From the NCBI RefSeq assembly GCF_000949385.2, contig NZ_JYKO02000001.1, positions 2,132,620 to 2,196,619 of the forward strand: DNA of 64,000 bases. Direction: 5' to 3'. The notes under the pieces were generated by a model. It searched no databases. It saw only the letters and a list, made by a program, of their open reading frames with translations, and was not told the DNA's origin. The position numbers were made by a program, and so were the translations under genes. The DNA comes from Pseudomonas sp. LFM046 (GTDB lineage: Bacteria > Pseudomonadota > Gammaproteobacteria > Pseudomonadales > Pseudomonadaceae). Below, piece by piece: positions 1-64,000 of the stretch; within the stretch, counting starts at the first letter, position 1; every line of letters starts with the position of its first letter.

Positions 1-195
1 TATATCGCCCGTGCCGTGAGGCTTGGCTGGAGGTGTGTCTGAAGGGGATGGGCGTTGCCGGTCAGGGCTTCGGGGCCGTGGCAGTCCTGTTGAGTTGCTG
101 GGGCAGCAGCAAGATGCGCAAGCCTTGTTTGCAGGCAGTTCTTGTCAACCAGGGAAGTTCCCGATGACAGAACCGCCTGCAAGCGGCTCGTACTA

Positions 196-1437
196 TCAGC
201 TCGCCTGCTTGGCGCCGCCGCCGATCTGCCAGACGTAGGGTGGTTCGCTGCGGTTGATCTCCCAGTCGCCGATGATTCGCTCCTTGTAGATCAGCGGATT
301 GTGTGAGGCGGCGGTGCGGGCGTTGCGCCAGTGGCGGTCGAGCAGCTTGCCGGTGCTAGTGGCCGAGGCGCTGAGCGCATTGAACAGGTCGCTGGTCAGG
401 CGCAGCACCAGTTCGGCGATTACCACTTGGCCCTGGGCCGACTCCAGTTCGGCAGCGACGTTGGCCTGGCGCTCGTCCTCGGCATTTCCGCCAAAGCGTG
501 TCTCGTAGGCCCACTGCGCGGCTGTTGCCGCGCGCACGGCGGTGGCCTCGGCGGCGTAGGCCTGGGCGGAGGCCTTGCCGACCACCTGCTGCACCTGTGG
601 GTCGCGGTCAACCGAGCTGGCGTTGCCATGGCTGAACACCCGAGTGCGCAGGCGCACCTGCTCGGCCACGTCGCGCACTGCGGCGCGGCCGGTGCCGGCC
701 AGTAAGGCCAGCAGCACCAACTGGTAGAACGCGGTCTGGTACTTGAAGCGGCTGGCGAAGGGGATGATGTTCTCTGCGGCCACTTCGGCATCGATGAAGC
801 GCGAGGTGCCGCTGCCGGTGGTGCGCTGGCCGAAGCCGTCCCAGTCGTCGCTCTGCTGCACGCCCGGCTGGTCGGTGCGCAGCGCGGCGATCACGTCTTC
901 GCCGGTGTCGTCGAGCTGGGCGTAGAGGTCGATCCAGTCGGCGAAGATGCTGCCGGTGCTGTAGTACTTGGTGCCGTTGACCAGCCAGCGGTCGCCCTGG
1001 CGCGAAACACGGGTGATGACCTCGCCGATCTTCACGTTGCCGACCTCGGTCCAGGCGTTGCCGACCAACTCGCCGGCGACGAAACGCTTGAACCAGGTTT
1101 CCTGATTGGCCTCGGCGTGGGCGTTGAGGCGGTCCTCGACGAAGGCGAAGTGGCCACGCAGGGCCTGCGGAATGTTGGAGTCGGCCTCGGCCAGCTCGAT
1201 CAGCAGTTGGATCAGCTGCGGCAGCGAGGCGCCCGCGCCGCCGTGCTCGCGCGGCACGCGCACGGCACCGAAACCGGCCTCCTTGAGCCAACGGATGGGT
1301 TCGTGGGGCAGGCTGCGGGTGCGCTCGCGCTCCAGCGCACCCTCGGCGATGCGGGCGAAGATCGGACGAAACCGGGCGGCTAGCGACTCGTAGTCGGCGC
1401 CGGTGGAAAGCTGGGGCAGGTGCTGCTGGGCGGTCAT
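196..1437 (-). CDS. SfnB/DszC-like acyl-CoA-dehydrogenase-fold flavin monooxygenase
   Basis: A 413-residue protein with the acyl-CoA dehydrogenase fold in the DszC/SfnB branch, whose members use reduced flavin from a partner reductase to oxygenate sulfur compounds and do not dehydrogenate acyl-CoA. Family signs are the N-terminal helical part with VPREHGGAGAS (about residue 60), the mid-domain KYYSTGSIFADW and TTGSGTSRF, and the C-terminal DRHWRNAR typical of DszC-like proteins. The ATG is preceded by AAGGAGA at 7-nt spacing. It is transcribed alone, divergently from sfnFG, behind its own -24/-12 promoter. It is one of three such paralogues in the first 20 kb. The substrate is not readable from sequence; a sulfone, sulfonate or other organosulfur compound is inferred from the neighbours. 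Confidence 0.85.
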   Translation of the reverse strand: MTAQQHLPQLSTGADYESLAARFRPIFARIAEGALERERTRSLPHEPIRWLKEAGFGAVRVPREHGGAGASLPQLIQLLIELAEADSNIPQALRGHFAFVEDRLNAHAEANQETWFKRFVAGELVGNAWTEVGNVKIGEVITRVSRQGDRWLVNGTKYYSTGSIFADWIDLYAQLDDTGEDVIAALRTDQPGVQQSDDWDGFGQRTTGSGTSRFIDAEVAAENIIPFASRFKYQTAFYQLVLLALLAGTGRAAVRDVAEQVRLRTRVFSHGNASSVDRDPQVQQVVGKASAQAYAAEATAVRAATAAQWAYETRFGGNAEDERQANVAAELESAQGQVVIAELVLRLTSDLFNALSASATSTGKLLDRHWRNARTAASHNPLIYKERIIGDWEINRSEPPYVWQIGGGAKQAS

Positions 1438-1475
1438 CGCGGGTCTCCTTGGTGGGCGGCTGACCCTATGGCCGG

Positions 1476-1491
1476 GGCAATCTTCGTGCCC
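1476..1491 (-). promoter_or_regulatory. Sigma-54 (-24/-12) promoter of the leftmost flavoprotein gene
   Basis: On the minus strand the site reads GGGCACGAAGATTGCC: GG and GC dinucleotides separated by exactly 10 nt, close to the TGGCACG-N4-TTGCW consensus. It lies about 39 bp upstream of the start codon at 1437, the usual distance. No sigma-70 promoter was obvious in this gap. Confidence 0.65.
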
Positions 1492-1586
1492 TTCGATGAA
1501 AGGCCATATATATCAATGGCTTGCGTTCATATGGGGATGCCTGGCCGCCGTGGCCACTGTGGCTGGTGGGGCAGGTTGCTGGGCGG

Positions 1587-1660
1587 CTGTTGCCCTGCAG
1601 ACAGCTGTGCGGACGATTTCTCCCGGTGGCTGGTGCGCAAAGCTGTTGGCTCAGCAACAG
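1587..1660. promoter_or_regulatory. CTGTTG/CAACAG cluster, candidate SfnR upstream activating sites
   Basis: The 368-bp divergent gap (1438-1805) contains CTGTTG at 1587-1592 and an inverted pair CTGTTG-N6-CAACAG at 1643-1660. The cluster lies about 85-185 bp upstream of both -24/-12 promoters, where an enhancer-binding protein would bind. The same hexamer recurs upstream of the promoters at 9753 and 20042. The rest of the gap shows no gene. Confidence 0.45.
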
Positions 1661-1745
1661 TGGTTCAGCAGGTTGTTAGCCACCGAGCATCAGATCCGCT
1701 CTGGTGATTTCTCCTATCGCGATGATTTGAAAGGAATTTTTCCGT

Positions 1746-1761
1746 TGGCACGGTTGCTGCT
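1746..1761 (+). promoter_or_regulatory. Sigma-54 (-24/-12) promoter of the sfnFG-liv operon
   Basis: TGGCACGGTTGCTGCT has the perfect TGGCACG -24 box and a GC exactly 10 nt after the GG. Transcription would begin near 1773, so a start codon at 1779 would have almost no leader; this supports the start at 1806 for the first gene. Confidence 0.75.
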
Positions 1762-1805
1762 CTGACCTCTGCAAAGCAATGCAGCGCCATGGGCGAGAGG
1801 TCGGG

Positions 1806-2360
1806 ATGAGTCAAGCAATCAAGGTGGTCGTGGTGTCGGGCAGCCTGCGCGATCCGTCGCGTACCCATGCCCTGTTGCAGGCGCTGGTAGAGCGCCTGCA
1901 GGTGCGCCTGGCGATCGACCTGCACTGGGTGCGCATCGCCCAGCTGGGCAGCGTGCTGGCCGGCTCGCTGGAGCGCGACAGTGCCTCCTCGGAGTTGCTG
2001 CCGCACCTGCGTGCCGTGGAGAACGCTGACCTGATCATCGCCGGCAGCCCCGTCTATCGCGCGTCCTACACCGGCCTGTTCAAGCACTTCTTCGACCTGG
2101 TGGATTACCAGGCCCTCAAAGGCGTGCCGGTGCTATTGGCCGCCACCGGCGGCGGCGAGCGTCACGCGCTGGTGATCGATCACCAACTGCGCCCGTTGTT
2201 CGCGTTCTTTCAGGCGCACACCCTGCCGTACGGGCTGTACGCCACCCCCGAAGCTTTCACCGATTACCGCCTCGACGATGCGGCTCAGTTCGAGCGCATC
2301 GAGCGAACGCTCGACCCGGTCGAAGCCTTCTTTCGCAGCCCGGCCGTTCGCGCGGCCTGA
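1806..2360 (+). CDS. sfnF: NAD(P)H-dependent FMN reductase (SfnF/MsuE family)
   Basis: A 184-residue flavodoxin-like FMN reductase that would supply FMNH2 to the monooxygenase encoded next (SfnG). The N-terminal phosphate-binding loop is GSLRDPSRT (about residues 11-19). Typical MsuE-family stretches are [20 protein letters not shown] and [19 protein letters not shown]. The start at 1806 (MSQAIKV) is preferred over an in-frame ATG at 1779 because of the promoter position and a GAGAGG ribosome-binding site. First gene of an eight-gene plus-strand operon. The symbol is given by position before sfnG; a paralogue lies at 19434-20003. Confidence 0.85.
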
Positions 2361-2387
2361 ATTCCAAGCACCACAGGAGCCATAGAG

Positions 2388-3482
2388 ATGAGCCAACAAC
2401 CAATCAAATTCGCCTACTGGGTGCCCAACGTCAGCGGCGGTCTGGTGGTCAGCAATATTGAGCAGCGCACCAGCTGGGACATCGACTACAACCGCAAGCT
2501 GGCGCAGATCGCCGAACGCTCCGGCTTCGACTATGCGCTGTCGCAGATCCGCTTTACGGCCGGCTACGGTGCGGAATTCCAACACGAGTCGGTGACCATC
2601 AGTCACGCACTGCTGGCCGCCACCGAGAAGCTTCGAGTGATTGCCGCCATCCTGCCCGGCCCATGGAATCCGGCGCTGGCCGCCAAGCAGTTGGCTACCA
2701 TCGACCAGCTCACCAACGGCCGCATCGCGATCAACGTGGTGTCCGGCTGGTTCAAGGGCGAGTTCCACGCCATTGGCGAGCCCTGGCTGGAGCACGACGA
2801 GCGCTATCGTCGCTCCGAGGAGTTCATCCGCGCACTGAAGGGCATCTGGACCCAGGACAACTTCAGCTTCAACGGCGACTTCTACCGCTTCCGCGACTAC
2901 ACGCTCAAACCCAAACCGCTGCAGCAGCCGCATCCGGAGATCTTCCAGGGTGGCAGCTCCCGTGCCGCGCGCGACATGGCCTCGCGGGTATCGGACTGGT
3001 ACTTCACCAACGGCAACACGGTGGAGGGCATCAAGGCCCAGGTCGACGACATCCGCGCCAAGGCCGCGGCCAATGGCCACTCGGTGAAGATCGGGGTGAA
3101 CGCTTTCATCATCGCCCGTGACAGCGAGGAGCAAGCCCGCGCCGTGCTGCAGGAGATCATCGACAAGGCCAACCCGGAGGCGGTCAACGCCTTTGGTGCC
3201 GAGGTGAAGAACGCCGGCGCGGCCAGCCCCGAGCGCGAGGGCAACTGGGCCAAGTCCAGCTTCGAGGACCTGGTGCAGTACAACGACGGCTTCAAGACGA
3301 ACCTGATCGGCACGCCACGGCAGATCGCCGAGCGCATCGTCGCGCTCAAGGCGGTGGGCGTGGACCTGATCCTCTCCGGCTTCCTGCACTTCCAGGAGGA
3401 GGTCGAGTACTTCGGCCAGCACGTGCTGCCGCTGGTGCGTGAGCTGGAGGCCGAGAAGCACGCCGAGAAGGCGGTGGCCTGA
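2388..3482 (+). CDS. sfnG: Dimethyl sulfone monooxygenase SfnG (FMNH2-dependent)
   Basis: A 364-residue bacterial-luciferase-like TIM barrel. It closely matches the known SfnG family along its whole length: FAYWVPNVSGGLVVSNIEQR at the N-terminus, RFTAGYGAEFQHESV, TNGRIAINVVSGWFKGEFH, FQGGSSRAARDMASRVSDWY, and the C-terminal GVDLILSGFLHFQEEVEYFG. SfnG converts dimethyl sulfone to methanesulfinate with FMNH2 and O2, part of the route from dimethyl sulfide to sulfite. FMNH2 would come from the reductase 27 bp upstream. Cytoplasmic. Confidence 0.93.
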   Translation: MSQQPIKFAYWVPNVSGGLVVSNIEQRTSWDIDYNRKLAQIAERSGFDYALSQIRFTAGYGAEFQHESVTISHALLAATEKLRVIAAILPGPWNPALAAKQLATIDQLTNGRIAINVVSGWFKGEFHAIGEPWLEHDERYRRSEEFIRALKGIWTQDNFSFNGDFYRFRDYTLKPKPLQQPHPEIFQGGSSRAARDMASRVSDWYFTNGNTVEGIKAQVDDIRAKAAANGHSVKIGVNAFIIARDSEEQARAVLQEIIDKANPEAVNAFGAEVKNAGAASPEREGNWAKSSFEDLVQYNDGFKTNLIGTPRQIAERIVALKAVGVDLILSGFLHFQEEVEYFGQHVLPLVRELEAEKHAEKAVA

Positions 3483-3492
3483 GACGACGGCG

Positions 3493-4623
3493 ATGAGCGA
3501 CGCGACCCCAACCACGCTACCGGCCTGGCTGGCCCACCAGGCCCGCCAGCGCCCGACCGGTATCGCCTTGCGCCATAAACGCCTGGGCGTCTGGCAGGTG
3601 CGCAACTGGGCCCAGGTGCAGGCCGAGGTGCTGGCCCTGGCCGGCGCCCTGCGCGCCGCAGGTTTCGGCCCCGGCGCGCAACTGGCAATCCTCAGTCGGC
3701 CGCGCCCGGAGGCGCTGTTCGCTGCCCTGGCGGCACAGTGGCTGGGTGGTACGGCGGCGCCGTTCGATCCGCTGGAGGAGGCGGCCGGGCAGGCCACCGC
3801 ACTGCGCCAGGCGGGTGCGGATTTCGTCTTCGCCGAGGGGCTGGAGGAAATCCTGCGCGTGCGCCAGAGCGATCTGGCGCCGACCTGGCTGGCCTATGCC
3901 GACGGCCGTGGCCTGGTCGATCCGCAGGTGCGCGCCGGAGCCCTGGATTATGGCCGGCTGCTGGCCGCCGAGGCCGAGTACGGCGCGCCACCGGTACGTG
4001 CCGAGGACATCGCCTTCGCGTTCTACCGCCAGCGTGTTGCGGGCGTGGAGCAGCAGAGCTTCAGCCATGCCGAGCTGCTGCAGGAGGGCGAGCGGCTGGT
4101 GCGGGGTGAACGCCTCTCGGAGCGCGAAGACGCCTTGGCTGCACGTGCCTTCGCCGCCAGCGGCCAGGCCCGTTACCTGCTCGCGCCCTGGCTGCTGGCC
4201 GGCTTCCGTCTGAATTTCCCCGAACGCCTGGAGACCCGCGACCAGGACCGTCGCGAGCTGGGCCCGAGCCTGGTTCTCGGCACTCGCGAGACCTACGGCC
4301 GCCTGCATGAACTGGTGCGCCAGCGCCTGCCGTTGCCCGGCAGCCTGCGTCGGCGCCTGGTGGACTGGGCGCTGGAGCCGGACGGCGGAGCCCTGCGCAG
4401 TCTGCTCGGCCAGCCATTGGTGCGCCGGCCCTTGCGCGACGTGCTGGGCTTTTCCCGCACCCGCGTGGCGCTGCTGGTGGGCGCACCGCTGGACGAAGAG
4501 ACGCGGCGCTTCTTCACCGGGCTCGGGATTGAAGTGCGCAATTGGCCGGCGGCGGAGCGCTGGCACCCGGTGCGCGGGCGGGACGTCACCGGCTGGCCAT
4601 CAGGTCAGCCACAACTGGCATGA
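3493..4623 (+). CDS. Degenerate, shortened AMP-binding (long-chain acyl-CoA ligase-like) protein
   Basis: A 376-residue protein. Its N-terminal half matches the start of long-chain acyl-CoA ligases (AWLAHQARQRPTGIALRHK, then LAGALRAAGFGPGAQLAILS). The C-terminal part, VLGFSRTRVALLVGAPLDEE followed by RRFFTGLGI, matches the region that follows the ATP loop in FadD15-type enzymes. Where the Ser/Thr/Gly-rich P-loop should be there is DIAFAFYRQRVAGVEQQSFS, with no nucleotide-binding motif. The protein stops before the adenylate-binding and C-terminal lid domains, giving 376 residues against the usual 550-650. Such ligases are often found beside LivFGHM-type transporters. Starts 10 bp after sfnG and ends 10 bp before the next gene, so it is kept in the operon; it is probably not a working ligase. 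Confidence 0.7.
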   Translation: MSDATPTTLPAWLAHQARQRPTGIALRHKRLGVWQVRNWAQVQAEVLALAGALRAAGFGPGAQLAILSRPRPEALFAALAAQWLGGTAAPFDPLEEAAGQATALRQAGADFVFAEGLEEILRVRQSDLAPTWLAYADGRGLVDPQVRAGALDYGRLLAAEAEYGAPPVRAEDIAFAFYRQRVAGVEQQSFSHAELLQEGERLVRGERLSEREDALAARAFAASGQARYLLAPWLLAGFRLNFPERLETRDQDRRELGPSLVLGTRETYGRLHELVRQRLPLPGSLRRRLVDWALEPDGGALRSLLGQPLVRRPLRDVLGFSRTRVALLVGAPLDEETRRFFTGLGIEVRNWPAAERWHPVRGRDVTGWPSGQPQLA

Positions 4624-4633
4624 GGAGCACGGC

Positions 4634-5407
4634 GTGAGCGGCACGACACTGTTGGAACTGCAGAACATCTCGCTGGCCTTCAAGGGCGTCAGGGCGATCA
4701 GCGACATCAGCTTCGCCGTGGCCGAGGGTGAGATCTGCGCGCTGATCGGCCCCAACGGCGCTGGCAAGAGTTCCCTGCTCAACGTGATCAATGGCGTCTA
4801 CCAGCCGCAGAACGGAGTGATCCGCTTCGCCGGCCAGGCGCGCCGGGCCATGCGCCCGCACGACGCGGCCCGTCGCGGCATCGCCCGAACCTTCCAGAAC
4901 ATCGCGCTGTTCAAGGGCATGAGTGTGCTCGACAACCTGCTCACCGGGCGCAACCTCAAGCGCCGCGCCAACTGGCTGGAACAGGCGCTGCGCGTTGGTC
5001 GCGCGCCAGGCGAGGACGACCGCCAGCGCGAGGCGGCCGAGCGGGTGCTGGCCTTCCTGCGCATCCAGCCCTGGCGCGACGCCACAGTCGGCAAGTTGCC
5101 CTACGGCCTGCAGAAGCGCGTCGAGCTGGGCCGCGCCTTGGCCGCCGAGCCGCGCCTGTTGCTGCTGGACGAGCCCATGGCCGGGATGAATACCGAGGAG
5201 AAGGCGGAGATGAGCCGCTTCATCCTCGACATCAACCGCGAGTTCGGCACCACCGTGGTGTTGATCGAGCACGACATCGGCGTGGTGATGAGCATCTCCG
5301 ACCACGTGGTGGTGCTCGACTATGGCCGCAAGATCGGCGACGGCCCACCCGACGACGTACGCCAGAACCCCGAGGTGATAGCCGCCTACCTCGGCACTCG
5401 CCACTGA
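4634..5407 (+). CDS. ABC transporter ATP-binding protein, LivG type
   Basis: A 257-residue ATPase of the branched-chain amino acid (HAAT) importer family. Walker A is GPNGAGKSS (about residue 40), the signature is LPYGLQKRVELGRAL (LivG proteins have LSYGxQ-like versions), Walker B is LLLLDEPMAGMN, and the switch histidine lies in IEHDIG. The GTG at 4634 is chosen because GGAG sits 7 nt upstream; the frame stays open far upstream only because it overlaps the previous gene. It pairs with the LivF-type ATPase at 8883. Here the importer is part of an sfn operon, so its substrate is more likely a sulfur-containing organic compound than an amino acid (inference). Confidence 0.88.
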   Translation: MSGTTLLELQNISLAFKGVRAISDISFAVAEGEICALIGPNGAGKSSLLNVINGVYQPQNGVIRFAGQARRAMRPHDAARRGIARTFQNIALFKGMSVLDNLLTGRNLKRRANWLEQALRVGRAPGEDDRQREAAERVLAFLRIQPWRDATVGKLPYGLQKRVELGRALAAEPRLLLLDEPMAGMNTEEKAEMSRFILDINREFGTTVVLIEHDIGVVMSISDHVVVLDYGRKIGDGPPDDVRQNPEVIAAYLGTRH

Positions 5408-5479
5408 CCCCGCCGCGTCACCGACCGCTTCCATGGAGCGGGTAGGGGAGCGGCATGCCCGGAAACAGGAAAAGCACGC

Positions 5480-6361
5480 ATGGAATTCTTCTTCGAGGTA
5501 CTGATAGGCGGCTTGCTGGCCGGGGTGATGTACTCCCTGGTCGCCATCGGCTTCGTACTGATCTACAAGGCCAGCGGGGTGTTCAACTTCGCCCAGGGCG
5601 CCATGGTGCTGTTCGCCGCGTTGACCTTCGTCAGCCTGCTGGAGCGCGGCGCGCCGTTCTGGCTCGCCTTCGCCATCACCCTCGCGAGCATGGTGGCGCT
5701 TGCCCTGCTGATCGAGCGGGCGGTACTGCGGCCGCTGGTCAATCGCTCACCCATCACCCTGTTCATGGCCACGCTCGGCCTGTCCTACGTCATCGAGGGC
5801 GCCGCCCAGGCGCTGTGGGGCGCCCAGGTGCACGGCCTGGAGCTGGGCATCAGCGATGCGCCGCTGGAGCTGGGCGGCATGCTGCTGTCGCAGTTCGACC
5901 TCTTCGCCGCGGCCACCGCCGCGCTGCTGGTGGCCACCCTGTCGTTGCTGTTCAACCGCACCCGCATCGGCCTGGCGCTGCGCGCCGTGGCCGATGACCC
6001 GCTGGCCGCCCAGGCGGTGGGCATTCGCCTGCAGCGGGTATGGGCGGTGGTGTGGGCGGTGGCCGGGTTCGTCGGCCTGGTGGCCGGGTTGCTATGGGGC
6101 GCCCGCCTGGGGGTGCAGTTCTCGCTGTCGCTGGTGGTACTCAAGGCGCTGCCGGTGCTGATCATCGGCGGCTTCACCTCGATCACCGGCGCCATAGTCG
6201 GCGGCTTGCTGATCGGCGCCTCGGAGAAGCTCGCCGAGGTCTATCTCGGGCCCTACATCGGTGGCGGCATCGAGAACTGGTTCCCCTATGTGCTGGCCCT
6301 GCTGTTCCTGCTGGTGCGCCCGGCGGGGCTGTTCGGCGAACGCGCCATCGAGCGTGTGTAA
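5480..6361 (+). CDS. ABC transporter permease, LivH type
   Basis: A 293-residue inner-membrane protein with about eight hydrophobic segments, of the LivH family. It starts MEFFFEVLIGGLLAGVMYSL; typical stretches are FNFAQGAMVLFAA (about residues 34-46), NRTRIGLALRAVADDPLAA (the cytoplasmic loop that meets the ATPase) and VLIIGGFTSITGAIVGGLLI. It lies 72 bp after the LivG-type gene and 12 bp before the LivM-type gene. It would form half of the translocation pore. Confidence 0.88.
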   Translation: MEFFFEVLIGGLLAGVMYSLVAIGFVLIYKASGVFNFAQGAMVLFAALTFVSLLERGAPFWLAFAITLASMVALALLIERAVLRPLVNRSPITLFMATLGLSYVIEGAAQALWGAQVHGLELGISDAPLELGGMLLSQFDLFAAATAALLVATLSLLFNRTRIGLALRAVADDPLAAQAVGIRLQRVWAVVWAVAGFVGLVAGLLWGARLGVQFSLSLVVLKALPVLIIGGFTSITGAIVGGLLIGASEKLAEVYLGPYIGGGIENWFPYVLALLFLLVRPAGLFGERAIERV

Positions 6362-6373
6362 GGAGACGATGCA

Positions 6374-7441
6374 ATGCTCTACAACGAAGCCGGCCAGTTC
6401 AGCGTGCGCTATGCCGACGACCGCCAATTCTTTCGCCTGCGCCAGGACCGCATCGGCCTCGCCGCGCTGCTGGCATTCGCCTTCATCGGCGTGCCGTTGC
6501 TCGGCAGCGACTACTGGTTCAACGCCATCCTGATTCCCTTCCTGGTGCTGTCCCTGGCCGGGCTCGGGCTGAACTTGCTGACCGGCTACGCCGGCCAGCT
6601 GTCGCTGGGGTCGGCGGCCTTCATGGCGGTCGGCGCCTTCGCCACCTACAACTTCGAGCTGCGTGTGCCGGGCCTGCCGCTGCTGCTCAGCATCCTCCTC
6701 GGCGGGCTGACGGCGGCCCTGGTGGCCATCGTTTTCGGTCTGCCGAGCCTGCGCATCAAGGGCTTCTACCTGCTGGTGTCGACCCTGGCCGCGCAGTTCT
6801 TCGTGCAGTGGGCGCTGACCAGGTTCGGCTGGTTCTCCAACTACAACGCCTCCGGGGTGATCAGCGCACCGCCGCTGCGGGTGGCGGGTCTGGATTTCGG
6901 AACGCCGGCCGGGCGCTACCTGTTCACCCTCGGCCTGGTATTGGCGCTGTTCTGGCTCGGCGGCAACCTGGTGCGCAGCGAGCTGGGACGCAACTGGATG
7001 GCGGTGCGCGACATGGATACCGCCGCCGCGGTGATCGGCATCCCGCTGCTCAAGACCAAGCTGCTGGCCTTTGCCATCAGCGGCTTCTTCCTCGGCGTGG
7101 CCGGTGCCCTGTGGGCCTTCACCTACCTGGGCACGGTGGAGCCGCACGGCTTCGACCTCAGTCGATCCTTCCAGATCCTGTTCATCATCATCATCGGCGG
7201 CCTGGGCAGCATTCTCGGCAACTTCCTCGGCGCCGCCTTCATCGTGCTGTTCCCGCTGCTGCTGTCGAACCTCGCCGCGCTGCTGCCGGCCGGGCTGATC
7301 GACGCCGGCCAGCTGGAGAACCTGCAGAAGATCGTCTTCGGCACGCTGATCATCCTCTTCCTGATCAAGGAGCCGGAGGGCCTCGCGCGCCTCTGGCAGA
7401 GATTCCGCGAGCGCGCACGGCTCTGGCCGCTGCGCTACTGA
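6374..7441 (+). CDS. ABC transporter permease, LivM type
   Basis: A 355-residue integral membrane protein, partner of the LivH-type permease. LivM signs are LTGYAGQLSLGSAAFMAVGA (about residues 72-91), the conserved RIKGFYLLVSTLAAQFF, the ATPase-contact loop NWMAVRDMDTAAAVIGIPL, and IIIIGGLGSILGNFLGAAFI. A 12-bp spacing from livH shows co-transcription. No unusual features. Confidence 0.87.
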   Translation: MLYNEAGQFSVRYADDRQFFRLRQDRIGLAALLAFAFIGVPLLGSDYWFNAILIPFLVLSLAGLGLNLLTGYAGQLSLGSAAFMAVGAFATYNFELRVPGLPLLLSILLGGLTAALVAIVFGLPSLRIKGFYLLVSTLAAQFFVQWALTRFGWFSNYNASGVISAPPLRVAGLDFGTPAGRYLFTLGLVLALFWLGGNLVRSELGRNWMAVRDMDTAAAVIGIPLLKTKLLAFAISGFFLGVAGALWAFTYLGTVEPHGFDLSRSFQILFIIIIGGLGSILGNFLGAAFIVLFPLLLSNLAALLPAGLIDAGQLENLQKIVFGTLIILFLIKEPEGLARLWQRFRERARLWPLRY

Positions 7442-7501
7442 GCGAACCCCATGGGCCAAGGCCCGCACACATGCCAAGCGATTTCGACAAGGACTAGCAC
7501 G

Positions 7502-8827
7502 ATGAACAAACGCACTTTCGCCGGCGGCCTGGCCCTGGCGCTCAGCCTCTCTGCCGCCGCCTTCACCGTCCAGGCGGCCAGCGAGCAGTACTTCCCGTTG
7601 CAGAGTTACCGGGTCGGCCCCTATGCCGCCGGTGGCACCGGCTTCTTCGGTGGATTCATCGACTACCTCAAGTACGTCAACGCCAACGGCGGGGTGAACG
7701 GGGTCAAGCTGACCTGGAGCGAGTGCGAGACCGAGTACGTGGTGGAGAAGGGCGTGGAGTGCTACGAGCGCCTGAAGACGGGCCAGAACGGCGCCCCGGC
7801 GGCCGCCACCAACCCGCTTTCGGTGGGCATTGCCTATGCCACCCTGGAGCGCTCCACCGCCGACAAGCTGCCGCTGATCACCATCAACCACGGGCGCACC
7901 GATTCCACCGACGGCAGTGTGTTCCCCTACGCCTTCCCGCTGCAGCTCAACCCCTATTCCGAGGTCTCGGCCATCGTCAACTGGATTGGCGAGAAGAGCG
8001 GCGGGCTTGACCAGCTCCAGGGCAAGAAGATCGTCACCCTGTACCACGGCTCGCCCTACGGCAAGGAAACCAACGAGGTGCTGCAGACCCTGGCCGACAA
8101 GTACGGCTTCGAGCTGACCCTGCTGGAGGTGCCGCACCCGGGCAACGAGCAGCAGTCGCAGTGGCTGAACATCCGCCGGATCAAGCCGGACTGGGTGATC
8201 CTGCGTGGCTGGGGCGTGATGAACCCGGTGGCGCTGAAGACCGCGCAGAAGGTCGGCTACCCGGCCGACCACATCATCGGCAACATCTGGAGCAACTCGG
8301 AGGAGGATGCCGCCCCGGCGGGTGCCGCCGCCAAGGGCTTCATCGCCATCACCACCCACCCGTCCGGCACTTCCTTCCCGGTACTGCAGGGCATCCAGCA
8401 GCAGGTGGTGGACAAGGGCGAGGGCGACCTGGCCGATCCCAAGCGCTTCGGCACCGTCTACTACAACCTTGGGGTGGTCAACGGCATCCTCAACGTCGAG
8501 GCCGTACGCATCGCCCAGGAGAAGTTTGGCAAGCAGCCGCTGACCGGCGAGCAGGTGCGCTGGGGCTTCGAAAACCTGCGCCTGGACGACGCGCGCCTGC
8601 AGGCGCTGGGCGCCAAGGGGCTGGTGCAGCCGCTGCAGCTGTCCTGTGCCGACCACGAGGGCGGCGGCGCGGTGCGCTTCCAGCAATGGGACGGGCAGAA
8701 GTGGAACCTGATCAGTGACTGGGTGCAGGCCGACCGCGCGCTGCTGCGGCCGATCATCGAGGCGTCCTCGCACAAGTACGCCCAGGAGAAGGGCATCACC
8801 CCGCGCGACTGCAGCCAACAGGGCTGA
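7502..8827 (+). CDS. Periplasmic substrate-binding protein of a HAAT-type importer
   Basis: A 441-residue periplasmic binding protein (type I fold, LivJ-like family). The signal peptide is MNKRTFAGGLALALSLSAAA and ends near VQA-AS. The start at 7502 is taken because the signal peptide begins there; an ATG at 7451 would add 17 unrelated residues in front. It is longer than LivJ (about 370 residues), as in the binding proteins of unusual HAAT transporters for aromatic or organic ligands. Stretches such as INHGRTDSTDGSVFPYAFPL and DWVILRGWGVMNPVALK are typical of this subfamily. Ligand unknown. Confidence 0.85.
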   Translation: MNKRTFAGGLALALSLSAAAFTVQAASEQYFPLQSYRVGPYAAGGTGFFGGFIDYLKYVNANGGVNGVKLTWSECETEYVVEKGVECYERLKTGQNGAPAAATNPLSVGIAYATLERSTADKLPLITINHGRTDSTDGSVFPYAFPLQLNPYSEVSAIVNWIGEKSGGLDQLQGKKIVTLYHGSPYGKETNEVLQTLADKYGFELTLLEVPHPGNEQQSQWLNIRRIKPDWVILRGWGVMNPVALKTAQKVGYPADHIIGNIWSNSEEDAAPAGAAAKGFIAITTHPSGTSFPVLQGIQQQVVDKGEGDLADPKRFGTVYYNLGVVNGILNVEAVRIAQEKFGKQPLTGEQVRWGFENLRLDDARLQALGAKGLVQPLQLSCADHEGGGAVRFQQWDGQKWNLISDWVQADRALLRPIIEASSHKYAQEKGITPRDCSQQG

Positions 8828-8882
8828 CGCTCGCCGTTCCGGCCGGGGTGTCCGCCCCGGTCTTCCGCCAAGGGAGTCCGAC

Positions 8883-9629
8883 ATGATCCTGCAGGTCGAT
8901 GACATCGAAGTGCTTTACGAGCAGGTGATACTCGCCGTGCGTGGCGTTTCCCTGACGGTCGGGGAGGGGCAGGTGGTGGCCCTGCTCGGCGCCAATGGCG
9001 CCGGCAAGAGCACCACGCTCAAGGCCATAGCCGGCCTGGTACGGGCCGAGCGCGGTGAAGTGGTGCGCGGCGCCATCCGCTACCGGGGCCGCGACGTCAC
9101 CCGTTCGGCGCCTCAGGCGCTGGCGTCCGCCGGCCTGGTGCAGGTGCTGGAGGGCCGCCACTGCTTCGCCCATCTGACGGTGGAGGAGAACCTGCTCACC
9201 GGTGCCTTTGCCCGGCCGCGCATCGGACGCGGCGAGTTGCGCGAGGAGCTTGCGCGCATCTACGACTGGTTCCCACGCCTGAAGACCCGGCGCAGGAGCC
9301 TGGCCGGCTATACCTCAGGCGGCGAACAGCAGATGGTGGCGATAGGTCGAGCGCTGATCGCGCGGCCACGCCTGGTGTTGCTCGACGAGCCCTCCATGGG
9401 CCTGGCGCCCCAGATAGTCGAGGAGATCTTCGACATAGTCGGCGAGCTGAACCGGCGAGACGGCGTGAGCTTCCTGGTGGCCGAGCAGAACATCGATGTC
9501 GCCCTGCGCCATGCCCACCACGCCTATGTGCTGGAAAGTGGTCGGGTGGTCGACCAGGGCCCGGCCGGGGAGTTGGCTGCCCGTGGCGACCTGCACGATT
9601 TTTACCTGGGTGCCGGGCGCCGGGCCTGA
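8883..9629 (+). CDS. ABC transporter ATP-binding protein, LivF type
   Basis: A 248-residue ATPase completing the importer. Walker A is GANGAGKST, the signature YTSGGEQQMVAIGRAL, and Walker B LVLLDEPSMGLAP followed by the LivF-like QIVEEIFDIV. The start MILQVDDIEV at 8883 has AGGGAG upstream; the frame remains open upstream inside the previous gene. Last gene of the sfnFG operon; no strong terminator hairpin was seen after it, only a weak CTGTC/GACAG stem in the next gap. Confidence 0.88.
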   Translation: MILQVDDIEVLYEQVILAVRGVSLTVGEGQVVALLGANGAGKSTTLKAIAGLVRAERGEVVRGAIRYRGRDVTRSAPQALASAGLVQVLEGRHCFAHLTVEENLLTGAFARPRIGRGELREELARIYDWFPRLKTRRRSLAGYTSGGEQQMVAIGRALIARPRLVLLDEPSMGLAPQIVEEIFDIVGELNRRDGVSFLVAEQNIDVALRHAHHAYVLESGRVVDQGPAGELAARGDLHDFYLGAGRRA

Positions 9630-9649
9630 GTCATGTGCCCACCAGACAA

Positions 9650-9768
9650 CTGTTGCCGGGCCGACACCTGTCCAACATTCTGCTGTCCGACGGCAGACAG
9701 TTCGATCTCTCTAAAATATGTTAACTATTTGAATTTAAAGGAATAAATGTTGTGGCATGGGTTGTGCG
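9650..9768 (+). promoter_or_regulatory. CTGTTG site and sigma-54 promoter of the second sfn-type operon
   Basis: A CTGTTG motif (CAACTGTTGCC context) at 9650-9655 lies about 100 bp upstream of a -24/-12 element, TGGCATGGGTTGTGCG, at 9753-9768 (GG and GC 10 nt apart). Transcription would start near 9780. This shows that the ATG at 9757, inside the promoter, is not the real start of the following gene. Confidence 0.65.
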
Positions 9769-9807
9769 AGGGTCCTGGTGCTTTGCACTGACCATTTCGA
9801 GGAACCC

Positions 9808-11031
9808 ATGTCCACTCCCGCTGTATCCGCCCACTACGACATCCGCCAGCCGGATGCTCAGATCATTCGCGACGATGCCGAGGCCATCGCCGTCGCCCAT
9901 CGCGTTGCTGCGCTGCTGCGTGAAGGCGCCGCTGAGCGCGACCGCCACCGCGAGGTGCCGGCGGACGTGGTCGACGCCTTCTCCAATAGCGGACTGTGGG
10001 GTATCACGGTGCCGCGCGAGTACGGTGGCGCTGAGGTGTCCTTCGCCACCCTGGCCCAGGTGATCGCCATTGTCTCGGCGGCCGATCCGTCCCTCGGGCA
10101 GATTCCGCAGAACCACTACTGCCTGCTGGAGGACATCCGCCTGCAGGGCACCGAGGCGCAGAAGCGCTTCTTCTTCGATCAGGTGCTCAAGGGCAACCGC
10201 TTCGCCAACGCCCTCTCGGAGACCGGCGGCAAGCACGTGGCGGACATCCGCACCCGCCTGGTGGCGGAGGGCGACCACTACCGCATCGACGGCCGCAAGG
10301 GCTACTGCACCGGCTCGCTCTACGCCCACTGGCTCGGTGTGCTGGCCCTGGATGACCAGGATCGCGCCCAGCTGGCCTTCGTCCCGCGTGGTACCCAGGG
10401 GCTGGTGGTGGTCGACGACTGGGACAGCATCGGCCAGCGCACCACCTCCAGCGGCACCGTGCTGCTCGATGGCCTGCGTGTGCCGGCCTTCAACCTGTTT
10501 CCCAGCTACCGCTCCTACGAGAGCCCGACCCTGGCCGGTCCCTTCGCCCAGCTGACCACCGCCGCCATCGACGCCGGCATCGGCCGCGCGGCGCTGGACG
10601 ACACCATCGCATTCGTCCGCGAACACGCCCGCCCGTGGATCGACGCCGGGGTGGAGAAGGCCAACGAGGACCCGCTGACCATCATCCAGATAGGTTCCCT
10701 GGAGATCCGCCAGGAGGCTGCCGAGGCGCTGCTGGAGCGCGCCGGCCGGGTGCTCGACGCGGCCAAGCCGGCGCCGGACGAGGACAACGTGGCCGCCGCC
10801 TCGGTGGCCGTGGCCAAGGCCAAGGTCCTGACCACCGAGGTGGCCATCGAGGCCAGCAACCGTCTGTTCGAGCTGGGTGGCACTCGCTCCTCGCTGGCCA
10901 AGCACAACTTCGACCGCCACTGGCGCAATGCCCGGGTGCATACCCTGCACGACCCGGTGCGCTGGAAGTATCACCTGGTCGGTAACTGGGCCCTGAACGG
11001 CGTCAAGCCGGCGCGCCACGACTGGAACTGA
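9808..11031 (+). CDS. SfnB-family acyl-CoA-dehydrogenase-like flavin monooxygenase
   Basis: A 407-residue protein of the SfnB/DszC family. Conserved stretches are VPREYGGAEVSFATLAQVIA (about residue 70), SETGGKHVADIRTRL, GRKGYCTGSLYAHWLGVLAL, DDWDSIGQRTTSSGTVLLDG and the C-terminal DRHWRNARVHTLHDPVRWKY, the most typical DszC-like ending. It would oxygenate a sulfur compound with FMNH2 from SfnE or SfnF. First gene of a five-gene operon with a DszA-like monooxygenase and a MetNIQ-type importer. An upstream ATG at 9757 lies within the promoter and is rejected. Confidence 0.85.
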   Translation: MSTPAVSAHYDIRQPDAQIIRDDAEAIAVAHRVAALLREGAAERDRHREVPADVVDAFSNSGLWGITVPREYGGAEVSFATLAQVIAIVSAADPSLGQIPQNHYCLLEDIRLQGTEAQKRFFFDQVLKGNRFANALSETGGKHVADIRTRLVAEGDHYRIDGRKGYCTGSLYAHWLGVLALDDQDRAQLAFVPRGTQGLVVVDDWDSIGQRTTSSGTVLLDGLRVPAFNLFPSYRSYESPTLAGPFAQLTTAAIDAGIGRAALDDTIAFVREHARPWIDAGVEKANEDPLTIIQIGSLEIRQEAAEALLERAGRVLDAAKPAPDEDNVAAASVAVAKAKVLTTEVAIEASNRLFELGGTRSSLAKHNFDRHWRNARVHTLHDPVRWKYHLVGNWALNGVKPARHDWN

Positions 11032-11040
11032 GGCCGCGCC

Positions 11041-12414
11041 ATGTCCAAGCAGATTCGCCTCAATGCCTTCGCCATGAACACCGTCGGCCACCTGTCTCCC
11101 GGCTTGTGGCGGCACCCGCGCGATCAGGCCACGCGCTACACCGACATCCATTACTGGATCGACCTGGCCAAGACCCTGGAACGCGGCCGCATCGACGGTC
11201 TGTTCATCGCCGACGTGCTGGGTGTCTATGACGTCTACGGTGGCAACGCCGACGCCGCGCTGAGCACGGCGGCGCAAGTGCCGGTCAACGATCCGCTGCA
11301 GCTGGTACCGGCCATGGCCGCCGCCACCGAGCACCTGGGCTTCGGAGTCACCGCGTCGGTGTCCTTCGAGCATCCGTTCCCCTTCGCTCGGCGCATGAGC
11401 ACCCTGGATCACCTGACCCGCGGCCGTGCCGGCTGGAACATCGTCACCTCGTACCTGGCCAGTGGTGCGCGCAACCTCGGCCAGCGCGACCAACTGTCCC
11501 ACGACCAGCGCTACTCGCTGGCCGAGGAGTATCTGCAGGTCTGCTACAAGCTGTGGGAGACCAGTTGGGAGGAGGGCGCGGTAGTCGCTGACCGCGACAG
11601 CGGCGTCTATGCCGAGCCGGCCCGGGTGCACGGCATCGGCCACGAGGGCACCTTCTTCCGGGTGCCCGGCTTCCACCTCTGCGAGCCGTCGCCGCAGCGC
11701 ACCCCGGTGCTCTACCAGGCCGGCGCTTCCAGCCGTGGCCGGGCCTTCGCCGCGGCCAATGCCGAATGCGTGTTCGTCGCCGCGCCGAGCAAGGCGGTGC
11801 TGAAAAAGCAGGTGGCCGACTTCCGCGCCGCCGCTCTGGCCGCCGGGCGTGCGGCTGAGGACATCCTGATCTTCGAGCAGCTCACCGTGATAGTCGCCGA
11901 GACCGACGAGGCCGCCCTGGCGCGCCTGCGCGAGTACCGCGAGTACGCCAGCGCCACCGGTGCGCTGACCCTGATGGCCGGCTGGACCGGCATCGACTTC
12001 TCCCAGTACGAGCCGGACCAGGTGTTGCGCGAGGTGCCCGGTGAGGCCATCCAGTCCGCGGTAGAGGCCTTCACCCGCGCCGACCCGACGCGCACCTGGA
12101 CCACCGCCGAGATCGCCGACTACTGCGCCATCGGCGGCGACGGCCCGGTGCTGGTCGGCTCGGCCAAGACGGTGGCCGACCGGCTGCAGGAGTGGGTCGA
12201 GGAAACCGACGTCGACGGCTTCAACCTGGCCAGCGTGGTCGCCCCGGAGACGTTCGAGGCGGTGGTCGACCTGTTGGTACCGGAGCTGCAGGCGCGCGGT
12301 CTGTTCAAGCGCGAATATGCCGAGGGCACGTTGCGCAACAAGCTGTTCGGCCAGGGTGACCGCCTTCGCGGACCTCACCCGGTAGCCAGACTGCGGCGGG
12401 AGGCCGGGCGATGA
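11041..12414 (+). CDS. NtaA/SnaA/DszA-family FMNH2-dependent monooxygenase
   Basis: A 457-residue luciferase-like flavin monooxygenase of the NtaA/SnaA/DszA family (usual length 430-460). Typical stretches are GLWRHPRDQATRYTDIHYWI, ARTLERGRIDGLFIADVLG-like sequence near residue 50, VTASVSFEHPFPFARRMSTL, GRAGWNIVTSYLASGARNLG and LYQAGASSRGRAFAA. Members cleave C-S or C-N bonds, for example dibenzothiophene sulfone (DszA) or nitrilotriacetate (NtaA). Pairing of a DszA-like with a DszC-like protein in one operon suggests two-step oxidation of an organosulfur compound. Its stop overlaps the next start (ATGA). Confidence 0.87.
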   Translation: MSKQIRLNAFAMNTVGHLSPGLWRHPRDQATRYTDIHYWIDLAKTLERGRIDGLFIADVLGVYDVYGGNADAALSTAAQVPVNDPLQLVPAMAAATEHLGFGVTASVSFEHPFPFARRMSTLDHLTRGRAGWNIVTSYLASGARNLGQRDQLSHDQRYSLAEEYLQVCYKLWETSWEEGAVVADRDSGVYAEPARVHGIGHEGTFFRVPGFHLCEPSPQRTPVLYQAGASSRGRAFAAANAECVFVAAPSKAVLKKQVADFRAAALAAGRAAEDILIFEQLTVIVAETDEAALARLREYREYASATGALTLMAGWTGIDFSQYEPDQVLREVPGEAIQSAVEAFTRADPTRTWTTAEIADYCAIGGDGPVLVGSAKTVADRLQEWVEETDVDGFNLASVVAPETFEAVVDLLVPELQARGLFKREYAEGTLRNKLFGQGDRLRGPHPVARLRREAGR

Positions 12415-13076
12415 ACGAACTGCTCGCCAACCTGGACTGGAGCGAGATCGGCCAGGCCTGCCTCGACACCCTGAGCATGCTCGGCGGTGCGCTGGGCTTC
12501 ACCGTGCTGCTCGGCCTGCCGCTGGGCGTGCTGTTGTACCTCACTGGTCAGCGCCAGCTGCTGGCCAGCCCGACGCTGTACCGCGGCCTGTCGGTGGTGG
12601 TGAACGTGCTGCGCTCGCTGCCCTTCATCATCCTGCTGATCGTTCTGATCCCGCTGACCACGTTGCTCACCGGCACCTCGCTCGGCGTGCGCGGCGCCGT
12701 CCCGCCGCTGGTGGTGGGCTGCACGCCATTCTTCGCGCGCCTGGTGGAGACCGCGCTGCGCGAGGTCGATCGTGGCCTGGTCGAGGCCAGCCAGTCCATG
12801 GGTGGCAGCACCTGGCAGATCATCTGGTACACCCTGCTGCCGGAGGCCCGCACCGGGCTGATCGCCGCCGTCACCGTGACCGCCATCGTGCTGGTGGACT
12901 ACACCGCCATGGCCGGCGTGATCGGTGGCGGCGGCCTAGGCGACCTGGCGATCCGCTTCGGCTACCAGCGCTTCCAGACCGACGTGATGGTGGTCACCGT
13001 GCTGCTGCTGGTTCTGCTGGTGCAGGCCCTGCAGATGAGCGGCGACCGCCTGGTGCGGCATTTCACTCGCCGCTGA
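12411..13076 (+). CDS. MetI-type ABC transporter permease
   Basis: A 221-residue inner-membrane permease of the D-methionine (MetI) family with about five hydrophobic segments. The ATPase-contact (EAA) loop is EASQSMGGSTWQIIWYTLLP (about residues 125-144), with the MetI-specific TAMAGVIGGGGLGDLAIRFG after it. It overlaps the upstream monooxygenase gene by 4 bp, indicating translational coupling, which links this importer to a sulfur-oxidising enzyme. The substrate is probably methionine-like or another organosulfur compound. Confidence 0.88.
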   Translation: MNELLANLDWSEIGQACLDTLSMLGGALGFTVLLGLPLGVLLYLTGQRQLLASPTLYRGLSVVVNVLRSLPFIILLIVLIPLTTLLTGTSLGVRGAVPPLVVGCTPFFARLVETALREVDRGLVEASQSMGGSTWQIIWYTLLPEARTGLIAAVTVTAIVLVDYTAMAGVIGGGGLGDLAIRFGYQRFQTDVMVVTVLLLVLLVQALQMSGDRLVRHFTRR

Positions 13077-13093
13077 ATTCGCTTAACCCGTCA

Positions 13094-13117
13094 GCGGCAG
13101 CCGGGTTTCGCTGCCGC
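13094..13117 (+). repeat. Intercistronic hairpin between metI- and metQ-like genes
   Basis: GCGGCAGC and GCTGCCGC form a perfect 8-bp stem with an 8-nt loop in the 94-bp gap. No T-run follows, so it may stabilise or process the mRNA, or weaken expression of the downstream genes, more than terminate it. Confidence 0.45.
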
Positions 13118-13170
13118 CTCGGCCCCACGTTCGCCCGACGACGGCCACCCGATCCCATAGGAGTCACATC

Positions 13171-13947
13171 ATGTTGAAGCAGTCCCTGGCGGTTCTCGCC
13201 GCCGCCATTCTGAGCTTGTCCGCCCATGCCGGCGAGAAGCTGGTGGTAGGCGCCACCCCGGTGCCCCACGCGGAGATCCTCGAGTTCGTCAAACCCGCCC
13301 TGGCCAAGGAAGGGGTCGATCTGGACATCAAGGTGTTCACCGACTTCATCCAGCCGAACCTGCAACTGGCCGAGAAGAACCTCGACGCCAACTACTACCA
13401 GTACCGCCCATTCCTCGATGACTTCAACAAAACCCGCCACACTGACCTGGTGCCGGTGGTCGGCGTGCACATCGAGCCGTTCGGCGCCTACTCGACCAAG
13501 ATCAAGGACCTCAAGGATCTGCCCGACGGCGCCAGCGTGGCCATCCCCAACGACCCGGTGAACACCGGCCGCTCCCTGGTGCTGCTGCACGAGGCGGGGC
13601 TGATCAAGCTCAAGGACCCGAGCAACACCTTGGCCACTACCCGCGACATCGCCGAGAACCCGAAGAAGCTGAAGTTCCGCGAACTGGAAGGCGCACTGCT
13701 GGCCCGTGCGGTCAGCCAGGTCGACCTGGCCTTCGTCTTTGCCAACTACGCCCTGGAGGCCGGCATCGACACCAACAAGGCGCTGATCGTGGAGAAGGGC
13801 AAGGATCTCTATGTCGAGTTCCTGGTGGCGCGTCCGGACAACATCCAGGACCCGGGCATCCAGAAGCTGGCCAAGGCCCTCAACACCCCCGAAGTGCGCA
13901 ACTTCATCCTGACCCGCTACAAGGGCCAGATCGCACCGGGTTTCTAA
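13171..13947 (+). CDS. MetQ/NlpA-family substrate-binding protein
   Basis: A 258-residue binding protein of the MetQ/NlpA family. The signal peptide is MLKQSLAVLAAAILSLSAHA, with cleavage before GEK. There is no lipobox cysteine, so it is a soluble periplasmic protein, unlike lipoprotein MetQ. Family stretches are VVGATPVPHAEILEFVKP (about residues 24-41), DFIQPNLQLAEKNLDANYYQ, VAIPNDPVNTGRSLVLL and a long C-terminal helix. It works with the MetI- and MetN-type proteins on either side. The ligand is not known. Confidence 0.88.
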   Translation: MLKQSLAVLAAAILSLSAHAGEKLVVGATPVPHAEILEFVKPALAKEGVDLDIKVFTDFIQPNLQLAEKNLDANYYQYRPFLDDFNKTRHTDLVPVVGVHIEPFGAYSTKIKDLKDLPDGASVAIPNDPVNTGRSLVLLHEAGLIKLKDPSNTLATTRDIAENPKKLKFRELEGALLARAVSQVDLAFVFANYALEAGIDTNKALIVEKGKDLYVEFLVARPDNIQDPGIQKLAKALNTPEVRNFILTRYKGQIAPGF

Positions 13948-14012
13948 TCCCGACACGACGGGTGCCGCCACTGGCGGTGCCTGTCGCCGATCACTGACTG
14001 GAACCTTCCACC

Positions 14013-15032
14013 GTGACAAGTTTTTCCCAAGACATTCTCGCCAGCACGGCGCAGTTGCAATTGCGCAGTATCGGCAAGCGCTACGGCGCGCTGAGTGCCT
14101 TGCAGGGCATCGACCTGCAGGTCCAGCGCGGCGAGATCTTCGGCATCATTGGCCGCAGTGGCGCTGGCAAGTCCTCGTTGCTGCGTCTAATCAATCGCCT
14201 GGAGAGTCCCAGCGAGGGCCAGGTGCTGATCGACGGTGAGGACATCGCCCGCTTCGACAGTGCGCGCCTGCACGCGCTGCGGCGCAAGGTGGCGATGATC
14301 TTCCAGCACTTCAACCTGATGGCCACTCGCACTGTGGCCGAGAACATCGAGCTGCCCCTGCGCATGGCCGGCCTACCGCGCGCCGAGCGTGCTCACCGGG
14401 TAGATGAACTGCTGCACCTGGTGGGACTTGCCGAGCGCCGTGATGCCTATCCGGCGCAGCTCTCCGGCGGACAGAAACAGCGTGTCGGCATTGCCCGTGC
14501 ACTGGTGCTGCAGCCGGACATCCTGCTGTGCGACGAGGCCACCTCGGCCCTCGATCCGGAGAGTACCCAGGCGATCCTCGAACTGCTGCGCGACATCAAT
14601 CGCCGCCTCGGCCTGACCATCGTGCTGATCACCCACGAGATGGAGGTGATCCGCGACCTCTGCCACCGCGTGGCGGTGCTCGAGCGCGGCCAGGTGGTGG
14701 AACAGGGTGAGGTCTGGCAGGTGTTTGGCGATCCACGCCACGAGGTCAGCCAGATTCTGCTCGGGGGACCGGCCAGGGCAGGGCAGGGCACTGCGGCCGC
14801 CACAGAGCTGTGGCTGGAGCTGCACTACACCGGCGAGCGAGCATTGGAGCCCGACCTGGCCGGACTGACGGCAGCGCTGGGGTCGGGACTGCGTCTTCTG
14901 CACGGGGGTATCGAGCGCATCCAGGGGCGTGCCCTGGGTTGCCTGCGGGTGGCGCTGCCGCATTGCCATGAGCCCGACGCCGTCCTGGCGCGAGCCGGGC
15001 AATTGGCCGACCGGGTACAGCGGGTGTATTGA
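14013..15032 (+). CDS. MetN-type ABC transporter ATP-binding protein
   Basis: A 339-residue ATPase of the methionine importer family. Walker A is GRSGAGKSS (about residue 48), the Q-loop IFQHFNLM, the signature [15 protein letters not shown], and Walker [14 protein letters not shown]; residues from about 260 match the C-terminal NIL domain that senses methionine in MetN. The start is a GTG at 14013, with only a weak ribosome-binding site, so a slightly different start is possible. Last gene of the operon; a strong terminator follows at once. Confidence 0.86.
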
Positions 15033-15033
15033 G

Positions 15034-15059
15034 GCTGCGCCCCGTGCCAGGGGCGCAGC
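15034..15059. terminator. Bidirectional terminator hairpin
   Basis: GCTGCGCCCC and GGGGCGCAGC form a perfect 10-bp stem with a 6-nt loop in the 32-bp gap between two convergent operons (metN-like ends at 15032, amidohydrolase ends at 15065). There is no long T-run on either side. Confidence 0.7.
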
Positions 15060-15064
15060 ATGGC

Positions 15065-15913
15065 TCACGCCAACGTGAACAGCCGTGCGGCATTGCCGTG
15101 GAAGAACTTCTCCAGCACTTCGTCCCTGAAGCCCAGGCGCTGGGCATCCTCGATGCTCTGGCGGATCGGACGGAAGGTGTAGGAGGAGCCGAACAGCAGC
15201 TGCTCGGCGAGGAAGCCATTGGCCGCCTGCACATAGGCCTCGCTGCCTGGCATGAACAGGTACATGTCCGGCACCAGGTGAATGTTTTCGTAGCGGAAGG
15301 CTACGCCTATGGCCTGTTGCACGTTGGGCCAGTAGCCGTGGTAGACCACTATCTGCAATTGCGGGAAGGCTCGGGCCACGGCCGCCAGGCGGCCCGGGTC
15401 GTTGTGGGCCGGGTCGGGCGTGGTCGGGCCGCTCATCAGGAATAGCGGGATGCCGCGCTGCTGCAGGTGCTCGTAGAGCGGCCAGTACAGCGCATCGTCC
15501 GGATGCCGGGCCGGCTCGGCGAAGCCCGGCTCGAGGTCGATGCCGGCCAGGCCGAGCACGTCGATGGCGTGGTCGATCTCCGCCAGGGCGCCTTCCACGC
15601 CCTGCAGCGTCGGGTCCACCGCGCCGACGCCGATCAGTTCGGCATGGCCATGGACGATCTCGTGGATGCGTTTGTTGGGCAGGTGTTGGCCCGGGGTATG
15701 GCGGCCGACCACCACCGCCTTGTGCAGGCCGGCCTCGCGCACTTCGCCGAGGAAACCTTCCTGGGTCAGCGAGCGCTCGAAGTGGTCGTCCGGGCCGCGG
15801 GTGCCGACGCGCCGGTTGAGCCAGCGCGCGGTGGCATGCTCGGGTGACCCCGGTACGCCACCGAAGAAGGGATGCAGAAAGGCCGGGCGGCAGCGCAGGT
15901 CGATGATCCTCAT
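15065..15913 (-). CDS. Amidohydrolase-superfamily (amidohydrolase 2) protein with altered metal site
   Basis: A 282-residue TIM-barrel protein of the amidohydrolase 2 family, by overall pattern: IDLRCRP at the N-terminus, [16 protein letters not shown] strand region near residue 95, [33 protein letters not shown] and the C-terminal [13 protein letters not shown]. Usual members have D-x-H-x-H at the first strand and Asp at the last (FGSDxP); here the first is DLRCRP and the last is FGSSYTF, so several metal ligands are missing. It may be metal-free, catalytically changed or inactive. Last gene of the sfnECR operon, overlapping ssuD by 4 bp. Role unknown, perhaps hydrolysis of a desulfonation product. 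Confidence 0.75.
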
Positions 15914-17040
15914 GCGACCTTCTCCTGGCCGGCGCGAACATCGAAGGCGCCGCCGGTAAATGCGCCGTCCACCGTGACCTTGCCCTTGCCGGGCAGCAGC
16001 GGGAACACCAGTTCGGCGAAGCGGTAGGCCTCCTCCAGATGGGGGTAGCCGGACAGCACGAAGCTGTCGACACCCAGCTCGGCGTATTCCAGCAGGCGCG
16101 CGGCCACCGTTTCCGGGTCGCCGACCAGCGCGGTGCCGGCGCCACCGCGCACCAGGCCGACACCCGCCCAGAGGTTGGGCGCCACTTCCAGCTTTTTGCG
16201 ATTGCCGCCGTGCAGGGCGGCCATGCGCCGTTGGCCCTCGGAATCCATCTTGGCGTAGTTGGCCTGGGCGGCGGCGATGGTGGCGTCGTCGAGGTGGCTG
16301 ATCAGCTCGTCGGCGGCAGCCCAGGCCGCCTCATTGGTCTCGCGCACTATCACGTGCAGGCGCACGCCGAAACGCACCGTGCGGCCCTGCTTGGCGGCGC
16401 GGCCACGCACGTCGGCGATCTTCTCGGCCACGGCGGCCGGCGGCTCGCCCCAGGTCAGGTAGGCGTCCACGTGCTTGGCCGCCAGTTCGTGGGCGGCCGG
16501 CGAGGAACCGCCGAAGTACAGCGGCGGATGGGGCTGCTGCACCGGAGGGAAGAAGTTCTGCGCGCCCTCGACCTTGAGGTGCTTGCCCTCGAAGTCGACC
16601 GTTTCGCCCTGCAGCAGGCGGCGCCAGATAGTGAGGAACTCGTCGGACGCCTCGTAGCGCTCGTCATGAGCGAGGAACACGCCATCGGCGGCCAGCTCCG
16701 TGGCATCGCCGCCGGGCACAACGTTGAGCAGCAGACGGCCGTTGCTGGCCTGGTCCAGGCTGGCGGCCTGGCGTGCCGACGCGGTGGGGTTGCCGAGCGA
16801 AGTGCGCAATGCCACCAGCAGCTTGATGCGCTGGGTCACCGGTACCAGGCTGGCTGCGGTCACCCAGGGGTCCAGGCAGCTGGCGCCGGTGGGAATCAGC
16901 AGGCCGTCGTAGCCGAGCTGGTCGGCGGCCACGGCGATCTGGCGCATGTAGGCATTGGTCGCCGGGCGGCCGCTGGCCGAGTGGCCCAGGTAGCGGGTGT
17001 CGCCGGAAGTGGGCAGGAACCAGAAGATATCCAGACTCAT
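15910..17040 (-). CDS. ssuD: Alkanesulfonate/methanesulfonate monooxygenase (SsuD/MsuD family)
   Basis: A 376-residue FMNH2-dependent luciferase-like monooxygenase closely matching SsuD over its full length: [38 protein letters not shown] (with the conserved Cys near residue 57), [58 protein letters not shown] and the near C-terminal [14 protein letters not shown]. It releases sulfite from alkanesulfonates. It would finish the path begun by SfnG (methanesulfinate to methanesulfonate to sulfite). GAGGAAG is correctly spaced before the ATG. MsuD, with preference for methanesulfonate, cannot be told from SsuD by eye. Confidence 0.88.
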
Positions 17041-17122
17041 GATGTCTTCCTCGTTGCCATCGTCGGTTGAGGGCCGCTGGAGCCCGTTGGGTGCACGCGT
17101 GGCATTGGTCTTTTTTGGGTAT

Positions 17123-18223
<1,101 letters not shown>

Positions 18224-18232
18224 GGGCGTGCC

Positions 18233-19420
18233 TTACGAGTAGAAGGACGGAGTAGGGCGCGTACCGTTCAGCGCCCACTCGCCCAGTTCGTGGATGCGGT
18301 AGTCCACCGGGTCGTGCAGGGTCTGGGTGCGCAGGTTGCGCCAGAAGCGGTCGAAGCGTAGCGAGGCGTGGGTAGCCCGCGCGCCGGTGACTTCGAACAG
18401 GCGGTTGCAGATATCCAGGCCGTGGCGGGTGGCGGCCACCTTGGCGGTGCCGATGGACAGGGCCAGCTGCGCGCGCTCCTCGCCGCCGAGGGCGTGTTCC
18501 TTGCTCCAGGCTTCGTCGAGCTGCGTGGCGGCGCGTTCGATCAGCAGGCGCACGCTCTCCAGACCGACCCAGAACTCGCCGTAGTGGCGCAGGACATAGG
18601 GGTCCTCGCCGCTGTGGCGGGCGTTGGAGCGGAACCAGGGGCGGCTCTCCTTGAGGCTGTACTGGCGCGCCTCCTCGAAGGCGCCTTCGGCGATGCCGAG
18701 AAACAGGTTGGCGAAGTGCAGCTGGGCGATCAGCGGGCGCAAGCAGGCGAAGGGTGTGCTCAGCGGGCCCGGATCAAGCAGCAGTTCGGCGTGTTCGACG
18801 CGCACTCGCTCGAAGGTGGCGCTGCCACTGTCGGTCTGGCGCTGGCCGATATTGTCCCAGTCGTCGTGCAGGCTGATGCCGGTACGCCCGCTGGGGATGG
18901 CAGCGATCAGCAGCTTGCCGCCGGCACTCTCATCCACGGCAGAGGCGATCAGCATCTCCGAGTCACTGGCGCCGGAGCAGAAGCTCTTCTTGCCGGAGAA
19001 CTCGTACCAGCCATCGAACTTTTTCACCACGGTGCGGGTGTCCAGCGGGTTGAGGGCGTTGCCCCAGAACCAGTTCTTGCGCGCGGTCTGCTCGAACCAG
19101 GGTTGCCACTGCTCGGGGCGGGCGAACAGGCGCACGGTGGCCAGCATCAGGTGCTGGAAACCGAACACGTGGGCGATGGAGCTGTCGACGCGGGCGAACT
19201 CGCGCACCACCTCGAAGGTTTCGCTCCAGCTGGCGCCGATGCCGCCGTACTGGCTGGGAATCGCCAGGGCCAGCAGGCCGCTGGCGCGCAGCGCGTCGCG
19301 CTCGACCTTGGGCGTGCCGCCGCGAGCATCGCGCTCGACAGCGCTCTCGGCGAACTGTTCGGCGAGCCGCTGTGCGGTCTGCAGCGGTTTGAGGAAGGTG
19401 GGTTGTTGATGCAGGCTCAT
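18233..19420 (-). CDS. sfnC: SfnC-like acyl-CoA-dehydrogenase-fold flavoprotein
   Basis: A 395-residue DszC/SfnC-like protein. Recognisable parts are IPSQYGGIGASWSETFEVVR (about residues 60-79), FWGNALNPLDTRTVVKKFDG, EFSGKKSFCSGASDSEMLIA, LHDDWDNIGQRQTDSGSATF and the C-terminal FDRFWRNLRTQTLHDPVDY. The start MSLHQQ at 19420 is chosen because the extension to 19654 overlaps sfnE in another frame and has no family similarity. It would work with FMNH2 from SfnE, whose gene is 13 bp upstream. Exact substrate unknown. Confidence 0.84.
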   Translation of the reverse strand: MSLHQQPTFLKPLQTAQRLAEQFAESAVERDARGGTPKVERDALRASGLLALAIPSQYGGIGASWSETFEVVREFARVDSSIAHVFGFQHLMLATVRLFARPEQWQPWFEQTARKNWFWGNALNPLDTRTVVKKFDGWYEFSGKKSFCSGASDSEMLIASAVDESAGGKLLIAAIPSGRTGISLHDDWDNIGQRQTDSGSATFERVRVEHAELLLDPGPLSTPFACLRPLIAQLHFANLFLGIAEGAFEEARQYSLKESRPWFRSNARHSGEDPYVLRHYGEFWVGLESVRLLIERAATQLDEAWSKEHALGGEERAQLALSIGTAKVAATRHGLDICNRLFEVTGARATHASLRFDRFWRNLRTQTLHDPVDYRIHELGEWALNGTRPTPSFYS

Positions 19421-19433
19421 GGCTGGCGACCCG

Positions 19434-20003
19434 TCAGGCGATCTTGCGCAGCACGGCGCCGTCGTGATTACCACGCAGCACGGCGGCGGCGCGCTCGGCG
19501 GCCAGGCGGATGCGCGCTTGCAGCGGCTCGCTGGTGACCCGGTAGTCCCGGAAATCCGCCTCCGAGGCGTATACGCCGATGGGCAGGGTGAGCGCCTGGA
19601 AGAAGCTGAACAGCGGGCGCAGTTGGTGATCGATGACCAGCGCATGGCGCTCACTGCCGCCGGTGGCGGCCAGCAGCACCGGAGTATCGATCAGCGCGTG
19701 CTGGTCGATCAGGTCGAACAAATGCTTGAACTGACCCGGGTAGGAACCCCGATAGACCGGCGCCGCGACTATCAGCAGATCAGCCTGCTCGATGGCCGCC
19801 AGTTTCTCTTCCACATCGGCCGGCAACTCTTTGCGCGAAAGGGCGCCACCGACCGGTCGGGCGATGTCGCCCAGCTCGATCAGGTGGGTGTTGAACTGAA
19901 GATGTTGGCTGAGGGCATCGACAATCGCCTCGGTCAGGGCCAGGGTGCGCGACGGGCGATAGGCCCCACCCGAGACGGCGACGACGTTGAAGGAGGTGCT
20001 CAT
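19434..20003 (-). CDS. sfnE: NAD(P)H-dependent FMN reductase (SfnE/MsuE family)
   Basis: A 189-residue flavodoxin-like FMN reductase, paralogue of the one at 1806. The phosphate loop is SGGAYRPSRT; AAPVYRGSYPGQFKHLFDLI and [20 protein letters not shown] are family marks. It produces FMNH2 for SfnC, SsuD and the related monooxygenases. First gene of the five-gene minus-strand operon, behind a -24/-12 promoter 39 bp upstream of the ATG. Confidence 0.87.
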   Translation of the reverse strand: MSTSFNVVAVSGGAYRPSRTLALTEAIVDALSQHLQFNTHLIELGDIARPVGGALSRKELPADVEEKLAAIEQADLLIVAAPVYRGSYPGQFKHLFDLIDQHALIDTPVLLAATGGSERHALVIDHQLRPLFSFFQALTLPIGVYASEADFRDYRVTSEPLQARIRLAAERAAAVLRGNHDGAVLRKIA

Positions 20004-20041
20004 GGTTGGTGTTCCTTTGGCAGATAGGGTCGACGTGCCAA

Positions 20042-20057
20042 AGCAATTCCCATTCCA
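20042..20057 (-). promoter_or_regulatory. Sigma-54 (-24/-12) promoter of sfnECR-ssuD
   Basis: The minus strand reads TGGAATGGGAATTGCT, with GG and GC separated by 10 nt and a consensus -12 TTGCT; the -24 box is less perfect (TGGAATG). Its 39-bp distance to the sfnE start fits. If it is used, SfnR would activate its own operon. Confidence 0.6.
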
Positions 20058-20109
20058 TTAAATTAAATACATACAAATCAATGGTTTATGGTTTTTTAGT
20101 GCAGATTGA

Positions 20110-20183
20110 CTGTTGCTGGTGAAGTGAACTGTTGAATGAGTGTTTGCAGAGCAACAGTTCGTTCACTGTTGATGCGGCAACAG
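20110..20183. promoter_or_regulatory. Five CTGTTG/CAACAG sites, candidate SfnR enhancer
   Basis: Within 74 bp there are CTGTTG at 20110, 20129 and 20166 and CAACAG at 20152 and 20178. All lie 53-141 bp upstream of the -24/-12 promoter. An extended form, ACTGTTGC, fits most copies. The remaining part of the 484-bp gap (20004-20487) holds an AT-rich stretch near 20058-20100 and a MITE-like element; no gene is seen. Confidence 0.5.
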
Positions 20184-20250
20184 CGGGTTCGCCGTCAGTG
20201 CGGGTATGAATCGCTCCAGGGGAGAGGCTGACTGTGGGCTGTTATCGGCC

Positions 20251-20429
20251 GATTCTGTTGAAAAACCCCCTTCGAGATTTCTGCCCACAAAAGTGCATTG
20301 CGTACGCTGAAATCGGAGCCATTTCCGGGGCAGAACCTGCCTTGGATTTCACGTAGCAACGCGCAAATCAGCCGCTTTTGGGGCTATGGACAGGAGAATC
20401 TGGCCAACACCGACTTTTTCAACAGAATC
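20251..20429 (-). repeat. MITE-like element, copy 1 (179 bp)
   Basis: It starts GATTCTGTTGAAAAA and ends TTTTTCAACAGAATC, a perfect 15-bp terminal inverted repeat, with no coding capacity inside. Read on the minus strand it is almost identical (about five small differences by eye) to the element at 30859-31035. No transposase gene is present in the window, so it can only be called a miniature, non-autonomous or remnant element. The two copies bracket the guanidine operon. Confidence 0.75.
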
Positions 20430-20487
20430 GGACGGTAGCTGCCTCTCGCCAGGGGCAGCCTCCGACACGTCTGGAACGGTCGTGACG

Positions 20488-22296
20488 TTACCTGCGGCTT
20501 GTTAACCACCCCCGCCAGCCACCGAAGCGGCTGATGTCCTCGGCGCCATTCAGTCCCCAGGCATCGCAGATGAAGCCGGTTTCCCAACTGCCGTCCTCCA
20601 GCTGGACCTTGCCCAGCCCCAGCGGCGCCGGGATGCCGGTGAGGAAGGAGCCCAGTTCGGCGCTGGGCAGCTCCCAGACCTCCACCTCGATGGTCACGCC
20701 GCCTTCGGCCACGCGCAGCATGCCGGGGCGCAGCGGCGGGCCGCCGGCCAGGGCGTAGAGCTTGTAGGCCGGTGCGCTGCGCGTGGCACGCAAGAGGCGC
20801 GCGCCGCGCTGGCGCAGTTGCCAGTTAAGCGCCAGGCCATCGAGGTGCGCGCCGCAGACGACCAGGCGCGCGCGGTCGCTGCGAGCGGCGTTGGCGGAAT
20901 AAGCCGGGGCGATGGCGTTGCCGCCGGTGAGCGGCAGGTTGTGTTGGCGCTGCAGGGCGTCGGCCACGCCGAGCAGGTATTGGTCGGTGAAGGCGCGGCC
21001 GAACAGCGTCACGCCCCAGGGCAGGCCGTTGTCCATGAGGGCGCTGGGCACCGCGACGGCGGCGTAGTCCAGCAGGTTCATGAAGTTGGTGTAGTTGCCC
21101 AGCTCGGAATTGCGCTTCACCGGTTCGGCGTGCAGCTCGTCCAGCGTCACCGGACGGCCGATGGTGGGCGTCAGCACGCAGTCGAGGTCGGCGAGGATCG
21201 CGTCGCACTGTGCCTTGAGCGCCTGCAACCGGTATTGCGCGCGGAACGCCTGCACGGCGGATGCACCGGGAGCCTTCGCCAGCACGTCGCGGATCACCGG
21301 CAGCACCGCCTGCGGGTCACGCTCGATCAGGTCGCCCGCCACGCTGTAGCGCTCGGCGACCCAGGGGCCTTCGTAGAGCAGGCGCGCGGCTTCGAGGAAG
21401 GGCGCGAAGTCGATTTCCCGTGCCTCGCCGCCCAGGGCCTTGAGCTGATCGAGGGCGTCGGTGAACAGCACCGGGCCTTCGTGGCAGCCGAAGAACTCCA
21501 GCTGATCGGCGCGGGGCACGCCGAAGCGGAACGGCCCGGGTGCACCGAAGGCGCTGGCGTCGTTCCAGGCCGGGTTGGCGCGGCTATAGCCATCCTGCGG
21601 ATCGAGCCGGACGGTGAGGGCGAGCAGTTCGCTGGCCTCGGCGGCGCTGGCGGTGAAATAGGTGATGCAGTCCAGCGTGCGGCAGGCCGGCACCAGGCCG
21701 TGGTTGGACAGCAGTCCCTTGCTCGGCTTGAGTCCCAGCAGACCGTTGAGCGCCGCCGGCACGCGGCCGGAGCCGGCGGTGTCGGTGCCCAGGGCGAAGC
21801 TCGCCACGCCCAGCGCCACGGCCAGCGAGGAGCCGGCGCTGGAGCCGCCGGACGGATAGTCCGGCAGCACGCTATTGCGGCATTCGCCGTAGGGCGAACG
21901 GGTGCCGTTGAGGCCGGTGGCGAACTGGTCGAGATTGGTCTTGCCCAGCGGGATGGCGCCCAGGTCGATCAGTTGCTGCACCAGCGTCGCGGAGGTGGCC
22001 GGCGTGTAGGCGAAGGCCGGGCAGGCGGCGGTAGTGGGGATGCCGGCGAGGTCAATGTTGTCCTTGATGGCGAAGGGGATGCCGAACAGCGGCAGGCTTT
22101 CGGGGGATTTGTCGTCCAGCGCGGCGAGGTAGGGTTCCAGCTCGTCCAGCGTCAGCAGGTGGATGAACAGGTGGTAGTCAGGGTTCAGCGCGGCGGCCTT
22201 GTCGCGTAGTTGGGCGATCAGCTGGCGCGGCGTGGCGCGGCCTTCGCGGTACGCAGTGCGCAGGGTGGCGAGGCGCAGGTCGAAGGGATGGGGCAT
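20488..22296 (-). CDS. atzF: Allophanate hydrolase
   Basis: A 602-residue two-domain allophanate hydrolase. The amidase-signature domain (about residues 1-450) has the Ser-cisSer-Lys triad: Lys in PFAIKDNID, the loop GGSSAGSSLAVALGVASFAL and TDTAGSGRVPAALNG. The C-terminal domain (about 460-602; LVVCGAHLDGLALNWQLRQR, ending GWRGWLTSRR) removes the carboxylate of N-carboxycarbamate in this family. It converts allophanate to ammonia and CO2, the last step of the guanidine or urea carboxylase route. Last gene of the operon, 76 bp after the carboxylase. Confidence 0.92.
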   Translation of the reverse strand: MPHPFDLRLATLRTAYREGRATPRQLIAQLRDKAAALNPDYHLFIHLLTLDELEPYLAALDDKSPESLPLFGIPFAIKDNIDLAGIPTTAACPAFAYTPATSATLVQQLIDLGAIPLGKTNLDQFATGLNGTRSPYGECRNSVLPDYPSGGSSAGSSLAVALGVASFALGTDTAGSGRVPAALNGLLGLKPSKGLLSNHGLVPACRTLDCITYFTASAAEASELLALTVRLDPQDGYSRANPAWNDASAFGAPGPFRFGVPRADQLEFFGCHEGPVLFTDALDQLKALGGEAREIDFAPFLEAARLLYEGPWVAERYSVAGDLIERDPQAVLPVIRDVLAKAPGASAVQAFRAQYRLQALKAQCDAILADLDCVLTPTIGRPVTLDELHAEPVKRNSELGNYTNFMNLLDYAAVAVPSALMDNGLPWGVTLFGRAFTDQYLLGVADALQRQHNLPLTGGNAIAPAYSANAARSDRARLVVCGAHLDGLALNWQLRQRGARLLRATRSAPAYKLYALAGGPPLRPGMLRVAEGGVTIEVEVWELPSAELGSFLTGIPAPLGLGKVQLEDGSWETGFICDAWGLNGAEDISRFGGWRGWLTSRR

Positions 22297-22372
22297 GGTC
22301 GGGATTCCTTGGGGCCGGTCATTTCAGTGCGTGGGCAGCCCTCTCCCTGAGAGGGCGCGTTTCAGCTGTCGC

Positions 22373-25300
22373 TCAGGCTTCTTCCATCACCACCACCCTC
22401 TGCCCGGCACGCACCGGCGAGCCGGGCTGCACGCGCACTTCGCACACCACGCCGTCGCGCGGGGCGGTGAGGGGGATTTCCATCTTCATGGATTCGAGGA
22501 TCACCAGGATGTCGCCGGCCTTCACGCTGGCGCCGGCCTCCACCTGCACCTGCCAGAGGTTGCCGGCGATGTGGCTTTCGATGGCGTGCTGGCCGGCGCC
22601 GAGCGGGGCGTCCTCGCTGTTGTCGACGGCGGCTTCCTCGCTCTCGAAATGCGCCTGGCCGGAGGCGATCCAGCGCTCGCGCTCGGCATCGAAGGCGGCG
22701 CGCTGGTGGCGGCGGAAGGCGGCGATGCTGTCGGCTTCCTCGGCGAGGAAGGCCTGGTAGTCCGCCAGGCGCAACTCGCTTTCCTCGATGCGCAGCGGGT
22801 AGCGGCCCAGCGGGAAGTCGCGGCGGATGTTCAGCAGTTCGTCCGCCGACACCGGGTAGAAGCGAATCTGGTCGAAGAAGCGCAGCAGCCACGGCTTGCC
22901 GTCGAACGCGGCGACTTCGCGGTAGCGGTTCCACATCTGCAGGGTACGGCCGACGAACTGGTAGCCGCCGGGGCCTTCCATGCCGTAGACGCACAGGTAC
23001 GCGCCGCCGATGCCCACGGAGTTCTCCGCTGTCCAGGTGCGCGCCGGGTTGTATTTGGTGGTCACCAGGCGGTGGCGCGGGTCCAGCGGCGTGGCCACCG
23101 GCGCGCCGAGGTAGACGTCGCCCAGGCCCATCACCAGGTAGCTGGCCTCGAACACGGTGCGGTACACCGCTTCCAGGTCTGGCAGTTCGTTGATGCGGCG
23201 GATGAACTCCAGGTTGCTCGGGCACCAGGGCGCGTCCTTGCGCACGGTGGTCATGTATTTCTCGATGGCCAACTGGCAGGCGGGGTCGTCCCAGGACAGC
23301 GGCAGGTGGACGATGCGCGACGGCACCTTGAGGTCCTGCGCGGCGCACACGGCATCCCACAGGCCGGCGACGGTTTCCAGCAGCATTGCCAGCGGCAGGG
23401 TTTCCGGTTGGTAGTGCACCTGCAGCGAGCGGATGCCGGGGGTGAGGTCGATCACGCCGGTGAGGTGCTTCGCCTCCAGCGCCTGCATCAGGGCGTGGGC
23501 GCGGAAGCGCAGCACGAGGTCGAGCTCGGGTTGGCCGATTTCCAGCAGCAGGTGGGTATCGCCGGAGAGGCGCGCGACCAGGCGGGTGTCGTCCTGGCCG
23601 AGGTCGAGGATGATGGGACTTGTAGGAGCGAGTTTGCTCGCGAACGGAATTGTCGTGGTGTCACGGGTAGCGTCAGGTTCGCGAGCAAGCTCGCTCCTAC
23701 GAAGAGCAGCCAGGCTGCGAGCCGTGGCGATATCCACCGGTAGGAAGCGTACCTTGTCCCCCGCCTTGAGCTGGCCGAGCTGCCAGAGGTCGGCCTCGAT
23801 CACCGTCACCGGGCAGACGAAGCCGCCCAGGCTCGGGCCGTCCGGGCCGAGGATGACCGGCATGTCGCCGGTGAAGTCCACCGCGCCGATGGCGTACGGG
23901 TTGTCGTGGATGTTCGAGGGGTGCAGGCCGGCCTCGCCGCCGCTCTCGCGCACCCACTCCGGCTTCGGGCCGATCAGGCGCACGCCGGTGCGGCTGGAGT
24001 TGAAGTGCACCTCCCAGTCGGTGGCGAAGAAGGTGTCGATGTAGGCCTGGGTGAAGTATTCCGGCGCGCCGTGGGGGCCGTAGATCACACGGATCTGCCG
24101 CACGTCTGGCAGCTCGTTGCGTAGCGGCGGCGGCAGGCTGGCGCCGTGGCTGGTGTCTTCCAGTGCGGCGAGGTGCAGCACATCGCCCGCGCGCAGGGCG
24201 CGGCCGCCGTGGCCGCCGAATTGGCCGAGGGTGAAGGTGCTCTTGCTGCCCAGGTAGTCCGGCACTTGCAGGCCGCCGCGCAGGCACAGGTAGCTGCGTG
24301 CGCCGGCGCCGCTGACGGTGCCCAGGCTGAGCGTGGCGCCGGCGGCGATGAACAGCGTGGTATTCATCGGCTGCTCGATGTCATCGAGCAGGACCGGCAA
24401 CGCTGCGCCGGTGATCGCGACTATGGCGTCGGTGTTGAAGCGCAGGCTCGGGCCGCTCATGGTGATCTCCAGCGCGGCGGCGCCTTCGGGGTTGCCCAGC
24501 AGGACATTGCCCAGGCGCAGCGCGCGGTCGTCCATCGGCCCGGACGGCGGCACGCCCACGGCCCAGTAGCCGAGGCGGCCGGGGTAGTCCTGCACGCTGG
24601 TCTGGGTGCCGGCGCTGAGTACTTCGATGGTGTGGGCGCGGTAGCACAGGCCCTCCAGGCAGCGCGTCCAGGGTGAGCCGCTGGCGAAAGGTGCGTCTGC
24701 GAGGATCTGCCGCAGGTAGTCGCGATTGCATTCCACGCCGTAGAGCAGGCTGTCGGCGAGCGCGCGGTCGAGAGCGGTACTGGCTTGCTCGCGGGTTGGC
24801 GCCCAGGCGATGAGCTTGGCGATCATCGGGTCGAAGTAGGGCGGAATCTCGCAGCCGGCCTCGACCCAGGTATCGATGCGTAGCGCCTTGCCATCTGCCG
24901 GCGGGAACTGCACGGCGGTGAGCAGGCCGGGGCAGGGCTGGAAGTCGCGGCCCGGGTCCTCCGCGTACAGCCGTGCCTGAATGGCGTGACCGGTGGGTTG
25001 CAGCGTAGCGGCCAGTTCGGCCAGCGGCGGCAAGTCGCCGGCGGCCAGCTCGATCATCCAGCGCACCAGGTCGACGCTCCAGACCTGCTCGGTGACGCCG
25101 TGCTCCACCTGCAGGCGGGTGTTCACTTCGAGGAAGTAGAAGCGCTGCGCCTCGCTGTCGTAGACGAATTCCACGGTGCCGGCACTGCGGTAGCCGACGG
25201 CTTTCGCCAGCTGGATCGCCGCCGCGCAGAGCTGCTCCGCCATGCCGGCGGGCAGGTTGGGCGCCGGGGTTTCTTCCAGCACCTTCTGGTTGCGCCGCTG

Positions 25301-25990
25301 CACCGAGCAGTCGCGCACGCCGAGAGCGATCACTTCCCCCTGACCGTCGCCGAACACCTGCACTTCCAGGTGGCGGGCGCGCTGGATGTACTTCTCGATG
25401 AATACGCCCGAGTCGCTGAAGTTGTTCTGCCCCAGGCGCTTCACCGCGTCGAAGGCGTCGCGCAGTTCGTCCGCCGTGCGGCACACACGCATGCCAATGC
25501 CGCCACCGCCGGCGGTGCTTTTGAGCATCACCGGGTAGCCGACCTGTTCACCGGCGAGCAGGGCGGCTTCTAGGTCGGGCAGCAGGTCGGTGCCTTCGAG
25601 CATCGGCACGCCTTGTTCGCGGGCCAGGGCGCGGGCGGTGTGTTTGAGGCCGAACAGGCGCAGTTGCTCCGGCGTTGGGCCGACGAAGGCGATGCCGGCG
25701 GCTTCGCAGGCTTCGGCGAAGGCGGCGTTCTCGGAGAGGAAGCCGTAGCCGGGGTGGATGGCCTGGGCGCCGCTGTCGCGGGCGGCGGCGAGGATTTTCT
25801 CGACCACCAGGTAGGTGCTGGAGGCCGGGCCTTCGCCGAGGCTGATGGCCTGGTCGGCCTGCTGGATGTGCAGGCTGGCGGCGTCGGCTTCGGAGTAGAC
25901 GGCCACGCCTTTCACGTCGAGTGCGTGGAGGGTGCGCAGGATGCGGCAGGCGATGGCGCCGCGGTTGGCGATCAGGAGCTTGTCGAACAT
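22373..25990 (-). CDS. Biotin-dependent guanidine (urea-type) carboxylase
   Basis: A 1205-residue single-chain carboxylase. Domain order: biotin carboxylase (about 1-450; FDKLLIANRGAIACRILRTL, ATP-grasp loop GGGGIGMRV, EVNTRLQVEHGVTE), AHS2/KipA-like (about 465-760; VQDYPGRLGYWAVGVPPSGP), AHS1/KipI-like (about 795-1010), and C-terminal biotinyl domain with ESMKMEIPL (biotinylated Lys in EsMKM). Such enzymes were named urea carboxylases, but those joined to DUF1989 proteins and a ykkC riboswitch carboxylate guanidine to carboxyguanidine; that assignment rests on context here. Residues about 764-790, in the linker between AHS2 and AHS1, are encoded by a REPIN palindrome that keeps the frame open. 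Confidence 0.9.
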   Translation of the reverse strand: MFDKLLIANRGAIACRILRTLHALDVKGVAVYSEADAASLHIQQADQAISLGEGPASSTYLVVEKILAAARDSGAQAIHPGYGFLSENAAFAEACEAAGIAFVGPTPEQLRLFGLKHTARALAREQGVPMLEGTDLLPDLEAALLAGEQVGYPVMLKSTAGGGGIGMRVCRTADELRDAFDAVKRLGQNNFSDSGVFIEKYIQRARHLEVQVFGDGQGEVIALGVRDCSVQRRNQKVLEETPAPNLPAGMAEQLCAAAIQLAKAVGYRSAGTVEFVYDSEAQRFYFLEVNTRLQVEHGVTEQVWSVDLVRWMIELAAGDLPPLAELAATLQPTGHAIQARLYAEDPGRDFQPCPGLLTAVQFPPADGKALRIDTWVEAGCEIPPYFDPMIAKLIAWAPTREQASTALDRALADSLLYGVECNRDYLRQILADAPFASGSPWTRCLEGLCYRAHTIEVLSAGTQTSVQDYPGRLGYWAVGVPPSGPMDDRALRLGNVLLGNPEGAAALEITMSGPSLRFNTDAIVAITGAALPVLLDDIEQPMNTTLFIAAGATLSLGTVSGAGARSYLCLRGGLQVPDYLGSKSTFTLGQFGGHGGRALRAGDVLHLAALEDTSHGASLPPPLRNELPDVRQIRVIYGPHGAPEYFTQAYIDTFFATDWEVHFNSSRTGVRLIGPKPEWVRESGGEAGLHPSNIHDNPYAIGAVDFTGDMPVILGPDGPSLGGFVCPVTVIEADLWQLGQLKAGDKVRFLPVDIATARSLAALRRSELAREPDATRDTTTIPFASKLAPTSPIILDLGQDDTRLVARLSGDTHLLLEIGQPELDLVLRFRAHALMQALEAKHLTGVIDLTPGIRSLQVHYQPETLPLAMLLETVAGLWDAVCAAQDLKVPSRIVHLPLSWDDPACQLAIEKYMTTVRKDAPWCPSNLEFIRRINELPDLEAVYRTVFEASYLVMGLGDVYLGAPVATPLDPRHRLVTTKYNPARTWTAENSVGIGGAYLCVYGMEGPGGYQFVGRTLQMWNRYREVAAFDGKPWLLRFFDQIRFYPVSADELLNIRRDFPLGRYPLRIEESELRLADYQAFLAEEADSIAAFRRHQRAAFDAERERWIASGQAHFESEEAAVDNSEDAPLGAGQHAIESHIAGNLWQVQVEAGASVKAGDILVILESMKMEIPLTAPRDGVVCEVRVQPGSPVRAGQRVVVMEEA
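23622..23700. repeat. REPIN (GAGCGAGCTTGCTCGCGAA family) inside the carboxylase gene
   Basis: Two inverted REP half-sites, GTAGGAGCGAGTTTGCTCGC and its imperfect complement ending CTCGCTCCTAC, frame a short centre. Such elements are normally between genes in Pseudomonas. Here the frame runs through it and gives the peptide stretch RRSELAREPDATRD and then PFASKLAPTS. Confidence 0.85.
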
Positions 25991-26069
25991 GAGGAAGTCC
26001 CCATGGGGTGGCGGGTCGTCCCGCCGTCATTCGGTGTGCGCCAGGGTCGTCCGTGGCGCTGAAGCTTCT

Positions 26070-26106
26070 CGTAGGATGGGTATCGCTTCGCTCCTCCCAT
26101 CCTACG
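26070..26106. repeat. Intergenic hairpin CGTAGGATGGG/CCCATCCTACG
   Basis: A perfect 11-bp stem around a 15-nt loop, the common Pseudomonas GTAGGATGGGT...CCATCCTAC element, in the 215-bp gap between the second DUF1989 gene and the carboxylase gene. It may stabilise or partly terminate the operon mRNA. Nothing else recognisable in this gap. Confidence 0.7.
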
Positions 26107-26205
26107 GGGCAGGTTCGTTGCCGCTTGGGCGCTCACGCAGCGTTGGGCTGCACTGGGCGCTGCGGCTCTGGCAGAGCAGCCACAGCCAGCTGCGCAGGCA
26201 CGCAG

Positions 26206-26841
26206 TCAGTCCCATACCAGCAGCTCCGCCGAGGTCGGGTTCCAGCCGTTGCAGGGGTTGTTCAGCTGCGGGCAGTTGGAGATCAGCACGATTACGTCCA
26301 TGTGCGCGAGCAACTCGACGTACTTGCCAGCGCCGGAGATGCCGTCCTCGAAGGTCAGGCCGCCCTCGGCGGTGACCGGCACGTTCATGAAGAAGTTGAT
26401 GTTGTGGCTGATGTCGGCCTTGGAGAGGCGCCCGTCGTGCAGGCTGGCGCGCAGGAAGTTGTCGCGGCAGCTGTGCATGTAGCGCTTGTCCAGGGCGTAG
26501 CGCACGGTGTTGCTTTCCTGGGCGCAGGCGCCGCCCAGGGTATCGTGGCGGCCGCAGGTGTCGGCGACGATGCTCAGCATCGGGTTGCCGAGGTTGGACC
26601 AGAGCACGCTGCCGGCGCTGAGATAGACCTGACCCTGTTTGCGCAGGGTGCGCTGCACGTCGTAGCGCTCGCGCGGGTTGGCGGCGCTGAAGAATAGGGT
26701 GTCCACCGCCTGGTTGCCTTCCAGGTCGAGGATGCGCAGGGTCTGCCCGGCTTTCAGTTCGGTGAGGCTGGGCTCGCCGGCGGGAATCAGGGCGCGCGAG
26801 ATGCAGGCTTCGGGGTGTTTGTCGCTGGGGACGATGGGCAT
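26206..26841 (-). CDS. DUF1989 protein, carboxyguanidine deiminase subunit (UAAP2 type)
   Basis: A 211-residue DUF1989 protein, formerly urea carboxylase-associated protein 2. Conserved features are AGQTLRILDLEGNQAVDTLF (about residues 31-50), LSIVADTCGRHDTLGGACAQ (Cys-His pair probably binding metal), CRDNFLRA, NINFFMNVPV and the C-terminal NNPCNGWNPTSAELLVW. With its neighbour it probably forms the heteromeric deiminase CgdAB, which removes ammonia from carboxyguanidine to give allophanate. Which of the two is CgdA and which CgdB is not decided here. An ATG farther upstream (27390) would overlap the partner gene in another frame and is rejected. Confidence 0.85.
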   Translation of the reverse strand: MPIVPSDKHPEACISRALIPAGEPSLTELKAGQTLRILDLEGNQAVDTLFFSAANPRERYDVQRTLRKQGQVYLSAGSVLWSNLGNPMLSIVADTCGRHDTLGGACAQESNTVRYALDKRYMHSCRDNFLRASLHDGRLSKADISHNINFFMNVPVTAEGGLTFEDGISGAGKYVELLAHMDVIVLISNCPQLNNPCNGWNPTSAELLVWD

Positions 26842-26852
26842 GTTCGCGCTCC

Positions 26853-27572
26853 TCAGATGAACAGGCGTTCGGTGTTGTGGAAACCGCGGCCGTTCTCCGC
26901 GCGCGAGGTGCGGCAGAGCACGCTGATGCCGTCGGACGCGACCTGCTGCCAGGTCAGGCCGATGGGCTTGGGCGCGTATTGCGGGTTCGGGTCCATGGGG
27001 TGTTGCAGGGCGGTGAGCACCACGAGGGTGTCCATCGGCGCGTAGAGTTCGACGAAGTCGCCAGCCCTGGAATTGCCCGGCGCGAAGCGGAAGCAGCCGT
27101 CGGCGTCGACATCCACGCGACTGAACAGGTTCAGGCACATCAGCAGGTCCTGCAGGCGCATGTCCCACTTGCCCATTTCCACCAGCAGGTTGTCCGCGCC
27201 GTTGCGGAAGAAGCCGTTGCGCAGTTCCTGGTAGCGGCCCTGGCCGTACTTCTCCTGCACTTCGGTGGCGTTCAGCACGCCGCCGAAGCTGTCGTGCCAG
27301 CCGCAGCTGTCGGCGGTGATGGCGGCGAGCACGCGTCCCATGTCCGAGTACAGGCAGTGGCCGGCGGTGAGCCTGGCGGTGTGCTGGCACTTGAGGCTGT
27401 CGGGCAGGTTCAACCGCTCGCTTTTCTCGGCGGCGTTGAATAGCAGCACGCTGGCGTTGCCGCCGCCTTCCAGGTCGGTCAGGCGCAGCAGCTGGCCGCG
27501 CTTGAGCACGAAGGAAGTGTGGCCGCCGCCGGGGACGGTTTCTTCGTAGAGGGTGGTGCGCAGGTCGTTCAT
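26853..27572 (-). CDS. DUF1989 protein, carboxyguanidine deiminase subunit (UAAP1 type)
   Basis: A 239-residue DUF1989 protein, formerly urea carboxylase-associated protein 1. It begins NDLRTTLYEETVPGGGHTSF; KRGQLLRLTDLEGGGNASVL, ITADSCGWHDSFGGVLNA (Cys-His motif matching the partner) and APMDTLVVLTALQHPMDPNP are conserved. It lies 11 bp before the other subunit gene and 10 bp after the ATPase gene, so all are co-translated. Role as the second CgdAB subunit is known for the family and inferred here from the operon. Confidence 0.85.
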   Translation of the reverse strand: MNDLRTTLYEETVPGGGHTSFVLKRGQLLRLTDLEGGGNASVLLFNAAEKSERLNLPDSLKCQHTARLTAGHCLYSDMGRVLAAITADSCGWHDSFGGVLNATEVQEKYGQGRYQELRNGFFRNGADNLLVEMGKWDMRLQDLLMCLNLFSRVDVDADGCFRFAPGNSRAGDFVELYAPMDTLVVLTALQHPMDPNPQYAPKPIGLTWQQVASDGISVLCRTSRAENGRGFHNTERLFI

Positions 27573-27582
27573 ATCGGGTTCC

Positions 27583-28386
27583 TCAGTAGGCCGGCGTGAT
27601 CAGCGGCGCGGCCGTTTCCAGGCGCGCGGCGAGCGGTTCGGGCAGGGCGGCGCGGGCAGCCTTGCGGTCGGCGTTGAGCGGGATGTCGTAGGTGATGCGG
27701 GCGCCGTAGGCGGTGGGCGCCTGCGGGTCGTGGCGGACCTTGTCGAATACCAGCAGGCGGGTGCCCAGGCTGAAGCCTTCAGCCAGGTCGTGAGTGACCA
27801 TGAACACGGTGAGCCGGGTTTCCTGCCAAAGCTCCAGCAGCAGGGCGTGCATGTCCTTGCGGATGCCCGGGTCGAGCGCGCCGAAGGGTTCGTCGAGCAG
27901 CAGCACGCGCGGCTTCATGACCAGCGCTTGGGCGATGGCCAGGCGTTGCTGCATGCCGCCGGAGAGGGCGCTCGGGTATTGCTTGAGCGCATGGCCGAGG
28001 CCGACGCGCTCGAGCAGGGCGGCGGCCTGTTCGCGGGCCTCGCGCTTGGCGGCGCCGAACAGCCGGCCGAGCAGCGGCGAGCGCGGTAGTTCCAGGCCGA
28101 GGGCGACGTTGTCCAGCACGCTAAGGTGCGGGAACACCGAGTAGCGCTGGAACACCACGCCACGGCTCGGGTCGGGTTCGCCCGGCAGCGGCTGGCCGTT
28201 GAGCAGCAGTTCGCCACGGCTGGGGCGCTCCTGGCCGAGCAGCAGGCGCAGGAAGGTGGACTTGCCGCAGCCGGAGGCGCCGACCAGGGTGCAGAACTCG
28301 CCTTCGTTCACCTCGAGGTTGAGGCGTTCGAGCACCACGTTGCCGGCGTACTCCTGCCAGACGTTGCGGACTTGAATGAAGCTCAT
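27583..28386 (-). CDS. ABC transporter ATP-binding protein of the guanidine operon (TauB/SsuB type)
   Basis: A 267-residue ATPase of the nitrate/sulfonate/taurine importer family. Walker A is GASGCGKST, the Q-loop VVFQRYSVFP, the signature LSGGMQQRLAIAQAL, and Walker B VLLLDEPFGALDP. The start MSFIQVRNVW at 28386 overlaps the permease stop by 4 bp and is the family's normal N-terminus. It should energise uptake of guanidine or a related compound for the enzymes encoded downstream. Confidence 0.88.
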   Translation of the reverse strand: MSFIQVRNVWQEYAGNVVLERLNLEVNEGEFCTLVGASGCGKSTFLRLLLGQERPSRGELLLNGQPLPGEPDPSRGVVFQRYSVFPHLSVLDNVALGLELPRSPLLGRLFGAAKREAREQAAALLERVGLGHALKQYPSALSGGMQQRLAIAQALVMKPRVLLLDEPFGALDPGIRKDMHALLLELWQETRLTVFMVTHDLAEGFSLGTRLLVFDKVRHDPQAPTAYGARITYDIPLNADRKAARAALPEPLAARLETAAPLITPAY

Positions 28387-29198
28387 GCTTTGCCTCCTTC
28401 GTACCAGGGGAAGGCGCGCTGGGTGAGCGCGCGCAGCGCCCAGTCCATCAGCCAGGCCAGCGCGGTGATCCACACCACGTAGGGCAGGATGACGTCCATG
28501 GCCAGGTAGCGGCGCACGAGGAAGATGCGGTAGCCCAGGCCGTCGGTGGAGGCGATGGCTTCGGCGGCGATGAGGAACAGCCAGGCCGAGCCGAGCATCA
28601 GGCGCAGGGAAATGAGCAGGCGCGGCATCAGTTGCGGCAGCACCACGCGCAGGATCAGCGTCCAGGTACTGGCGCCCAGGGTCTGTGCCTTGATCAGCAG
28701 TTCGCGGGGGATTTCCCGCGCGCGCTGTTCGATGTCGCGGGCGATGCAGGGCGCGACGCCGATGACGATCAGCACCACCTTGGACAACTCGCCCAGGCCG
28801 AAGACGATGAACAGCACCGGCAGGATCGCCAGCGGCGGGATCATCGACAGCACCGCGAGCAGCGGCGACAGCGGCGCGCCGAACAGCGGCACGCTGCCGG
28901 CGGCAATGCCCAGCACCAGGCCTAGCAGGGCGGCGATGGAGAGGCCCACGCCCAGGCGTTGCAGGCTGGCGCCGGTGTCCTGCCAGAACAGCACTTCGCC
29001 GGTGCGCTTGTCTTCGCTGAAGGCGAGGCGGTTCACTGCGTCGGCCATCTGCGCGGCGCTGGGCAACAGCTTGTCGTTGGGGTTCTCCGCCAGCCGCGAT
29101 GCCGAGCCGGTGAAATAGGCGAACAGCAGCAGGGCGAAGGGCAGCAGCACCAGGAACAGGCGGCCGCTGCGGTCGGGGGTTCGGTTGATCAGGCGCAT
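28383..29198 (-). CDS. ABC transporter permease of the guanidine operon (TauC/SsuC type)
   Basis: A 271-residue inner-membrane permease with about six hydrophobic segments. The ATPase-contact loop is LIKAQTLGASTWTLILRVVL, followed by LPQLMPRLLISLRLMLGSAW and TDGLGYRIFLVRRYLAMDV, typical of urea-carboxylase-linked permeases. It is 76 bp from the binding-protein gene, with a hairpin in between, and overlaps the ATPase gene by 4 bp. Confidence 0.87.
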   Translation of the reverse strand: MRLINRTPDRSGRLFLVLLPFALLLFAYFTGSASRLAENPNDKLLPSAAQMADAVNRLAFSEDKRTGEVLFWQDTGASLQRLGVGLSIAALLGLVLGIAAGSVPLFGAPLSPLLAVLSMIPPLAILPVLFIVFGLGELSKVVLIVIGVAPCIARDIEQRAREIPRELLIKAQTLGASTWTLILRVVLPQLMPRLLISLRLMLGSAWLFLIAAEAIASTDGLGYRIFLVRRYLAMDVILPYVVWITALAWLMDWALRALTQRAFPWYEGGKA

Positions 29199-29220
29199 GC
29201 TTCGTACCAGTCAGTTCGCA

Positions 29221-29251
29221 GGGCGGATAACGCGGAGCGCGTTATCCGCCC
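29221..29251. repeat. Intercistronic hairpin GGGCGGATAACGC
   Basis: GGGCGGATAACGC and its exact complement form a 13-bp stem with a 5-nt loop (GGAGC), between the binding-protein and permease genes. The GGATAACGC...GCGTTATCC repeat is widespread between Pseudomonas genes. It probably lowers or stabilises transcripts so that the binding protein is made in excess. Confidence 0.7.
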
Positions 29252-29274
29252 TACGAGGGGAAACGGTGCACAGG

Positions 29275-30339
29275 TCAGAGCTTCCCTTCCGCCGCCATCT
29301 GCACGTAGCTCGGGTCAAAACGCAGCTTCAGGTTCTGCGCATCGCCGGTGGAGAGGCCGCCCGCGAAACTCATGCCGACGGCTTCGGCGCTCTTGGCACC
29401 TTCACCCAGCAAGCCGTGGGCGAAGGAAAAGGTTGCGACCTTGTCCATGGTCGCCGGCAGTTTCGGGCTGGTGGCAAAGGCCAGCGCTTCCTTCGGTGTG
29501 GCGAACAGCTTCGTGGTGGCAAGCTGGCTCTGGTAGCCGGCGAGGTCGGTGCCCGAGGCCTTGGCCATGTGTTCCAGCACGGCGCGGGTCTCGGCGCTGT
29601 CGCCCTGCATCAGCGCGACGGTTTCGAACCAGGCGCCGGTCAGGGCCTTGCCCAGCGCCGGGTTGTCCTTCAGGACGGCGCTGTTGACCACCATCATGTC
29701 CATGATCTCGCCGGGGATCTGGCTGGAGTTGAACACCTCGGTGGTGCCCGGCTTGGCGCGGGCTTCGGAGAGCATTGGGTTCCAGGTGATCACCGCCTGC
29801 ACGTCGTCGGTGTTGAAGGCGGCGGCGATGTCGGCGTCGGAGGTGTTCACCGTGGTCACGTCCTTCTCGGTCAGGCGGGCGTTTACCAGCGCGCGGGCGA
29901 GCAGGTAGTGGGAGACCGAGAGTTCCACCAGGTTGACGTTCATGCCCTTGAGGTCGGCCAGGGATTTACCTTCGCCCTTGAGGACGATGCCGTCGTTGCC
30001 GTTGGAGAAGTCGCTGACGATCAGCGCGGTGGAGTCCACGCCGCCGGCCGCGGGGATGGTCAGGGCGTCCATGTTGGTCATGGTGCAGCCGTCGAACTGG
30101 CCTGCGGTGTATTGGTTGATCGACTCGATGTAGTCGTTGAGCTGGGTGACCTTGATCTCGATGCCGTACTTCTTCGCCCACTTGTCGACGATGCCGTGGC
30201 TGGCCGCATACTCCCACGGCATCCAGCCGGCGTAGATGGTCCAGCAGAGGTTGAAGCTGTTCTTCGCGGCGGCGCTGGCGCCGAGGCTGAAAGTGGCGAG
30301 GCCGGCGGCGAACAAGGCGGTAAGAAGGGGCTTGCGCAT
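29275..30339 (-). CDS. Periplasmic binding protein of the guanidine operon (TauA/SsuA/NrtA-like)
   Basis: A 354-residue binding protein of the nitrate/sulfonate/taurine class. The signal peptide is MRKPLLTALFAAGLATFSLG, cleaved near ASA-AA. Features of the urea-carboxylase-linked subfamily are FNLCWTIYAGWMPWEYAA, YIESINQYTAGQFDGCTMTN, LIVSDFSNGNDGI and AVITWNPMLSEARAKPGTT. The start at 30339 follows CTGGAG, 8 nt upstream; the frame continues upstream to 30462 only because it reads through the riboswitch. First gene of the seven-gene operon. Confidence 0.9.
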   Translation of the reverse strand: MRKPLLTALFAAGLATFSLGASAAAKNSFNLCWTIYAGWMPWEYAASHGIVDKWAKKYGIEIKVTQLNDYIESINQYTAGQFDGCTMTNMDALTIPAAGGVDSTALIVSDFSNGNDGIVLKGEGKSLADLKGMNVNLVELSVSHYLLARALVNARLTEKDVTTVNTSDADIAAAFNTDDVQAVITWNPMLSEARAKPGTTEVFNSSQIPGEIMDMMVVNSAVLKDNPALGKALTGAWFETVALMQGDSAETRAVLEHMAKASGTDLAGYQSQLATTKLFATPKEALAFATSPKLPATMDKVATFSFAHGLLGEGAKSAEAVGMSFAGGLSTGDAQNLKLRFDPSYVQMAAEGKL

Positions 30340-30390
30340 GGACAATCTCCAGGTCGGTTGTCGGGCGGGCAGGAGTCGGGCGGCACTGTG

Positions 30391-30492
30391 GCGCTCTCGT
30401 CTCCCGGGCTTTTGTCCCGCCGTGTAACCTCGCTGGAGGTCGATGACTCTCGGACCAGTCACTCGCTGCGCGAGCCGGAACCCTAGTCATCC
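30391..30492 (-). promoter_or_regulatory. Guanidine-I (ykkC) riboswitch
   Basis: On the minus strand the region contains, in order, CTAGGGTTCCGGC, GACTGGTCCGAGAG and ACACGGCGGGACAAAAGCCC followed by GGGAGA. These are the conserved blocks of the guanidine-I aptamer. It lies about 50 bp upstream of the binding-protein start. No terminator with a T-run follows. The aptamer's CTCCAG (30433-30438) can pair with the CTGGAG ribosome-binding site (30347-30352), so control is probably of translation initiation. Guanidine binding should switch on the operon. Confidence 0.93.
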
Positions 30493-30858
30493 ATTGTCAG
30501 ATTGTGGTGCCGCTTTCCGGTGGTCCGGATTACTCCTGCACGCATTGGACGAAGCGAATGCCGTGCCAACTCTGCAAGACCTCCATTTCAGTGAGGCTGC
30601 AATGCACCCAGGTGGATTACGACTCGCTTTTTCGTGTGGTCTGCGCTCCTGAAAGAGGCGTTGCGCTTCTTTCTGGTGCATGACGCTCGTTGCGGTCGGG
30701 GTGAATGGCTTGACCGAAGTGAGGCAGCGCTACCTGAAGAGCGCAGGGGTGCTCTCGAAGAGATGCACTGTTGCACTGGGCTGAACTTCGGGAGACGCTC
30801 AAGCCAGTTGGTTGAACCTCCCACGTTTCGCAGCCCCCCTGAGAGGCCGCTTTTGGCG
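30493..30858. other. Gap between riboswitch and MITE-like element
   Basis: This stretch should hold the promoter of the guanidine operon (minus strand), but no convincing -35/-10 or -24/-12 element was seen. Short open frames occur on both strands without recognisable similarity or a good ribosome-binding site. No function is assigned. Confidence 0.4.
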
Positions 30859-31035
30859 GATTCTGTTGAAAAAGTCGGTGTTGGCCAGATCGCCTGTCCA
30901 TAGCCCCAAAAGCGGCTGATTTGCGCGTTGCTACGTGAAATCCAAGGCAGTTCTGCCCCGGAAATGGCTCAGATTTCAGCGTACACAATGCACTTTTGTG
31001 GGCAGAAATCTCGAAGGGGGTTTTTCAACAGAATC
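30859..31035 (+). repeat. MITE-like element, copy 2 (177 bp)
   Basis: Ends GATTCTGTTGAAAAA and TTTTTCAACAGAATC, inverted relative to copy 1 at 20251-20429 and about 97 percent identical to it by eye. Outside the 15-bp ends, the flanks CCGCTTT on the left and AAAGCGG on the right suggest a longer, degraded terminal repeat or a palindromic target. No clear target-site duplication was found. Confidence 0.75.
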
Positions 31036-31083
31036 GGCGGAAAGCGGACAGCTCAACGAATTGCACTGCTGAAGAATCGATAT

Positions 31084-31389
31084 CTAAGCCTTGCTCGCCT
31101 TCCAAATCAGCATTGCCCTGGCGTGGATTTTCACGTCGTCCATAGCCACGGTTCGCGATGTGTGCGCCGGACTATCTGACATCAGCTCCAGTTGAGCTGT
31201 ACCGGCAAGCTGAAGGCGCTTGAGGAACAAATGCCCTGCCCAGGCGATGAGATAAATGCCATCGCCGACGTACTCATTGATGCCGCGATCTATCAGGACC
31301 AGGTCCTTGTCGCTGATGGTTCCTTCCATCGACTGACCCCATGCAGTGATGACGGAAAGGTTGGCCGGGGCGGTGTAGCCGAGTCCCAA
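31084..31389 (-). pseudogene. LexA/CI-type repressor remnant: S24 peptidase domain only
   Basis: About 100 residues match the C-terminal S24 peptidase domain of phage CI-like or LexA-like regulators: WGQSMEGTISDKDLVLIDRG (catalytic Ser) and GIYLIAWAGHLFLKRLQLA (catalytic Lys), then a typical SDSP region. The N-terminal helix-turn-helix is absent. The only usable start is a TTG at 31387-31389 with a poor ribosome-binding site. The frame is open upstream to the TGA that is also the phaC2 stop (31471-31473), so the 5-prime part was lost where phaC2 now ends. Regarded as a decayed prophage or regulator relic. Confidence 0.6.
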
Positions 31390-31470
31390 TCTTTCTAGCT
31401 GCGGCTCGAAGAGGGCGATGCTGCTTACGAGTTCGGCCTCGCCGGAGGCCAGGGACGAGCGCTTCGGGAC

Positions 31471-33156
31471 TCAGCTTGAATGCACGTAGGTGCCGGGCGC
31501 GGCCTCCATCGGTGGATAGTCCTGATTGCCCAGGGCCTTCAAGGTTTTGCGTTGCTCACCGGAGTGAGCCTGAATCCAGTCCAGCCACGTCGGCCACCAA
31601 CTGCCAATGCGCTGCTCCGCGTCGAAGTACCAGGCGCGCGAGTCGGACGACAGTTTGCCGTTCTCCAGGTAGTGGGCCTTGGGATTGCCAGGCGGGTTGA
31701 GGATGCTCTGGATATGCCCGCTGTTGGACAGCAGGAAGCGTCGGTTGCCACCGAGCAGCAGGGTCGAGCGGTAGACCGTTTCCCAGGGAGTGATGTGGTC
31801 GTTGACGCCGGCGACGCTGAAGCTGTCCACCGTGACCCTCCGCAAGTCGATCGGAGTGCCGCAGACCTCCAGGCCGCCGCTGCGGATCAGCGGGTTGTGC
31901 TTGAAGAGGTCGAGAAAGTCGCCATGCAGTGCTGCCGGCAAACGGGTGTTGTCGTTGTTCCAGTAGAGGATGTCGAAGGCCGGCGGTTGCCTGCCGAGCA
32001 GGTAGTTGTTGACCCAGTAGGTCCAGACCAGGTCGTTGCTGCGCATCCAGGCGAACACCTTGGCCAGGTCGCGGCCGTCCAGCACGCCCTGGCGATAGGA
32101 GCGGAGTTTGGCCGCCTCCAGGGTCTCCTCGGTGACGAACAGGGCGGCCGGGCACTCCACCCGGCTGTCCAGCAGGCTCACCAGATAGCTGGCACTGGCC
32201 ACCTTGTGCAGTTGCCGCTTGGCCTGCAGATGGCCTTGCAGGGCGGCGATGGTCAGGCCGCCGGCACAGGCGCCCGCCAGGTTGACCGCCTTGCTGCCGG
32301 TGATCGCGCGGCAGGCATCGAGCGCTTCCTTCAGTGCCTGGACGTACGTGGACAGACCCCATTCGCGATGGCGTGCGTCCGGGTTGCGCCAGCTCACCAT
32401 GAACACCTGCAGGCCGTTCTTCAGCACGTATTGCACGAAGCTCTTCTCCGGGCAGAGGTCGAAGATGTAGTACTTGTTGATCTGCGGCGGGACGATCATG
32501 AGTGGCTGCTGGTATTGCTTCTCGCTCATGGGCTTGTACTGGATCAGCTCCAGCAACTCGTTGCGGAACACCACGGCTCCGGGCGTTGTGGCGATGTTTC
32601 GGCCGACTTCGAAGGCCGTCTTGCTGACCTGGCTGGGCATGCCGCCGTTGTGCAGCAGGTCGTCCGCCAGGTGCCGCAGTCCGTGGACCAGGCTGAGCCC
32701 CCCGGTGTTGAACATCTCCTTGAGCGCCAGTGGGTTGAGCAGGCCGTTGGTGGGGGATAGCGCATCGCCGAGCAGTGTCAGGATGAATCGGGCTCGGGCC
32801 TGGTCGTCAGCCGACAGTTTGCTCTCGTCGATCCAGGCATTGAGCTGTTTCTGCCAGGCCAGATAGCTCTGCAAGCCTCTTCGGTAGAGGGGGTTGAGCT
32901 GCCACGTCGGGTCCTGGAAGCGCGCATCCTGGACCGCGTGGGGGGGCGGCGTTTTGCCAAGCAACACGCGACCCAGTTGGCTACCAAGGGCCAGGACATG
33001 CCGGGTGCTGTGTACTGGTTGCTTGAGGCCCAGCAGCGCCAGGGTACCCAGGGTGGAGAACATATCCCGGCCGCGCAGGACGGGGGTGGGGCTTTCTTCT
33101 GTTGTCACAATGTTCGCGGGTTCAGGCAAGGTGCCTGCCGCTGGTTTATCTCGCAT
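31471..33156 (-). CDS. phaC2: Class II poly(3-hydroxyalkanoate) synthase, PhaC2 type
   Basis: A 561-residue medium-chain-length PHA synthase. It matches PhaC2 closely: MRDKPAAGTLPEPAN at the start, the lipase-like box NLAGACAGGLTI with the catalytic Cys, the catalytic Asp in VAGVNDHITPWE, His in LSNSGHIQSILNPPGNPKAH, and the C-terminal PPMEAAPGTYV. It polymerises (R)-3-hydroxyacyl-CoA at the granule surface. The ATG at 33156 has GGAG 8 nt before it; a GTG at 33165 would overlap that site. Unlike the usual phaC1-phaZ-phaC2-phaD cluster, it stands with phaG only, so it is a separate or moved synthase gene. phaG starts the pair, 125 bp upstream. Confidence 0.92.
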   Translation of the reverse strand: MRDKPAAGTLPEPANIVTTEESPTPVLRGRDMFSTLGTLALLGLKQPVHSTRHVLALGSQLGRVLLGKTPPPHAVQDARFQDPTWQLNPLYRRGLQSYLAWQKQLNAWIDESKLSADDQARARFILTLLGDALSPTNGLLNPLALKEMFNTGGLSLVHGLRHLADDLLHNGGMPSQVSKTAFEVGRNIATTPGAVVFRNELLELIQYKPMSEKQYQQPLMIVPPQINKYYIFDLCPEKSFVQYVLKNGLQVFMVSWRNPDARHREWGLSTYVQALKEALDACRAITGSKAVNLAGACAGGLTIAALQGHLQAKRQLHKVASASYLVSLLDSRVECPAALFVTEETLEAAKLRSYRQGVLDGRDLAKVFAWMRSNDLVWTYWVNNYLLGRQPPAFDILYWNNDNTRLPAALHGDFLDLFKHNPLIRSGGLEVCGTPIDLRRVTVDSFSVAGVNDHITPWETVYRSTLLLGGNRRFLLSNSGHIQSILNPPGNPKAHYLENGKLSSDSRAWYFDAEQRIGSWWPTWLDWIQAHSGEQRKTLKALGNQDYPPMEAAPGTYVHSS

Positions 33157-33281
33157 GGACCACACTCCGTCGTGCTCCCATCGGGAGCCGAACAGAAAAG
33201 GGTTGAACCAAGGCGCTGCGCAGGTGCATCAATCCGCGCCGGGGAACCATCGCCCCAGCGACACACCTCCGCCAACGGCGG

Positions 33282-34205
33282 TCAGTGAACTGCGCGCCGC
33301 GCGGTGAGTAAGTGGTCGCTGGTGACGTAGCGGTGTGGCCTCTCCAGCGGCCGCACAACGGGCGCCTTGATCACCCCGGAATCCTGTTGCAGAAAGCCGA
33401 GCAAGGCTTGCCGGGTGGCCCGCCACGCCTCCTTGTGTTCCATATCGAGAAAGTGCCCGGTGTTGCGGATAGTGCGGAACTGGCACTGACGGGCATGGCC
33501 GGCGAACAAGCGGGCGTCTCCCGTCGAGGTGTACTCGTCCCACTCGCCATTGACGAACAGCAGCGGAATGTCGATAGCGGCGGCGCAGGCGATATAGCGC
33601 TGGGCGCCTTGCTTGAGCACCTCATTGAAATGAGCGTGCATCTGCCGGTACTCATGCTCGGCCAGGCTGCTGATGTAGCGGAAATTGAAGCGTTTGAAGA
33701 GAGGCGGCAGGTGCTTGCCGATGGTGCTGTTGATCAGGCGGCCGACCTTGATGCGGTCGCAGGTCTGCAGCACGTTCAGGCCGCTTTCCAGGTAGTCGCG
33801 CATGGGTTGGCTGATCCGCCCGGCGAATGACGCGATCACCGCCTTCTCGATCCGTCTTGGCCGCTGGGCCAGTGCCAGCAGGGTCGCCGCGCCACCCCAG
33901 GAGAAGGACAGCACATGGTCGGCGGCGACCCTTTCGATCAATTCCAGCAGAATCTCCGCCTCGTCCTCCTCGCTGAGCAGCCGACCCGGGTAGTTGTACG
34001 GTTTCGACTGGCCGGCGTAGGGCTGGTCGTAGAGCACCACGTTGAACCGCGGCTGCAGGTAACGCACCGTCTGGGCGAACGATGCAGTGGTCGCGAATGC
34101 GCCGTTGACCAGAATGATGGTCTTCCTGGCGGCGGGGTTGCAGTAACGCTCCGTATAAACCTTGTACTTCCTGTGAATGTCGACGATGGCGGTTTCCGGC
34201 TTCAT
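33282..34205 (-). CDS. phaG: (R)-3-hydroxyacyl-ACP thioesterase/transacylase PhaG
   Basis: A 307-residue alpha/beta hydrolase of the PhaG/RhlA family. PhaG-like stretches: IILVNGAFATTASFAQTVRY, NVVLYDQPYAGQSKP, the nucleophile motif FSWGGAATLLALA, NGEWDEYTSTGDARLFA and the His in RNTGHFLDMEHKEA. It takes (R)-3-hydroxyacyl chains from fatty acid synthesis (ACP) toward CoA for PHA. Beside phaC2, this makes a compact route from sugars to medium-chain PHA. RhlA is related, but the neighbour and C-terminus favour PhaG. Confidence 0.9.
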   Translation of the reverse strand: MKPETAIVDIHRKYKVYTERYCNPAARKTIILVNGAFATTASFAQTVRYLQPRFNVVLYDQPYAGQSKPYNYPGRLLSEEDEAEILLELIERVAADHVLSFSWGGAATLLALAQRPRRIEKAVIASFAGRISQPMRDYLESGLNVLQTCDRIKVGRLINSTIGKHLPPLFKRFNFRYISSLAEHEYRQMHAHFNEVLKQGAQRYIACAAAIDIPLLFVNGEWDEYTSTGDARLFAGHARQCQFRTIRNTGHFLDMEHKEAWRATRQALLGFLQQDSGVIKAPVVRPLERPHRYVTSDHLLTARRAVH

Positions 34206-34673
34206 GGTCTTTCTCTCGCACGGATTGGGCTGAGCGGACAGTCGGAGCAGCTGTTCGCAGGGCTATTCCACAGGCAGCAGACCGCCTCGGCCTGACAGAC
34301 GAATGCCAAGCGAATGAGTGACTGCCGGGTTACTTTCGATGAGCCGCGAAAGTCGGATGGCATGACTCTTTACTGGGCAACGGGGCAGAGAAAACGCCTG
34401 TGTGTCCAGCCTGCACGGTTCGACTGTCGTTGGCCCCACAAGGGACGAAAGCTGTGGGGGAGTTCAACTATGCCGGCTCGATGGAAACGTCACCATCGTC
34501 GTTTGCCGAAGATGGGTGTGGCGATTTCCGTCGAGCACTTGTCGTGGATCGCCTACAGGCCGTCGTGAGGAAAGCGCAGTCGCTTGCGGCGGGGTGGGGT
34601 CTCAAGACGACAGAGCATGGTCGTCTGTTGAGGCGGCGAAAGCTGCTCCAGCCGGGCGGCAGGAGCAGGAGAA
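34206..34673. other. Intergenic stretch upstream of phaG
   Basis: No gene, repeat or RNA was recognised. The short open frames here (for example plus strand 34314-34568) overlap one another, lack ribosome-binding sites and show no similarity that I recognise. The phaG promoter should be here, but no clear -10/-35 or -24/-12 match was found. Confidence 0.4.
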
Positions 34674-34696
34674 CCGGCCATCCCGAGGATGGCCGG
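34674..34696 (-). terminator. Terminator of the EF-hand gene
   Basis: CCGGCCATCC and GGATGGCCGG form a perfect 10-bp stem with a 3-nt loop, 7 bp downstream of the EF-hand stop codon. On the minus strand it is followed by a weak pyrimidine stretch (TTCTCCT). Confidence 0.7.
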
Positions 34697-34702
34697 CACC
34701 TT

Positions 34703-35377
34703 TCAGGCCGACAGGCTCAGCTGGCTGCCGACACGGCTGCTGCCGTAGCCGGCGGCACCTGCTTCGTATTGCTTGAGCAGGGCGGCCACCAGGCGACCAT
34801 AGCCCTGGTCGTCGCTGCTGCCCGTCGATTCTTCCGACTGACCGAACTGCATGCCATCCGGTCCCTGGCCTGGGGGCGGAGGTGGTGGGGCGAGGGCGGC
34901 GGCTTCGTCCTGGTTGAGGCTGCCATCGCCGTCGCTGTCCAGTTCGCCGAACAATGCGTCCACGTCCAGCCCGCTGTCGGTGCCGATGGCGCTGGTCAGT
35001 TCTTCCAGGCCGAGCACACCGTCGCCATCGCTGTCGATGCTGGCGAACATTTCCTCGGGGTTGGGCCCGCCCTGGGGTGGCGGTGGCGGCGCCAGGGCGG
35101 CGGTTTCGTCGAAGTCGATGGAACCGTCCGAGTTCGCGTCCAGCTGGCTGAACAGCTCGTCCAGGTCGATTTCCAGGCTGCTATCGCTCTCCTTGGCGGT
35201 GTCGAGGGCGGTGGACAGCTCGTCCTTGGCCACGCTGCCGTCGCCATTGGCGTCCAGCAGGCTGAAGAGTTTTTCCTGGGCCTTGTTCTGTCCCGAGGCG
35301 CCGCAGCCTTGCGGGCGCGCCTGGGTCGAGCTCGAGGCGTAGCTGTAGCTCGAGTAACTGCCGACTCCACTGATCAT
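34703..35377 (-). CDS. Four-EF-hand calcium-binding protein with polyproline linkers
   Basis: A 224-residue protein with four canonical 12-residue EF loops: DANGDGSVAKDE (42-53), DANSDGSIDFDE (80-91), DSDGDGVLGLEE (115-126) and DSDGDGSLNQDE (147-158). Two near-identical linkers contain ALAPPPPP runs after loops 2 and 4, so it looks like a duplicated pair of EF-hands. The N-terminus (MISGVGSYSSYSYASSSTQA) has no signal peptide or membrane segment; the style resembles XopAW-like bacterial EF-hand proteins. Likely calcium buffer or sensor; location unknown. A motif shared with the adjacent two-component operon lies upstream. Confidence 0.85.
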   Translation of the reverse strand: MISGVGSYSSYSYASSSTQARPQGCGASGQNKAQEKLFSLLDANGDGSVAKDELSTALDTAKESDSSLEIDLDELFSQLDANSDGSIDFDETAALAPPPPPQGGPNPEEMFASIDSDGDGVLGLEELTSAIGTDSGLDVDALFGELDSDGDGSLNQDEAAALAPPPPPPGQGPDGMQFGQSEESTGSSDDQGYGRLVAALLKQYEAGAAGYGSSRVGSQLSLSA

Positions 35378-35461
35378 GGGTCACTCCTGTGCAGGTTGGC
35401 GGAACCGGAATGGGTCTTCCGGTGCTGGCAGTCTCGGCGGGTCAATTGTCCAGGCTGTGTG

Positions 35462-35487
35462 GGGTTTGTATCGGCGCGCTGACAAAG
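35462..35487 (-). promoter_or_regulatory. Operator-like motif, copy 1 (EF-hand gene)
   Basis: On the minus strand CTTTGT-N9-GATACAAACCC, about 85 bp upstream of the EF-hand start codon. The same motif with identical spacing, and further matching bases outside it, occurs upstream of the response regulator gene at 37447-37472. Confidence 0.55.
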
Positions 35488-35508
35488 GCTCGCAAGCTCA
35501 TCCCGTAG

Positions 35509-35526
35509 GGTGGGCTTCAGCCCACC
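35509..35526. terminator. Hairpin GGTGGGC-TTCA-GCCCACC
   Basis: A perfect 7-bp stem with a 4-nt loop, 9 bp downstream of the histidine kinase stop; probably terminates the two-component operon. A similar GTAGGGTGG...CCACCC element is at 52779-52800. Confidence 0.6.
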
Positions 35527-35534
35527 GCCTTCGG

Positions 35535-36560
35535 TCAGCGGCGGGGAAGCGTCAGACGTGCCAACAGGCCGCCGCCCTCGGGCGTCAGCAGTTCCAGATC
35601 GCCGCCCTGCCTGCGTGCAGCGTCGCGGGCGATGGTCAGGCCCAGGCCGATGCCGCCGGAATTGCGGTTGCGTGAGCCTTCCAGGCGGTAGAACGGCTCG
35701 AACACCGTTTCCCGCAGTTCGGCGGGAATGCCGGGGCCGTGGTCGCGAACCTCAATGCGCACCTGCTGCTTGCCATCTTCCAGCCGTATATGGGCGTGGC
35801 CGGCGTAGCGCAGGGCATTGTCCACCAGGTTGGCGATACAGCTGCGCATGGCCAGGGGCTGTGCCCGAAGGGGCGCGCAGTGGCCGTCCACCGTGACTTC
35901 CTCACCCTGTTCCTGGGCATCCTCGGCCAGGGATTCCACCAGGGCCTGAAGGTCGAACCATTGCAACGACTCGTGGGCCCGCTGCTCGTTGAAGTAGTTC
36001 AGGGTGGCATCCAGCATGCCCACCATGTCACCCAGGTCCTGGGACAGGCGACCGCGCAGGGCCTCGTCATCCACTTGCTCGACCCGCAGGCGCATGCGCG
36101 ACAGCGGCGTGCGCAGGTCGTGGGAAACCGCTGCCAGCATCCGATTGCGCTGGGCCACCTGCGCGCGGATGCGCTCCTGCATGCGATTGAAGGCATGGGC
36201 GGCCTGGCGGACCTCCTGGGGGCCGCGCTCCTCGAGGGGCGGGCTTTCCAGGTTTTCGCTCAGGCGCTCGGCGGCATCCGACAGGCGCTGGATCGGCCGT
36301 GCCAGCCAGCGTGCGCCCAGCCATGCGGCGGCCACCAGGGTGACGCACTGGAAGGCCAGATGCACCCAAGGCCCACCGAAGCGCGGTGGTGGCGGTGGCG
36401 GGCCCTGGAAAGCGGGGCCCATTGCGGTCGGTGGCGGCGGCGGAGGGGGCGGTTGGCCGCCGTACTGCCTGAACCAGAGAAAAGCCAACAGGTGGGCGAT
36501 GACGATCGCCAGCAGGAAGATGCCGAACAGTCGGCCGAAGAGGGTGTCGGCCTTGCGCAT
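35535..36560 (-). CDS. Sensor histidine kinase with proline-rich periplasmic loop
   Basis: A 341-residue EnvZ/PhoR-type kinase. It has an N-terminal membrane segment (about 8-28) and a second one (about 65-85). Between them is a very short periplasmic loop dominated by proline runs (PPPPPPPP and GPPPPPP, residues about 35-60). A HAMP domain (ARPIQRLSDAAERLSENLE), H-box [21 protein letters not shown]-box NLVDNALRYA, G1 DHGPGIP and G2 GGIGLGLTIA follow. Its start overlaps the response regulator stop by one base. The signal is unknown; the neighbouring EF-hand gene suggests a cation. Confidence 0.88.
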   Translation of the reverse strand: MRKADTLFGRLFGIFLLAIVIAHLLAFLWFRQYGGQPPPPPPPPTAMGPAFQGPPPPPPRFGGPWVHLAFQCVTLVAAAWLGARWLARPIQRLSDAAERLSENLESPPLEERGPQEVRQAAHAFNRMQERIRAQVAQRNRMLAAVSHDLRTPLSRMRLRVEQVDDEALRGRLSQDLGDMVGMLDATLNYFNEQRAHESLQWFDLQALVESLAEDAQEQGEEVTVDGHCAPLRAQPLAMRSCIANLVDNALRYAGHAHIRLEDGKQQVRIEVRDHGPGIPAELRETVFEPFYRLEGSRNRNSGGIGLGLTIARDAARRQGGDLELLTPEGGGLLARLTLPRR

Positions 36561-37315
36561 CAGCCGATGTCCTTGGCGTCGAACAGGTAACCCTCGCCAC
36601 GCACCGTCTTGATCAGACGCGGCGAACGCGGATCGTCCCCCAGCTTTTGCCGCAGGCGCGAGACCAGCAGGTCGATACTGCGGTCGAACGCCTCGATGGA
36701 ACGGCCCCGCGCCGCGTCCAGCAACTGCTCGCGGCTGAGCACCCGGCGCGGGCGTTCGAGGAAGACCCAGAGCAGGCGGAACTCCGCGTTGGACAGCGGC
36801 ACCACCAGGCCTTCCGGGGATTGCAGCTGACGCAACACACCGTCCAGCCGCCAGGCATCGAAGCGGATGCTGCTGCGGGGATCGGGGCGTGGCGCTTCCC
36901 GGTCGTCCCGCACCCGGCGCAGGATGGTCTGGATGCGCGCCACCAGTTCGCGGGGTTCGAAGGGCTTGGCCATGTAATCGTCGGCCCCGAGTTCCAGGCC
37001 GATGATGCGGTCCGCTGGTTCGCAGCGGGCGGTGAGCATCAGGATCGGGATATCCGACTCCGCCCGCAGCCAGCGGCACAGGCTGAGGCCGTCTTCCCCG
37101 GGCAGCATCAAGTCCAGCACCACCACGTCGAAACGCGCTTCGGCCAGGGCCTGGCGCATGCCTTGTCCATCGTCCACGCCCACCGCCTCGATATTGAAAC
37201 GCGCCAGGTAGCCGCAGAGCAGCTCACGGATAGGGGCGTCGTCATCCACGATCAGGGCGCGGACGCTCCAGCGGTTCCGGATGAAGGGCATGTCCGAAGT
37301 GGGGGTCGATTGCAT
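36560..37315 (-). CDS. OmpR-family response regulator
   Basis: A 251-residue regulator. The receiver domain has the acidic pocket VDDDAP, the phosphorylation site VVVLDLMLPGEDG (Asp near residue 66), the Thr in MLTAR and the Lys in MAKPFEP. The C-terminal winged helix (about 150-245) is of OmpR/PhoB type, ending KTVRGEGYLFDA. An ATG at 37291 (MPFIRNR) is a possible alternative start. With the kinase it forms a two-gene operon preceded by the motif at 37447-37472; autoregulation is inferred. Confidence 0.88.
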   Translation of the reverse strand: MQSTPTSDMPFIRNRWSVRALIVDDDAPIRELLCGYLARFNIEAVGVDDGQGMRQALAEARFDVVVLDLMLPGEDGLSLCRWLRAESDIPILMLTARCEPADRIIGLELGADDYMAKPFEPRELVARIQTILRRVRDDREAPRPDPRSSIRFDAWRLDGVLRQLQSPEGLVVPLSNAEFRLLWVFLERPRRVLSREQLLDAARGRSIEAFDRSIDLLVSRLRQKLGDDPRSPRLIKTVRGEGYLFDAKDIG

Positions 37316-37446
37316 GGTGAAGCTCTTGCCGAGGGGAGGGCGGGCGCCTGCCGGCCCCGGGAATCACAAGGGAGGATGCTACCGCGCCCGAAGCGCGTCA
37401 GCCATTGGCGGGCAAGGCTGGCGCAGTCGGTTGTCGGGGGCGTGTC

Positions 37447-37472
37447 GGGTTTGTATCGAGGAGGATACAAAG
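37447..37472 (-). promoter_or_regulatory. Operator-like motif, copy 2 (response regulator gene)
   Basis: Minus strand CTTTGT-N9-GATACAAACCC, 132 bp upstream of the start codon; it also contains the perfect inverted repeat TTTGTATC-N6-GATACAAA. It matches the copy before the EF-hand gene (35462-35487). Confidence 0.55.
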
Positions 37473-37500
37473 CCGTGATGTGACGTCGGGCGCCGTCGAT

Positions 37501-37522
37501 CGCGAATGAATTCGCCCCTACA
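37501..37522. repeat. Single REP half-site (GCGAATGAATTCGCCCCTACA)
   Basis: A lone copy of the palindromic half-site that occurs as inverted pairs at 44927, 46778 and 54389. It lies in the 355-bp gap between the response regulator and kdpF. Confidence 0.8.
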
Positions 37523-37559
37523 GGAAAGGCACCTCAGCCCGTTCCCGCCTCAACCCCCA

Positions 37560-37615
37560 CTTCTTTACGCATTCTTGATGCCCCGCAGCGCCCTCGGGGC
37601 TCGTTCCTTTACGCA
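37560..37615 (+). promoter_or_regulatory. Tandem TTTACGCA sites upstream of kdp, possible KdpE operator
   Basis: CTTCTTTACGCA at 37560-37571 and TTCCTTTACGCA at 37604-37615 are direct repeats 43-44 bp apart (four helical turns), just upstream of kdpF. The T-rich TTTAC core resembles half of the KdpE site of enteric bacteria. No clear promoter boxes could be fixed. Confidence 0.3.
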
Positions 37616-37670
37616 CCCCGTTCCGACAATGGCTCCACGGCGGCAAGGACCGCATCAAGGAGCACAAGCA

Positions 37671-37760
37671 ATGAGCATTCTCGACGGGGTGTCCCTGGTT
37701 CTGGCCATGGGACTGTTCATCTATCTGCTGGTGGCGCTGCTGCGCGCCGAACGCGGCTAG
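37671..37760 (+). CDS. kdpF: K+-transporting ATPase small subunit KdpF
   Basis: A 29-residue membrane peptide ([20 protein letters not shown] core), one transmembrane helix, ending LLRAERG. KdpF stabilises the KdpABC complex. The ATG at 37671 follows AAGGAG; the longer open frame upstream to 37506 is not similar to anything. kdpA follows after 8 bp. Confidence 0.9.
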
Positions 37761-37768
37761 GAGGCCCC

Positions 37769-39469
37769 ATGCAACCTCAAGACGTCGGCCTCATCCTGGC
37801 CTTCTTCGTGCTGGTGCTGGCACCGGCACCGTTCCTCGGGCGCTTTTACTACCGGGCGATGGAAGGGCAACGCACCTTTCTGACTCCGGCGTTCGCGCCC
37901 GTAGAGCGTTTCTGCTATCGCATCGCCGGCGTCGATGCCGAGCACGAACAGGACTGGAAGGGCTACTGCGCCGCCCTGCTGGCGTTCAACCTGGCCGGCC
38001 TGGCGCTGCTCTTCGCCATCCTCATGCTGCAGGGCGTGCTGCCGCTGAACCCGCAGAAGCTGCCGGGCCTGGAGTGGAGCCTGGCGTTCAACACCGCCGT
38101 CAGCTTCGTCACCAACACCAACTGGCAGGCCTACAGCGGCGAAGCGACGCTGAGCTACTTCAGCCAGATGGTCGGCCTCGGCGTGCAGAACTTCGTCAGC
38201 GCCGCTGTCGGCCTCTGCGTATTGGTGGCCTTCGCCCGTGGTATCAGCCGTCGCAGCACCGACCGCCTGGGCAACTTCTGGGTGGACCTGACGCGCGGCA
38301 CCCTCTACGGCCTGTTGCCGCTGTGCCTGCTGCTGGCGCTGTTCCTGGTCTGGCAGGGCGTTCCGCAAACCTTCACCGACTACGTCCATGCCGCGACCCT
38401 GCAGGGTGCCGACCAGAGCATCCCCCTGGGCCCGGCGGCCAGCCAGATCGCCATCAAGCAACTGGGCACCAACGGTGGGGGCTTCTTCGGCGTCAACTCG
38501 GCGCACCCGTTCGAGAACCCCACCATCTGGAGCAACCTGGCCGAAGTCGTCTCCATCATCCTGATCCCGGCGGCCCTGGTGTTCACCTTCGGCCACTACG
38601 TCAAGGACCTGCGCCAGAGCCGCGCGCTGCTGGCCTGCATGCTGGTGCTGTTCATCATCGGTCTCGGCGTGACCCTTTACCGCGAGTACCAGCCGAACCC
38701 GGCCCTGGCCGCGCTGCCCATCGAGCAGACCGGTTCGCTGGAAGGCAAGGAAAGCCGCTTCGGCATTGCCGCTTCGGCGCTCTGGGCGGTGACCACCACC
38801 GCCGCGTCCAACGGCTCGGTGAACGCCATGCACGACAGCTTCAGCGCCATCGGCGGGATGATCCCGATGTTCAACATGATGCTTGGCGAGATCATCTTCG
38901 GCGGCGTCGGTGCGGGCCTCTACGGCATGCTGCTGTTCGTGCTGATCGCCGTGTTCCTCGCCGGCTTGATGATCGGCCGTACCCCGGAATACCTCGGCAA
39001 GAAACTGGAAGCCCGCGAAGTGCGCCTGCTGGTCGCCACGCTGCTGGTGATGCCGGTGGGTGTGCTGGTGTTCTGCGGCCTGGCCATCAGCCTCGCCGGG
39101 CCGGCGGCGTCCATCACCAACCCGGGTGCCCACGGCTTCAGCCAGGCCCTGTACGCCTATACCTCGGGTACCGCCAACAACGGCTCGGCCTTTGCCGGCC
39201 TCCAAGCCAACACGCCGTTCCACAACATGTTGATCGGGCTGGCCATGCTCCTTGGCCGCTTCGGCTACATCCTCCCGGTACTGGCCATCGCCGGCAGCCT
39301 GGCGATGAAGAAGCGCGCACCGCTGGGCGCCAACAGCTTCCCCACCCACGGTCCGCTGTTCGTCACCCTGCTGACCCTGACCATCCTGCTGGTGGGCGGC
39401 CTGACCTTCCTTCCGGCGCTGGCCCTCGGGCCGATTGCCGAACATATCGCGCTGATCCAGGGCTTCTAA
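37769..39469 (+). CDS. kdpA: K+-transporting ATPase subunit KdpA
   Basis: A 566-residue membrane protein with about ten transmembrane segments; the K+-channel-like subunit of the Kdp pump that holds the selectivity filter. Recognisable loops include [20 protein letters not shown] (about residue 108), [20 protein letters not shown] and [20 protein letters not shown], which contain the conserved Gly of the filter repeats. Co-transcribed with kdpF and kdpB (12-bp gap). The pump is made under K+ limitation. Confidence 0.96.
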
Positions 39470-39481
39470 CGGAGAACCAAC

Positions 39482-41536
39482 ATGAATGCCCCCATGCAGG
39501 CGCTGAAAAGCAGCGCCAAGCAGCCACCCAAGACCTCCTTCGCCGCGCTGTGGAAGCCGGCGCTGCGCCAGGCCTTCGTCAAGCTCGACCCGCGCCAGCT
39601 GGTGCGCTCGCCGGTGATCCTGGTGGTCGAGCTGACCGCCGTGCTGACCACCGTCCTCTGCTTCATCCCCAACCCGGCGGTGAGCACTGGCCTCGCCGTG
39701 CAGATCGCCCTGTGGCTGTGGTTCACCGTGCTCTTCGCCAACTTCGCCGAGGCGTTGGCCGAGGGGCGTGGCAAGGCCCGCGCCGACAGCCTGCGGGCCG
39801 GCAGCCAGGGGCTCACTGCCCGGCGTCGGAAAGACAACGGCCAGTTCGAAACCATTCCGGCTGCCAGCCTGCGTCGGGGCGATATCGTCCGGGTCCAGGC
39901 CGGTGAACTGATTCCCGGCGACGGCGAGGTGATCGAGGGGATCGCCGCCGTCAACGAAGCCGCCATCACCGGCGAATCGGCGCCGGTGATCCGCGAGTCC
40001 GGCGGCGACCGTTCCGCCGTCACCGGCAACACCCGCATCGTTTCCGACTGGCTGCTGGTGAAGATCACCGCCAACCCCGGCGAATCGACCCTGGACCGGA
40101 TGATCGCCCTGGTGGAAGGCGCCAAACGCCAGAAGACCCCCAACGAGGTGGCGCTGGACATCCTGCTGATCGGCCTGACCCTGATCTTCCTGCTGGTGGT
40201 GGGCACCTTGCAGCCCTTCGCCCGCTTCGCTGGCGGCGACCTGCCGCTGGTCTACCTGGTGGCGCTGCTGGTGACCCTGATCCCCACCACCATCGGCGGC
40301 CTGCTGTCGGCCATCGGCATCGCCGGCATGGACCGCCTGGTACGGCTGAATGTGATCGCCAAGTCCGGCCGTGCGGTGGAAGCCGCCGGTGACGTGCACG
40401 TGCTGATGCTGGACAAGACCGGCACCATCACCTTCGGCAATCGCCGCTGCAGCGCGATGATCAAGGCCCCTGGCGTGGCCGGCAAGGAACTCTCCGACGC
40501 CGCGCTGCTGGCCTCTCTGGCCGACGAGACACCGGAAGGCAAATCCATCGTCGAATACCTGCGCGCCCTGCATGCGATTCAGGAACCGGCCCGCGAGGAG
40601 ATCACCGCCATTCCGTTCACCGCCGAGACCCGCCTCTCCGGCGCCGACTGGGCCGGCCACCACTACCGCAAGGGGGCGGTGGACGCGGTGCTGGGCTGGG
40701 TAGGCATGGACCGGGCGGACATGCCCGCACCGCTGGCCCGGGAGATCGAGAAGATTGCCCAGAGCGGCGGCACTCCGCTGCTGGTGGCGGCGGACGGCAC
40801 GTTGCTGGGCGCCATTCACCTCAAGGACGTGGTCAAGCCCGGTATCCGCGAGCGTTTCGCCGAGCTGCGAAAGATGGGCATCCGCACCGTGATGGTCACC
40901 GGCGACAACCCGCTGACGGCCGCCGCCATCGCCGCCGAGGCCGGGGTGGACGACGTGATCGCCGAAGCCACGCCGGAGAAGAAGCTGGCGCGCATTCGCC
41001 AGGACCAGGGCGAGGGCCGGATGGTCGCCATGTGCGGCGACGGTGCCAACGACGCCCCGGCCCTGGCCCAGGCTGACGTGGGCCTGGCCATGAACGACGG
41101 CACCCAGGCCGCCCGCGAAGCCGCCAACCTGGTGGACCTGGACTCCGACCCGACCAAGCTGCTGGACGTGGTGCAGGTGGGCAAGGAACTGCTGGTCACC
41201 CGTGGCGCCCTGACCACCTTCTCGGTGGCCAATGACGTGGCCAAGTACTTCGCCATTCTCCCGGCACTGTTCGCCGGCATCTACCCGCAGCTCGGCGTGC
41301 TCAACGTCATGCAGCTGGCCAGCCCGCAGAGCGCCATCCTCTCGGCCATCGTATTCAACGCGCTGATCATCATCGCGCTGATTCCCCTGGCCCTGCGCGG
41401 GGTGCGGGTCCAGGCCACCGACGCGGCCCACCTGCTGCGCCGCAACCTGCTGGTCTACGGCCTGGGCGGCATCGTCGCGCCCTTCTTCGGCATCAAGGTG
41501 ATCGACCTCCTGCTCAATGCCGTAGGGCTGGTGTGA
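39482..41536 (+). CDS. kdpB: K+-transporting P-type ATPase subunit KdpB
   Basis: A 684-residue P-type ATPase, the energy-coupling subunit. Motifs: actuator ITGESAPV, phosphorylation site [14 protein letters not shown] (Asp near residue 310), nucleotide-binding region with [12 protein letters not shown], and hinge [20 protein letters not shown]. Membrane helices lie at both ends. It is followed by an unusual 168-bp gap containing repeat DNA before kdpC; most kdp operons have these genes nearly touching. Confidence 0.96.
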
Positions 41537-41704
41537 ATTCACCCCTCTCCCTTCTGGGGCGAGCAGGCACCGCTTTTGGAGGCATTGCCTCCAGTGCCTG
41601 CGAGCGACTGAACGCGAAGCGGTCAGGCCGGGGCGCGGAGCGGGGGCTGGGGGTGAGGGAAAAGCACCCCCGCTCGGACTTAGATTTCCAACGAGGAACT
41701 GAAT
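41537..41704. repeat. Structured spacer between kdpB and kdpC
   Basis: The spacer begins with CCCCTCTCCCTTCTGGGGC and ends with GGGGGTGAGGG, the common Pseudomonas CCCTCTCCC-type element. A stem GCAGGCAC (41563-41570) with GTGCCTGC (41594-41601) encloses an inner GGAGGCATTGCCTCC hairpin. No gene. It may reduce or uncouple kdpC expression. Confidence 0.65.
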
Positions 41705-42256
41705 ATGCTTAGCCAAATCCGCCCAGCCTTTAGCCTCCTGGCCCTGATGACCCTGATCACCGGCGTCGCCTATCCCCTTACCGTCACCGGCATCGCCCAG
41801 CTGGCCTTCCCTGAACAGGCCAACGGCAGCCTGGTGCATGACGCCAAGGGCGAAGTGCGAGGCAGCAGCCTGCTGGCACAGAACTTCGAAGGCCCGGAGT
41901 GGTTCCAGCCGCGTCCTTCCGCCGCCGGCTTCGCCACGGTGGCCAGCGGCGCCAGCAACCTGGCGCCGAGTAACCCGGCCCTGGCCGAACGGATCAACAA
42001 GGATGCCTCCCGCCTGGCTACCGAAGGCCACGGCAAGGTGCCCATGGCCCTGGTCACCACCTCCGGCAGCGGCCTCGATCCGCACCTGCCGCCGGACGCC
42101 GCCCGCTTCCAGGTTGCCCGCATCGCCGCCGAGCGCGGCGTGCCCGCCGAGAGCCTGGAGCGCCTGGTGGAGCAGAACACCGAGCGCCCGCTGGTGGGCC
42201 CGGCGGTGGTTAACGTGCTGGCCCTGAACACTGCGTTGAATGAGATGACTCGATGA
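41705..42256 (+). CDS. kdpC: K+-transporting ATPase subunit KdpC
   Basis: A 183-residue protein with one N-terminal membrane helix ([20 protein letters not shown]) and a periplasmic domain. Conserved stretches: [39 protein letters not shown] and [20 protein letters not shown]. It stabilises and activates the KdpAB pump. GAGGAACTGAAT precedes the ATG, and the stop overlaps kdpD by 4 bp. Confidence 0.95.
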
Positions 42257-44901
42257 GTGATGCGTTGCGCGCCGACGCGCTGCTGGCCGACATGTCCCGA
42301 GAGGGGCGCGGCCGCCTGAAAGTGTTCCTCGGCGCGGCACCGGGCGTGGGCAAGACCTACGCCATGCTCCAGGCCGCCCAGACGCAATGGCGCCAGGGCG
42401 TGGACCTGCGCGCCGGCGTGGTGGAAACCCACGGCCGCGCGGAAACCGAAGCCATGCTCGCCGGGCTGCCGCAGCAACCGCTGCGGCGCTTCGAGTACCG
42501 CGGCATGGACCTTGCCGAGATGGACCTCGACGGCATCCTCGCCCAGCCACCCAAACTGGTGCTGGTGGACGAGCTGGCGCACACCAATGCGCCCGGCAGC
42601 CGCCACGCCAAGCGCTGGCAGGATGTGCAGGAACTGCTCGATGCCGGCATCGACGTCTACACCACGGTCAACGTCCAGCACCTGGAAGCCCTCAACGACC
42701 AGGTCCGCGACATCACGGGCGTGCAGGTGCGCGAGACCCTGCCGGACTGGGTGCTGCAGGAGGCGGACGAGATCCTCCTGGTGGACCTGCCACCCCGGGA
42801 ATTGCTGGAGCGGCTGCGGGAGGGCAAGGTCTATGTGCCCGAGCAGGCCCGCGCCGCCATCGATGCTTTTTTCTCCCAGACCAACCTCACCGCCCTGCGC
42901 GAGCTGGCCATGCAGACCGCCGCCGCGCGGGTGGATGCCGACCTCAATCGCCGCTACCGCCAGCGTGGCCTCGAAGCGCCCGCGGTGCGTGGCCGTCTGC
43001 TGGTGGGCATCGACGGCGACCACCAGGCCGAGCGCCTGGTGCGTCATGCCAGTCGGGTCGCCGAGCGGCGCCACCTGCCGTGGACGGTGGTGTATGTGGA
43101 CACCGGCGGCTCCCGCTCGGAAGAGACCCGCTCGCGCCTGCAGGGCGCCCAGCAGTTGGCCGAGCGTCTGGGCGGGGAGGTCGTGACCCTGCGTGGCGAG
43201 TCCGTGGCCAAGTCGCTGGTGCAGCATGCCGACGAGCGCCGCGCCAGCCTGCTGCTGGTGGGGCGTAGCCGCCGGCGCCTGCGTCGCCGTCTGTTCGGCC
43301 GTGGCCTGGCCGAGCGGCTGCTGTACCTGGCCGAGGGGCTGGAAGTCAGCGTGCTGGACGTCGAGGCCGACCAGCGTCCGCCAGGCCCCCGTGCCAGCCA
43401 CCCCACACGCCTGATGGATTACGGCCTGGCGGTATCGGCCGCCATCACCGCCAGCGCCTTGGCCTGGGGTGTGGCCCACATGCTGGAGCTGCCCAACATC
43501 TCGCTGGTGTTCCTCGCCGCCGTGCTGCTGGTGGCGGTGCGCAGCAGCCTGGGACCGGCGCTGCTCTGTGCCGGTCTGTCGTTCCTCGCCTACGACTTCC
43601 TGTTCATTCCGCCCACCTTCTCGCTGACCATCGCCCGCCAGGAAGACGTGCTGACTCTGCTGTTCTTCCTGCTGATGGCCGGCCTCACCGGGAACCTCGC
43701 TTCGCGCCAGCGCCGCCAACTGGAGGCCCTGCGCGATACCCAGTCGGAAACCACCGCCTTGCTCGACCTCTCGCGCAAGCTCACCGCCGCCACCGACCGC
43801 CAGGCCGTGCTCAACGTTGCGGTGCAGCAATTCGGCGCCTGGACGGATGTCGAAGTCTGCCTGCTGGCTCGCAGCCGCGACGGCATCTGGAAAGTGGAGG
43901 CGGGCGTCCAGCGCCTGCTCGCCGACCAGGAGCGGGCGGCGGCGGAGTGGTCCTGGCAGCACGACCAGCCGGCCGGCTTCGGCACCGACACCTTGCCGGG
44001 TGGCCGCTGGTGGTGGCTGCCGCTGACGGGGGAGGAGGGGCCGCTGGTGCTGCTGGGCGTGAGCCCCCGCGACGAGGTGCCGTTGCCCATTGGTCGCCGC
44101 CGCCTGATCGCCGCCCTCGGTCAGCCCCTGGCCCAGGCCCTGGCCCGCGCCCAACTGGCCGAGGACCTGGAGGCGGCCCGTCTGCACGGTGAAACGGAGC
44201 AATTGCGCAGTGCGCTGCTGGCGTCGGTCTCCCACGACCTGCGCACGCCGCTCACCGCCATGCGTGGCTCCATCGACAGCCTGCTGGCCCTGGGGGAGAC
44301 CATTCCCCTGGAAGACCGACGCGAACTGCTGGAAGGGACCCGCGACGAGGCCGAACGCCTGGACCGCTATATCCAGAACCTGCTGGACATGACCCGCCTC
44401 GGCCACGGCACCCTCAAGCTGGCCCGCGACTGGGTGGCGCCGGTGGACATCGTCGCCAGTGCCGTGCAGCGCCTGCGCCCGGTGTTGGCGTCGTTGCACG
44501 TGGAAACCCAGGTGCCGGAGCTGCTGCCGCTGCTTTATGTGCATGCCGCGCTGATCGAACAGGCCCTGGTGAACGTGCTGGAGAACGCCGCGCGCTTCTC
44601 GCCCACCGACGGGCGTCTGCGGGTCGCGGTGGAGGCTGACGAGTCCGAGCTGCGCTTCTCCGTCAGCGACCAGGGCCCGGGCATTCCGCTGGAAGAGCGC
44701 GACAGGATCTTCGATATGTTCTATACCGCAGCCCGAGGCGACCGGGGCGGGCAGGGCACCGGCCTGGGCCTGGCCATCTGCCAGGGCATGGTGGGTGCCC
44801 ACGGTGGCCGCGTAACCGTGGGCGATGGCCTCGACGGCCGCGGCGCGACCTTGACCCTGCATCTGCCGCTGCATCCGCAGCCGCAGTTGGAGGAGGAGTG
44901 A
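42253..44901 (+). CDS. kdpD: Sensor histidine kinase KdpD
   Basis: An 882-residue K+ sensor. N-terminal KdpD domain with Walker [13 protein letters not shown] (about residues 28-39) and [15 protein letters not shown]; a universal-stress-like domain ([20 protein letters not shown], about 250-370); four transmembrane helices (about 395-490); a GAF-like segment; and the kinase core with H-box [16 protein letters not shown] (His near 661), N-box [10 protein letters not shown] and [10 protein letters not shown]. It overlaps kdpC by 4 bp. A REPIN separates it from kdpE. Confidence 0.95.
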
Positions 44902-44926
44902 GAACTGTTGGTCGGCTCAGAATGGT

Positions 44927-45023
44927 GCAGGGGCGAATTCATTCGCCAAGGGCGGCGCAGCTGCCCCAATGGGACCACCAGGGCAGACCTGCGGCCTGCT
45001 TGGCGAATGAATTCGCCCCCACA
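44927..45023. repeat. REPIN copy A, between kdpD and kdpE
   Basis: Inverted half-sites GGGGCGAATTCATTCGCC and TGGCGAATGAATTCGCCCC enclose a central GGGCAGACCTGCGGCCTGC-type core shared with copies B and C. It lies in the 164-bp gap between two genes that are usually adjacent. Confidence 0.85.
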
Positions 45024-45065
45024 GAAAAGCGCTCCGCACGTGTAATGGATTCGACGAAGGACCCC

Positions 45066-45758
45066 ATGACAACCAACCAACCGACCATCCTGGTCATCGA
45101 CGACGAAGCGCAGATCCGCAAATTCCTGCGCATCAGCCTCACCGCTCAGGGCTACCGGGTGCTGGAGGGCGCCAATGGCCGCGAGGGCCTGGAACAGGCT
45201 GCCCTGGCCCGGCCCGATATGGTGGTGCTCGACCTCGGCCTGCCGGACATGGACGGCAAGGACGTCCTGCGTGATTTGCGGGAGTGGTCGCAGATGCCCG
45301 TGCTGGTGCTTTCCGTGCGGGCCAGCGAGGGCGAAAAGGTGCTGGCCCTGGACGGCGGCGCCAATGATTACGTGACCAAGCCCTTCGGCATTCAGGAGTT
45401 CCTCGCCCGTGTGCGCGTGCTGTTGCGCCAGGGCGGTCCCGGCGAGCAGCAGCAAGCCAGCGTTGCCAGCGGCCCGCTGATGCTGGATTTCGCCTATCGC
45501 CGGGTAACCCTGGACGGCGAGGAGGTGGCGCTGACGCGCAAGGAGTACGCCGTGCTCGCCCTCCTGGCCCGTCATCTTGGCCGCGTGGTGACCCAGCAGC
45601 AGCTGCTCAAGGACATCTGGGGGCCCACCCACGTGGAGGACACCCATTATCTGCGGGTGGTGGTGGGCCATTTGCGGCAGAAGCTCGGCGACGATCCGGC
45701 CGACCCACGCTTCATCGTCACTGAGGCGGGGGTGGGGTATCGACTGAGGGAAGCCTGA
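45066..45758 (+). CDS. kdpE: Response regulator KdpE
   Basis: A 230-residue OmpR-type regulator (KdpE is usually about 225-230). Receiver motifs [10 protein letters not shown], the phosphorylated Asp in [12 protein letters not shown] (near 52), and VTKPFG; the C-terminal winged helix has [19 protein letters not shown] and ends [12 protein letters not shown]. The ATG at 45066 has GAAGGA 5 nt upstream; the frame is open back to 44898 only because it reads through the REPIN. It activates kdpFABC when phosphorylated by KdpD. Confidence 0.94.
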
Positions 45759-45837
45759 TGAGCCCTGTGTCGCCAGGGTCGCGGCGCGCGTCCAGTGCTC
45801 CATGAGCGCGATCACGCTCCCCACCGGAAGAACCAGA

Positions 45838-46746
45838 ATGCAGCAGCTGTTGAACGAAATCCTCGACGAAGTCCGGCCCCTCATAGGCCAGGGCAAGGTC
45901 GCCAGTTATATCCCCGCGCTTTCCTGCGTCAGTCCGGACCAGTTGGGCATCGCCGTCTACAGCAACGATGGCGAGCTGTATTACGCGGGCGACGGCCTGA
46001 TGCCGTTCTCCATCCAGAGTATTTCCAAGGTCTTCAGCCTGGTGCAGGCCATCCAGCATTCGGGCGAGGACATCTGGCAACGCCTGGGCCACGAGCCCTC
46101 GGGCCAGCCCTTCAACTCCCTGGTGCAGCTGGAGTTCGAACGCGGGGTGCCACGCAACCCCTTCATCAACGCCGGCGCCCTGGTGATCTGCGACATCAAC
46201 GAATCCCGCTTCGCGGCGCCGTCGTTGTCCATGCGCGATTTCGTGCGGCGGCTGTCGGGCAACGCCAACGTGGTGTCGGACGAAGTGGTGGCTCGCTCCG
46301 AATACCAGCACCGCGCCCGCAACGCCGCCATGGCCTACCTGATGCAGTCGTTCGGCAACTTCCAGAACGATGTGGAAGCGGTGTTGCACAGTTACTTCCA
46401 CCACTGTGCGATCCGCATGAGCTGCGCCGATCTGGCGCTGGCCTTCAGCTTCCTCGCCAACGAGGGCATCAGCCCCCACAGCGGCGAACAGGTGATCACC
46501 CCGCGCCAGGCCAAGCAGATCAACGCCATCATGGCCACCAGCGGCCTCTACGACGAAGCGGGCAACTTCGCCTACCGCGTCGGCCTGCCCGGCAAGAGCG
46601 GGGTGGGGGGCGGCATCGTCGCGGTGGTGCCGGGGCGTTTCACCGTTTGCGTCTGGTCACCGGAACTCAACGCGGCGGGCAATTCCCTGGCGGGCATGGC
46701 GGCGCTGGAGAAGCTTTCCGAGCGGATTGGCTGGTCGATTTTCTAG
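45838..46746 (+). CDS. glsA: Glutaminase
   Basis: A 302-residue serine-dependent glutaminase, the normal length. Conserved parts: [16 protein letters not shown] (catalytic Ser-x-x-Lys), [52 protein letters not shown] and [20 protein letters not shown]. It hydrolyses glutamine to glutamate and ammonia in the cytoplasm. The start MQQLLNEIL at 45838 follows GGAAG; an ATG at 45802 would add 12 residues. Single gene, 79 bp after kdpE, followed by a REPIN. Confidence 0.93.
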
Positions 46747-46777
46747 CGCGCCGATCAGGTGGGGCGAACAGCTATCT

Positions 46778-46873
46778 GTAGGGGCAAATTCATTCGCCAA
46801 GGGCGGCGAAGCTGCCCCCGTCGACCGTCAGGGCAGACCTGCGGTCTGCTTGGCGAATGAATTCGCCCCTACA
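46778..46873. repeat. REPIN copy B
   Basis: Inverted GTAGGGGCAAATTCATTCGC and GCGAATGAATTCGCCCCTAC around a GGGCAGACCTGCGGTCTGC core, in the gap between the convergent glutaminase and patatin genes. Confidence 0.85.
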
Positions 46874-46894
46874 AGAATCCCGCGCCCGAAAGGT

Positions 46895-47920
46895 TCATTT
46901 GCCCTGCTCATACCGCTCCATGGTTTCCCGGGCGATCTGCCGGCCAAGCTGGATCAGCTCCGGGGCCTTGTAGAACTCGAAGAAGCGGCACACGCGCTTG
47001 GGCACGTTGATCAGGATGTCCGGCGGGTAGCCGGCGATCTTGTATTGGGCGAGGGAGGTCTGCATCACCTCGAAGCTCTGGTTCACCAGATCCAGCAAGG
47101 ACGCGGGGCCGACGCTGGCCACCACCTCCGAGCCGCTGGCGGACCTGGGCGCGCCCTCGGTCTGTGGTGCGGCGCCCGGTTGCTGCATCTGCGGCGCGGC
47201 GTTCTCCAGCCAGGGGTTGCCGCCCGGCAGGCTCTCGGGGTCGAGAATGTCGTGGGGTTCGGAGCCGCTGCGCTTGAGGAAGCCCAGTCGCGAGCCGAGG
47301 GAGTCCATCAGCAGGTCGATACGTGACTTGATTGCCGGTGGCCGTTCAATCACCGGCAGCTGGTATTCGCGCTGGGTGGTGGCGTTGAGGTTGACGGCGA
47401 TGATCAGGTCGCAGTGGCTGGACACCACCGGAATGATCGGCAGCGGATTGAGCAGGCCGCCGTCCACCAGCATGCGGCTGCCCTGGACCACCGGGGTGAA
47501 GAGACTGGGAATCGCCGCCGAGGCGCGCATGGCCTGGTGCAGGCAGCCTTCCTGGAACCAGATTTCCTGCTGGTTGGTGAGGTCGGTGGCGACCGCCGTG
47601 TAGGGAATGGAAAGGTCCTCGATATTCACCTCGCCGACGATGTCGCGGATGCGCCCGAAGACTTTCTCGCCACGCAGGGCGCCAAGTCGGAAGCTCACGT
47701 CCAGCAGGCGCAGCACATCGAGGTAGTCCAGGCTTTCGGTCCATTCGCGGTAGTAACGCAGCTTGCCGGCGGCGTAGATGCCACCCACCACAGCCCCCAT
47801 CGAGCAGCCTGCGATGCAGGCAATCTCATAGCCGCGTGCCTCGATTTCTTCAATCACGCCGATGTGCGCGTAGCCCCGCGCGCCCCCCGAACCCAGCACC
47901 AGTGCGACGCGTTTTCTCAT
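46895..47920 (-). CDS. Patatin-like phospholipase (RssA/NTE family)
   Basis: A 341-residue patatin-like protein. The oxyanion-hole motif GSGGARGYAHIGV is at the N-terminus, the nucleophile Ser is in AGCSMGAVVGG, and the catalytic Asp is in LVDGGLLNPLP. It probably hydrolyses phospholipids or lysophospholipids at the membrane face. The start at 47920 gives the usual KRVALVLGSGGARG beginning; an ATG at 48025 would add 35 residues without similarity. The C-terminal 100 residues include a low-complexity stretch rich in Gln, Pro and Ala. Confidence 0.87.
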   Translation of the reverse strand: MRKRVALVLGSGGARGYAHIGVIEEIEARGYEIACIAGCSMGAVVGGIYAAGKLRYYREWTESLDYLDVLRLLDVSFRLGALRGEKVFGRIRDIVGEVNIEDLSIPYTAVATDLTNQQEIWFQEGCLHQAMRASAAIPSLFTPVVQGSRMLVDGGLLNPLPIIPVVSSHCDLIIAVNLNATTQREYQLPVIERPPAIKSRIDLLMDSLGSRLGFLKRSGSEPHDILDPESLPGGNPWLENAAPQMQQPGAAPQTEGAPRSASGSEVVASVGPASLLDLVNQSFEVMQTSLAQYKIAGYPPDILINVPKRVCRFFEFYKAPELIQLGRQIARETMERYEQGK

Positions 47921-48106
47921 TCGAAGATCTCCCCAGGAATGATTCGACGATACGCCCGTGGCAGGGTGGCCGCCAAGGCGCGCCGATCCTTCTCGAAAGC
48001 CAGTCGTCGCCCCTTTGAGACCCATGTTCGAAGTTGAATCTTCCCGATATCAAACCGTCTACCGAGAAACTAGAATCTATCGATCTTCAACAAAGGAGTT
48101 ATATCG

Positions 48107-48385
48107 ATGAAAGCCTGGATCAGCCTGCCCCTGATGGCCTTGCTGTTGGTTGGATGTGCCGGTAAGACGGCCTATCGCGACAGTTGTGCGGACCAACTCG
48201 ACACCGCCTGGAAGGAACTGGACCTGGCCAAGGCTGAAGGCTTCTCCGGCACTGTGAGCTATTCCAAGGCCCTCAGTCTGCTCACGGCCGCCAAGACCCA
48301 GCAGCAGTTCGAGGCTTTCGAGGGCTGCACCAACAAGGCCGAGAAGGCCCGTTTCTACATCCGCGAGTCCCGCGCGGGGCGCTGA
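48107..48385 (+). CDS. Small lipoprotein
   Basis: A 92-residue protein with a lipoprotein signal (MKAWISLPLMALLLVGC, lipobox LVGC at residues 14-17). The mature part contains helices with two further Cys residues (DSCADQLDTAW and FEGCTNKAEKA), which may form a disulfide. No named family recognised; similar small lipoproteins are common in Pseudomonas. AAAGGAG lies 9 nt upstream of the ATG. Its own promoter region (about 47990-48100) is AT-richer than the surroundings. Confidence 0.8.
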   Translation: MKAWISLPLMALLLVGCAGKTAYRDSCADQLDTAWKELDLAKAEGFSGTVSYSKALSLLTAAKTQQQFEAFEGCTNKAEKARFYIRESRAGR

Positions 48386-48396
48386 TCCCCGCCTGC

Positions 48397-48420
48397 CCGC
48401 GAAGCCGTCAGGCTTCGCGG
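48397..48420. terminator. Bidirectional terminator hairpin
   Basis: CCGCGAAGCC and GGCTTCGCGG form a perfect 10-bp stem with loop GTCA, between the convergent lipoprotein and AraC genes. The loop contains the TGA of the AraC gene. Confidence 0.7.
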
Positions 48421-49436
48421 TGCGCTAGCCGATACTGGTGTGGCGTGACCCCCTTCCAGCGCTTGAACGCGTGAATGAAGTTGGACACGTCGCCATAGCC
48501 CAGGCGCTCGGCAATTTCCTCCAGACTCAGCCCGGTGGAGACCAGCAGTTCCTCCGCCAGCGCTCCCAGCACTTCCTCCTGCAATTGCCGAAAGCTCGTG
48601 TCCTCGGCCGCCAGCTTGCGCCGCAGCGTGCGCGAGGTCATGTGCAGCTCCTGCGCCAGGCGCTCCATGTCCGGCAACTGACCCGGACGGGCCAGCAACA
48701 GGTCGCGGATGCGGCCGGCAAAACCAGCGCGCTTCCGGCGCCGGGCAAGGATGGCTTTGCACTGTTCCTCGCAATGCTGTGCCACCAGCGAGTTGGCGCC
48801 GGGCAGGGGCAGGTCCAGCAGGGCACGGGCGAAGACGACGCAGTTGTCGCTGGCGCCGAAACGGGGTGCCACGCCCAGCAGTTCCCGCCAGGGTTCGATG
48901 TCGGCCGGCTCAGCGATGCGGAAGCGGGCTTCGCGCACGGGCAGTTCGGCATTCACCAGGTCCCGGTGCACGCTGAGAGCGCCCGAAACATCCCGTTCCA
49001 GGAGGAACGCTTGCAGGTCTTCGGGCAGGTCCTGGTCGACGAGGAGTAGCCGGGCCTCATCGTCCTGTTCCTCCAGACGCATGCTGTGGAAGGCGTAGGT
49101 CAGGTCCAGGTAGCGCAGACCCAATTGCGCGGCGCTTCTGAAGGTGGAACTGCTGAGCAGGGCGAAACCCCAGATGCCGTAAGTGTTGAGGCGGTAGCGT
49201 TTCCCGGCCTGCAGGCCCATGCCGGGGCGTTGGCCGAGTTCTCGGGCGAGGTTGCGCATCAGCTCCAGTTCCTGGCTGGCGTCCACCTCGGCGCCGGGGT
49301 CGCCGAGCAGGCGCCAGTCCAGCCCGGTGCCGGCCAGGCACTGCTCCAGGGTCAGGCCCTGGTCGAGGCCGAACTGGGTCATCAACTGCACGCTGATGGC
49401 GCTGCGCCGGGGCGGTTTGGGCGTGGGGGCGGGCAT
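48408..49436 (-). CDS. AraC-family transcriptional regulator
   Basis: A 342-residue regulator of the OruR/ArgR-like AraC group: an N-terminal ligand-binding domain (about 20-210, PF12625 type) and a C-terminal pair of helix-turn-helix motifs (RTLRRKLAAEDTSFRQLQEE, then GLSLEEIAERLGYGDVSNFI and FKRWKGVTPHQYR). The ATG at 49436 is used; the open frame farther upstream overlaps the divergent monooxygenase gene. It probably controls the divergent monooxygenase-esterase-dehydrogenase operon in response to one of its substrates (inference). Confidence 0.88.
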   Translation of the reverse strand: MPAPTPKPPRRSAISVQLMTQFGLDQGLTLEQCLAGTGLDWRLLGDPGAEVDASQELELMRNLARELGQRPGMGLQAGKRYRLNTYGIWGFALLSSSTFRSAAQLGLRYLDLTYAFHSMRLEEQDDEARLLLVDQDLPEDLQAFLLERDVSGALSVHRDLVNAELPVREARFRIAEPADIEPWRELLGVAPRFGASDNCVVFARALLDLPLPGANSLVAQHCEEQCKAILARRRKRAGFAGRIRDLLLARPGQLPDMERLAQELHMTSRTLRRKLAAEDTSFRQLQEEVLGALAEELLVSTGLSLEEIAERLGYGDVSNFIHAFKRWKGVTPHQYRLAHREA

Positions 49437-49443
49437 GGGAAAT

Positions 49444-49542
49444 GGGCCTGTGCGGATTGTCCGAAACTCACAATTTGCTGTCCGACTATGCCATAACGCG
49501 GCAACGGCTGCCGATCTAGGATTCTCCCAACCGCACAGGCCC
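49444..49542. promoter_or_regulatory. Divergent control region with 12-bp inverted repeats and TGTCCGA direct repeats
   Basis: GGGCCTGTGCGG at 49444-49455 and its exact complement CCGCACAGGCCC at 49531-49542 are 75 bp apart, one near each divergent start codon. Between them TGTCCGA occurs at 49458-49464 and 49479-49485, 21 bp apart (two helical turns), as expected for the tandem half-sites of an AraC protein. Confidence 0.5.
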
Positions 49543-49577
49543 TGGGGCCGAGGCGGGATCATCAATGGGAGATAACA

Positions 49578-51044
49578 ATGCACAACAGTTCCCAGCCGGC
49601 ACCCTTGCACGTGCTCATCATCGGCGCCGGCTTTGGCGGCCTGGGCCTGGCCATCCAGCTGCAGAAGGCGGGCATCCAGGACTTCCTGATCCTGGAGAAG
49701 GGCAGCGACGTGGGCGGCACCTGGCGCGATAACAGCTACCCCGGCGCGGCCTGCGATGTCCCTTCGCACCTGTATTCCTTTTCCTTCGAACCCAAGGCCG
49801 ACTGGTCGCGCAAGTTCGCGCCCCAGCAGGAGATCTTTGGCTACCAGCGTCACTGCGCGGACAAGTACGGCCTGCGCCGGCATATCCGTTTCGGCTGCGA
49901 GGTTGCCGAGGCCGAGTTCGAGGCTTCCATTGGCACCTGGACGGTGAGCACCCGCGCCGGTGAACGCTTCCGCGCGCGGGCGCTGGTCAGTGCCTGCGGT
50001 CAGCTGAACCGTCCGGCCTGGCCGCGCATCGCGGGGCTGGATGGCTTCAAGGGCGCGCTGTTCCATTCGGCCTGCTGGGACCACGACTACTCGCTGGAGG
50101 GGAAGCGGGTGGCGGTGGTCGGCACCGGCGCCAGCGCCATCCAGTTCGTGCCGCAGATCGCGCCGAAGGTGGCGAAGCTCTCGCTGTTCCAGCGCTCGGG
50201 CGCCTATGTGATTCCCAAGCCGGACCGTGCCTACCGCCCCTGGGAGCAGGCGCTGATGCGGCGTCTGCCCTGGTTGCAGAAGGTCGATCGCCTGCTCAAG
50301 TACATCCAGCACGAGTCCCGGGTGCTGGCGTTTTCCGTGTTCCCGCCGCTGATGAAGGTGCTGCACCTCGCCTTCCGGCAGCACCTGGCGCGGAGCATCG
50401 CCGACCCGGCCCTGCGCGATCGGCTGGTGCCGGATTACCCGCTCGGCTGCAAGCGAATCCTGATCTCCAATGACTTCTATCCGGCCCTGGCGCGCCCCAA
50501 TGTAGAGGTCATCGACAGCGGCATACGCGAGGTGACCGAGCATGCGGTGGTCACCCTCGACGGCCAGCGGCATGAAGTGGACGCCATCATCCTCGGCACC
50601 GGCTTTACCGCCACCGACTTCCTGGCGCCCATGAGCATTCGCGGGCTCGAAGGGCGCGACCTGAACCAGGCGTGGCAGGAGGGCGCCGAGGCGTACCTGG
50701 GCATCAGCGTCAGTGGCTTCCCCAACCTGTTCATCCTGTACGGACCCAATACCAACCTGGGGCACAACTCCATCATCTACATGCTGGAGAGCCAGTTCCC
50801 TTATGTGCTGGACGGCATCCGCGCGCTCACTGGCCTACGCTACCTGGACCTCAAGCCCGAGGTGCAGCGTCGCTTCAACCAGCGCTTGCAGCAGGACGTG
50901 CGCCACACCGTGTGGGAGCGTGGCTGCAGCAGCTGGTACAAGACCGCTGACGGCCGGAACACCAACAACTGGCCCGGCTTCACTTTCTCCTATCGCCGAC
51001 AGGCCCGCCGTCTGGAGCTGGACCACTATGAATGCGCCCGCTGA
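49578..51044 (+). CDS. Flavin-containing (Baeyer-Villiger type) monooxygenase
   Basis: A 488-residue FAD/NADPH monooxygenase. FAD Rossmann motif GAGFGGLGLAIQL (about residues 15-27), SDVGGTWRDNSYPGAACDVP, the Baeyer-Villiger fingerprint FKGALFHSACWD, and the NADPH Rossmann motif VVGTGASAIQ. Enzymes of this class insert oxygen next to a ketone, giving an ester or lactone. An esterase and a short-chain dehydrogenase follow, so a route alcohol to ketone to ester to products is suggested. Its stop overlaps the esterase start by 17 bp. Confidence 0.88.
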   Translation: MHNSSQPAPLHVLIIGAGFGGLGLAIQLQKAGIQDFLILEKGSDVGGTWRDNSYPGAACDVPSHLYSFSFEPKADWSRKFAPQQEIFGYQRHCADKYGLRRHIRFGCEVAEAEFEASIGTWTVSTRAGERFRARALVSACGQLNRPAWPRIAGLDGFKGALFHSACWDHDYSLEGKRVAVVGTGASAIQFVPQIAPKVAKLSLFQRSGAYVIPKPDRAYRPWEQALMRRLPWLQKVDRLLKYIQHESRVLAFSVFPPLMKVLHLAFRQHLARSIADPALRDRLVPDYPLGCKRILISNDFYPALARPNVEVIDSGIREVTEHAVVTLDGQRHEVDAIILGTGFTATDFLAPMSIRGLEGRDLNQAWQEGAEAYLGISVSGFPNLFILYGPNTNLGHNSIIYMLESQFPYVLDGIRALTGLRYLDLKPEVQRRFNQRLQQDVRHTVWERGCSSWYKTADGRNTNNWPGFTFSYRRQARRLELDHYECAR

Positions 51045-51966
51045 ATTCACCGCTTCCGAACCCGGTCAGCCGTTGCTGCGCGGATTCCTGCGCGGTGCCC
51101 TGCGCCTGCTGTTTCGCGGCCTCATGCGGCCGCCGACCCCGGTGCCCCTGCAGCGCCTGGTGCTGCGCGGGCTGACCGCCAGCACCCTGGCGCCCCGTGG
51201 CCTGGTCCGCGATGTCGGGCACGTGGCGGGCCGCCCCTGCGAGTGGCACCGGCCAGCCGGTGGTAGTCATGTGGTGGTGCTCTATCTGCACGGCGGCGCC
51301 TTCATCACCGGTTCGCCTGCTACGCACCGTGCCATTACCGCCAGCCTGGCCAAGCGCGCCGGGGTGGCGGTGTGCGCGCTGGATTACCGGCTGGCGCCGG
51401 AGCATCCCTTTCCTGCCGCGCGGGACGACGCGCTGGCCGCCTACCGCGAGCTGCTGGATGCGGGCTATCCCGCCTCGCGCATCGTCATTGGCGGTGACTC
51501 CGCGGGCGGCAACCTGACCCTGCTCACCGCCCTGGAGATCCGCCGCCAAGGACTGCCGCAGCCAGCGGGGCTGATCTGCTTCTCACCGGTGACCGACCTC
51601 AGTGGAACCCGGCAGCACCGCCCGCAGGCAGGTGATCCGCTGATTCACCCGGCCTGGGTGGAGCAGGCCATGGACCTCTATTGCCCGCCCGGGATGGACC
51701 GCAGCGACCCCGCCCTGTCGCCACTCTTCGCGGACCTCTCCGGTCTGCCACCCATGCTGGTGCAGGTGGCCGAAGACGAGGTGCTGCGTGACGACAGCCT
51801 GCACCTCGCCGAACGGGTGCGCGCTGCGAACGGCTGGGTCCGGCTGGAGCGCTATCCCGGGCTCTGGCATGTCTTCCAGGCCCACGCGGGGCTGCTGCGT
51901 ACGGCGGACCAGGCGCTGGCCAGCGCGGCGGATTTCATCTGCCGGCACGTGGAAGAGGAGGCCTGA
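51028..51966 (+). CDS. Alpha/beta hydrolase, hormone-sensitive-lipase family esterase
   Basis: A 312-residue esterase. Oxyanion motif LYLHGGAFITGS (about residues 88-99), DYRLAPEHPFPAA, nucleophile elbow GGDSAGGNL, and the C-terminal catalytic Asp (VQVAEDEVLRDD) and His (GLWHVFQAH). It probably hydrolyses esters made by the upstream monooxygenase. The ATG at 51028 lies within the previous gene; the longer open frame upstream is not coding for this family. Confidence 0.88.
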   Translation: MNAPAEFTASEPGQPLLRGFLRGALRLLFRGLMRPPTPVPLQRLVLRGLTASTLAPRGLVRDVGHVAGRPCEWHRPAGGSHVVVLYLHGGAFITGSPATHRAITASLAKRAGVAVCALDYRLAPEHPFPAARDDALAAYRELLDAGYPASRIVIGGDSAGGNLTLLTALEIRRQGLPQPAGLICFSPVTDLSGTRQHRPQAGDPLIHPAWVEQAMDLYCPPGMDRSDPALSPLFADLSGLPPMLVQVAEDEVLRDDSLHLAERVRAANGWVRLERYPGLWHVFQAHAGLLRTADQALASAADFICRHVEEEA

Positions 51967-51967
51967 G

Positions 51968-52729
51968 ATGGACAACATCCTGATTACCGGCGCCGCATCC
52001 GGCATTGGCGCCGCCACGGCGCGGCTGTTCCACGAGCGCGGCTGGCAGGTGGGGCTGATCGACCGCGATGCCGAGGCCCTGGAGGACCAGGCTGCGGCGT
52101 TGGGTGGCGTCTGGCATCGCGCGCTGGACGTGACCGACCTGGCCGCCGTCGAAGCCGCCCTGGCGGACTTCTGCCGCCAGCACGACGGTCAGCTGCGGTT
52201 GCTGTTCAACTGTGCGGGCGTATTGCGCTTCGGCCATTTCGAAGAGGTCGCCATGGCCGAGCACGCGCGCATCTTGAACATCAACGTGCTGGGACTGGTG
52301 CAGATGACCCATGCAGCTTTCCCCTACCTCAAGGCCACGCGCGGCGCCCAGGTGATCAACATGGGGTCGGCCTCGGGCGTGTATGGCACGCCGCATATGG
52401 CCAGCTACTCGGCGTCCAAGTTCGCGGTACGGGGATTCACCGAGGCCCTGGAACTGGAATGGCGTCGCCACGGCATCCGCGTTGGCGACCTGATGCCACC
52501 CTTCGTGCGTACGCCCATGGTCAGCAGCCAACAGTTCGAACCGCCGGTACTGCGCCGCCTGGGGGTGAAGCTGAGCGCCGAGGACATCGCCCGCGCCGCG
52601 TGGCAGCAGGCTCAAGGTGCGGCGGTACACCGCCCGGTGAGCTGGCTGTTCCGCTTGATGTACGGGGCGGGGCAGGTGTCTCCGGCGTGGGTGAATCGGG
52701 GGATCATGAAGGTGTTGAGCGGGGCTTGA
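51968..52729 (+). CDS. Short-chain dehydrogenase/reductase
   Basis: A 253-residue SDR oxidoreductase. Cofactor motif TGAASGIGAATA (about residues 7-18), NCAGV, catalytic Ser in NMGSASGVYG, and the Tyr-x-x-x-Lys pair YSASK. It begins 1 bp after the esterase stop. It probably interconverts an alcohol and the ketone used by the monooxygenase; substrate unknown. Confidence 0.88.
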   Translation: MDNILITGAASGIGAATARLFHERGWQVGLIDRDAEALEDQAAALGGVWHRALDVTDLAAVEAALADFCRQHDGQLRLLFNCAGVLRFGHFEEVAMAEHARILNINVLGLVQMTHAAFPYLKATRGAQVINMGSASGVYGTPHMASYSASKFAVRGFTEALELEWRRHGIRVGDLMPPFVRTPMVSSQQFEPPVLRRLGVKLSAEDIARAAWQQAQGAAVHRPVSWLFRLMYGAGQVSPAWVNRGIMKVLSGA

Positions 52730-53150
52730 GCCTCGCCCTCTGCCGCTCTTCCTGGAAGGGCGAGGTAGTGAGTTTTGTAGGGTGGACTTCAGCCCACCCT
52801 GGCTGCTCCGGCGCCGGATGCAGCCATCGCTTTGGGCGGTCTGGCGGAGCGAAAGGCCAATTTCCTGACGGATCAGGCGTGAGCGCCACTGGTCGCCAGT
52901 TTTGTGACAATTTGTCCAGCTTTCCGGCAGACCCGTCGCTCTGGCGCTACCCTGCAAAATGAAAGCTGAAAGATCACTCGACGAGTGAATCAGTGACCGG
53001 GTCCGCGCGGGGTCCGGTCAAGGCTTGGCGCTGTGTCTGCAGCGCCGGCCCGGGGGCGGCACTGCACGGTGTCGCGAAGCCGACTCCACCGGCTTCTCGG
53101 AAAAGCGGAACAAGCGGAACACTCATCCATCGCTAAGAGGAGGTCGTTTC
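52730..53150. other. Intergenic region before rraB
   Basis: It contains the hairpin AGGGTGG...CCACCCT (52779-52800), likely the terminator of the SDR operon, and a G/C-rich palindromic leader TGACCGG-N13-CCGGTCA at 52994-53020 upstream of rraB. No gene was recognised; the short frames here are without similarity. Confidence 0.5.
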
Positions 53151-53492
53151 ATGAGCACAGCCTTCCACGATGATGTCAGCAGCAGTCTGTTGCGCCGCAT
53201 GAAAGAGGGCGGTTTTGATTTCGCCCGTGTTCATCCGATCGAGTTTTACGCCATTTTCCCCGATGAGGACCGGGCGCGAATGGCCGCGAAGAATTTCCGT
53301 GGTGAGTCCTTGAATGCCCAGGTGTCGGTCCGCGCCGACGGGGCCTGGCACTTGCAAGTGAGTAAAGTGATGTACGCCACCCATGCCGGGATCGGTGATT
53401 TCGAGCACGATCTGGAGGCACTGGTGGTTCCACTCGGTGGCGTGCTCGACGGTTGGGGTGTGACCCAGGAAGTTTCCGTCAAGCAGCCTTGA
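53151..53492 (+). CDS. rraB: RraB-family regulator of RNase E
   Basis: A 113-residue protein of the RraB (ribonuclease E inhibitor B) family. Characteristic parts are VSSSLLRRMKEGGFDFARVH, PIEFYAIFPDEDRARMAAKN and DFEHDLEALVVPLGGVLDGW. RraB proteins bind RNase E and change its activity in E. coli. AAGAGGAGG before the ATG at 53151 is a very strong ribosome-binding site. Transcribed alone from a structured leader. Confidence 0.82.
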   Translation: MSTAFHDDVSSSLLRRMKEGGFDFARVHPIEFYAIFPDEDRARMAAKNFRGESLNAQVSVRADGAWHLQVSKVMYATHAGIGDFEHDLEALVVPLGGVLDGWGVTQEVSVKQP

Positions 53493-53620
53493 AGCAACCC
53501 CGGTTCGTGGCCGCTGATGCGCCACGAACCGGGTATTCCGGACAAAGCGCCGGCTGGTTTTTTCTCCCCCCTCTGCCGCGCGTATTCCCGGAAAATCCAT
53601 AGATTTCCTTTACTCGACCT

Positions 53621-53636
53621 CGGCATGGCCTTTGCC
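53621..53636 (+). promoter_or_regulatory. Sigma-54-like promoter of the glutamine amidotransferase gene
   Basis: CGGCATGGCCTTTGCC has GG and GC exactly 10 nt apart and the consensus -12 TTGC. It lies 27 bp upstream of the start codon. No NtrC site was recognised upstream. Confidence 0.5.
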
Positions 53637-53663
53637 TCAGACTCCGACAACGGAGGCAATCCC

Positions 53664-54371
53664 ATGACCGATATCCTGATTCTTACCCACGCCGATTTCT
53701 GCCCGCCCGGCCATCTGGCGACCGTCCTGGATCGCGAGCAGCGCGAGTTCACCGTGCTGCGCGCGGACCTGGGGGAGTTGGAGGGCTATGACCTGGACCG
53801 CCCGAAGGCTGTGGCCATCATGGGCGGGCCGATGAGCGTCAACGACCCGATGCCCTGGATTGGCGCGGAGATCGACGCGCTCCGGCATTTCATTGACCGC
53901 GACGTGCCTATGATCGGTCACTGCCTGGGCGGCCAGTTGCTGGCCCGCGCCCTCGGTGCCGCGGTGCACCGCATGCCCTACACCGAGATCGGCTGGCAGC
54001 CGCTGGAGAAGCGCGCCCCGATCACCGACAACCCCTGGCTGGCGCACCTGCCGCAGGAGTTCTCCATCTATCAGTGGCACAGCGATACCTTCGACCTCCC
54101 CGAAGGCGCCCAGTGGCTGATGGACAGCCCCTGGTGCCCGAACCAGGGCTTCTCCTGGGGCGACAAGGTGCTGGCCTTGCAAGGCCACCCCGAGATGACC
54201 GAGGACCTGGTGCGGCTCTGGCTCACCGACTGGGCCCACTTGCTGGACGAAACCCAGGCGAGCCAACAGCCCAAGGCGCGAATGCTGGAAGATCTGCCGG
54301 CCAAGGTGAGCGAGCTGAACCAGGTGGCGGAGGGGTTCTATCGGCGCTGGCTGGATCTGGCGTTCGGCTAG
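53664..54371 (+). CDS. Class I glutamine amidotransferase-like protein
   Basis: A 235-residue free-standing class I amidotransferase domain. Nucleophile Cys in MIGHCLGGQLLARALG (about residues 90-105), His in ALQGHPEMT, GGPMSVND in the N-terminal part. Stand-alone proteins of this kind are often called GMP synthase-like but act in amino acid or polyamine metabolism; substrate unknown. ACGGAGG precedes the ATG. The convergent neighbour is patD, and a sigma-54-like promoter precedes it, so a role in nitrogen metabolism is plausible. Confidence 0.82.
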   Translation: MTDILILTHADFCPPGHLATVLDREQREFTVLRADLGELEGYDLDRPKAVAIMGGPMSVNDPMPWIGAEIDALRHFIDRDVPMIGHCLGGQLLARALGAAVHRMPYTEIGWQPLEKRAPITDNPWLAHLPQEFSIYQWHSDTFDLPEGAQWLMDSPWCPNQGFSWGDKVLALQGHPEMTEDLVRLWLTDWAHLLDETQASQQPKARMLEDLPAKVSELNQVAEGFYRRWLDLAFG

Positions 54372-54388
54372 TCCGGCTATCGCGCTCT

Positions 54389-54486
54389 TGTAGGGGCGAA
54401 TTTATTCGCCAAGGCCAGCGCAGCTGACCCATGGGACTCCCAAGGGCAGACCTGCGGCCTGCTTGGCGAATGAATTCGCCCCTACA
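54389..54486. repeat. REPIN copy C
   Basis: Inverted TGTAGGGGCGAATTTATTCGC and GCGAATGAATTCGCCCCTACA around the same GGGCAGACCTGCGGCCTGC core as copies A and B. Fills the gap between two convergent genes. Confidence 0.85.
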
Positions 54487-54509
54487 GGTTTCGGCGTTTC
54501 ATTCGGCTG

Positions 54510-55934
54510 CTAGTGCCGAATCATCACATGCCGCACCACGGTGTAATCCTCCAGCCCATACATGGACAGGTCCTTGCCATAGCCGGACTGCTTGAAGCCG
54601 CCATGGGGCATCTCGTTGGTGAGCATGAAGTGGGTATTGATCCAGGTGCAGCCGTACTGCAGGCGGGACGCCACGGCGGCGGCGCGGCCCACGTCGCGGG
54701 TCCAGACCGATGAGGCCAGGCCGTATTCGGAGTCGTTGGCCCAGCGCACCGCTTCGTCCGCATCGCTGAACGGTGTGACTGTCACCACCGGGCCGAAGAC
54801 TTCCCGCCGCACGATTTCATCGTCCTGCTTGGCATGGGCCACCACCGTGGGTTCGTAGAAGAAGCCACTGCCGGCCACCGGCTTGCCGCCGGTGGCGATC
54901 TGGATGTGGGGCAGGGCGCTGGCACGCTCGACGAAGCCCGCCACCCGCTCGCGCTGGCTCTGGGTGATCAGTGGGCCCAGTTCAGTGGTGGGGTCGTTCT
55001 GCAGGCCGGTTTTCAGGCTGGATACCGCACTGGCCAGGTCGGCCACGAAGTTGTCGTAGATCTTCTTGCCCGCGTAGATGCGGCAGGCGGCGGTGCAGTC
55101 CTGGCCGGCATTGTAGAAGCCGAAGGTACGGATGCCGGCCACCACGTCGGCGAGGTCGGCGTCATCGAAGACGATCACCGGCGCCTTGCCGCCCAGTTCC
55201 ATGTGGGTGCGCTTCACGCTCTCGGCGGCGCTGCGGATGATGGCTTTGCCGGTGCCCACCGAGCCGGTCAGCGACACCATGCGTACCAGCGGGTGCGACA
55301 CCAGTGGACTGCCCACGGTCGGGCCGCGGCCGGTGACGATGTTGACCACCCCGGGCGGCAGCAGCTCGGTGATGAAATGGGCCACGCGCAGGGCGGTCAG
55401 CGGCGTCTGCTCGGAGGGTTTCAGCACCACGGTATTGCCGGCCGCCAGCGCCGGGCCCAACTTCCAGGCCGCCATCATCAGCGGGTAGTTCCAGGGCGCG
55501 ATGGAGGCGATCACGCCCACCGGGTCACGGCGGATCATCGAGGTGAAGCCCGGCAGGTACTCCCCGGCGGCGGAGCCGGTGAGGCAGCGGCTGGCGCCGG
55601 CGAAGAAGCGGAACACGTCGGCGATGGCCGGGATCTCGTCGTTCAGGGCGGCGGCGTAGGGTTTGCCGCAGTTGTCCGATTCCAGTTTCGCCAGCTCTTC
55701 GGCGTGGCCTTCGATCTTGTCGGCCAGTTTGAGGAGCAGGGTGGCGCGGTCCCTGGGCGACGTCCTGGCCCAGCCTTCGAAGGCGGCATCGGCGGCGCGC
55801 ACGGCGGCGTTCACCTGGGCTTCGCTGGCTTCGTGGACTTTCACCAGGACCGCACCGGTGGCGGGATTCAGGACATCCAGCGCTTCCCCTTCGCCTTGAA
55901 GGAACTGGCCATTGATCAGGAGTTTGGTTTGCAT
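54510..55934 (-). CDS. patD: Gamma-aminobutyraldehyde dehydrogenase
   Basis: A 474-residue aldehyde dehydrogenase, exactly the length of E. coli PatD. Catalytic Cys in [20 protein letters not shown], catalytic Glu in [20 protein letters not shown], cofactor loop [11 protein letters not shown]. Substrate-specific agreement: [20 protein letters not shown] and the C-terminal [20 protein letters not shown]. It oxidises 4-aminobutanal, from putrescine, to GABA. The ATG at 55934 begins [10 protein letters not shown]; the larger frame upstream overlaps ydcV. Last gene of the ydcSTUV-patD operon. Confidence 0.92.
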
Positions 55935-55955
55935 GATGGGGTCCTCGCTTGGGTT

Positions 55956-55977
55956 CCCTCTCCCTGTGGGGAGAGGG
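55956..55977. repeat. Intercistronic hairpin CCCTCTCCC/GGGAGAGGG
   Basis: A perfect 9-bp stem with a 4-nt loop in the 50-bp gap between ydcV and patD; the same CCCTCTCCC family as in the kdpB-kdpC spacer and at 58750-58860. Confidence 0.65.
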
Positions 55978-55984
55978 GGAAAAG

Positions 55985-56791
55985 CTACTTCCCACCCCCC
56001 GCCACCGACTCGGTTCCCCGCGTCAGGTAATAGGCGCCGAGGATGGGCAGCATGGTGGCGAGCATCACCAGCAGGGCCACCACGTTGGTCACCGGGACGT
56101 CGCGGGGGCGGCTGAGCTGGCTGAGCAGCCAGAGGGGCAGGGTCTGTTCGTGGCCGGCGGTGAAGGTGGTGACGATGATCTCGTCGAAGGACAGCGCGAA
56201 GGCCAGCATGCCCCCGGCCAGCAGGGCGGTGGCGATGTTCGGCAGGATGATGTAGCGGAAGGTCTGCCAACCATCCGCGCCCAGGTCCATCGACGCTTCG
56301 ATCAGGCTGTGGGAGGTGCGGCGGAATCGGGCGATCACGTTGTTGTAGACGATCACCACGCAGAAGGTGGCGTGCCCGACCACGATGGTGAAGATGCCGG
56401 GCTCGATCCCGAGCGTCTTGAAGGCCGACAGCAGGGCGATGCCGGTGATGATGCCGGGCAGGGCGATGGGCAGGATCAGCATCAGGGTGATGCTCTCCTT
56501 GCCGAAGAAATCGCGGCGATAGAGCGCGGCGGCGGCCAGGGTGCCGAGCACCATGGCCAGGGTGGTGGCCAGGCAGGCGACCTTGAGGGAGAGAACGATG
56601 GCCTGCAGCACATCCTCGCGCCCGCCCACCACGGAGAACCATTCAAGGGTGAACCCCTGCAGCGGGAAGCTGTAGGCCGATTCCTCGGTGTTGAAGGCAT
56701 AGAGCAGGATCACCAGGATCGGGAAATGCAGGAACACCAGCCCACCCCAGGCCGCCAGGCGCAGGCCCCAGGACGCTTGCTCAGAGTGCAT
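55985..56791 (-). CDS. ydcV: ABC transporter permease YdcV-like
   Basis: A 268-residue permease of the spermidine/putrescine family. It starts [17 protein letters not shown] like E. coli Ydc[21 protein letters not shown], the contact loop [19 protein letters not shown] and [20 protein letters not shown] are conserved. The start at 56791 overlaps the upstream permease by 11 bp and is preferred over 56815. Six hydrophobic segments. Works with YdcU as the pore. Confidence 0.9.
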
Positions 56792-57719
56792 CGAAGGCCC
56801 CCAGCCGCTTGGCAATGGACAGGTAGACGGCGATCAGCACGATGGGCACCAGGGTGAAGGCTGCCGCCAGCGGGATATTGCCGATCGAGCCCTGCTGCAC
56901 GTAGACCATGGTGCCGATGAACAGCCCGCTGGGGCCCACCAGCTGCGGGATGATGAAGTCGCCCAGGGTCAGGCTGAAGGTGAAGATGGAGCCTGCCACC
57001 ACGCCGGGGAAGGACAGCGGCAGGACGACGTGGGTGAAGGTCTGCCGGGGTTTGGCGCCGAGGTCTGCCGAGGCCTGCAACAACGAGGGCGGCAGGCGCT
57101 CCAGGGAGGCCTGGATCGGCAGGATCATGAACGGCAGCCAGATATAGGTGAATACCAGGAAGCGCCCGAGGTGGGAGGTGGACAGGGTATTGCCGCCGAC
57201 GCCGGGAAGGGTCAGCAGGCTGGCCAGCAGGCCGTCCAGATGCAGCACCTGGATGAGCCAGTAGAAGATGCCGCCCTTGGCCAGGATGACCGTCCAGGCA
57301 TAGGCCTTGACGATGTAGCTCGCCCACATGGGCAGCATCACCGCGATATAGAAGAAGGCTTTCTCGCGGGGCGACGCAAAGCGCGCCATGTAGTACGCGA
57401 TGGGAAAGGCCAGCACGGCGCTGGCCAGGCTCACGGCAATGGCCATGACCAGGGTGCGCAGGATGATGTCGTAGTTGGCCGGATTGAACAGGGCGGCGTA
57501 GTTGGCCAGGGTCAGGTCCGTCGACACCGCCATGGTGAAGTCGTCGAAGGTGTAGAAGCTCTGCCAGAGCAGGGCGAACAGCGAGCCGATGTACACCACG
57601 CCGAACCAGAGCAGCGGCGGGGTCAGGAGCAGCAGCAGGTAGAGCGTGGAGCGTCGGTAGAGCAGGTTGGATATTCCCCGCAGGGGTCCGCTCTGCTGGC
57701 TGGCGATGACGGCGTTCAT
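56781..57719 (-). CDS. ydcU: ABC transporter permease YdcU-like
   Basis: A 312-residue permease, first of the pair. Conserved features: [60 protein letters not shown], and the contact loop [20 protein letters not shown]. Six membrane segments. It is 3 bp after the ATPase gene and overlaps ydcV by 11 bp. Confidence 0.9.
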
Positions 57720-57722
57720 GGC

Positions 57723-58733
57723 CTACTCGCTGAGCGCGACCATCGCGCTGCGTGCCCAGCAGGCGTGGACCTGCTGGCCGGGTTGAGGGCGTTCGATATC
57801 CAGTTGCTCGCCGTTGGGAAGACTCACGGCCAGGCGTCCGCCGCCGTCCAGGTTGAGTTCGTAGCGGCTGTTGGCACCGAGGTATTGCACGTCGTGCACG
57901 GTACCGCTGACCTGCAGTTCGCCGTTGGCCGCACGGCCGAAGCGCACGTGCTCGGGTCGCAGGGAGAAGGCTCCCGCGTGGCCGGTGAGGCGCTGGGCCA
58001 GGTCGCCGTGGAGCACGTTGGCGGTGCCGACGAACTCGGCGACGAAGCGCGTGCGGGGTTGGCGGTAGAGGTTCTGCGGACTGTCCACCTGCTCGATGCG
58101 GCCCTTGTTGAACACGGCCACGCGGTCGGACATGGACAGCGCCTCGCCCTGGTCATGGGTGACAAAGATGAAGGTGATGCCGAGCTGGCGCTGCAGTTTC
58201 TTCAGCTCCACCTGCATCTGCTCGCGCAGCTTGAGGTCGAGGGCGCCCAGGGGTTCGTCCAGCAACAGCACGCGCGGGCGGTTGATCAGCGCACGGGCCA
58301 GGGCTACGCGTTGGCGTTGGCCGCCGGACAGTTGCGCCGGCTTGCGGTCGCCATAGCCGGGGAGGGCGACCAGGGCCAAGGCTTCTTCGGCACGGGCCAG
58401 GCGTTCGGCTTTCGCCACGCCCTTCACCTTGAGGCCGTAGGCGACGTTGTCGCGCACGTTCATGTGGGGGAACAGGGCGTAATCCTGGAACACGGTGTTC
58501 ACATCGCGCTCGTAGGGCGGCAAGCCGGCGGCCTCCTCGCCATGGATGCGAATGGAGCCCGAGGTGGGCTGCTCGAAGCCGGCGATCAGGCGCAGGCAGG
58601 TGGTCTTGCCGGAGCCCGAGGGGCCGAGCATGGAGAAGAACTCGCCGTCGCGGATTTCGATGGAGACCCGATCGACCGCCTTCACGTCGCCGTAGTGGCG
58701 GCAGACATCGGTGAACTGGACGGCTGTGGTCAT
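57723..58733 (-). CDS. ydcT: ABC transporter ATP-binding protein YdcT-like
   Basis: A 336-residue PotA/YdcT-type ATPase. Walker A GPSGSGKTT (about residue 37), signature LSGGQRQRVALARAL, Walker B VLLLDEPLGALDLK, and a C-terminal TOBE domain (about 240-336). The start MTTAVQFTD at 58733 is taken; the open frame to 59048 reads through a repeat and the end of ydcS. Energises uptake of a polyamine or related amine. Confidence 0.9.
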   Translation of the reverse strand: MTTAVQFTDVCRHYGDVKAVDRVSIEIRDGEFFSMLGPSGSGKTTCLRLIAGFEQPTSGSIRIHGEEAAGLPPYERDVNTVFQDYALFPHMNVRDNVAYGLKVKGVAKAERLARAEEALALVALPGYGDRKPAQLSGGQRQRVALARALINRPRVLLLDEPLGALDLKLREQMQVELKKLQRQLGITFIFVTHDQGEALSMSDRVAVFNKGRIEQVDSPQNLYRQPRTRFVAEFVGTANVLHGDLAQRLTGHAGAFSLRPEHVRFGRAANGELQVSGTVHDVQYLGANSRYELNLDGGGRLAVSLPNGEQLDIERPQPGQQVHACWARSAMVALSE

Positions 58734-58749
58734 GTTCAGGCTCCGGGGT

Positions 58750-58860
58750 TTCGGCTCCCTCTCTCTCCGGGAGAGGGTTGGGGAGAGGGCAACATCGTGC
58801 GGTGCTTGACTACCCTCACCCCCGGCCCCTCTCCCGGAGGGAGAGGGGTGACTTCTCAGG
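58750..58860. repeat. CCCTCTCCC-type palindromic repeats between ydcS and ydcT
   Basis: Most of the 142-bp gap is this element. It includes CCCCTCTCCC-GGA-GGGAGAGGGG at 58826-58848 (10-bp perfect stem) and a second stem near 58757-58778. Probably makes the binding-protein mRNA more abundant than the rest of the operon. Confidence 0.7.
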
Positions 58861-58875
58861 AGAGATCGGCGCGGA

Positions 58876-60027
58876 TCAGCGACCGCCCATGATCGCGATG
58901 TAGTCCTGCGTCCACCGGCTATACGGCACGTACTTCCCGCCCTGGGCTTCGGGGGTCTTCCAGAAGGCGATCTTGTCGAACTGGTCATAGCCATTGGTGG
59001 CACAACCGCTGGGGCCGAGCAGTTCGCTGCTGGTGCAGCCCTTGGCAACCACTGGCAGGGAGCCGAACCAGGCGGCCAGGTCGCCCTGGACCTTGGGTTG
59101 CAGGGACCAGTCCATCCACTTGTAGGCGCAGTTCGGGTGCTTGGCGTCCACGTGCATCATGGTGGTGTCGGCCCAGCCCGTGACCCCTTCTTTCGGGAAC
59201 ACGGTTTCCACCGGTTGCTTCTCGGCCTTCAGGGTGTTGGCCATGTAGCCCCAGGTACTGGAGGCGGCCACGCCTTCGTTCTTGAAGTCACTCATCTGCA
59301 CGGTCGCGTCGTGCCAGTAGCGGTGCACCAGCGCGTGCTGCTTGCGCAGCAGGTCGAGGGCAGCGTTGTACTGCGCCTCGGTCAGCAGGTAGGGGTCCTG
59401 GATGCCCAGTTCCGGCTTGGCAGTCTTCAGGTAGAGCGCGGCGTCGGCGATGTAGATCGGACCGTCGTAGGCCTGCACGCGACCCTTGTTGGTCTTGCCG
59501 TCAGCCAGGTTCTGGGGCTCGAAGACCACGGCCCAGCTGTCTGGCGCCTGCTTGAACAGCTTGGTGTTGTACATCAGCAGGTTCGGGCCCCACTGATAAG
59601 GCGTGCCGTAGTGCACGTCCTTGACCGTGTGCCAGGGCGCCTCCTGAAGGCGCTCGTCGAGGGTCTTCCAGTTGGGGATCAGGGCGATGTTGATGGGCTG
59701 CACGCGCTTGCCGAATATCAGGCGCAGCGATGCGTCGCCGGAGGCGGTGACCAGGTCGTAGCCGCCCTTGGCCATGAGGCTGACCATCTCGTCGGAGGTG
59801 GCGGCGGTCTTCACGTTCACCTTGCAGCCAGTCTCTTTCTCGAACGGGGTGACCCAGTCGTAGTTCTTGTCCGACTCGCCGCGCTCGATGTAGCCGGGCC
59901 AGGCGATGATGTCGAGCTGTCCTTCACCCTTGCCGACCTGTTTCAGCGGTTCGGCGGCCTGGGCGGAGGCGATGAGGCAGGCGCAACTGACGGCGAACGA
60001 AAGGAAAGCGGGTTTGAGCGAAGGCAT
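58876..60027 (-). CDS. ydcS: Periplasmic substrate-binding protein YdcS-like
   Basis: A 383-residue binding protein, near-collinear with E. coli YdcS. Signal peptide MPSLKPAFLSFAVSCACLIA to about AQA-AE. Strong agreement: GQLDIIAWPGYIERGESDKN, VNVKTAATSDEMVSLMAKGG, YGTPYQWGPNLLMYNTK and the C-terminal YSRWTQDYIAIMGGR. It is a PotD/PotF-type protein for putrescine-like amines; E. coli YdcS has also been linked to polyhydroxybutyrate. The start at 60027 has GGAG upstream. First gene of the operon. Confidence 0.92.
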   Translation of the reverse strand: MPSLKPAFLSFAVSCACLIASAQAAEPLKQVGKGEGQLDIIAWPGYIERGESDKNYDWVTPFEKETGCKVNVKTAATSDEMVSLMAKGGYDLVTASGDASLRLIFGKRVQPINIALIPNWKTLDERLQEAPWHTVKDVHYGTPYQWGPNLLMYNTKLFKQAPDSWAVVFEPQNLADGKTNKGRVQAYDGPIYIADAALYLKTAKPELGIQDPYLLTEAQYNAALDLLRKQHALVHRYWHDATVQMSDFKNEGVAASSTWGYMANTLKAEKQPVETVFPKEGVTGWADTTMMHVDAKHPNCAYKWMDWSLQPKVQGDLAAWFGSLPVVAKGCTSSELLGPSGCATNGYDQFDKIAFWKTPEAQGGKYVPYSRWTQDYIAIMGGR

Positions 60028-60237
60028 TATCGACTCCTGTTGTACATGACGTGCGGAGCCTGTTCGGCGGAACTGCATGCCGCTGGCGGTGCGCTGAACG
60101 CGAGCCGAAAAATACGCCCGCAGGTCGCATTGAGCAGCGTAGTTCGGGGCTTTGGGGCTGACAAGGAAGGGGGTTGGTGGCGGTTTGCTAGTGGGTTTTT
60201 CAGGGGGTCGTCCGGCCTGATTCCGGTGCTCGCGCGC

Positions 60238-60789
60238 TCAGAAATGAATGGTCGCCTCGCCCTTGTGCCAGTTGCAGGGACAGAGCTCATCGGTCAGCAG
60301 CGCGTCCAGCAGGCGCAGGGTTTCCTGCGGGTTGCGGCCCACGGACAGGTCGTTCACGGAGACGTGTCGAATGACGTTGTCCGGGTCGATGATGAAGGTC
60401 GCGCGCAGGGCCACACCTTCGCGCCGGTCGAGGATTCCCAGGGCGTTGGCCAGTTCGCGTTTGATGTCCGCCAGCCAGGGGAAGCTCTGGCCCTTGAGGT
60501 CCTTATGGTCACGGCGCCAGGCCAGGTGGGCGAACTCGCTGTCGGTGGAGGCGCCGATCAGTTGGGTGTCGCGGTCGTTGAGCTGCTCCAGCAGATCGCC
60601 GAAGGCCTTGATCTCGGTGGGGCAGACGAAGGTGAAGTCCTTGGGCCAGAAGAACAGCACTTTCCATTTGCCGGGGAAGCTGTCCTGGTTGAGCCGCTTG
60701 AACGCGTGATCCGGATTGGCGGAGTGTTCCGAGTCGTGGTCCACCGCCAGCAGATCGAATGCAGGCAGCTTGTCTCCGATGGTGAGCAT
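60238..60789 (-). CDS. AhpC-type 2-Cys peroxiredoxin
   Basis: A 183-residue peroxiredoxin resembling the AhpC of mycobacteria. Peroxidatic Cys in FFWPKDFTFVCPTEIKAFGD (about residues 47-66), Arg in HVSVNDLSVGRNPQETLR, resolving Cys in DELCPCNWHKGE at the C-terminus. It reduces H2O2 and organic peroxides. AGGAATT precedes the ATG. The gene is separated from ydcS by 210 bp without other features. Confidence 0.88.
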   Translation of the reverse strand: MLTIGDKLPAFDLLAVDHDSEHSANPDHAFKRLNQDSFPGKWKVLFFWPKDFTFVCPTEIKAFGDLLEQLNDRDTQLIGASTDSEFAHLAWRRDHKDLKGQSFPWLADIKRELANALGILDRREGVALRATFIIDPDNVIRHVSVNDLSVGRNPQETLRLLDALLTDELCPCNWHKGEATIHF

Positions 60790-61112
60790 GGTGGAATTCC
60801 TCCGGGGGCAGGGTGGAGGCGGTGGATCAGGGCAAGTATGGAAGGCCCCCGGGCCGTTTGAAATACGCCCCGGCTATGCGGTTCATAGTAGCTGCTTATG
60901 ACCATAGGTCGGCAAGCTATAGCCCAGTTCCAAATCGCAACATATGCATAGAACAATCGGACCCTAGAGGCCCCTCGGCGCCGGACTAGACTGTCTGTTC
61001 CAGGGATGGCGGTGCCCTTGGGGTCAGCCCGGGGAACACCTCGCCGTCGTACTTCGTTCAAACCTGCATCGCCGCCAAATAGGGCGGGGCTGGCTGTTGC
61101 CCGCCATGGGGC
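60790..61112. other. Divergent control region, peroxiredoxin side
   Basis: No gene. Several ATAG/CTAT tetranucleotides occur, including CTAT-N7-ATAG at 60874-60888 and ATAG-N9-CTAT at 60904-60920, which loosely resemble parts of an OxyR site. Position upstream of a peroxiredoxin gene makes this worth noting; spacing is imperfect. Confidence 0.3.
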
Positions 61113-61127
61113 GCACCAGTCTGGGGC
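61113..61127. promoter_or_regulatory. NtrC-like binding site
   Basis: GCACCAGTCTGGGGC matches the NtrC pattern GCACCA-N3-TGGTGC with one mismatch, 53 bp upstream of the -24/-12 promoter at 61180. Confidence 0.5.
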
Positions 61128-61179
61128 GCGGCGACTGCGCGTCTGCTGCAAGTTGTTGAAATGCAAACGGTTGTAGCGA

Positions 61180-61195
61180 TGGCACGGGGCTTGCG
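61180..61195 (+). promoter_or_regulatory. Sigma-54 (-24/-12) promoter of the ATP-grasp/alpha-E operon
   Basis: TGGCACGGGGCTTGCG is an almost perfect TGGCACG-N4-TTGCW match, the best in the window. It is 36 bp upstream of the start codon at 61231. Confidence 0.8.
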
Positions 61196-61230
61196 ACTGC
61201 GCAATTGCCCGTGGCGACAAGGAGTTAGGC

Positions 61231-62640
61231 ATGTCCCGCACTTTCTATGACGAGATGTATGACGCGAGTGGCGAATGCCGTCCGCATTACCGGGAATTCG
61301 CACGCTGGCTGGCGGACACGCCCCAGGAGCTGCTGGCGCAGCGGCGCCGTGAGGCGGACCTGCTGTTCCACCGTGCCGGAATCACCTTCACCCTCTATGG
61401 CGATGAGCAGGGCACCGAGCGCCTGATCCCCTTCGACACCATTCCCCGCGCCATTCCCATGAGCGAATGGCGGGTGGTGGAGAAGGGCTGCATCCAGCGC
61501 GTCAAGGCGCTGAACCTGTTCCTCGCCGACCTCTACCACGATCAGCGAATCATCAAGGCCGGAATCATTCCCGCCGAGCAGGTGCTGGCCAACGAGGGCT
61601 ACCAGATCGCCATGCAGGGTCTCGACCTGCACCGCGATATCTATGCCCACATCGCCGGGGTGGACCTGGTGCGCGATGGCGACGGCACCTACTACGTGCT
61701 GGAGGACAACCTGCGTACGCCCAGCGGCGTCAGCTACATGCTGGAAGACCGCAAGATGATGATGCGGCTGTTCCCCGAGCTGTTCGCCGCCCAGCGCGTC
61801 GCCCCCATCGACCACTACCCGAACCTGCTGCTGGACACCCTGAAAAGCTCCAGCCCGCTGGACAACCCCAGTGTGGTGGTGCTGACGCCGGGCCGCTTCA
61901 ACAGCGCCTATTTCGAGCACGCCTTCCTGGCCCGGGAGATGGGCGTGGAGTTGGTGGAAGGGGCGGACCTGTTCGTACGCGACGACCGGGTGTTCATGCG
62001 CACCACCGCCGGCCCGCAACCGGTGGATGTGATCTACCGCCGGCTGGATGACGCCTTCCTCGACCCATTGGCCTTCAATCCCGAATCCATGCTCGGCGTG
62101 CCGGGCCTGCTGGCGGCCTACCGCTCCGGCAACCTGGTGCTGGCCAATGCCATCGGCACCGGGGTGGCGGACGACAAGTCCATCTATCCCTACGTGGGCG
62201 AAATGATCCGCTTCTACCTGGACGAGGAACCCATCCTGAAGAACGTGCCCACCTGGCAGTGCCGCAAACCCGAAGACCTGTCCCATGTGCTGGCGCACCT
62301 GCCCGAGCTGGTGGTCAAGGAAACCCAGGGCTCCGGCGGCTACGGCATGCTGGTGGGCCCGGCGGCCAGCCGCAAGGAAATCGAGACCTTCCGCGAACGC
62401 CTCAAGGCCCGTCCCGAGGCCTATATCGCCCAGCCCACGCTGTGCCTGTCCACCTGCCCGACCTTTGTCGAGCAGGGCATCGCGCCGCGCCATATCGACC
62501 TGCGCCCCTTCGTGCTGTCGGGCCGGGAAACCCGGCTGGTGCCTGGCGGGCTGACCCGCGTGGCGCTTCGTGAAGGCTCCCTGGTGGTGAACTCGTCCCA
62601 GGGCGGCGGTACCAAGGACACCTGGATCGTGGAGGACTGA
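61231..62640 (+). CDS. Circularly permuted type 2 ATP-grasp protein
   Basis: A 469-residue protein of the circularly permuted ATP-grasp type 2 family (DUF404/DUF407). Conserved parts: RAGITFTLYGDEQGTERLIP (about residues 50-69), VEKGCIQRVKALNLFLADLY, YVLEDNLRTPSGVSYMLEDR, VVKETQGSGGYGMLVGPAAS (probable ATP-binding loop), APRHIDLRPFVLSGRETRLV and SQGGGTKDTWIVED. Such genes are nearly always beside alpha-E and transglutaminase genes; the reaction is thought to be peptide or amide ligation but the product is unknown. AAGGAG precedes the ATG; the stop is 2 bp from the next start. Confidence 0.88.
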   Translation: MSRTFYDEMYDASGECRPHYREFARWLADTPQELLAQRRREADLLFHRAGITFTLYGDEQGTERLIPFDTIPRAIPMSEWRVVEKGCIQRVKALNLFLADLYHDQRIIKAGIIPAEQVLANEGYQIAMQGLDLHRDIYAHIAGVDLVRDGDGTYYVLEDNLRTPSGVSYMLEDRKMMMRLFPELFAAQRVAPIDHYPNLLLDTLKSSSPLDNPSVVVLTPGRFNSAYFEHAFLAREMGVELVEGADLFVRDDRVFMRTTAGPQPVDVIYRRLDDAFLDPLAFNPESMLGVPGLLAAYRSGNLVLANAIGTGVADDKSIYPYVGEMIRFYLDEEPILKNVPTWQCRKPEDLSHVLAHLPELVVKETQGSGGYGMLVGPAASRKEIETFRERLKARPEAYIAQPTLCLSTCPTFVEQGIAPRHIDLRPFVLSGRETRLVPGGLTRVALREGSLVVNSSQGGGTKDTWIVED

Positions 62641-62642
62641 CC

Positions 62643-63593
62643 ATGCTTTCGAGAACAGCCTCCGAGCTTTACTGGATGTCGCGCTACCTGGAGCGTGCCG
62701 AGAACCTGGCACGCATGCTGGAAGTCAGCTACTCGCTGTCGCTGATGCCCCAGGACGGCCGTGGCGATGGCCTGGACGAACTGGCCATGTCGCTGCTCAG
62801 CACCGGCACCCTGGAGCTGTACCAGGAGCGTCACGGTGAGCTGAACGCGGTGCGCATGCTGCACTTCTTCGCCCTCGATGCTGACAACCAGGCGAGCATC
62901 TTCAGCTGCCTGCGCGCCGCGCGGATCAACGCCCATGCCGTGCGCGGACGGATCACCGCCGACATCTGGGAAAACATCAACGCCACCTGGCTGGAGATGC
63001 TGAACATCTCCAGCGAGGGACTCGGGCGCTACGGCATCAGCCGCTTCTGCGAATGGGTGAAAGAGCGCTCGCACCTGTTCCGTGGCGCCACCTACGGCAC
63101 CATCATGCGTGGCGAGGCCTACAGCTTCATCCGCCTGGGTACCTTCATCGAACGGGCGGACAACACCTTGCGCCTGCTGGACTCGCGCTACGAGATGTTC
63201 GGCGAAGAGTCGGAGGAGGTCAGCGACCTCTCCGCACGCGGCTACTACCAGTGGAGCGCCTTGCTCCGCGCCCTGTCGTCCTTCGAGGCCTACACCGAGG
63301 TGTATCGGGGCTCGCCGGATGCCCGCCAGGTTTCCGAACTCCTGCTGCTGCGCCCCGACGTGCCGCGCTCGCTGCGTGCCTGCATGGAAGAGTTGAACCA
63401 CATCCTTTCCCTCCTGCCGGGCGAAAACGGTCGCCCGGCCCAACGCCTGGCTGCCGAACTGGACGCGCGACTGCGCTACACCGCCATCGACGAAATCCTC
63501 AAGGAAGGCCTGCACACCTGGCTGACCGACTTCATCCTGCTGGTCCGACAACTGGCCCGGGCCATCCACAGTTCGTATCTGGAGGCTGTATGA
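62643..63593 (+). CDS. Alpha-E domain protein (DUF403)
   Basis: A 316-residue, mostly helical alpha-E protein. It begins LSRTASELYWMSRYLERAEN, the family hallmark; SRFCEWVKERSHLFRGATYG and the cluster of Glu and Arg residues in GTFIERADNTLRLLDSRYEM are typical. No enzymatic motif is established. Its stop overlaps the transglutaminase-like gene by 4 bp (ATGA). It acts with the ATP-grasp and transglutaminase-like proteins. Confidence 0.88.
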   Translation: MLSRTASELYWMSRYLERAENLARMLEVSYSLSLMPQDGRGDGLDELAMSLLSTGTLELYQERHGELNAVRMLHFFALDADNQASIFSCLRAARINAHAVRGRITADIWENINATWLEMLNISSEGLGRYGISRFCEWVKERSHLFRGATYGTIMRGEAYSFIRLGTFIERADNTLRLLDSRYEMFGEESEEVSDLSARGYYQWSALLRALSSFEAYTEVYRGSPDARQVSELLLLRPDVPRSLRACMEELNHILSLLPGENGRPAQRLAAELDARLRYTAIDEILKEGLHTWLTDFILLVRQLARAIHSSYLEAV

Positions 63594-64000
63594 AACTCTC
63601 CATTCGCCACGACACCACCTACCGCTACGATGACCAGGTCCGCGCCAGCATCCAGTACCTGCGCCTGACGCCCCAGGAAAGCGAACGCCAGCATGTGCTC
63701 AATTGGGAACTCACCCTGCCGCGCCCGGTGCGTGCGCAGGTCGACCCCTTCGGCAATATCTTCCACGTGCTGACCCTGGACGAGCCCCACGACGCCATCG
63801 TCATCAGTGCCCGTGGCCTGGTCGAGATCGACGAGCAGCGCGAGGTGGAGCACGACACGCATTCGGCCTTGCCCTTCCTGCGCTTCACCCGCCTGACCAC
63901 GGCCGACGAGGCCCTGCGCGAGCTCGCCGAACACCAGTGCGGCCCTCGCCGCGACCGCAATGGCTTGATCGACCTGATGGAAGCCCTGCACGAGCAGATG
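63590..64000 (+). CDS. Transglutaminase-like protein, N-terminal part (runs off the window)
   Basis: The frame is open from the ATG at 63590 to the window end (137 codons). The start MKLSIRHDTTYRYDDQVRAS, then QYLRLTPQESERQHVLNWEL, is the N-terminal beta domain typical of bacterial transglutaminase-like proteins linked to alpha-E genes. The catalytic Cys-His-Asp domain lies beyond the window. GGAGG sits 5 nt before the start. Confidence 0.88.
   Translation, partial: MKLSIRHDTTYRYDDQVRASIQYLRLTPQESERQHVLNWELTLPRPVRAQVDPFGNIFHVLTLDEPHDAIVISARGLVEIDEQREVEHDTHSALPFLRFTRLTTADEALRELAEHQCGPRRDRNGLIDLMEALHEQM

Follow-up and report, generated by a model that had tools for sequence, protein, structure and literature searches.

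A predicted RhpRS two-component system and a neighbouring EF-hand protein gene share one promoter design in Pseudomonas sp. LFM046

The window analysed here, a stretch of 64,000 nucleotides of the Pseudomonas sp. LFM046 genome, contains a response regulator gene, a sensor kinase gene and a gene for an EF-hand protein, which run in the same direction, all on the minus strand (Table 1). The regulator was best matched by OmpR-family models and the kinase by EnvZ-like models, all below the equivalog cut-offs. The phospho-acceptor of the regulator is Asp68 (counted in the translation), and the kinase possesses HAMP, HisKA and HATPase domains and a short, Pro-rich periplasmic loop. The EF-hand protein carries four canonical 12-residue Ca2+ loops, at 42, 80, 115 and 147, with proline runs between them, and scores 184.4 bits with the XopAW family model NF041410 (NCBIfam; cut-off 120).

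Table 1. Genes and promoter elements of the locus, with positions in the window.
Feature	Position	Strand	Basis
EF-hand protein gene, 224 aa	34703..35377	-	ORF, NF041410 and EF-hand Pfam models
EF-hand promoter	35427..35486	-	held-out model, E = 6.7e-7
EF-hand promoter, degenerate inverted arm	35479-35486	-	
EF-hand promoter, half-sites	GATAC from 35472, CACA from 35461, GACA from 35450	-	
EF-hand promoter, -10-like box GAGACT	35430-35435	-	
Inverted repeat GGTGGGCTTCAGCCCACC, a candidate terminator or repeat element lying between the kinase gene and the EF-hand promoter	35509..35526	.	read directly
Sensor kinase, predicted RhpS orthologue, EnvZ-like, 341 aa from ATG	35535..36560	-	
OmpR-family response regulator, predicted RhpR orthologue, 251 aa	36560..37315	-	
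Regulator promoter	37412..37471	-	held-out model, E = 1.4e-11
Regulator promoter, perfect inverted repeat	37450-37471	-	
Regulator promoter, half-sites	GATAC from 37457, GACA from 37446, GACA from 37435	-	
Regulator promoter, -10-like box CAGCCT	37415-37420	-	
Divergent kdpF and kdpA (context only)	37671..39469	+	

Two copies of GTGTSGGGTTTGTATCG, both free of mismatches, lie on the plus strand (35457-35473 and 37442-37458). No further match was found in the window with up to 3 mismatches allowed (chance expectation 0.14), and two copies were obtained in 0/100 shuffles of the window. Read on the gene (minus) strand, both sites have the form CTTTGT-N9-GATACAAACCC, upstream of both genes. These two exact matches confirm the claim of a preliminary description that the same motif, with the same spacing, precedes the EF-hand gene and the regulator-kinase operon; the extra matching bases that it had pointed out hold the second of three half-sites phased by 11 bp. 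As to whether the motif is spread through the genome, the long pattern GGGTTTGTATC-N8..12-ACAAA has 2 matches in the whole 5.97-Mb genome, both at this locus, and the same pattern read backwards, as a control, has 0. By contrast, the short box GTATC-N6-GATAC, with at most 1 mismatch, occurs at 48 places in the genome versus 33 for the reversed control, so that its count is uninformative and only the long model separates both sites from background. The strict form with N9 fixed is present in 2/18 genomes of the genus (this one and G011): what is conserved is a looser and longer promoter rather than the strict N9 motif.

The element common to both genes is a promoter of ~60 bp composed of an inverted arm, half-sites phased by 11 bp and a -10-like box at a fixed position. 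In the window, the regulator copy contains a perfect 8-bp inverted repeat, TTTGTATC-N6-GATACAAA, which in the EF-hand copy is intact in the gene-proximal arm only; the first half-site of the latter lies 95 bp from the ATG. Half-site offsets were counted from the G of GATAC in distinct sequences, 39 regulator promoters (aligned on the inverted repeat alone) and 32 EF-hand promoters. The half-site [GC]A[CT]A was found at +11 in 35/39 regulator and 24/32 EF-hand promoters and at +22 in 30/39 and 32/32, the later half-sites being favoured in the EF-hand set because they form part of the template on which it was anchored; few occurred at most other offsets, and the maxima in shuffled sequences were 4-5. 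The EF-hand promoters have extra occurrences at +13 (24/32, inside a CACACA run), +44 (11/32) and +24 (6/32). All 39 regulator and all 32 EF-hand promoters have an A at +38 and a T at +42, which would correspond to the second and sixth bases of a -10 hexamer. The inverted arm is strong in the regulator promoters and weak in the EF-hand promoters, many of which also have a degenerate first half-site. Twenty-five of the 33 EF-hand anchors agree with an independent matrix of regulator sites; in the other 8 the matrix picked another place than the half-site template. The distance from the first half-site to the EF-hand ATG is 82-99 bp in 31/33 cases (126-127 in two) and is kept while the gap to the kinase gene varies. 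In PhoB/OmpR-type promoters, direct half-sites recur every 11 bp, replace the -35 box and end a fixed step before the -10 box. The promoters described here resemble these activated promoters in their 11-bp direct half-sites at the -35 place and in the fixed step to the -10 box, but have an extra upstream inverted arm, strongest in the regulator's own promoter.

A collection of genomes was scanned with six kinase sequences, which yielded 40 loci: in 38 of them (L034-L071) the kinase match is full-length and accompanied by a regulator, L072 is cut and L073 is a distant match. These 38, together with the window locus and a further three from the same genus (L077-L079), constitute our comparison set of 42 loci. 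A KdpA match was present in the fetched flank of just 19/42 loci; kdp is therefore not a constant partner, and Kdp was discarded as the regulated partner. The inverted repeat of the P. syringae regulator RhpR was reportedly defined in a 2010 study. The best match to the published RhpR box, GTATC-N6-GATAC (PMC4191427), covers 11-16 of 16 positions upstream of the regulator gene in 42/42 loci and is a perfect inverted repeat in the window. The window regulator is ~80% identical to the orthologues of the P. syringae group. In 4/5 of those examined (P. amygdali, P. tremae, P. avellanae and P. syringae pv. cilantro), numbering from the Met at position 19 of the longest ORF places the acceptor Asp at residue 70; in the fifth, GAW0119, it is Asp71 counted from the nearest Met. 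With the Met used for the four as the reference, the box of P. amygdali extends from -147 to -132; the accessible text of PMC4191427 gives Asp70 for RhpR and the position -147 to -132 for the rhpR footprint. Kinase ORFs of 344 aa are found in two P. syringae-group loci, and RhpS residues 86-344 are mentioned in PMC4191427. Because RhpS and RhpR are PSPPH2003 and PSPPH2004 (PMC2222644), PSPPH2002 has the neighbouring tag, as in the gene order here. In Table 1 of PMC4191427, PSPPH2002 is listed as a 'Ca binding protein' with the box GTATC-N6-CGTAC, which is exactly what precedes the EF-hand gene at the P. amygdali locus; the distances to the ATG in that table (-72 for PSPPH2002, -69 for rhpR) differ from those measured here. 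The gene order regulator-kinase-Ca-binding protein is likewise that of RhpRS in P. syringae and P. savastanoi.

As the box, Asp70, the footprint position and the gene order with PSPPH_2002 all match, we identify the window regulator and kinase, at the level of sequence, as the orthologue of Pseudomonas syringae RhpRS. CvsSR, our first candidate on account of calcium, was dropped since the box, Asp70 and the gene order match RhpRS. The module is thus not undescribed, a possibility that the preliminary description had raised: the pair corresponds to RhpRS, its box is published and PSPPH_2002 appears in a published ChIP-seq table (PMC4191427). However, neither the direct half-sites phased by 11 bp nor the -10-like box is described for P. 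syringae RhpRS in the accessible text of PMC4191427 and PMC6426608, in which 'direct repeat' and 'tandem' have 0 occurrences. The promoter anatomy also discriminates true RhpR promoters more strictly than the short inverted repeat does.

To score the two promoters, a matrix made from regulator sites only was applied to the 33 gaps between kinase and EF-hand genes and to 420 control windows. It placed 23/33 gaps above the 99% control level and the other 10 below 95%, and called 3/9 gaps in loci without an EF-hand gene. Two of these three, L040 and L067, look like relic EF-hand promoters on reading. A held-out model of 60 bp was built from 32 sequences, 10/42 (the window and four same-genus loci) being dropped; it is the one to trust, since the two sites of the window are themselves part of the model of all 42 sequences. 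When this genome was searched at E values up to 10, the held-out model found only the two promoters among the best 150 candidates. The family scan covered 148 genomes (E up to 0.01, best 37 candidates per genome, stricter filters than in the single-genome scan): among these candidates, 37/148 genomes matched, 26 with two promoters, 11 with one and none with more, and the other 111 gave no match. With scoring limited to the best 150 or 37 candidates per genome, additional weak promoters may have escaped. The two promoters share a strand in all 26 pairs and are spaced by 1.89-2.12 kb in 25 of them; in the remaining pair, from G011, where the regulator and kinase genes are cut, the promoters are 0.97 kb apart.

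Gene content was checked in all 28 matching genomes outside the genus; EF-hand genes were sought on the gene strand, within ~2.5 kb of the kinase gene. All two-promoter loci have the regulator and the kinase, and in each of them the second promoter is followed by an EF-hand gene (19/19), whereas the loci with the regulator promoter alone all have the regulator and the kinase (8/8) and none has a downstream EF-hand gene on the gene strand of the fetched stretch (0/8). The Fisher p value for 19/0 versus 0/8 is 4.5e-7, a figure that ignores relatedness; the species are related, so that the locus counts are not independent events. The single call in G119 is an EF-hand promoter, behind a kinase. 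L142 of the family set and L038 of the 42-locus set probably represent one and the same genome, and L038 does not belong to the held-out model. The preliminary description had proposed to search genomes for the motif beside EF-hand genes and OmpR/EnvZ-type pairs; for the longer promoter, this association is observed in 19/19 two-promoter loci outside the genus. Because the promoter pairing recurs in many related species, these data suggest that the EF-hand protein is a dedicated RhpRS output. The accessible part of the open-licence literature yielded no description of a conserved RhpRS-EF-hand pairing or of 11-bp half-sites; RhpRS itself is already known, and the extent of the shared promoter and its recurrence appear to be the new part.

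In 9/42 loci the EF-hand gene is absent from the fetched flank and RhpRS is kept; the EF-hand protein is thus dispensable. Some of these loci keep what read as promoter relics. Within the genus of the window, a XopAW-family gene scores over the cut-off in 6/18 genomes. G011 has a cut regulator and kinase, and an EF-hand gene. In G003, a reduced EF-hand gene and the palindrome are kept, the kinase match is only distant (28.6%) and no regulator match was found. In G001, a palindrome survives upstream of kdpF at the corresponding place, and no XopAW-family gene was found.

The EF-hand protein matches the model of a family named after XopAW of Xanthomonas; unlike the latter, it is tied to RhpRS, and the genome that encodes it has just one type III export gate; the effector name is probably uninformative about its function here. 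This genome has one type III export-gate (FHIPEP) gene, presumably the flagellar FlhA, from which it follows that an injectisome is probably absent. The protein was not classed as a type III injected effector, as the single FHIPEP gene makes an injectisome for its delivery improbable. Published work on RhpRS centres on type III secretion and metabolism, whereas this genome probably has no injectisome to regulate; control of injectisome genes is a role of the system in P. syringae and does not define it. No strongly hydrophobic N-terminus was seen among 29 EF-hand proteins (the 12-residue mean is at most 1.46, with a median of 0.30). Given this and the single type III export gate, the EF-hand protein is most likely cytoplasmic or flagellum-exported. 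The EF loops of lanmodulin have a Pro at position 2. A pattern search of the 29 proteins found it in 0/101 loops and the lanmodulin model NF053806 gave 23.8 bits versus a cut-off of 135, and lanmodulin-like rare-earth binding was discarded.

In P. syringae, phosphorylated RhpR binds and autoactivates its own promoter (PMC4191427), and RhpS has been published as both kinase and phosphatase on RhpR. For the EF-hand gene, RhpR ChIP-seq gave a 3.1-fold enrichment of PSPPH2002, compared with 2.2 for rhpR (Table 1 of PMC4191427). The same table reports PSPPH2002 as EMSA-negative and its qRT-PCR in the rhpS mutant as not significant, but in the accessible text of the article tonB4 takes the place of PSPPH2002 in the list of four EMSA negatives. 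The EMSA is therefore ambiguous, the negative qRT-PCR stands, and direct binding of RhpR to the EF-hand promoter is unsettled. When the wild type and an rhpS deletion were compared, the translation efficiency of PSPPH_2002 was raised (PMC9600179). In the accessible text this result concerns translation, not transcription. The proposal that the regulator controls itself and the EF-hand gene is thus supported by comparison, in that like promoters recur together, and is left unsettled by the contradictory EMSA as regards direct binding at the EF-hand gene. Because of the contradictory EMSA and the negative qRT-PCR, RhpR control of the EF-hand gene is what we infer, as are the activation of this gene in the present species, the direct-repeat binding mode and the role of the protein.

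We consider it likely that RhpRS has a dedicated EF-hand output through two copies of one promoter. The site occupied by phosphorylated RhpR would combine an inverted arm with three direct half-sites at 11-bp intervals; it would overlap the would-be -35 box and end a fixed distance before the -10-like box. One copy would activate rhpRS and the second, ~2 kb downstream, would activate the neighbouring EF-hand gene, RhpS setting the state of RhpR as kinase and phosphatase. The EF-hand protein would most likely act as a cytoplasmic Ca2+ buffer or sensor, or might be exported by the flagellar apparatus.

It is unlikely that the EF-hand promoter is bound mainly by a paralogue, BfmR, instead of or beside RhpR. 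The two regulators do not differ in the recognition-helix stretch, both have a GATACA half-site, and a different EF-hand gene, efhP, is driven by BfmR. The motif of BfmR in P. aeruginosa is TACAA-N3-GATACA, and an 11,268-fold rise of efhP is given for that species (PMC8025907). In BfmRS-EfhP of P. aeruginosa, a pair of the OmpR family likewise acts through a GATACA half-site to activate its own genes and that of an EF-hand protein. A BfmRS-EfhP-type locus (L074) is present in this genome near G000:C1:3215000-3221000, and its BfmR-like regulator is 54.8% identical to the window regulator over 230 residues, FDRSIDLLVSRLRQ being common to both. However, the BfmR motif taken as a direct repeat has a 10-bp period, compared with the 11-bp period and inverted arm found here. 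The held-out model called no third place among the best 150 candidates of this genome, which means that the bfm promoters do not match it, and the EF-hand promoter lies behind rhpRS in 19/19 fetched two-promoter loci. The two systems also differ in their proteins: the loop of the window kinase is short, whereas the periplasmic stretch of this genome's BfmS-like ORF is longer, and a signal-like start is seen in the EfhP-like protein but not in the window EF-hand protein. For the 11-bp layout with its inverted arm, the short kinase loop and the separate BfmRS-like locus, the window pair was rejected as BfmRS. RhpS has been called a BfmS homologue in P. syringae (PMC4148453); as both a BfmRS-like pair and RhpRS occur in this genome, we read them as paralogues.

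A calcium-sensing module, in which RhpS would answer Ca2+ or some other cation, in a response served by the EF-hand protein, is an addition to the RhpRS reading, not an exclusive alternative, and seems to us doubtful. The output is a protein with four EF-hands, and another P. syringae pair, CvsSR, is Ca2+-induced (PMC8228185), but the periplasmic loop of the kinase is short, Pro-rich and variable across 42 aligned sequences, in which no conserved acidic, His or Cys cluster was seen by reading. The calcium or cation response put forward in the preliminary description is therefore unsupported. The RhpS signal is called unknown in PMC6426608, and in the accessible text of PMC6426608 and PMC4191427 the word 'calcium' occurs 0 times and no Ca2+ test on RhpRS was found. 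Finally, it is very improbable that the second site goes unused by the EF-hand gene, as a copy of the regulator promoter that is inert or in decay: the negative EMSA and non-significant qRT-PCR of PSPPH2002 in one study (PMC4191427), the degenerate inverted arm and first half-site of many EF-hand copies and relics such as that of G001 would fit, but the +22 half-site and the -10-like A and T in 32/32 distinct EF-hand promoters, the 82-99 bp kept before the ATG in 31/33 despite the varying kinase-gene gap and the 8/8 regulator-promoter-only loci outside the genus with no EF-hand gene downstream argue against it.

RhpRS is a studied virulence switch, and its recurring pairing with an EF-hand protein, by way of the only two such promoters that the search found per genome, points to a likely core job outside pathogens. 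We are evenly divided on a broader scenario, in which RhpRS would ancestrally be a closed two-promoter circuit with only itself and one EF-hand protein as full-strength targets, the P. syringae regulon and T3SS control having come later through weaker sites; the published inverted repeat would then be one end of a four-half-site, 11-bp-phased site, and the two paralogous pairs would each be wired to their own EF-hand protein. RhpR ChIP-seq in P. syringae identified 167 loci, mostly with imperfect boxes among those tabulated (PMC4191427), a number far above two. The EF-hand promoter could serve as a direct reporter for seeking the RhpS signal. With regard to gene names, 'rhpC' belongs to the rhpPC operon (PMC6490944).

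Besides the RhpRS-type module, the genome of Pseudomonas sp. LFM046 encodes a paralogous BfmRS-like pair with an EF-hand gene close by, and a BfmR-type box is present at this EfhP-like EF-hand locus (L074). A single genome contains two regulator-EF-hand modules, of the RhpRS and BfmRS types, that use a common half-site.

Loci related to the regulator-EF-hand module
Feature	Locus position	Genome position	Genome
BfmRS-like pair and nearby EfhP-like EF-hand gene	L074:3043-8901	G000:C1, about 3215042-3220900	own genome
RhpR-box-like palindrome upstream of kdpF	L090:1516-1540	G001:C1, match 800478-800514	G001, same genus

Elsewhere in the genus, the module is decayed in two genomes: in G003 (L075) the regulator is lost while the palindrome and a reduced EF-hand gene are retained, and in G011 (L076) the regulator, kinase and EF-hand genes are all cut. 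The G001 genome yielded no match to the XopAW family of EF-hand genes; the palindrome that survives there before kdpF may be a relic, or a site serving BfmR or kdp.

For the P. syringae gene PSPPH2002, the text and Table 1 of PMC4191427 disagree on the fourth EMSA-negative target, tonB4 in the text versus PSPPH2002 in the table; the outcome of the only EMSA found for the PSPPH2002 site hinges on which of the two errs.

Comparison of the ends of 12 EF-hand proteins (window 34703-35377 and relatives) revealed a Ser/Tyr-rich start (like MISGVSSYSSYS) common to most and a short similar end, VGxxLxxA, in many. Both lie outside the EF-hands and may serve as signals for export or for a partner. Public records label five of the 120 listed relatives of the EF-hand protein 'histidine kinase' and many of them 'type III secretion system effector', and neither label seems a reliable guide in this case.
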